Shown: piece after piece, positions 1-22,304 of the stretch
Layout of the letters: each line of letters opens with the position of its first letter
How positions within the stretch are numbered: position 1 is the stretch's first letter
IMG/VR virus record: IMGVR_UViG_3300042906_000311
Span: 1 to 22,304 of that record
Direction: 5' to 3' (one strand)
Length of the DNA stretch: 22,304 bases
DNA from: a virus
Position numbers and translations under genes: made by a program
The notes under the pieces: generated by a model
Databases searched by the model: none
Seen by the model: only the letters and a program-made list of their open reading frames with translations
What the model was told of the DNA's origin: nothing

Positions 1-20
1 ACCATCATCAGGCGGCTCAT
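1..20 (-). CDS. First codons of the next gene (cut by window edge)
   Basis: ATG at 20-18 overlaps the preceding stop as ATGA, like most junctions here. Six codons are visible (MSRLMM). The product cannot be identified. It is included because the operon clearly continues leftwards. Confidence 0.45.
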
Positions 21-1408
21 GCAATAAGTGCGTCGTCGATGGTTTCCGTGCCAAGCGTGTTCGACGGCAACTGAAGACCCTTGTTGTAGAGGTCGAACAG
101 ACGGTCGAAGCCGATCTGGAATCCACCGGCCTTGTCGTTCTGAAAGTAGAACCGACCGCTGTCATCGACGCGAAAGTCTGTCGAGCCGGCGATCATTCCG
201 ATCGCCTGTCCTCCAGGCGCTATCGGCACCAGCTCCGACACGATCAGTTCGTCAATGTATGCCGAGCCTCCGCTGACGGTCGTCGTGCTCTCAAGATGCA
301 CATAGCAGACGCTCGGCACGTTGATCGGCGTCCGGAGCGTAGCTGTATGAATCGCGTAGGCGACCGCCGATGCGAGCGTGAACGACGTCGCCGCGTTTCC
401 AGAATCAATGATGTTGCCGCTGGCATCCTTGAACGAGACGCGGATTACGCCAGCGGAGCTGGCGTCCGTCTTAATCGCGAACGCGACGACGTACGGCCTG
501 TCGGGGATGAGACGTCCGAACGTGCCTCCGGCCGCTCCAAACTGCTGGCGGATGTCGAACAGCGTGCCCGTGCCGTGAATCAACTTGAGCGACTTCGCGC
601 CGCGCCAGATATTTGACGCGCCCGTCTCGGTCGCGAAGTGCGTGCCCGCCGTTCCGGTGACGATGGTCCACTGCTCCGGCAGGTTGCTCGTCTGGTCCTC
701 AAAGTCGCTGTTCGTGAGGATGTTCTGCCCCATCGGACCCGCGTCGACCGAAGCGGAGATGGTCGTAAGCCTCGTCGTCGTGCCGCTGCCGGCCGGGAAG
801 CGGTAGTCGAGCGTCGGGTACGCGACTTGACCTCGGACCTCAATGATCTCGCTGCCAGGGCTGACGCCGCCTCCGACAGAATCCTGCACGCAGCGGGCCT
901 CAAGAACCTCGCCTCGAATGTTCTCCCAGTCGGTCATGCCGCCCAGAAGCGCGTTCGGGGTCTTGGTCGCCCAGACGAACTTCGCGCCGACGGCGACGTT
1001 TGAGCCTCCAAACGTGGTGCTCGACTTGGTGATTGCGCACGCGTCGACCGTCTCGCTTGACTTTCGCATCTCGCGGATGAGCCAGACGAGCGCCTCGGCG
1101 ACGCTCTTCGTCTTCATCGACTGCGTGTTGTTGGCGACGTCGTTCGCCTCCTTCCAGCACATCTCGATGAGCGTCTTCTCGGCTGCGGCGCGCACGTCCG
1201 CGAGGACGCCGCCCGCCTCCGCGATGCGGTTCTCGATGCTGCCGGAAAGCGCGTCGATATACCATGCGTCGGCCGACGAGTACTCGAGCTGCACGTTCGC
1301 GAGCAGCGTCTTTAGATTCTCCTGGTGCGTGCGCACCTGATTCGCAAAGTGAATCAGGGTGCCTAGCCGCGTGAATAGTCCATCAGTTCCATCGTATACG
1401 AGCGCCAT
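17..1408 (-). CDS. Putative adhesin/tail-tip protein with carbohydrate-binding-like central domain
   Basis: This 463-aa protein has three parts. Residues 1-125 are helical (DGTDGLFTRLGTLIHFANQV; ENRIAEAGGVLADVRAA). Residues 125-225 form a Gly/Thr/Ser region. From 229 (NILTNSDFEDQTSNLPEQWT) to about 395 it resembles a galactose-binding-like beta sandwich: an NxxxxxDFE opening, WRGAKSLKLIHGTG at 268-281, and the closing SGGSAYIDELIVSEL at 379-393, which is typical of carbohydrate-binding modules. The C-terminus (400-463) holds GGFQIGFDRLFDLYNKGLQL. The scheme fits a protein that contacts the host surface. No hydrolase motif is seen. Its start shares a base with the preceding stop (TGATG) and its stop overlaps the next start. 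Confidence 0.68.
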   Translation of the reverse strand: MALVYDGTDGLFTRLGTLIHFANQVRTHQENLKTLLANVQLEYSSADAWYIDALSGSIENRIAEAGGVLADVRAAAEKTLIEMCWKEANDVANNTQSMKTKSVAEALVWLIREMRKSSETVDACAITKSSTTFGGSNVAVGAKFVWATKTPNALLGGMTDWENIRGEVLEARCVQDSVGGGVSPGSEIIEVRGQVAYPTLDYRFPAGSGTTTRLTTISASVDAGPMGQNILTNSDFEDQTSNLPEQWTIVTGTAGTHFATETGASNIWRGAKSLKLIHGTGTLFDIRQQFGAAGGTFGRLIPDRPYVVAFAIKTDASSAGVIRVSFKDASGNIIDSGNAATSFTLASAVAYAIHTATLRTPINVPSVCYVHLESTTTVSGGSAYIDELIVSELVPIAPGGQAIGMIAGSTDFRVDDSGRFYFQNDKAGGFQIGFDRLFDLYNKGLQLPSNTLGTETIDDALIA

Positions 1409-1659
1409 CAGGTTTCCTCTTCGGTGCTATCGGGGAACGGAAGGGCCGCGTTTAGCGCGGCGCGTCTTTGCGCGCATCCGCCGCAGTCTCCGACGATCTG
1501 CTTGATCCGCAGGAGTGATGTGGCCGCGTCTATCGCATCCCCGATGCCGCGCATCGGTCCATCATACGACTCACAAAGGGCGCAGACGCCCGCGGATGGC
1601 GTGCCTCCGTGCAGCCCGATCCTACATCGCGCTTCCGTGCTCAGGTTCTTGCAGGTCAT
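1408..1659 (-). CDS. 83-aa Cys-rich, probably zinc-binding phage protein
   Basis: This starts at ATG 1659 (ATGA with the previous stop) and ends in TGATG with the next gene. Cysteines and one His are spaced as C3, C12, H17, C26-x2-C29 and C59-x2-C62 (GVCALCES; GDCGGCAQRR). The end has AQRRAALNAALPF, a C-terminal pattern (CxxC followed by 'RR..LN...PF') that I have seen in small phage proteins near tail-tip genes. Pairs of CxxC suggest a zinc site. Whether it is in the virion or acts in the cell is unknown. Confidence 0.65.
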   Translation of the reverse strand: MTCKNLSTEARCRIGLHGGTPSAGVCALCESYDGPMRGIGDAIDAATSLLRIKQIVGDCGGCAQRRAALNAALPFPDSTEEET

Positions 1660-2411
1660 GCGATCGTGATCGAGAAAGATACTTCTGGATATGAGGCTGA
1701 AACCAGCGCAACCTCCTGCTGATTCCATGTCGGTGGAACAAGGCTTGACAGCGTTCCCCAAATGCTGCCAGAATTGCGAACCTTGCCTCGATAGTAGGTA
1801 GATGCGCCTTCGTAGTCCGCGGTCGACCAGTTGCCGCCGATCGGACATCCGTTTTGCGGCCATGTCCGCACAAGACCAGCAGTGATTCCGCCGCATACGA
1901 TGCCCGCCTCGAACGCCCACGGAGCGCCCGTCTCATCCCATCCGTTCTGGCGAAACGGTCGGATGTAGTACGAGACATTGGCGCTCGATTGACCGATTGG
2001 AATCGCCCGTCCGTCCCAGACGAGGCTGTTGCCGGGAGTAGGAAGCAATCCGCTTTCTACCGTAACGATACTGCCTGTCCATCCGGTGAATGCTCCCCCT
2101 TGAACGAACCTGAAAGCCTGATAGCCGCATCTACCCAGCGTTCCAGGCGGGTCGATTGTTCCTGATCCTTTTCGGCCAAGCGCGATCGGCGCAAGCAAGT
2201 TGGATGTCAGGCCGAACCCTGCCGGCTCATACGCCCCATTTACCAAGGGTCCGCTTGTCGTGAATCGGCGGTAGGTCTTTCCGTCGATCCATTGGTAGGT
2301 GAAGTCGAAGCTCACCGTGATAGACGGGATATTCATAACCACGGAGGTCAAGGCGCAGCAATCGACCTCTGGCCCACCGCAGCAGCAAAGCATCGCTGCG
2401 TGGTCCGTCAC
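1656..2411 (-). CDS. Cys-rich N-terminus structural protein, function unknown
   Basis: Two starts are possible. GTG 2411 overlaps the previous stop as GTGA and has GGGAG 6 nt upstream (251 aa). ATG 2393 gives 245 aa with no ribosome binding site. I favour GTG. The N-terminus carries LCCCGG and a second pair, DCCAL, within 20 residues. The body is beta-like: SITVSFDFTYQWIDGKTYRR, then GKGSGTIDPPGTLGRCGYQA, NVSYYIRPFRQNGWDETGAP, and the end EVSFSITIA. The Cys cluster could bind metal or form disulphides. I recognise no family. It is followed by another Cys-rich gene with an ATGA overlap. Confidence 0.6.
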   Translation of the reverse strand: MTDHAAMLCCCGGPEVDCCALTSVVMNIPSITVSFDFTYQWIDGKTYRRFTTSGPLVNGAYEPAGFGLTSNLLAPIALGRKGSGTIDPPGTLGRCGYQAFRFVQGGAFTGWTGSIVTVESGLLPTPGNSLVWDGRAIPIGQSSANVSYYIRPFRQNGWDETGAPWAFEAGIVCGGITAGLVRTWPQNGCPIGGNWSTADYEGASTYYRGKVRNSGSIWGTLSSLVPPTWNQQEVALVSASYPEVSFSITIA

Positions 2412-2770
2412 GCCTCGCTCCCGTAGAGCGTGATCGCGACGCGGTCTGAAGCAGAAGCCAACACCCAGATTCGGTCCCCGCCGACCATGAAGATCGGCTG
2501 ATCGAACACCGTCGTCGTCTTGCTGTTCACGCCCAGATCGTAGACGAGCGCGTTCGACGCAACGGGATTTTCGCCCGCGCGGCAGTGATGCACGCGGACT
2601 GCCTCGTTTCCGCTGTGCGTGTTCACGATCCACATCGATTCCACCGTCGCCGTCCTGTCGCTCGGACACTCGTAGATCTGATGCGCGGTCGCCTTCGCGA
2701 ACTGCGCCGTGAGCTTGCGCGACGGATACGAGCGATAGTCGAGTGGGTTGAAGGCGGTGAGGTTGCTCAT
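2408..2770 (-). CDS. Small beta-sandwich phage structural protein, function unknown
   Basis: The start is taken at ATG 2770 (TGACATG junction); an upstream ATG at 2854 would overlap the previous gene by 83 bp and add only a basic extension. The product is 120 aa. It includes LTAQFAKATAHQIYECPSDR, ESMWIVNTHSGNEAVRVHHC, the 'AGENPVASNALVYDLGV' segment, and 'PIFMVGGDRIWVLASASDRV' followed by AITLYGSEA. This order ('..wi.Nt....vr.hh..ag...a.sNal.yd' then 'l..GD.i.v.as....v..t..g') is a common small phage structural type, often next to tail-tip genes. Its exact role is not known to me. Confidence 0.7.
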   Translation of the reverse strand: MSNLTAFNPLDYRSYPSRKLTAQFAKATAHQIYECPSDRTATVESMWIVNTHSGNEAVRVHHCRAGENPVASNALVYDLGVNSKTTTVFDQPIFMVGGDRIWVLASASDRVAITLYGSEA

Positions 2771-2771
2771 G

Positions 2772-3488
2772 TCATGCGCACGCGAAAGAGTATCCGTTCG
2801 GGACAGAGAATGTCCACGCAAAGTCGACATACGTCGCGTGGACGATGGTTTCATTCCTGATCGGCTGGCGCACGGCCGTCGCGTTGTTTGGCTTGACGGT
2901 TCCGACGCCGATGACGTTGCCCGCGTCAGTCGGGTTCTCGCAGCCGTTGTAGAGCGTGTACGGCTCGGTGTCGCGCTGCACCCACGAATCCAGTTCGACG
3001 CCCATCGGAAGTCCCGTGTACTTCCATCGCCCGCCGACTAGCGGCTGGCTTCCGGTGATTCGGAACATCCCCGTCTTCGCGCCGACGTTGGAGATAATCA
3101 GAGCGCAGCGTCCGACGTCGACGAAGGACTCAAGCCGTAGAAGCACATGCGCGCCGACCTGATAGTCGGCAGGACCGATCGCGATTGCTGGAACCGTGAA
3201 CGGCGCATTCTGCGTCCCACTTGTCCTCACGCTGTCCGGTGGATCGACTTGCGAGGTTCCGTCCGAGCGCAGGCGTATTTCCTTCCACGCATACCGACGC
3301 TGCGTCGTCTGCCCGGTCGTGACGACCTGTGTGCCCGTGAGGATCGCGTACACGAACTGCGATTCTCGCGGCTCGGTGTACCTTCTCATCGGAACCCCAC
3401 CGCGTTCGATCGCGTCGAACACGCCGTTCATGTGGAACCACTGGAGATTTCCAATGCTTCCTTTGGTGAATCGCGGGAAGTTCGCCAT
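2772..3488 (-). CDS. Putative tail-tip/virion protein, function unknown
   Basis: This 238-aa protein begins MANFPRFTKGSIGNLQWFHM. It contains QFVYAILTGTQVVTTGQTTQ, YAWKEIRLRSDGTSQ, a GRWKYTGLPMGVELDSWVQR segment and the end TVKPNNATAVRQPI...AWTFSVPNGYSFACA. I do not recognise a family and see no catalytic motif; the composition is that of a beta-rich virion component. It starts one base after the previous stop (TGACATG) and stops one base before the next start in the same way, with no ribosome binding site at either junction. Confidence 0.6.
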   Translation of the reverse strand: MANFPRFTKGSIGNLQWFHMNGVFDAIERGGVPMRRYTEPRESQFVYAILTGTQVVTTGQTTQRRYAWKEIRLRSDGTSQVDPPDSVRTSGTQNAPFTVPAIAIGPADYQVGAHVLLRLESFVDVGRCALIISNVGAKTGMFRITGSQPLVGGRWKYTGLPMGVELDSWVQRDTEPYTLYNGCENPTDAGNVIGVGTVKPNNATAVRQPIRNETIVHATYVDFAWTFSVPNGYSFACA

Positions 3489-3489
3489 G

Positions 3490-3852
3490 TCAGTCGCTCA
3501 GGATCAAGTACTGGAGACGCACGGACGCTGCGTTTGCGCGCGCGGTCGGCGCGTTGGTGCCGAGACGAAGGACGGCGGATTCGCCAGCCTTCAGCTTCAC
3601 GAACGAGACGAACGTCGTCGTGCCCGTCCCGAGTTCAACGAAGTTCGTAGGGCCGCAGTTCCGGAAGAACGCGTAGCCGGCGGTCGCGACATCGCCTATG
3701 GCGATGGCCTCGCCAGACGTGCCGATGTCCTGCGCACCACCTGCGGCCGTGGAACCCGTCATGTCGGCGAACTGCTGTCCAGGGTCCATGCGCTGCTTGA
3801 GGAATCCGTTGTCGACGGACATCCTGACGTTGACCGTGATTTCGTTTGCCAT
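3490..3852 (-). CDS. Small beta-rich phage structural protein, function unknown
   Basis: This 120-aa protein starts MANEITVNVRMSVDNGFLKQ and contains QDIGTSGEAIAIGDVATAGY, AFFRNCGPTNFVELG, FVSFVKLKAGESAVLRLGTN and RLQYLILSD. The pattern 'iGTs.Ea...GDv.taGya.frN....NfV.iG' with 'lkaGe.a..rlg' near the C-terminus is one I associate with small structural proteins in many uncultured tailed phages. The fold is probably a beta sandwich. It follows the preceding stop by one base (TGACATG) without a ribosome binding site, so translation likely depends on ribosomes finishing the gene before it. Confidence 0.7.
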   Translation of the reverse strand: MANEITVNVRMSVDNGFLKQRMDPGQQFADMTGSTAAGGAQDIGTSGEAIAIGDVATAGYAFFRNCGPTNFVELGTGTTTFVSFVKLKAGESAVLRLGTNAPTARANAASVRLQYLILSD

Positions 3853-3853
3853 G

Positions 3854-4675
3854 TCAGAAGTTCTCGCTCAGTTGGTTGAAGTCGGCCTGCGTTGGAAACG
3901 GCTGCTTCCAGAACACGCTAGCCGCCTTCTGGAACGGAATCGCTCCGTCGAGGATCACGCGCCCGTCTGGTCCGACTGACGCATACTGGATCAGGTGATA
4001 CCAGTTGTCTTGCGCAAAGGAATGCGTTATCTGAACCTTGTCGATTCCGATCCTGCTCGCCTTCGCTCCCTTGTAGAGCACGCTTCCGACAGCTCCGTTG
4101 CGAAAGACGACGCTGTTTCGCGTTCCGCGCGCAAGCATGATGAGGTTGATTCGCGCGTCGAGCGTGTTCATCAAGACCGTCTCGGTCAACTCCAGCGTCG
4201 TGAAGTACCGAAGAACCGACATCGGTTCGCCAGCAACGTCGATTGATGTTCCGAAGCAGAACGATTCTCCGGTCGCGTCACCCTCCTCCGGGAACACAAG
4301 TCCGGGACTGGTGCGCCATACGTCGCGGAACTCCGCAGCCCAGTCAAAGGAGAACTGGACGTAGCCTGGTTGCGCCGGCTGAAGCGAACCGACCTCGGTG
4401 TTCTCGTACGAAAAGTCGACTTCCCAGACCCCGCGCGAATGCGGCTGTCGCTTGATCGAGTACGAAATGCAGTAGATGTCCGTCTCGTCTGGAAACAGGT
4501 CGCCGACCTGCGGAATGACCGTCGATCCCGCGGTCGTTCCGAACGTGCCGCGCACCTGCGCTGGAGTCGTTAGTTCCGCGGCCTCGTCCCAGATGGCGAA
4601 CCGACGCGATGCCGTTACCTTGCCGGCGCTGTCGGACGCGCCCCTGCTCTCATGTAGTTCGATGGCCGTCGTCAT
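3854..4675 (-). CDS. Putative tail protein (distal-tail region), function unknown
   Basis: This 273-aa protein begins MTTAIELHESRGASDSAGKV. It has RRFAIWDEAAELTTPAQVRG, a GDLFPDET segment near 58-65, YSIKRQPHSRGVWEVDFSYE near 72-91, and a long beta-rich C-terminal half including RNGAVGSVLYKGAKASRIGI. It ends SENF. The strong ribosome binding site (GGAGGG 8 nt before ATG) and TGATG junction with the tape measure point to a structural protein made in quantity. In siphophages the gene after the tape measure is normally the distal tail protein; I see no specific Dit motif, so this remains positional. Confidence 0.65.
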   Translation of the reverse strand: MTTAIELHESRGASDSAGKVTASRRFAIWDEAAELTTPAQVRGTFGTTAGSTVIPQVGDLFPDETDIYCISYSIKRQPHSRGVWEVDFSYENTEVGSLQPAQPGYVQFSFDWAAEFRDVWRTSPGLVFPEEGDATGESFCFGTSIDVAGEPMSVLRYFTTLELTETVLMNTLDARINLIMLARGTRNSVVFRNGAVGSVLYKGAKASRIGIDKVQITHSFAQDNWYHLIQYASVGPDGRVILDGAIPFQKAASVFWKQPFPTQADFNQLSENF

Positions 4676-5766
4676 CAGTTGAACCCTCCGATGCCGTCGC
4701 GGAGCGAGTCGCGAATCTGCTCTATGCCGCGGATCAGCCGGTTGTCGTTCTCAAGCTTCTTCGTCGCCGGGTACGCGTCGAACTTGAACGTTCCCAGCGC
4801 GGTCTGCGCGCTTCCGATCCCTGCGGTCTGCGCGGCGAGCCGCTCCTGCTCAAGCGCGGCGATCTCGATCTTGGCCGCCTCCATGCGCGCGGCGCTCTCC
4901 TTCTCGACCATCGCGAGCCTGTCCTTCTCCTCCTCGGCGATGTTCTGCTTGTGGAGATACAGACGGTACTCGTACTGCTGGCGGATGACCTGCTCCGCGT
5001 CTTCGATGGTCGCGCGCGCCGCGTCCTCCTCCTCGCGTCCGAGGCTTCCGAACAGCGCGGCCTGCATCGCGGGGTCTTCGTAGAGTTCCCTGCGCGCCTT
5101 GGCGACGGCGTCCTCCATCTCCAGACGGAGCGCCTCCTCCTCGTTGCCAGCCTTGCGCGCGGCGTCGACCTGCACCTTGAGGTTGAAGTCGGCGACCTCC
5201 TGATCCCGCTTGATCTGGCGGTTGCGGAGCTGGCCCATCATCTCAAACTCCGCGTCCTGCTTTGCCTTCAGCCGCGCCTGATCCTCCTTCGCCACGGCGG
5301 CCGCTGCGGCCTTGCGCTTGCGCTCGGATTCCTCAAACGCCTTCTCTTCCTGCTCGCGGTCGTAGGCGAATGCGAGGTCGATCCCCCGCTGCATCCGCGC
5401 TTCCAAAGAGCTGATCGTGCCGAACGCTCCGTCCGCGAGGTTCTCTCCGATCGCCTTGCCGAGGTCGTATGCCGCTCCGATGACAGGAAGGTTTCGGACG
5501 AGTTCCTCGACCGCCGCTCCGAGGGTCTTGTCCCCGCGGATTGCCGCGGACATCGACCGCATGACGTTGTCGGCCATGCCGAGGCCAAGCACGCTACCGA
5601 GCATCTTTCCGGCCTTCTGCTCGCTGAACTCGTCGCGCAGCTTGTTGCGCAATAACTCGCCCGTGCTGGTCGCCGTCGCGGCCGCGCTCTGCTTGACAGC
5701 CGTCATCGTGGCGTTGAACTGCGCCATCGACGCCGTCACCGCGATGTTGATCTCTCCTGCGTTCAT
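4675..5766 (-). CDS. Tape measure protein (short)
   Basis: This 363-aa protein begins MNAGEINIAVTASMAQFNAT, the usual tape-measure opening (small residues and a helix built on AQF). A Gly-containing amphipathic region follows (GKMLGSVLGLGMADNVMRSM at 53-72; VIGAAYDLGKAIGENLADG at 95-113). From about 133 to 312 it is a long charged coiled coil with AFEESERKRKAAAAA and EEEKDRLAMVEKESAARME. It ends with GSAQTALGTFKFDAYPAT and a helix. Its position after the frameshifted chaperone and its coupling (ATGA) make the assignment good. Tape measures of siphophages usually exceed 600 aa. At about 0.15 nm per residue this one would specify a tail of roughly 55 nm. GAGAGG precedes ATG. Confidence 0.8.
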   Translation of the reverse strand: MNAGEINIAVTASMAQFNATMTAVKQSAAATATSTGELLRNKLRDEFSEQKAGKMLGSVLGLGMADNVMRSMSAAIRGDKTLGAAVEELVRNLPVIGAAYDLGKAIGENLADGAFGTISSLEARMQRGIDLAFAYDREQEEKAFEESERKRKAAAAAVAKEDQARLKAKQDAEFEMMGQLRNRQIKRDQEVADFNLKVQVDAARKAGNEEEALRLEMEDAVAKARRELYEDPAMQAALFGSLGREEEDAARATIEDAEQVIRQQYEYRLYLHKQNIAEEEKDRLAMVEKESAARMEAAKIEIAALEQERLAAQTAGIGSAQTALGTFKFDAYPATKKLENDNRLIRGIEQIRDSLRDGIGGFN

Positions 5767-6352
5767 CGTGCCCTCTCGACGTGACGTCTCATCCAGTCGT
5801 GTCTATCGGCGGTTCCGTCGCTGCCGTTCGCAGCGAGACGGAGGTGCTCCTCGAACTCGCCGCAGGTCAGGTCGAGCGGGTTGCCGAGTCCGGGCGCGGC
5901 GCGCGCGATCAGGTGCGCCAGCGCCATCCAGTCGCGCGGCGCTTCCGGAAGCGCCGCGCCTACAGAGGGTTTGCCGCCGCGGCGGCCTCCCTGTACCTGT
6001 CGACGTCGACTCCGAGCGCGGCGATCGCGTGCATGGACGCCTCGGAAATCTCGACGGCTGCGAGGAACGCCTCGGCGTCGTCGCAGCACGCCGCGAGGAC
6101 CATCGCGGCACCAGACAGGTTGAAGCAATGGAGGACCAGCGAAGATGCGCGCCGCGCCGCCTCGCGCGCGTCCTGCGCCACCTGCATCGCCTCCCTGTGC
6201 GGCATCCCCACCGCCTTCGCGTCGCGCAGGATTTCCGCGGCCTTGTCCTCCGTCAGCTGCTCCGAAAGCGCGATCCTCTCGCGCACGGTCAGCGGGCGAA
6301 GCGTGAAGGACCGATCACCAGCGTTCACCACCCACGGGGCCACACGGATCAT
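5763..6352 (-). CDS. Tail assembly chaperone, frameshifted long form (gpGT-like), join of 6352..5966 and 5966..5763
   Basis: A -1 slip at heptamer A AAC CCT (5972-5966) re-reads base 5966 and continues in the overlapping frame. This adds 67 residues (beginning SVGAALPEAPRDWMALAHLI and ending HDWMRRHVERAR) to the first 129, giving 196 aa. The extension contains GEFEEHLRLAANG and a C-terminal basic helix. Its stop overlaps the tape measure start exactly as ATGA, as real genes do here. The extension has no convincing start of its own; the best internal ATG (5927) would give 54 aa and has only a poorly spaced GGAAG. In lambda-type phages the long form recruits the tape measure protein while the short form binds it; the same is expected here. 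Confidence 0.82.
5934..5972 (-). promoter_or_regulatory. Programmed -1 ribosomal frameshift signal
   Basis: In zero frame the codons are GCA AAC CCT CTG TAG. A AAC CCT at 5972-5966 fits X XXY YYZ with X=A, Y=C, Z=T. The 6-nt spacer (CTGTAG, 5965-5960) contains the zero-frame stop. The next 26 nt (5959-5934) are a perfect palindrome, with arms GCGCGGCGCTTCC and GGAAGCGCCGCGC. As RNA this makes a stem of about 11 bp with a tight CCGG loop. Slippery site, spacer length and hyperstable stem match canonical -1 signals. Confidence 0.85.
5960..6352 (-). CDS. Tail assembly chaperone, short form (gpG-like)
   Basis: This 130-aa, Ala-rich and largely helical protein starts MIRVAPWVVNAGDRSFTLRP and contains LTVRERIALSEQLTEDKA. 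It lies between the tail tube and tape measure genes, the standard place of the gpG-type chaperone. AAGGAG lies 6 nt before ATG. It ends ...AAAAANPL with TAG at 5962-5960. Immediately before that stop is a slippery heptamer with a hairpin behind it, so this product should be the abundant zero-frame form of a G/GT pair. Confidence 0.85.
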   Translation of the reverse strand: MIRVAPWVVNAGDRSFTLRPLTVRERIALSEQLTEDKAAEILRDAKAVGMPHREAMQVAQDAREAARRASSLVLHCFNLSGAAMVLAACCDDAEAFLAAVEISEASMHAIAALGVDVDRYREAAAAANPL

Positions 6353-6621
6353 CCCTGTCTCCTTCTCTTGAGAAACTCGGCAAAGGAATCGTCAGGCGCG
6401 ACGACGCGCCTGTCGGACACGCGGCGGATCGACCACGAATCGACGTCGGCCATGCGCGCTTGCTCGGCCGCCAGCGCGTAGCCGACCGCCTGCTCCTCCG
6501 TGACGGTCCCCGGCGTGATGCGCCGCGTGCGTACGCGGCCGTCCAAGTAGGTGATGGACACCATCCAGTCCGAATCGGATGGGACAAAGGCATTCGCGAT
6601 CTGTCCTAGATGTGGGATCAT
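6349..6621 (-). CDS. 90-aa protein of unknown function between tail tube and tail chaperone
   Basis: ATG at 6621 follows the tail tube stop by 2 nt without a strong ribosome binding site, and its stop overlaps the chaperone start as ATGA. The product has a beta-like first half (SDWMVSITYLDGRVRTRRIT) and a helical second half (TEEQAVGYALAAEQARMADV), ending in DSFAEFLKRRRQG. I do not recognise the family. The tight fit between two clear tail genes on the same strand supports it being real. A tail assembly role is inferred only from position. Confidence 0.65.
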   Translation of the reverse strand: MIPHLGQIANAFVPSDSDWMVSITYLDGRVRTRRITPGTVTEEQAVGYALAAEQARMADVDSWSIRRVSDRRVVAPDDSFAEFLKRRRQG

Positions 6622-6623
6622 GC

Positions 6624-7049
6624 TCAGACGAGCCAGGTCACGACAGGCGCAGCGCCGTCCGCGTTCGCGAAGTTGCAGGTGACGGTCGAGTCCGCGGTCT
6701 TGTCGACGTTGAACGCGAATCCGTTGAAGATGCAGTTGGCCGCGATGCGCGCGTCGTTCGTCGAGTCGAAGATCGTGAGCGTGAGCGCCTGCGTCGCGGT
6801 GTTCATCCAGATCATCGAGGTGAGCGCGGTCGTGGTCGACGCGGTCGAGTCGACGGCGGGGACGCCGGACAGCGAACCCGTCAGGTCGAGCATTCCGAGC
6901 CGCTTGCGGCGACCAGTGTCGGAGAAGCCAGTCAGCTCGCTCTCGACCCGGGAAAGGTTAGCCGCGAACGACCGCACCCGGAAAACGCTTCCGCTCGCTG
7001 GCATGGTCACGTTGCCGTCGTTTCCGATCACGAATGTGTCAATCGCCAT
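6624..7049 (-). CDS. Major tail tube protein
   Basis: This 141-aa protein begins MAIDTFVIGNDGNVTMPASG. It contains FRVRSFAANLSRVESELTGF at about 23-42, GRRKRLGMLDLTGSLSG at about 46-62, an 'ALTLTIFDSTNDARIAANC' strand block and the end APVVTWLV. The combination of a T-x-G strand, an RRR-type turn and a later 'G.a.f.v....' strand, with position between the terminator and chaperone genes, indicates the repeating subunit of the tail tube. It is small, similar to tube proteins of short non-contractile tails. It has its own 12-nt spacer with AGGAA before ATG, consistent with high expression. Confidence 0.85.
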   Translation of the reverse strand: MAIDTFVIGNDGNVTMPASGSVFRVRSFAANLSRVESELTGFSDTGRRKRLGMLDLTGSLSGVPAVDSTASTTTALTSMIWMNTATQALTLTIFDSTNDARIAANCIFNGFAFNVDKTADSTVTCNFANADGAAPVVTWLV

Positions 7050-7061
7050 GGTGTGTTCCTA

Positions 7062-7457
7062 TCAGGTGTCGAAGGCGGTGAGCCTGTACGTCTCTGTCAT
7101 CGTCCACGCGTCGTCCTCGAATGACGGCACGCCGCCCCCGGTCTTGACCGCGGACACGCGGTCGAAGCCCGTCGCGCTCATGGTGGTCGAGAGCGCCGTC
7201 TCGATGTCCGCGGCGACCGTCCAGATGTCCGTCGTGCCCGCGTTCGCGTACGCGATCACGAACTCGACCGTCATGTCGTACCGCTTCAGCGTGCCGAACA
7301 TCGGCGTCACCACGGTCGAGGTGGCCGAGTAGACCATCAGCGGCAGCGCCGCGTTCGACGGCCCCTCGTCGAGGTACATCCTGCCGCCGAGACGGTTGAC
7401 CAGCACGGTCGTCGCGTGCAGCCTCGTCTTGAGCGCGTCCATGATTGCCTTGGCCAT
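7062..7457 (-). CDS. Tail terminator/completion protein
   Basis: ATG 7457 lies in a TGATG with the previous stop, and an upstream extension is unnecessary. The product is 131 aa. It starts MAKAIMDALKTRLHATTVLV and contains RLGGRMYLDEGPSNAALPLM at about 22-41, YDMTVEFVIAYANAGTTDIW at about 60-79, and the final TETYRLTAFDT. The pattern of an N-terminal helix, 'g.vy...ap.....P..v', a beta-strand 'F.i.a...' and a final strand is that of phage tail-completion proteins (gp17/gpU-like) that cap the tail tube at the head end. Position directly before the tube gene agrees. Confidence 0.8.
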   Translation of the reverse strand: MAKAIMDALKTRLHATTVLVNRLGGRMYLDEGPSNAALPLMVYSATSTVVTPMFGTLKRYDMTVEFVIAYANAGTTDIWTVAADIETALSTTMSATGFDRVSAVKTGGGVPSFEDDAWTMTETYRLTAFDT

Positions 7458-8002
7458 CAGGCTTTCTCCGCGAAGGTTCGTTGCACCCACAGCTTGACGA
7501 TGCGAAGCGCCTGCGCGCCGACCGCCGCCACGGCTGGCCTGACGTACGGGCGCTGCGACAGGCCGCGCCGCCTGCTGCCGAACTCAAGCGCGCGCGCGTA
7601 CTTGAGGTTCGACCCGTAGGTGAACCACATCCTGTTCGGCGCGATGTCGTAGGTCAGGACGGCGAACTCCTGCGTCGTGCTCTCGGACTTCTTGCCGAGC
7701 GGTGCGCGCACGCGGAACTTCTGGTCGGCGTTGCCAGCGATCGCCCACGACTGCCGCAGCCGTCCCGTATTGACGGCGGGCGGCTGGCCCGGCGACGAGG
7801 CCCGATGGAACCCGCGCGCGCGCAGGTTGCGGCCGCGCGCGCTGCCGCGCGAGACGCGGTACAGGCGGCCCGTGCCCGGCTTCGACAGCGTCGACCGCAG
7901 GAAGCGAGACAACTGGAGCTGCACGCCGAGCAGCCCGTTCGCGACGCCGCGGCGCATCGTCTCGCTGATCTTCTTCTCGTCTATGCGGACTGGGTCGGTC
8001 AC
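7457..8002 (-). CDS. HK97 gp10-like head-tail joining/neck protein
   Basis: This 181-aa protein carries the family's clear scheme. It has an N-terminal amphipathic helix (DEKKISETMRRGVANG), then STLSKPGTGRLYR and HRASSPGQPPAVNTGRLRQS at about 66-85. KYARALEFGSRRRG follows at about 134-147, and QRPYVRPAVAAVG after that. These match the HK97 gp10-type proteins, small basic proteins needed to join heads and tails. Three Arg-rich stretches make it strongly basic. It overlaps the stopper by ATGA and its stop shares one base with the next start (TGATG). Confidence 0.88.
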   Translation of the reverse strand: MTDPVRIDEKKISETMRRGVANGLLGVQLQLSRFLRSTLSKPGTGRLYRVSRGSARGRNLRARGFHRASSPGQPPAVNTGRLRQSWAIAGNADQKFRVRAPLGKKSESTTQEFAVLTYDIAPNRMWFTYGSNLKYARALEFGSRRRGLSQRPYVRPAVAAVGAQALRIVKLWVQRTFAEKA

Positions 8003-8379
8003 AGCGTCACCCCCGGCTCCACCTCGACCGCGTCAACGACGGTCATCGTCAGGTGCGACGCGGACTGCGCGGGCGACGTCTCGCCCGGGTTCGACGCACC
8101 CGTGACGCGCCAGTTCCGCACCGTCCCCGTGAAGCCGTCCCGCAGTTCGTCGTCTATGCGGACGTCGACCAGCCCCGACAGGTAGATCGTGCAGGACGTG
8201 CGCCCGCTCATCCTGCCTTGGAACACGTCGGAAGACTGCGCGCCCGGCTGCACGAACGCGCGGACCTCCGACTGGCGCGCGTAGGTGCGCGTCGTCTGGC
8301 CGTCCGTACCGAGTCCGATCGTCGGACGGTACAGGTACAGCGTCAGCCCGAATCGGTTGACCAGCGCCTCGATGCTCAT
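7999..8379 (-). CDS. Head closure/stopper-type protein
   Basis: This 126-aa, all-beta protein begins MSIEALVNRFGLTLYLYRPT. It contains VRAFVQPGAQSSDVFQGRMS, DVRIDDELRDG and RNWRVTGASNPGETSP, and ends near LTMTVVDAVEVEPG. Early 'G..v.l.r' strands and a central 'D.i...G..w.V.g' block are as in small head-closure proteins (SPP1 gp16 / HK97 head-tail joining type). Placement between the adaptor and the gp10-like protein supports that it seals the filled head and docks the tail. It overlaps both neighbours by ATGA. Confidence 0.75.
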   Translation of the reverse strand: MSIEALVNRFGLTLYLYRPTIGLGTDGQTTRTYARQSEVRAFVQPGAQSSDVFQGRMSGRTSCTIYLSGLVDVRIDDELRDGFTGTVRNWRVTGASNPGETSPAQSASHLTMTVVDAVEVEPGVTL

Positions 8380-9188
8380 CGAATCCTCTTGTAGGGTCCG
8401 AGCAGCGATTCGATCTCCTTCGCCACCTCGTCGCCAGCGCGAAGCGAGTACGAGTACCCGCCGAGCGACTCGCTCGATACGCTCGCGTCCCGCGTTCGGT
8501 CGCGGAAGAACTTCCCGACCACCATCAGCGTCGCCTGCTCGACGTCGGCAGGGATCGTCTCGTAGCCGCCGCGGTAGTCGACAAGCACCGATCGGTACGA
8601 CCGCATCGTCTGGCCGTAGACGATCCCGCTCTCCTCATCCAGTCCGTAGTCCGTGAAGAAGTCGGTGAACCCGTCGAGCAGGAACGCGCCCTGTCGGACG
8701 TCGCGCCCGGCCACGCGCGCGAGATAGCGGCTCGGCGCGTTCTTCACGGTCGACCCTGCGAATCCCGCGACGAGGCTGACCTGCGCCGCCAGTTCCGTGA
8801 TCGCGTCGTAGGTGTCGAGCGAGAGCGCCGTGCGCGTCTCGACTCCCGCGCTCGTCCTGCGCGTCAACTGGAGCTCCCCGTTCGCGACCGACACCGCTGC
8901 GAGCGTGTCCGTCCCGTCCGTCGAGGACACGGACAGAACGCTTTCCTTGGTCACCGAGCAGAAGTAGACCGCCTGCACTGGCGGGTTCTTGAGAACGATC
9001 CTGTCCGCGCCGCCGTCGCGGAACTCGTAGTAGCGCGAAGCCTTGAACGTCCGGCCGCAGTGGCGGTCGACCCACGCGCTCGCGCGGTCGATGCACTGCT
9101 CGAGGATCGCGTCCGACGCCGCGCCCGTGATGCCGAGGAACGACTTCGCGTCAGGAAGCGTCGTGTGTGCCGTCGCGGATACCGCCAT
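8376..9188 (-). CDS. Head-tail connector (gp6-like adaptor) protein
   Basis: This 270-aa protein starts at ATG 9188, with AAGGAG 6 nt upstream. The N-terminal helical part (DAKSFLGITGAASDAILEQC, then DRASAWVDRHCGRTFKAS) and the C-terminal block (PADVEQATLMVVGKFFRDRT, then SSESLGGYSYSL) are the two signatures of phage connector proteins of the HK97 gp6 / SPP1 gp15 type. These form a ring under the portal. The middle (about 60-170) is an insertion of beta-strand character with KNPPVQAVYFCSVTK, making it longer than many family members. Position before a stopper and a gp10-like protein fits. It overlaps the next gene as ATGA. Confidence 0.85.
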   Translation of the reverse strand: MAVSATAHTTLPDAKSFLGITGAASDAILEQCIDRASAWVDRHCGRTFKASRYYEFRDGGADRIVLKNPPVQAVYFCSVTKESVLSVSSTDGTDTLAAVSVANGELQLTRRTSAGVETRTALSLDTYDAITELAAQVSLVAGFAGSTVKNAPSRYLARVAGRDVRQGAFLLDGFTDFFTDYGLDEESGIVYGQTMRSYRSVLVDYRGGYETIPADVEQATLMVVGKFFRDRTRDASVSSESLGGYSYSLRAGDEVAKEIESLLGPYKRIR

Positions 9189-9405
9189 CGTGTCTCCTTC
9201 CCCTCTTCTTCGGCCTGACGCTCGGCGTGGTGGAATCCACGAACAGCGGCGCAGGCTCGGCCGCGCGCATCGCCAGCCCGCGAGATACGAGCATCTGCGC
9301 GACCGTCTCCGTCGCGCTCACCACCGCGCCCGGGCGAAGCACGCGCCGCCCGACGCTCGGATCGGGCACCGCGCAGTTCTTGAGGACGATCAGAAGTTCT
9401 TGCAT
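9151..9405 (-). CDS. Small phage protein with 'LKNCAV...LRPGAVV...LVSRGLA' pattern
   Basis: This 84-aa protein starts at ATG 9405, with GGGAGG 8 nt upstream. Residues 1-50 (MQELLIVLKNCAVPDPSVGR, then RVLRPGAVVSATETVAQMLV and SRGLA) follow the common small-phage-protein scheme of a 'kN' strand, a 'G.v..v' strand and a helix ending in 'L...G.A'. These proteins usually lie just before the head-tail connector gene and have no established role. The C-terminal third is basic and low-complexity (VRPKKRGRRHDGG). It overlaps the glycosyltransferase end by 16 bp and the connector start by 38 bp, the largest overlap in this window. Confidence 0.7.
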   Translation of the reverse strand: MQELLIVLKNCAVPDPSVGRRVLRPGAVVSATETVAQMLVSRGLAMRAAEPAPLFVDSTTPSVRPKKRGRRHDGGIRDGTHDAS

Positions 9406-10406
9406 TCGGCTGGCCTCCCGTCGTCCTGGTACTTGGTGACGTACTGGTGGATCGTCCGCAGGTCTTCGCCCGGCCACGTCACGATCAACTGAAGATGGCC
9501 GATGCGGACGCGCGGCGTGACGCACAGGCGATTGCCCGACTCGGCGAACCGCTTCCAGAAGTAGATGTCATCGTCGGTCTTCTCGCCCGTCCAGCCACCC
9601 TCCGCGTTCGGGACGCCAAGGAACCAAGGCTTGGCCATCCGTCGCAGCGCGTCGGTGCGGATGAACGTGAGGCCGAAGTGCCCCGTCTCGCATGGGATCA
9701 CCTGCCTGCGGAACTCCGTTGCCTCCACCCGCGTCATCCTCTTCCCGTCGCCGTCGACCATCGACAGAAGGCAGTGCTCGCGGTCGCGGCCGATCTGGAG
9801 CGGGAACAGCGCGTCCACGTCGGGATTCTGCTCCATGATCTGCCACATACGGACGATGTCCTCCGCGTCGAAGATCGAGTCGTAGTCGATCGTCAGGATG
9901 TACTTGCGCTTGTCGTCGGCGCAAATCTGCTCCATCATGCGCTGGAGCACCTGCCCCCAGAACACGCCAACGCCCTTCACGAAGTCGATGCCGAGCTTGG
10001 CGCACGCGAGGTGCGTCGCGCCCATCGTGTCGGTCCACGCGATGCGCGGCATGGACATGAGCGCCTGAACCTCGGTCATCGGTAACTTGGGGATCGGAGT
10101 CTTGACGCGGCGCGCAACGACGCGCAGCCAGTCGCCGTCCTCCCAGCGCGTCCCGTTGACGCCGCCCGCGATCTCCCACCCGGCGAGGCTCAAGACCTTC
10201 GCGAGCTTCTCGCGGTTCCAAATGGAGCGGTACTTGCCGCGCGCGAGGCAGATTTCCTCGACGCTCCCCGTCCCATCCTCGTAAGCCTTGACCGCCGCGT
10301 CGAAGTTCGGCACGTCGAAACGCGCCTCATCTCCATCCACCGACCGCGCCGCCGCGACCTCCTCGCCACTGACGGCCATCGCCAGAATATCGTTCGCATC
10401 CTTCAT
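9390..10406 (-). CDS. Glycosyltransferase-like protein (GT-A fold, GT2-type)
   Basis: The start is ATG 10406 with a strong AGGAGG upstream; the longer frame only adds a basic extension. The product is 338 aa. Residues 1 to about 115 are a variable region. Residues 118-190 look like the nucleotide-sugar domain, with YILTIDYDSIFDAEDIV at 169-185 containing a DxD-type pair (D174, D176) expected to bind a metal and a sugar nucleotide. Further on are GHFGLTFIRTDALRRM at 242-257, an acidic TDDDIYFWKRFAESG at 277-291 that could supply the catalytic base, and a late His in RIGHLQL (H304). The protein is soluble, with no membrane segment. It lies inside the head gene block and overlaps the next gene by 16 bp. 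Acceptor is unknown: a virion protein or a host glycan are both possible. Confidence 0.75.
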   Translation of the reverse strand: MKDANDILAMAVSGEEVAAARSVDGDEARFDVPNFDAAVKAYEDGTGSVEEICLARGKYRSIWNREKLAKVLSLAGWEIAGGVNGTRWEDGDWLRVVARRVKTPIPKLPMTEVQALMSMPRIAWTDTMGATHLACAKLGIDFVKGVGVFWGQVLQRMMEQICADDKRKYILTIDYDSIFDAEDIVRMWQIMEQNPDVDALFPLQIGRDREHCLLSMVDGDGKRMTRVEATEFRRQVIPCETGHFGLTFIRTDALRRMAKPWFLGVPNAEGGWTGEKTDDDIYFWKRFAESGNRLCVTPRVRIGHLQLIVTWPGEDLRTIHQYVTKYQDDGRPAECKNF

Positions 10407-10417
10407 GGGTTCGCCTC

Positions 10418-10436
10418 CTGCCGTATGTATCGGCAG
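10418..10436 (-). promoter_or_regulatory. Small hairpin abutting the glycosyltransferase ribosome binding site
   Basis: On the minus strand CTGCCG, a 7-nt loop (ATACATA) and CGGCAG form a 6-bp stem. Its last two bases are the first two of AGGAGG, the ribosome binding site 8 nt before ATG 10406. If formed, it would crowd that site and could lower translation of the glycosyltransferase. This is a short stem, and regulation is inference. Confidence 0.4.
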
Positions 10437-10446
10437 CAGCAGAATA

Positions 10447-10478
10447 GCGGCCCTGCGCGATCGCGCGCGCAAGGCCGC
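10447..10478 (-). terminator. Strong RNA hairpin after decoration-protein gene
   Basis: Minus-strand arms are GCGGCCTTGCGCG and CGCGCAGGGCCGC with a 6-nt loop (CGCGAT), giving a 13-bp stem with a single G-U wobble. It lies 21 nt after the stop at 10500. A weak TATTCT follows instead of a T-run. As with the hairpin after the capsid gene, the wobble suits minus-strand RNA. It may be an attenuator or an mRNA 3'-end stabiliser that limits read-through to the glycosyltransferase and connector genes. Confidence 0.65.
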
Positions 10479-10499
10479 CGGATGCGAAATGCCTTGGCG

Positions 10500-10925
10500 T
10501 CAGACCTGCGCGACGAATGCAGCGCCGATCTCGGACGCGGTCGTGCAGCCGTCCGCGGGGAGGCTGAGTTCCGCCATGATGATCGCCTCGGTGGTCGCGT
10601 GCGGCGTGAACAGGACGTTCAAGTACCGCTTGCGGCCGCGAAGATCGACGTCGTACACGATCTTGGCGAGCGCCGTGCTCTGCGTGGTGGTCACGGGCGT
10701 GAAGCCAGTGCCAGCCTGCGTCGCGGCGATGCTCGTCCAGTTGGTGCTGTTGTCGTCGTTCTCGCGGACCACGTTGTTCGTGGCGACCGTCGAGACGCCA
10801 GCGCTGGTGTTTCCGATGCAGTAGAGACGCGCGAAGGCGAATCCACGGGTGTCGATCGTCGCCGTGAGCTGGGACGCGTTGGTCGCGCTGATGGCTCCGA
10901 TGACGAACTTGCTGTTCTGTCGCAT
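10500..10925 (-). CDS. Putative capsid decoration/minor structural protein
   Basis: This 141-aa protein begins MRQNSKFVIGAISATNASQL. It contains RGFAFARLYCIGNTSAG, VYDVDLRGRKRYLNVLFTPH (about 90-109) and the ending EIGAAFVAQV. It looks like an all-beta small structural protein. Its place directly after the major capsid gene, separated by its own spacer with a GGAAGGAA-type ribosome binding site (about 10 nt before ATG), is where head decoration proteins usually sit. I have no diagnostic motif, so the role is inferred from position, size and composition. It is flanked on both sides by strong RNA hairpins, suggesting its dosage is set separately from neighbours. Confidence 0.65.
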   Translation of the reverse strand: MRQNSKFVIGAISATNASQLTATIDTRGFAFARLYCIGNTSAGVSTVATNNVVRENDDNSTNWTSIAATQAGTGFTPVTTTQSTALAKIVYDVDLRGRKRYLNVLFTPHATTEAIIMAELSLPADGCTTASEIGAAFVAQV

Positions 10926-10955
10926 TGTCGAGGTTCCTTCCTGTTGGCTGCCAGA

Positions 10956-10985
10956 GGGGGTCGGCGGATCGCTCCACCGACCCCC
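10956..10985 (-). terminator. Strong RNA hairpin after capsid gene (attenuator-like, no U-tract)
   Basis: On the minus strand the arms are GGGGGTCGGTGG and CCGCCGACCCCC with a 6-nt loop (AGCGAT). This gives a 12-bp stem in which the only non-Watson-Crick pair is a G-U wobble, possible only in minus-strand RNA. It sits 20 nt after the capsid stop and 30 nt before the next start. No run of T follows, so it is not a classical intrinsic terminator. Partial attenuation, or protection of the capsid mRNA 3' end from exonucleases, are the likely roles. Confidence 0.7.
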
Positions 10986-11005
10986 GGAGCAGGGGATTCA
11001 GTTTA

Positions 11006-12373
11006 TCAGAGCGTCATCTTGACCATCGCGCCCGAGGCGGTCGAGCCGCCCACGTTCGCGCAAACGATGTCGAACCGCTCGGTGCCGCGGACCGCGATCT
11101 CGTCCTGCTCGAACGCGTTGAGCGCCGAGTCGGAGAACGCGATCGAGTTGGCCCGGCGGTCGCCGAAGTACGCGGCCTGACGGAGGTCGCCGATGTACGC
11201 GAAGGTCGCGCCGCCAGACTCGCTGACGGGGATGACCTGCGCGAACTCGACCGGGTAGCCGAACCAGCGCGGAGCAGTCAGTCCGTTCGCGAACTCCGCG
11301 GCGGTGACGCCGCCAGCGCCCAACGCGAGCCGCTCAAAGATCGCGTGGAACGCGTTCTTGGAGCAGTAGACCTTGATGTTGTTCCGCTGCGCCGCCCAAG
11401 CGGGAAGCTTGCGGAGGCCCGCCGCGAGTTCGACAGCGGTGACGGCAGCATAGGTCGTCGCTCCACCGTCCGACACCTGATAGGTGGCGTCGGTCAGCGC
11501 GTTCGCGAGGCCGACGATGCCGCCGTAGGTCGACGTGCCGTCGCCGTTGAAGCCGCAGTCGTCCTCCTTAAAGCTGAACGCGTACGCGATCTCACCTGCG
11601 ATGTCGTCGCCGATGTTGATGACCGCATCCTCGTTCAGTTCGTTCGACACGGTCGTGAGCACGCCGAGCTTCTTCGCGGTGAGCTGCACCGAGTCGAAGA
11701 CCTGCTGGCTCTCGGTGATGGCCGCGGCCTCGCCGACGAAGTACGCGTTCACGGTCGACGCGCGCTTGCTGAAGCGGAGCGTGTCGCTCGACATCGGCTT
11801 GATCGTCGCGTTGCGGCGGAAGACGCCGTACTGCTCGCGCAGGGTGATCAGCTCGTTGTCGAACTGCTCTGGGACGAGGAAGCCGCCCGCGCTGTTCACG
11901 CCCTCGCTGTGGCCCTTGGTGCGGATGAGCGAGAGGCCGTTGTCCTTGCAGAACTGCGCGGACTTCTGGTGGCCCATCGCGGCAAGGCACCACGCGCCGA
12001 ACTTGTAGGCGCTCTCCTTGCTCTTGAGGTTCTTGACCGAGCCGTAGACGCGGGCCGACTCCCAGACGGGATTGGGCTTCGCGTCGAGATTCGCGTGAAC
12101 CGCGAACTTCCGCTCGACCACGGCGTCGGCCAGGGTCTTGCGGACGTGCTTGGCGACGGCCTCCTCGGTGACGCCGTCGTTCTCGATCTCGGCCGGAGCG
12201 GCCGACTTCACGACGACGTCGAGGCTGTCGGGGTCGACGGCCATGCCGGACTCGTCCACGATCATGTAGTTGTCGAGGATCAGCTTCTTCTGGGCGACGA
12301 GGCCCGGCTGTCCCTTGATCTTCGCGGCGCGCTCAAGCGCGGCGGCGAAGTCGCTGGTGTTCATGGTCTTCAT
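11006..12373 (-). CDS. Major capsid protein (HK97 fold)
   Basis: The start chosen is ATG 12373, with AGGAAG 7 nt upstream; ATG 12364 is an alternative, and an upstream ATG at 12421 lacks such support. The product is 455 aa. Residues 1 to about 155 are charged and helical, as expected of a delta (scaffold) domain removed by the adjacent protease. The mature shell part begins near SAGGFLVPEQFDNELITLRE (161-180) and continues with TLRFSKRAS, a long E-loop region, NGDGTSTYGGIVGLANALTD, and the late block YIGDLRQAAYFGDRR. The end carries ERFDIVCANVGG. It ends in tandem stops (TGA TAA), followed by a strong hairpin. The isolated gene with its own ribosome binding site fits very high expression. Confidence 0.95.
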   Translation of the reverse strand: MKTMNTSDFAAALERAAKIKGQPGLVAQKKLILDNYMIVDESGMAVDPDSLDVVVKSAAPAEIENDGVTEEAVAKHVRKTLADAVVERKFAVHANLDAKPNPVWESARVYGSVKNLKSKESAYKFGAWCLAAMGHQKSAQFCKDNGLSLIRTKGHSEGVNSAGGFLVPEQFDNELITLREQYGVFRRNATIKPMSSDTLRFSKRASTVNAYFVGEAAAITESQQVFDSVQLTAKKLGVLTTVSNELNEDAVINIGDDIAGEIAYAFSFKEDDCGFNGDGTSTYGGIVGLANALTDATYQVSDGGATTYAAVTAVELAAGLRKLPAWAAQRNNIKVYCSKNAFHAIFERLALGAGGVTAAEFANGLTAPRWFGYPVEFAQVIPVSESGGATFAYIGDLRQAAYFGDRRANSIAFSDSALNAFEQDEIAVRGTERFDIVCANVGGSTASGAMVKMTL

Positions 12374-12462
12374 GGGAAAACTTCCTGTCAGAAACGACTG
12401 GTGCTTTTCCTTACCGAACAAGGCTGCTTGCAGGCGACTCGCCGTAGGCTCTGCCGGACGGA

Positions 12463-13125
12463 TCAGAGAAAGATGCGGCCCTGTGCGCGAGCGATCTCGC
12501 GACGAACCACCTCGTCAAGGTTGATCGGCGCGCGCTTCGTCGCGGTTGAGGGCACGCTGACGGTCACGACGGTTCGCCGCGGCGCGTCGACGCCGAACCA
12601 CCGCTTCGCGGCGACGGGCGACATGATGCCCTTCTTCACCGCGGTGATGAGGGCGTCGGGATTCGCCTGCAACGGCGCGAGGCTCACCTCAAGCAGCTTC
12701 CAGCGCGAGTACACGGTGTGCACGCGGTCGCCGTACTTGCGTCGATCGGCGTCGATCGCCTTGCGGACGCCGCCGTCCTCGGGGACGTAGCCGACGCTGA
12801 CCGCGTTCACGATGCCTTGGCCGACGAGCGCGGCCGCAACCTCCGGGAAGAACTCTCCGTTGTAGCCGTCAGGCCGCTGCGCGAACGTGAAGTCCCCGAC
12901 GATCGTGGACTCCTTCCGCTTGAGTCCGTTGCATCGGCCCACTGGCTGCGCGTAGTCGTGGTTCCAGAAGAGCGTCGGGTTCTTGTCGAACTCGGTGCTG
13001 TTCATTCCCTGCGGGATCAGCACCTCGCCGTCGCGGTCGAGCGTCTCCGCGGTGATGACCGCGGTGAATCCCCTTGCGGTGCCCTTGAGTTCGGCGGTGA
13101 GCGCCTTGCGCGTGATGGTGTTCAT
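12463..13125 (-). CDS. HK97-family prohead protease
   Basis: This 220-aa protein belongs to the phage prohead protease (U35) type, which cleaves the capsid delta domain and itself during head maturation. Visible hallmarks are FTAVITAETLDRDGEVLIPQ at 20-39, the catalytic His in FWNHDY (H56), the catalytic Ser in VNAVSVGY (S110), and the usual following block KLLEVSLAPLQANPDA at 143-158 with E146. Length is normal. The basic C-terminal tail (about 183-220) is probably removed or scaffold-like, which is inference. It overlaps the portal-MuF stop by ATGA. An 89-nt gap with no clear signal follows before the capsid gene. Confidence 0.95.
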   Translation of the reverse strand: MNTITRKALTAELKGTARGFTAVITAETLDRDGEVLIPQGMNSTEFDKNPTLFWNHDYAQPVGRCNGLKRKESTIVGDFTFAQRPDGYNGEFFPEVAAALVGQGIVNAVSVGYVPEDGGVRKAIDADRRKYGDRVHTVYSRWKLLEVSLAPLQANPDALITAVKKGIMSPVAAKRWFGVDAPRRTVVTVSVPSTATKRAPINLDEVVRREIARAQGRIFL

Positions 13126-16100
13126 TGGATTCCTGCCTCCCTGTTCAGTGCGCGGCGCGTCTCCTCGGCGATCGGAGAAGCCTCGATGTCGCGCGCGATC
13201 TGCTCCATCTCCGCGTCGAACGCTGGCTGCATCGAGCAGCGGCAGTTCGGATGCAGCGGCGGGCCGTTGACATCCTCGTAGTCGAGCAGCATCTCTTTGT
13301 TCTTCCCGTCGTTGTCTGCAACGCCGAACAGGAGATCGCCCTTCTGATAGAACGGCTCATTGAGCGCGATCGGCTTGTCGGCGTATCGCTTCGCGGCCGC
13401 CTCGCAGAACTCGCACGGGTCGGGCGCGAGAAGCCAGGTCTTGCCCGTGACCATGCCCGTCGACTGCCACGCCTCGACCTCGGCGGTGCGCGCCGCGCGC
13501 GCCGCCTCGGTTCGCGCGACCGTGCGCGCGCGGTTCCATGAACCGTCCTGATCCTTCTGGCTTTCCGCCCACGTCTGCACGCGGTCTGCCAGCTGGTCGA
13601 CCGTCTCGCCGTTCTCAAGCCCAGTGCCGAGCACCTCGCGAACCTTGACGCTGGTCGTCTCGGTCACTCCCTGCGCGGTCTGCCGGGCGAGGCGGATCGA
13701 CTCCGTCTCCGCGTACTTCGCGAGGTCTTCGCGCTCAAGGTCGAAGTCGACGTTCGTCGCGACCTTGGCGACGGTGTCGATGCCGATGGTCACGCCAGTC
13801 TGGATGGCCTCGCGCAGGTACGGCGCGAGCGCGTCGACCATCGCGCGCTGGTAGTTCCGCGACCGTAGCAGCCGCTCGGCCTGCGCGATGAGTTCGTCGG
13901 TCGGACGCTCGGACTTCGCGAGCGCATCGAGCAAGTCCTTCATCTGCTTGTCGAACACCTGCGACACGCCGCGGACCATGTCCTCCTCGGACTGGTTGAT
14001 CTTTCGGCCCTCGGACTCTGCGCTCTTGGTCTGTATCCGATCGGATACAGAGCCTTCCCAGAGTGCCTTGTGAGAGACGCGCTTCGACTTGGCGCACCCG
14101 CAGCCGCAGCACTTCTTGCCGCGCTCGCGGTCGAACTCCTCGACCTTGCGCTTGGCCCACGCCCAGCCCTCGTCGCCGCCCCAGCCGTTCCACGCCTGCC
14201 AGCCCTTGCCCTGCTCGTCCCACGTCTCGCCCTGCTTGTCGGATTCGTGGCGCTCGAAGTACGCGACCATGCGGCGGATCGTGTCCTCGCTCAGGTTCTC
14301 GCGGTTCGCGAGGTCGCGCGCGCGCGCGATGCCGACCTCGGTCATGCCTCGCTGCGACTCGGGCTTAGTCTCCCGCACCTCGAGCGCGCGCCGCGCGTTC
14401 GCTGCGACAGTCTCGGGCGGCTTGGTGTCCACGTCCTCGACGGCCTTGCCGATCGCGGCCTCAAGACCCTTGCCCTCCGCGCACATCGAGTACGCGATGG
14501 CGATGGCCTGATCCTGCGGGTAGCCCTCCTCGATCAGCTTCGGAATCTTCGCGCTCACGCAGTCGCCGAGCGCGTCCTTCGACTCGACTGACTTGCCAGC
14601 GATCGTCGGCTCATCGTCCTCCGGCTTGGCGTCGAGCGGGCCGACCAGTCCGTCGATCGACTTGTCCACGCCGTCGTCGGCCGACGCCTGCGCGGGCGCG
14701 ACGGACGCCTGAGCACCGGACGATATCGGATTGAATATGGATGCGATTGTCTCTGCGGAGATGGTCGGGAACGCAGCCGATGCGATGGACACCGCCGAAT
14801 CCTTCGGAAGTTCGCCGAGCTGGATCGACTTCGCCAGATCGACAAGACTTGAAATCTGCGCCCCGTTGAGCGCGGTATCTGCGATTGCCTCTCCGGCGGG
14901 AACTGGCTGTTGTGCAGAAGATGGGCCTGCGACAGGCCGAGCAGGAGCGATCGGAGATGCGATGGGCGTCGGAACGCCACCAATCGGCTGCCCATTGACC
15001 ATGAGTCGATCCGCATTCCTATCGTCGGAAGGCTCAAGACCCTCCTGCTGTCGCGCCTCGTTGGCGGTCAGGATGCCGCCCTGCACATACGAAAGCCGCT
15101 TGCTCGACTCCTGCACCTCGTCGCGCTTGACGGGGTTGTCGTAGGCGAGGAACGCGTCGTCCTCGATGCCGAACAGCGGAAGGAGCGACTGATTGAGCAC
15201 CTCCTCGTCCATGCGGCACGCGGGCAGGATCGTCGTCTCCTTCCACGATGCGAAGCCCACCGTCGCGCTCGCAAGGTTCGGATCGTTCGCGCGCAGCATC
15301 GAGACGGGCACGCCGAAGATCGCGGCGATCTCCTCAACGATCTCCTCGCGGCCCTCCAAGTCCTTCGGCGGGAACGACAGCGGCTTCAGGTCGACGTCAC
15401 CAGTCACGGCGAGGAACTTGCCAGTGCGCTGCGTGCCGCGGACCTTGTTCTCCACCTCCGCGGTGAACCTGTCGAGTTCGGCCTCGCTCGCGTTGCCCTT
15501 GATGACGGCGAGGTAGTCGGGACGGCTCTTGTTCTTGAAGAAGAAGTAGTCCATCTCGTGCAGCGCCTCGTTGGAGGTCACCGCACCCCACGCAGCCTCG
15601 ACCTTGCCGAGGCCGTAGTACATATCGCGCGGGTTCGGGTACTTGAAGTGGATCACCTCGTCAGGCGCGAAGTCGACCTTCTGCGGGTCGGTCGGCCCGT
15701 ATCGGTAGCCCTTGATGAACGGCTCTCCGCGCGCGCCTTCGCCCGGCACGATCTCCGTCCACTGGCTAGGCATCGTCCACAGTTCGGCAGGCACGCCGAG
15801 ACGGCGGTCGATCACCGGGTGGACATAGGCGTTGCCAGTGAGTTCAAGGTAAAGCACGCGCAGGACGGTCGCGTCGAAGCCGTTCTGGTAGGGGTTGACC
15901 CGCGCGAGAAGGTCGAGCAGCGGGTGCCTGTCGGTGACGGCTTCGTAGTCGTCGCCGAACTCCGCGGCCTTCGACATCGCGAACCGCGATGGGAGCTGCG
16001 CGAGGTCGCCGGACAGATACGCCTTCGTTCGGCGATCCGTCCTGCGCGTGTTCCAGAGCTTCGCGCCAGCGCCGCGCGACCTGACGTACAGACGAAGCGG

Positions 16101-16307
16101 CTGCGACGCGACGGCGATCGCGTTCAGCCGAGCCGCGGCATAGACCCAAGACGAGCAGTAGCGCACCGCCGCCTGATGGCTGAAGTCGGGACGCTTCACG
16201 TCCCGGCCGAGGAAGGTCATTCCGCTCGCGCTGGTGAACTTCGGCGGCACGTCGTCGGTGAACGCCGCCTTGGTGAATGCCGCCTTGAGTCGTTGGATCA
16301 GCGTCAT
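13122..16307 (-). CDS. Portal protein fused to MuF/SPP1-gp7-type minor head protein
   Basis: The start is set at ATG 16307 (ATGA overlap with TerL); the upstream in-frame extension is an Arg-rich shadow. The product is 1061 aa. Residues 1-445 are an HK97-type portal (VRYCSSWVYAAARLNAIA at 48-65; FGVPVSMLRAND at 331-342; GILTANEARQQEGLEP at 411-426). Residues 446-570 are an Ala/Pro-rich linker with a helical part (NGAQISSLVDLAKSIQLGEL). At 583-609 is a module with VSAKIPKLIEEGYPQDQA and a flanking Cys pair (C583, C609). At 654-721 is GMTEVGIARARDLANRENLS...GWAWAKRK. A Cys cluster, CCGCGC, lies at 733-738. Residues 770-1030 are MuF-like, with C965xxC968 and HPNCRC at 1019-1024. The portal forms the DNA entry ring; MuF-type proteins are minor capsid proteins, often internal. 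No stop or frameshift separates the two. Confidence 0.92.
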   Translation of the reverse strand: MTLIQRLKAAFTKAAFTDDVPPKFTSASGMTFLGRDVKRPDFSHQAAVRYCSSWVYAAARLNAIAVASQPLRLYVRSRGAGAKLWNTRRTDRRTKAYLSGDLAQLPSRFAMSKAAEFGDDYEAVTDRHPLLDLLARVNPYQNGFDATVLRVLYLELTGNAYVHPVIDRRLGVPAELWTMPSQWTEIVPGEGARGEPFIKGYRYGPTDPQKVDFAPDEVIHFKYPNPRDMYYGLGKVEAAWGAVTSNEALHEMDYFFFKNKSRPDYLAVIKGNASEAELDRFTAEVENKVRGTQRTGKFLAVTGDVDLKPLSFPPKDLEGREEIVEEIAAIFGVPVSMLRANDPNLASATVGFASWKETTILPACRMDEEVLNQSLLPLFGIEDDAFLAYDNPVKRDEVQESSKRLSYVQGGILTANEARQQEGLEPSDDRNADRLMVNGQPIGGVPTPIASPIAPARPVAGPSSAQQPVPAGEAIADTALNGAQISSLVDLAKSIQLGELPKDSAVSIASAAFPTISAETIASIFNPISSGAQASVAPAQASADDGVDKSIDGLVGPLDAKPEDDEPTIAGKSVESKDALGDCVSAKIPKLIEEGYPQDQAIAIAYSMCAEGKGLEAAIGKAVEDVDTKPPETVAANARRALEVRETKPESQRGMTEVGIARARDLANRENLSEDTIRRMVAYFERHESDKQGETWDEQGKGWQAWNGWGGDEGWAWAKRKVEEFDRERGKKCCGCGCAKSKRVSHKALWEGSVSDRIQTKSAESEGRKINQSEEDMVRGVSQVFDKQMKDLLDALAKSERPTDELIAQAERLLRSRNYQRAMVDALAPYLREAIQTGVTIGIDTVAKVATNVDFDLEREDLAKYAETESIRLARQTAQGVTETTSVKVREVLGTGLENGETVDQLADRVQTWAESQKDQDGSWNRARTVARTEAARAARTAEVEAWQSTGMVTGKTWLLAPDPCEFCEAAAKRYADKPIALNEPFYQKGDLLFGVADNDGKNKEMLLDYEDVNGPPLHPNCRCSMQPAFDAEMEQIARDIEASPIAEETRRALNREAGIQ

Positions 16308-17482
16308 ATGGCTCTCGTCAGGAACGGCTTCCGCGCGCGCCTTGCGTGGACGGCGAGCGCGAGCGCGCACACGCCGTCATCGTGTCCCGCCGTCGCCTCG
16401 TACGAGACGTGCTTCCCCGAGTATCGGTATCCGAAGCCCTCCAGTTCCGAGCGCAGCCACCCGTCTGGGAACCGAATCTCCATCGTCTGCACCGCGATCT
16501 GAAGCCCTTCCATCAGCTGTTGCTTGCTCTGCGAAGTGAATTTGAAGCCATCGACGCGACGGCAGACGCGCTTCAGGTCCTCCACGATCGGGTCGCCGAC
16601 GCCCGTCGAGTCGATCTGCGCGGGCGCGTCCTTGATGATCTTGGCGAGCTTCTCGCGCGTGAGCGCCCACGGTCCCTGCCATCGGTCGAGCATCGCGACC
16701 GCGCCGTCCGCGTCGAGTCCGACGATGACCGTGAAGTCCTGGCTCTTCGCGAGGTCGACGCCGTAGACCTCGGCGGGTCGCGTCGAGAGCGGCCCGATGC
16801 ACTGGCGCAGCGCGTCGAGTCCGAAAGGATTGCCGCCGTCCTCGGCGGGCACTCCCTCGTACTCCTGCGCGAAGACCTCCGGCGGCAGCGACCGCCGCGC
16901 CGCCTCGACTTCGTCCGGGTCAATGTGCGGGTTTTGGCGCGTTCCGATGCGAAAGGCACGCATCGTGCCAGTCGTGTCACCTTCCGCCTCAGTGAACAGG
17001 CGGTGGAAGTCGCCCGTCCCCTTCGGCGTGCCGAGGAAGAGCGCACTGCCCTTGCGGTCGGCGAGGGTCGGCCGCGCCGCGTTGCGCCACCATTCGAGGA
17101 GGTGCGGCACGAACCCTGCCTCGTCCACCACGATCAGGTCGTAGTCTCGGCCACGTCCGGCGTCCACGTCCTCAAGCGACCAGAAGTCGATGACGCCGCC
17201 TGTCTTGACTTCGATCCGCTTCTCGACGCGATCCATGCGCGCGGTCACGGGCGCGAGCGCGCGCTCGATGTCGCGCATGGGGTCGGCGAGGTACTTGTAG
17301 GTCGGCGCGAACCAGCCGACCTTGCGTCGGTTGATGGCGGCGCGCTGCGCCTTGACCTTGCCGTAGGTGGTCTTGCCCCAGCGGCGTCCGATCTCAAGGA
17401 CGCTGAACCGAGCGAGCGCCGCATCGACCGTCAACTGCGACGGATGCAGGATCGAGGACAGCGGCTTGAGTTGCACCCTCAT
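16304..17482 (-). CDS. terL: Terminase large subunit (DNA-packaging ATPase/nuclease)
   Basis: This 392-aa protein is the motor that pumps DNA into the prohead and cuts it. A Walker A variant, GRRWGKTT, is at residues 32-39. Walker B LIVVDE is at 116-121, with D120 and catalytic E121. A coupling motif, FLGTPKG, is at 149-155. The RNase-H-like nuclease domain follows, with candidate metal ligands D243 (YGVDLAKSQDFT), D291 (IDSTGVGD) and D368/D369 (GHDDGVCALALA). All expected motifs are present, so it looks functional, although it is on the short side for the family. ATG overlaps the small-subunit stop (ATGA) and its own stop overlaps the portal start (ATGA), so packaging and portal genes are translationally coupled. 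Confidence 0.95.
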   Translation of the reverse strand: MRVQLKPLSSILHPSQLTVDAALARFSVLEIGRRWGKTTYGKVKAQRAAINRRKVGWFAPTYKYLADPMRDIERALAPVTARMDRVEKRIEVKTGGVIDFWSLEDVDAGRGRDYDLIVVDEAGFVPHLLEWWRNAARPTLADRKGSALFLGTPKGTGDFHRLFTEAEGDTTGTMRAFRIGTRQNPHIDPDEVEAARRSLPPEVFAQEYEGVPAEDGGNPFGLDALRQCIGPLSTRPAEVYGVDLAKSQDFTVIVGLDADGAVAMLDRWQGPWALTREKLAKIIKDAPAQIDSTGVGDPIVEDLKRVCRRVDGFKFTSQSKQQLMEGLQIAVQTMEIRFPDGWLRSELEGFGYRYSGKHVSYEATAGHDDGVCALALAVHARRARKPFLTRAI

Positions 17483-17838
17483 GCGTCATGCTGCACCTTC
17501 GGCGGCAGTTCCTCGATGGTGATGACCTCCTCGCGGACAACGGCGTCGGTCTTGTCGCGCTGGCCGAGGTACTGCTTGCCGAGCCAGATCAGGAGCGGGA
17601 CGCTGCCGTTCATGGCAAGGTCGACCTGCCTCCCGCGCAATTGCTCCGCGAGTCGGTTTCTGCCACGGGCGACCTCTGCGGAAAAATTATCGCTGACCGT
17701 ATCTCGGTTCACGCCAAGAATCCCTGCAATTTCCTCGATGGTGCAGCCGCGTGCGGCAAGTTCCTCGACCGAATTTTTCCGCAATTCGGCCTTCGGTCTG
17801 CCACGCTTTCTCGGCTCAGGCTTCCGTCGTCTTGCCAT
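17479..17838 (-). CDS. terS: Terminase small subunit (putative)
   Basis: The chosen start is ATG at 17838 because AGGAG sits 8 nt upstream; an earlier ATG at 17877 would overlap the methyltransferase by 62 bp and only add a basic extension. The product is 119 aa. Residues 1-20 are very basic (MARRRKPEPRKRGRPKAELR). Residues 23-52 form a helix-turn-helix (VEELAARGCTIEEIAGILGV). The SVPLLIWLGKQYLGQRDK segment at 79-96 is typical of small proteins directly ahead of a phage large terminase. The role would be recognising phage DNA and loading the large subunit onto it. It overlaps TerL by ATGA. Identity rests on position, size and the HTH, since small terminases are poorly conserved. Confidence 0.75.
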   Translation of the reverse strand: MARRRKPEPRKRGRPKAELRKNSVEELAARGCTIEEIAGILGVNRDTVSDNFSAEVARGRNRLAEQLRGRQVDLAMNGSVPLLIWLGKQYLGQRDKTDAVVREEVITIEELPPKVQHDA

Positions 17839-18409
17839 TGATCTGGCTCCTGATCTGTGCCGCGACTTCGGCGGCAAGGTGCGCTGGCGTCAGCCCGCCG
17901 TCCACCCACCAGTCCTCGAACGGACGAAGCTCGCCGTCGATTGCCACGCACACGTCCGGCGCGACCAGTTCGTACCCGGCGTCGCGTAGGATTCCACGCA
18001 TGGCCGACCTGATCGCGGCGTTGCCCCGGTACAGGTCGTGCTCGACCGTGATGCAGTCGAACCGCACCGCGTCGAGTGGGAGTTTGCACAGCGCCTGTAG
18101 CGTCAGGCTGGGCGGCTCAAGGTCGAGCGACAGGTATCCGATGCGCCCGTCCTTCGCGAAGTCGTGGATGATCGCCCTCCAGTCCTGCGCGAAGAAGTCT
18201 CCGTAGACCGCGTGCGCCTTGCGCCCGGCGCGGAGCGCGTCGGCGTGCTCGATGTCGCAGAGGATGCCGCTCCACCCGGCGTCCTCAAGCGCCTTCGTAT
18301 TGCTGATGCTGACAGGCTCACCAGCGCCGATGTCGAGGTACGTCTTCCTCCGCGCGACCATGAGCGCGAAGGCGTCCTGTCCCGCCTGACTGTTCGATGT
18401 GATTCGCAT
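17816..18409 (-). CDS. FkbM-like SAM-dependent methyltransferase
   Basis: This 197-aa protein has a Rossmann methyltransferase motif I at residues 24-30 (YLDIGAG), an acidic residue after the second strand (D52 in GILCDIE), YLSLDLEPP at 92-100 and FDCITVEHDLY at 117-127. This order (Y-DIGA, then L-LD-E, then the ITVEH block) is that of the FkbM / Methyltransf_21 family, which typically O-methylates sugars or small molecules. At 197 aa it is close to a minimal catalytic domain. A ribosome binding site (GAAGGA) lies 8 nt before ATG. It overlaps the terminase small subunit start by 23 bp, so it is co-transcribed with packaging and structural genes. The substrate is unknown; modification of a virion or host glycan is a guess based on context. 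Confidence 0.8.
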   Translation of the reverse strand: MRITSNSQAGQDAFALMVARRKTYLDIGAGEPVSISNTKALEDAGWSGILCDIEHADALRAGRKAHAVYGDFFAQDWRAIIHDFAKDGRIGYLSLDLEPPSLTLQALCKLPLDAVRFDCITVEHDLYRGNAAIRSAMRGILRDAGYELVAPDVCVAIDGELRPFEDWWVDGGLTPAHLAAEVAAQIRSQINGKTTEA

Positions 18410-18433
18410 CCGTGTTGTCCTTCGTTGCGAAGT

Positions 18434-18598
18434 CTACTGCTCCGCTTCAAGCTCCACAATGCGCGCGCGCGTCGACACGATGTCCGCGTCGACGGAGCGC
18501 ACCTCGTCCTCGTTGCCCGCGTCCCACGCGAGTCGGCGCGCCGTCTCAAGGCGCGCGAGTTTGTTCCGCGCAAGGGAGAGTTTCTCTGCGTTCGTCAT
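18434..18598 (-). CDS. 54-aa helical/coiled-coil protein
   Basis: ATG at 18598 is preceded by AGGGGG at good spacing, and the frame ends in TAG at 18436-18434. The product starts MTNAEKLSLARNKLARLETA, continues with heptad-like Leu/Ile/Val positions, and ends in RIVELEAEQ. It is strongly charged and predicted helical from its composition, resembling the short coiled-coil proteins often seen near phage terminases. It sits 12 nt after the preceding structural gene and 24 nt before the methyltransferase. No function can be assigned. The strong ribosome binding site and tight fit between neighbours support that it is translated. Confidence 0.7.
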   Translation of the reverse strand: MTNAEKLSLARNKLARLETARRLAWDAGNEDEVRSVDADIVSTRARIVELEAEQ

Positions 18599-18610
18599 GG
18601 CGTCCCCCTA

Positions 18611-19285
18611 TCAGACGGGAACTTCTTCCCACTCAAGGCGACCGACCGCAGAGAACACGGTGCTGCTCGTCGTGTTCAGGAGCGCCAGCACGCCGCCCGG
18701 CGGGACGATGAGGCTACCGTCGAAGACCTCGATGCCGCCGTACGACGGCATCAGCGCCGTTCCGGCGATCGTGCCATAGGTCAGGCCGCTTGGCGAGGTG
18801 AAGCCTGATCCCGCGACGATCGTCAGGTTGTTCGTGAGTCCGGTCAGCGCCACATTGCCTGCGAACACCTTGGCGGTCGATCCAGACTGAAGGAGCGTCT
18901 TCGCGTTGTACGGGTTCGACCCTGTCGAGATCGAGCCGTTTCCGACCGAGATCGCCCAGACGAACACGCCGGGAGCAGCGCCAGAGGTAAGGTTGTTGGC
19001 GACCAGATTCAGCGACGCCTTGTTCAGCGCGAGGTTCTTGGTGTTGCCAGAGGGGTTGTACAGGCCGAGAATCGGGGTGGTCGTCGCGGTGAGCGTGATG
19101 GTGTTCGCCGAAAGAGCGATCAGCGATCCGTGCCCGCCGAAGAAGATGTTCCCCTGATAGTTCGCCTCGTAGAAGCCTCCATGCAGCTCCGAGACGATCG
19201 TGTCTCCGAGCGCGCCTGAGCGACCGTTCATCAAGGCGTTGTTGCTGCCCGCTGCGGGCTGTCCGACGATGTTCTGGTTGATCAT
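18611..19285 (-). CDS. Beta-rich phage structural protein, function unknown
   Basis: This 224-aa protein begins MINQNIVGQPAAGSNNALMN. It carries ELHGGFYEANYQGNIFFGG near residues 33-51 and a 'TTPILGLYNPSGNTKNLALNKA' region near 68-89. It ends in strand-like segments (GGIEVFDGSLIVPPGGVLAL) and the acidic LEWEEVPV. This pattern (early HG..YE motif, TTP..GLYNP, C-terminal 'PPGG' turn) matches a family of uncharacterised structural proteins found in uncultured tailed phages. Its precise place in the virion is unknown to me. Ten bases separate it from the previous stop, with no strong ribosome binding site. It ends in tandem stops (TGA TAG). Confidence 0.6.
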   Translation of the reverse strand: MINQNIVGQPAAGSNNALMNGRSGALGDTIVSELHGGFYEANYQGNIFFGGHGSLIALSANTITLTATTTPILGLYNPSGNTKNLALNKASLNLVANNLTSGAAPGVFVWAISVGNGSISTGSNPYNAKTLLQSGSTAKVFAGNVALTGLTNNLTIVAGSGFTSPSGLTYGTIAGTALMPSYGGIEVFDGSLIVPPGGVLALLNTTSSTVFSAVGRLEWEEVPV

Positions 19286-19295
19286 GGCGTGTGTC

Positions 19296-20486
19296 TCAGT
19301 AGGAGTTGAAGCCCGTCACATTGAGCAGGACGCTTGCGCCCGTCGTGCCGGCGGTGTAGTTGAGCGCGGCGTTTGCCGAGCCGCGAAGGGGAGTCGGGAA
19401 GGTGAGCTGCTGTGCAAGCGTCATGCTCGCGGGGACGGAGATCGCGATCAGCGTGGCCGACGCGTCTTGGATCGTCAGCGTGGTCGCGGTCGCGTTGGTG
19501 TTCTGGTAGGTGATCTGCGTCACATTCTGGCAGATGTTGGCTCCCTGCGCTGCGCGGATCGCCGTCTGCGTGGCCGTCGTAACGGTCGTGTTGACGATGA
19601 AGTCAAGGTCGCCCGGCGCGAACTGCTTGAAGACGATCTGACCGCTGCGCGAGAAGGTCGCGCGCACCGCGTCACCAGCAACCACGGTCGCGGCGGGCAG
19701 CGCGGTTCGCACGATGCCGCCGACAAGCATCGGAACCGTCGTTGCCGCCGAGTCCTCGGCGGCGAGCGTGGACGCGCCGATCGCGCCGATGTTCATCGTC
19801 GGGGTCGACTGCGGAGACCAAGCCGCGAACGACTTGAGCGTGACAATCGCAACGGGCTGCCCGCTTCCTCCCGTGGTGACCTGAACGCGGAAGTAGCGGC
19901 CAGCGCACGGAAACACCCATTGTCCAACGGCGGTCGCCGTCGTGACGGGAGCCGCAGCGCCTGTCGTTGCCCACCCTGCAACCGCCGCCCATGTCGTCGT
20001 GTCGTTCGAGACTTGAAACGAGATCGTGCCCGTAAATGTCCCCTGAAGCTGCACGACGACGGAATTGAATCCAATCGTGTCGAGCAGGATCACGGTTCCA
20101 GTTTGCGCGCCCGCGCGGGTAGCGATGTGCGTTTTCCCGTCAGCGGGGACGACCTGACCCGCCTCGGTGAGCGAGAGCGTCGTCGGGGTTCCGTTCTGAC
20201 CACGGCCCCAGATAGGTTGTGGAGCGTAGTCGTCCTCTGGAACATCTATGACGACCTGAAGCGGGTCGCTCGCGCTCATCGAGCTCGTGTCGTAGACCAG
20301 CGTGAGCAGATTTCCAGACACGCCGCCGTTGCCGGCGGCGGGATCTGCGAAGTTGTAGATGATCTCGTTGGTCAGCGTGTTCGTAATCAGCTTCAGGCGG
20401 GTGATGTCGAACCCCTCGCCGAGGAACTCGATCGTCTGCGACGAGGGGTCGAACACATAACTGGCGCGGTCGAGGACGATGTTCAT
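19296..20486 (-). CDS. Beta-rich phage structural protein, function unknown
   Basis: Translation is taken from ATG at 20486, giving 396 aa (MNIVLDRASYVFDPSSQTIE...). An upstream extension in the same frame is Arg-rich and only shadows the preceding gene. The ATG overlaps the preceding stop as ATGA. Residues 1-90 include DITRLKLITNT and NEIIYNFADP. The middle (about 125-235) reads as a beta-sandwich typical of virion surfaces (VVVQLQGTFTGTISFQVSND, then GRYFRVQVTTGGSG). The C-terminus ends in ALNYTAGTTGASVLLNVTGF, an ending I associate with phage structural proteins that sit beside fibres. No enzyme motif is seen. A virion-surface or fibre-associated protein is the likely role. Confidence 0.65.
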   Translation of the reverse strand: MNIVLDRASYVFDPSSQTIEFLGEGFDITRLKLITNTLTNEIIYNFADPAAGNGGVSGNLLTLVYDTSSMSASDPLQVVIDVPEDDYAPQPIWGRGQNGTPTTLSLTEAGQVVPADGKTHIATRAGAQTGTVILLDTIGFNSVVVQLQGTFTGTISFQVSNDTTTWAAVAGWATTGAAAPVTTATAVGQWVFPCAGRYFRVQVTTGGSGQPVAIVTLKSFAAWSPQSTPTMNIGAIGASTLAAEDSAATTVPMLVGGIVRTALPAATVVAGDAVRATFSRSGQIVFKQFAPGDLDFIVNTTVTTATQTAIRAAQGANICQNVTQITYQNTNATATTLTIQDASATLIAISVPASMTLAQQLTFPTPLRGSANAALNYTAGTTGASVLLNVTGFNSY

Positions 20487-21850
20487 AGTGCTGCCGCCAT
20501 TGCGATTGCAAATGCCTTCGAGGAGACGGGGCTTCCGTTCGCCCTGATGCTGGAGCCTGCGGGCGCGACGAGGTTGAGGTCGCCCGTGGCCGACTCGATG
20601 GTTGCCGCCGTGCCGTCGTGCGACATGCGGACGAAATGGTTTGCGTTGGCGCTGCCCGCAGCGTAGAGATACAGGGTCGGGTGCGAGTGCGCGGTCGTGG
20701 GCTTTCGGTTGCTCGCACCGTTGCCGCTCTGCGACACAAGGCATATCGCCATCGAGTGGCTGGCGTTCGGCCCGAACGGCGCGAAGTGGGTGACGCCCTT
20801 TCCGACGCCTGTGTTCCAGTAGGTGAGGAAGCACCCCGAGTTTCCGAGGTCGAGCGACTTCGATTGCACGACGGCAAGCGTGTTCGCAAACTGGAAGCCG
20901 CTGTTCGTGTTGAAGCCGCCCGCGCTGTCGATCGTGCCGACGATCGCATAGTCGGCGCTGCTGGTCAGGTCGAAGTAGATGCCAAAGTCCCCGCTCGGGT
21001 GCGGGTTCGGCATGAAGTCGATCCGGCCGTTGACCGTGTTGCGGATGAACTCGCCGTTCGGAGTGAACGTGAACTGCGCCGCCTTCACGTCCACGCCCGT
21101 CGCGTCGAGCGTCGTGGCGGTGACCGACACCGTGTCGGCAGAGTCGTCGATCGTGACCGACGTGCCGTTGCCAGCGCCCGCCGTGTCGCCGAGATACAGC
21201 GGGTTGACGCCCGTGTTGATGCTGAACGACTGCGGTGCCGTCATGCCAGTCGGGCCGACCGCGACCGAATCGCCGCCCGTCGCAAGCGTCGCCGTCGCCG
21301 TGCCCGCGTTGAACGCGAACGCCGCGCTGGTGGTCAGCGCGCCAGCCGCGCGGTAGTAGACCTGACCGTCGCTGCCCGGCGCGATGAACTCCAGGGCGTT
21401 GGTCGATGTGTTGATCAAGAGCGGCGACGTGACGCTGATCTCATTCGGCGACTGCGTCAGACCAGACGAGTTGCCGAGAAGCCGAGCGTTCGCGATGTTC
21501 TCGATCTTCGCCAGCGTCACGGCGTCCGTGTCGATCGTCCACGTCGCGCCGCTTCCGCTCACGAGGATGTCGCCCTTGTCGCCGTCGGTCACGCCGCCCG
21601 ATGCGCTGCCCGGCTCCCACTGCTGGAGCGAGTCGTTCCAAACGAGCGCCTGCCCCGCTGTCGGCGCGGTCGCCGCCACAGTGCGGCCGCGCAGCCCGTC
21701 GACGGTCGGATTCGGATAGGTGCCCGTCAGGTCGCCGCCCGCGCCGCCTGTCGGGATGCTCGTCACACCGCTAATGGTGACGGTGGGCGTCACGGGTGAC
21801 ACCGTCACCGAGTTCACCACGGGCGAGATTGTCAGGTTGACGTTGCTCAT
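20483..21850 (-). CDS. Tail-fibre/virion-surface protein with GGDLTGTYPNPTV motif
   Basis: This 455-aa protein is low in Cys and rich in Gly, Thr, Ser and Ala. Residues 1-35 are a repetitive Val/Thr/Pro strand region. Residues 38-50 hold GGDLTGTYPNPTV, and GQALVWND...QWEPG follows at 67-81; both are hallmarks of collar, fibre and receptor-binding proteins in many tailed phages. A second typical block (VTDGDKGDILVSGSGATWTI, then DTDAVTLAKIENIANARLLG) follows at about 87-126. The C-terminal half is beta-rich with no catalytic motif visible, and I see no peptidase-S74-type chaperone domain. Its start overlaps the previous stop (ATGA at 21850) and its stop overlaps the next start (ATGA at 20486). 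Position ahead of the terminase fits either a head fibre or the end of a tail module in a circular map; the sequence does not decide. Confidence 0.7.
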   Translation of the reverse strand: MSNVNLTISPVVNSVTVSPVTPTVTISGVTSIPTGGAGGDLTGTYPNPTVDGLRGRTVAATAPTAGQALVWNDSLQQWEPGSASGGVTDGDKGDILVSGSGATWTIDTDAVTLAKIENIANARLLGNSSGLTQSPNEISVTSPLLINTSTNALEFIAPGSDGQVYYRAAGALTTSAAFAFNAGTATATLATGGDSVAVGPTGMTAPQSFSINTGVNPLYLGDTAGAGNGTSVTIDDSADTVSVTATTLDATGVDVKAAQFTFTPNGEFIRNTVNGRIDFMPNPHPSGDFGIYFDLTSSADYAIVGTIDSAGGFNTNSGFQFANTLAVVQSKSLDLGNSGCFLTYWNTGVGKGVTHFAPFGPNASHSMAICLVSQSGNGASNRKPTTAHSHPTLYLYAAGSANANHFVRMSHDGTAATIESATGDLNLVAPAGSSIRANGSPVSSKAFAIAMAAAL

Positions 21851-22191
21851 CGCGTGACTTCAGGCAGCACCACGAACCCGCCGCGCACGGGCGAGATCAC
21901 GACGGGGGGACTCGACGCATCGTAGAACTCGATGTCCCACACGCCCGTCGACGGCGCGGCGAGCGCCGCCGTCGCGGTCGATGACAGCGTGACCACCGCG
22001 GTAGACGCGGTCGCGCCCGGCGTGAACACGATACCCGCCGCCGGTGAACTCGTCATCGAGAAGATCGTCGCCGTCGACTCAAAGGTTTCGCGTCCCTGCA
22101 CCCGCGCCTGATACCCCGTGAGGTCCGCGTCGTAGGTGATGGTGAGCGTCTCCGTCTGGCCTTGCTTGATCGTCCAGTCGTACTCAGCCAT
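21847..22191 (-). CDS. Small phage structural beta-sandwich protein (LtfC/Gp6-like)
   Basis: This 114-aa protein has the layout of a widespread small phage family: an N-terminal 'IKQGQTETLTITYDADLTGY' strand segment, an 'ARVQGRETFES' strand, an alternating Thr/Ala/Val region that includes STATAALAAP, then 'GVWDIEFYDASSPPVV' and the typical ending GGFVVLPEVTR. Members are predicted all-beta and lie next to tail fibre or adhesin genes, where they are thought to be structural or to assist fibre assembly. The family link is from remembered pattern, not a search. The gene starts with ATG at 22191, inside the end of the preceding gene, and its stop overlaps the next start by ATGA. No signal peptide or membrane segment is visible. 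Confidence 0.65.
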   Translation of the reverse strand: MAEYDWTIKQGQTETLTITYDADLTGYQARVQGRETFESTATIFSMTSSPAAGIVFTPGATASTAVVTLSSTATAALAAPSTGVWDIEFYDASSPPVVISPVRGGFVVLPEVTR

Positions 22192-22304
22192 CGGAGTCCT
22201 CCACGAAGCTCGGCGGCACGCAGTACCAGCCTTCTGGGATCGCCACGCGGTTCTCCGAGAGACGCCATTCCTTCGACGCGGGATCGACCGCGTAGACCCT
22301 GGCC
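22184..22304 (-). CDS. C-terminal 39 residues of an unrecognised phage protein (cut by window edge)
   Basis: An open frame enters from the right edge and ends in TGA at 22186-22184. The visible tail reads ARVYAVDPASKEWRLSENRV and continues with a short segment containing EGWYCVPPSF. Its stop lies inside the start of the next gene (ATGGCTGA, 8-bp overlap), the same coupled arrangement used throughout this operon, which is the main reason to call it real. I do not recognise a family. From its position just before a small beta-sandwich protein and fibre-like genes, it is probably another virion or fibre-associated protein, but this is inference. Confidence 0.6.
   Translation of the reverse strand, partial: ARVYAVDPASKEWRLSENRVAIPEGWYCVPPSFVEDSDG

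Follow-up and report, generated by a model that had tools for sequence, protein, structure and literature searches.

The DNA analysed here, referred to as the window, is a 22,304-base IMG/VR virus record whose structural genes lie on the minus strand, as do all of its features described below. Two overlapping open reading frames (ORFs) are placed between the genes for the major tail protein and the tape measure protein, both neighbours being called by synteny with a relative, L025. The first ORF (5960..6352) encodes a G-like, zero-frame candidate tail assembly chaperone of 130 aa (MIRVAPWVV...AAAANPL*), homologous to the first ORF of 95 distinct cassettes, and its 3' end reads GCC GCC GCG GCG GCA AAC CCT CTG TAG. 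A putative slippery heptamer, A_AAC_CCT (5966..5972), stands in frame with this ORF and is followed by the 6-nt spacer CTGTAG (5960..5965), which includes the zero-frame stop (TAG, 5962..5960), and then by a candidate stimulatory hairpin (5934..5959) that is here a perfect 26-nt palindrome, GCGCGGCGCTTCCGGAAGCGCCGCGC. The −1 frame extension, or T-like domain (5763..5972), begins with the peptide KPSVGAALPEAPRDWMALAHLIARAAPGLGNPLDL... and runs for 67 residues beyond the shared proline (...SVGAALPEAPRDW...RRHVERAR*), giving a predicted fusion of 129 + 67 = 196 aa. These elements had been reported in a preliminary description, which left the strand unstated, and all are found at the positions given there; the same is true of the overlap between the −1 frame stop (TGA, 5765..5763) and the tape-measure start (ATG, 5766..5764), which together form ATGA.

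Such a combination is hardly expected by chance. In-frame X_XXY_YYZ motifs occur four times in the ~6,425 codons of the window genes, a density that predicts ~0.004 such motifs within the six final codons of any one gene, and palindromes with 13-nt arms appeared in none of 300 dinucleotide shuffles of the window. Folded alone as RNA, the 26-nt element forms an 11-bp stem with a 4-nt loop at −21.7 kcal/mol. In its 91-nt context, the fold is no better than that of shuffled sequences (z = −0.3), and in the minimum-energy prediction the 5' arm is paired with bases lying upstream; the case for the hairpin therefore leans on relatives over the single-sequence fold.

The neighbouring genes were assigned by position. 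The tape measure protein candidate (4675..5766) has 363 aa, and the syntenic L025 protein matches tape measure PHROGs; this length is very short and implies a short tail if the protein is the sole tape measure. The major tail (tube) protein candidate (6624..7049) has 141 aa, its syntenic counterpart in L025 matching phrog_10528 major tail protein, and between tube and chaperone lies a 90-aa ORF (6349..6621) that is syntenic in relatives. In the window itself, the chaperone, the T domain and the tape measure gave no significant Pfam or PHROGs match. One member of the zero-frame protein alignment (A1) weakly matches phrog_344 'tail assembly chaperone' (E = 0.0089), and the positional counterpart in L027, which is not detectably homologous to A1, matches the same profile at 2e-22. 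An AlphaFold model of the chaperone reached a pLDDT of 88.9; Foldseek searches with it returned no match at E <= 0.001 in PDB or BFVD, and several weak BFVD matches are named tail assembly chaperones. The protein is designated a putative tail-assembly chaperone on the grounds of its position, the frameshift anatomy and its syntenic relatives. Elsewhere in the window, a single 1082-aa ORF (13122..16370) joins a phage portal (PF04860) with a Mu F-like minor head protein (PF04233), and two ORFs within the structural region (9390..10472 and 17816..18409), neither with a Pfam match at E <= 0.01, resemble, on visual inspection, a glycosyltransferase-type protein and an FkbM-like methyltransferase.

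Viral contigs and bacterial genomes were searched with two alignments, one for the zero-frame protein (A1) and one for the −1 domain (A2), and 95 distinct G+T cassettes were recovered by protein, or 97 by DNA. Without exception (95/95 by protein, 97/97 by DNA), the T domain lies in the −1 frame relative to G, and an in-frame X_XXY_YYZ heptamer stands close to the end of the first ORF in 92 of the 95, in most cases 10 or 13 nt from where the stop codon ends. Taking the heptamer closest to the stop, the word is GGGAAAC in 68 cassettes, GGGAAAA in 14, GGGAAAT and GGGAAAG in three each, and AAACCCT in four, while three have none; GGGAAAN thus accounts for 88 of the 95. A search with the chaperone matched only close relatives, at 98–100%, and the gene that follows the tape measure matches relatives at 68, 50 and ~31%, the gene order there being the same. 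Among cultured phages, tblastn against 50,697 phage records gave no match to the chaperone or the T domain.

It is most probable (about 0.92), judging from sequence comparison, that the locus is a programmed −1 frameshift of the lambda G/GT type in a tail-assembly chaperone gene, with two products made from one mRNA. Under this reading, the majority of ribosomes would terminate at the TAG and yield the 130-aa G-like protein, and a minority would be delayed by the hairpin 6 nt downstream, whereupon the tRNAs on AAC (P site) and CCU (A site) would slip back by one base onto AAA and CCC. The shifted ribosomes would read 67 more codons and release a GT-like fusion ending at the tape-measure start, which, by analogy with lambda gpG/gpGT, would link the tape measure with the tube subunit during tail assembly. 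The preliminary description had already likened the arrangement to lambda G/GT, and the comparison with relatives that it suggested as a check upholds the likeness, with the −1 relation constant, the heptamer position kept and a hairpin kept 5–8 nt beyond it.

The AAACCCT cassettes deserve separate consideration. Seven loci (L001–L007) are near-identical to the window, and a further one, L178, lies on a Proteobacteria MAG contig (RGZB01000077.1) and shares 59% identity with the window in G and 70% in T. The heptamer is identical in all of these, at the same 13 nt from the end of the stop. The L178 site reads AGA AAC CCT CAG TAG GCGCGGG-CGCTCCAGAGTT-CCCGCGC, so that the heptamer, the spacer length (CAGTAG in place of CTGTAG) and the outer stem are kept and the palindrome is lost. 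L178 retains AAACCCTC-GTAG-GCGCGG, as against 3 of 15 matching bases from 20 nt upstream of the heptamer; the longest identity run shared by the two is not significant when tested against shuffles (3635/5000), and conservation of the heptamer is therefore argued from its position and this contrast with the upstream flank. A collection-wide search for AAACCCTCNGTAGGCGCGG found 11 stretches, seven of which belong to the window clade; the other four are chance matches in unrelated DNA that carries no chaperone or T domain. A maximum-likelihood tree places the window and L178 as weakly supported sisters (89/45), with L020 joining them (100/97) and then L123 (100/91), which uses GGGAAAT. Since GGGAAAN is the usual word in the family around them, the simplest account is that AAACCCT arose from it. 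A Shine-Dalgarno-like sequence at stimulatory distance is present in all 4 AAACCCT cassettes, which represent only two independent lineages, versus 15 of the 68 with GGGAAAC; in the window it is AGGGAGG (5986..5992; AAGGAGG in L003/L004), upstream of the slip site and inside the stimulatory range of 6–17 nt (PMC4066793), and its possible role as a stimulator is no more than suggested.

L020, from the same clade, bears on which tRNA matters. Its site (3105-3126, with a copy in L034) reads GTC CCT CAA GCG GCGCGG-TGAGGCGTGAGACG-CCGCGC: the CCT, the spacer length and the outer stem are kept as in the window, AAA and the early stop are lost, and no X_XXY_YYZ remains, just C_CCT; a GTG overlaps its TGA stop. 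It may be asked, accordingly, if the shift is real and depends on the proline tRNA alone, as a single-tRNA slip on C_CCU in which AAA is dispensable. Besides the retention in L020 of CCCTC, the 6-nt spacer and the GCGCGG/CCGCGC stem in front of a codon pair, GTC CCT, that offers no XXX, this variant of the frameshift reading is favoured by the L020 post-slip peptide PSSGA, which matches PSVGA of the window, and by the behaviour of C_CCU in Escherichia coli, where it is shift-prone alone with a strong stimulator and belongs to the six tetramers that exceed background fourfold or more (PMC4066793). Against it, AAA has been retained with CCCT in the window clade and in L178 despite diverged codons just upstream, and the best heptamer of the same E. 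coli survey exceeds the best tetramer about tenfold (PMC4066793). For the window itself, a proline-only slip is accordingly rated unlikely. Slip-site turnover from G_GGA_AAN through A_AAC_CCU (window, L178) to bare C_CCU (L020), meaning that re-pairing of tRNA-Pro alone can sustain a natural shift, is put forward tentatively, as an idea with somewhat less than an even chance of being right.

That the downstream frame is translated as protein is supported by its pattern of change. Between the window and relatives that are not near-identical, the T domain, at 56–70% identity, is more conserved than the G domain, at 31–59%. Differences between the window and L178 fall at the three codon positions of the −1 frame as 18/15/31, third positions being enriched, and 21 of the changes are synonymous in the −1 frame versus 2 and 3 in the other frames. 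In addition, 24 columns of the T domain are invariant across eight relatives, and the −1 frame is under amino-acid constraint. A rival reading makes the −1 domain a separate gene, started at the ATG at 5927..5925 or at another internal codon and translationally coupled to the first-ORF stop, and the preliminary description had named a start at 5927 as the alternative that could overturn the frameshift. An ATG is indeed present there, and the three relatives without a heptamer (L020, L025 and L026) have a −1-frame GTG that overlaps the TGA stop (GTGA). The ATG at 5927, however, has no Shine-Dalgarno-like sequence and is missing in L178 and L020, for which reasons it is rejected as the start; moreover, L178 has no ATG, GTG or TTG between the slip site and the core, and a start in this region with a Shine-Dalgarno-like sequence is found in 3 of 95 relatives with any codon and in 1 of 95 with ATG. 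A product from 5927 would further miss the conserved PRDW and the PSVGA linker, and a separate start leaves the position-conserved heptamer and hairpin unexplained. A separate gene is thus very improbable for the window, and for L020, L025 and L026 reinitiation may occur, since the GTG overlaps the stop. Two of these loci, L025 (2964-3401) and L026 (2776-3213), are distant relatives with a −1-frame T domain, no slip heptamer and the GTGA stop/start overlap.

Downstream RNA structure is a common stimulator of −1 frameshifting, though not a required one. Hairpins were sought 3–10 nt past the heptamer in 41 non-redundant loci, a stem being counted as significant when better than 95% of shuffles. 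Significant stems occur right after the heptamer in 27 of the 41 loci, versus 0, 3, 4 and 7 at four control sites displaced from it by 70 or 140 nt. Among the 27 stems, 24 distinct 5'-arm sequences are represented, and 24 of the 27 begin 5–7 nt after the heptamer. This covariation, in which the stem sequence varies and pairing is kept, is as an RNA stimulator predicts. Sharma et al. (PMC4066793) allow a stimulator spacing of 4–10 nt, and the 6-nt spacer of the window falls within the 5–8 nt range of its family only if AAACCCT is the slip site. The palindromic stimulator proposed in the preliminary description is therefore retained in part: the hairpin is kept in relatives, and the palindrome itself is not conserved, a single C-to-A change in L003–L007 breaking one pair of the stem and L178 having a 7-bp hairpin with an asymmetric 12-nt loop. 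For the same reason, an intermolecular duplex is not needed, and the palindrome as a functional feature was discarded. These observations also weigh on the proposal, hardly credible in our estimation, that the palindrome is a DNA element such as an operator or terminator, or an RNA dimerisation site, and that the heptamer is coincidental. The proposal draws on the near-zero expected frequency of a perfect 26-nt palindrome; it is opposed by the hairpin being kept where the palindrome is broken or lost, by relatives that carry hairpins of widely differing loop length at the same place, and by the lack of a T run after the palindrome. A terminator was considered for this site and set aside, none being called there. 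Finally, the notion that the two ORFs, overlapping in different frames, are one gene broken by sequencing error or an indel is refuted by the identical frame break in all 95 distinct relatives, which come from many assemblies.

The frameshift reading adds a family of ~95 environmental tail chaperones that share a well-conserved frameshift cassette and are unmatched by Pfam or PHROGs profiles. The novelty is modest: one clade appears to have swapped GGGAAAN for a slip site that uses a proline codon, and in the sister L020 just C_CCT and the hairpin are retained. Because the type of slip site changed within the family and the spacer and hairpin were kept, natural homologues could serve to test the rules by which bacterial slip sites are chosen, which come mostly from plasmid constructs. 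In annotation, both ORFs should be merged into a single GT product.

Among known systems, lambda G/GT (PMC5009743) is alike in its place between the tube and tape measure genes, in a −1 shift shortly before the first ORF ends, in a T extension that ends at the tape measure gene and in the low level of fusion expected; in the lambda model, gpG attaches to the tape measure and the T part to the tube protein (PMC5009743). Unlike lambda, the window cassette has an A_AAC_CCT slip site and a strong simple hairpin, and it differs from profiled chaperone families in showing no detectable sequence similarity to them, save for the weak phrog_344 match of one relative. The G_GGA_AAN shifts of tail chaperones, known from phages and from the archaeal viruses HCTV-1 and HCTV-5 (PMC5009743) and seen in the 88 GGGAAAN relatives, concern the same gene pair, and in those relatives the stop distance and hairpin spacing are as in the window, whereas the window clade and L178 use A_AAC_CCT.

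The slip motif itself has precedents. All 64 heptamers and 16 tetramers, A_AAC_CCU and C_CCU among them, have been tested in E. coli (PMC4066793); with the IS3 pseudoknot as stimulator, only A_AAC_CCA, G_GGC_CCA and C_CCG_GGC stayed below the twofold threshold, so that A_AAC_CCU, by exclusion, passed it. In that survey, CCN codons were on average weaker slippers than AAN/UUN, and G_GGA_AAC is given as low-efficiency (PMC4066793). Those tests employed plasmid constructs, whereas here the motif stands in a natural gene family. According to PRFect, all four nucleotides occur at each heptamer position among phage tail chaperones, and second triplets other than A/U are thus not unprecedented (PMC10274946). 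The same heptamer, AAACCCU, has been predicted in an insect toti-like virus (PMC7150801), likewise near the first-ORF stop, with downstream structure and in the −1 direction; that case, a prediction only, differs in concerning a eukaryotic dsRNA virus and another gene pair. Set beside these systems, the frameshift arrangement of the window is ordinary for phages and its AAACCCT slip word is rare.
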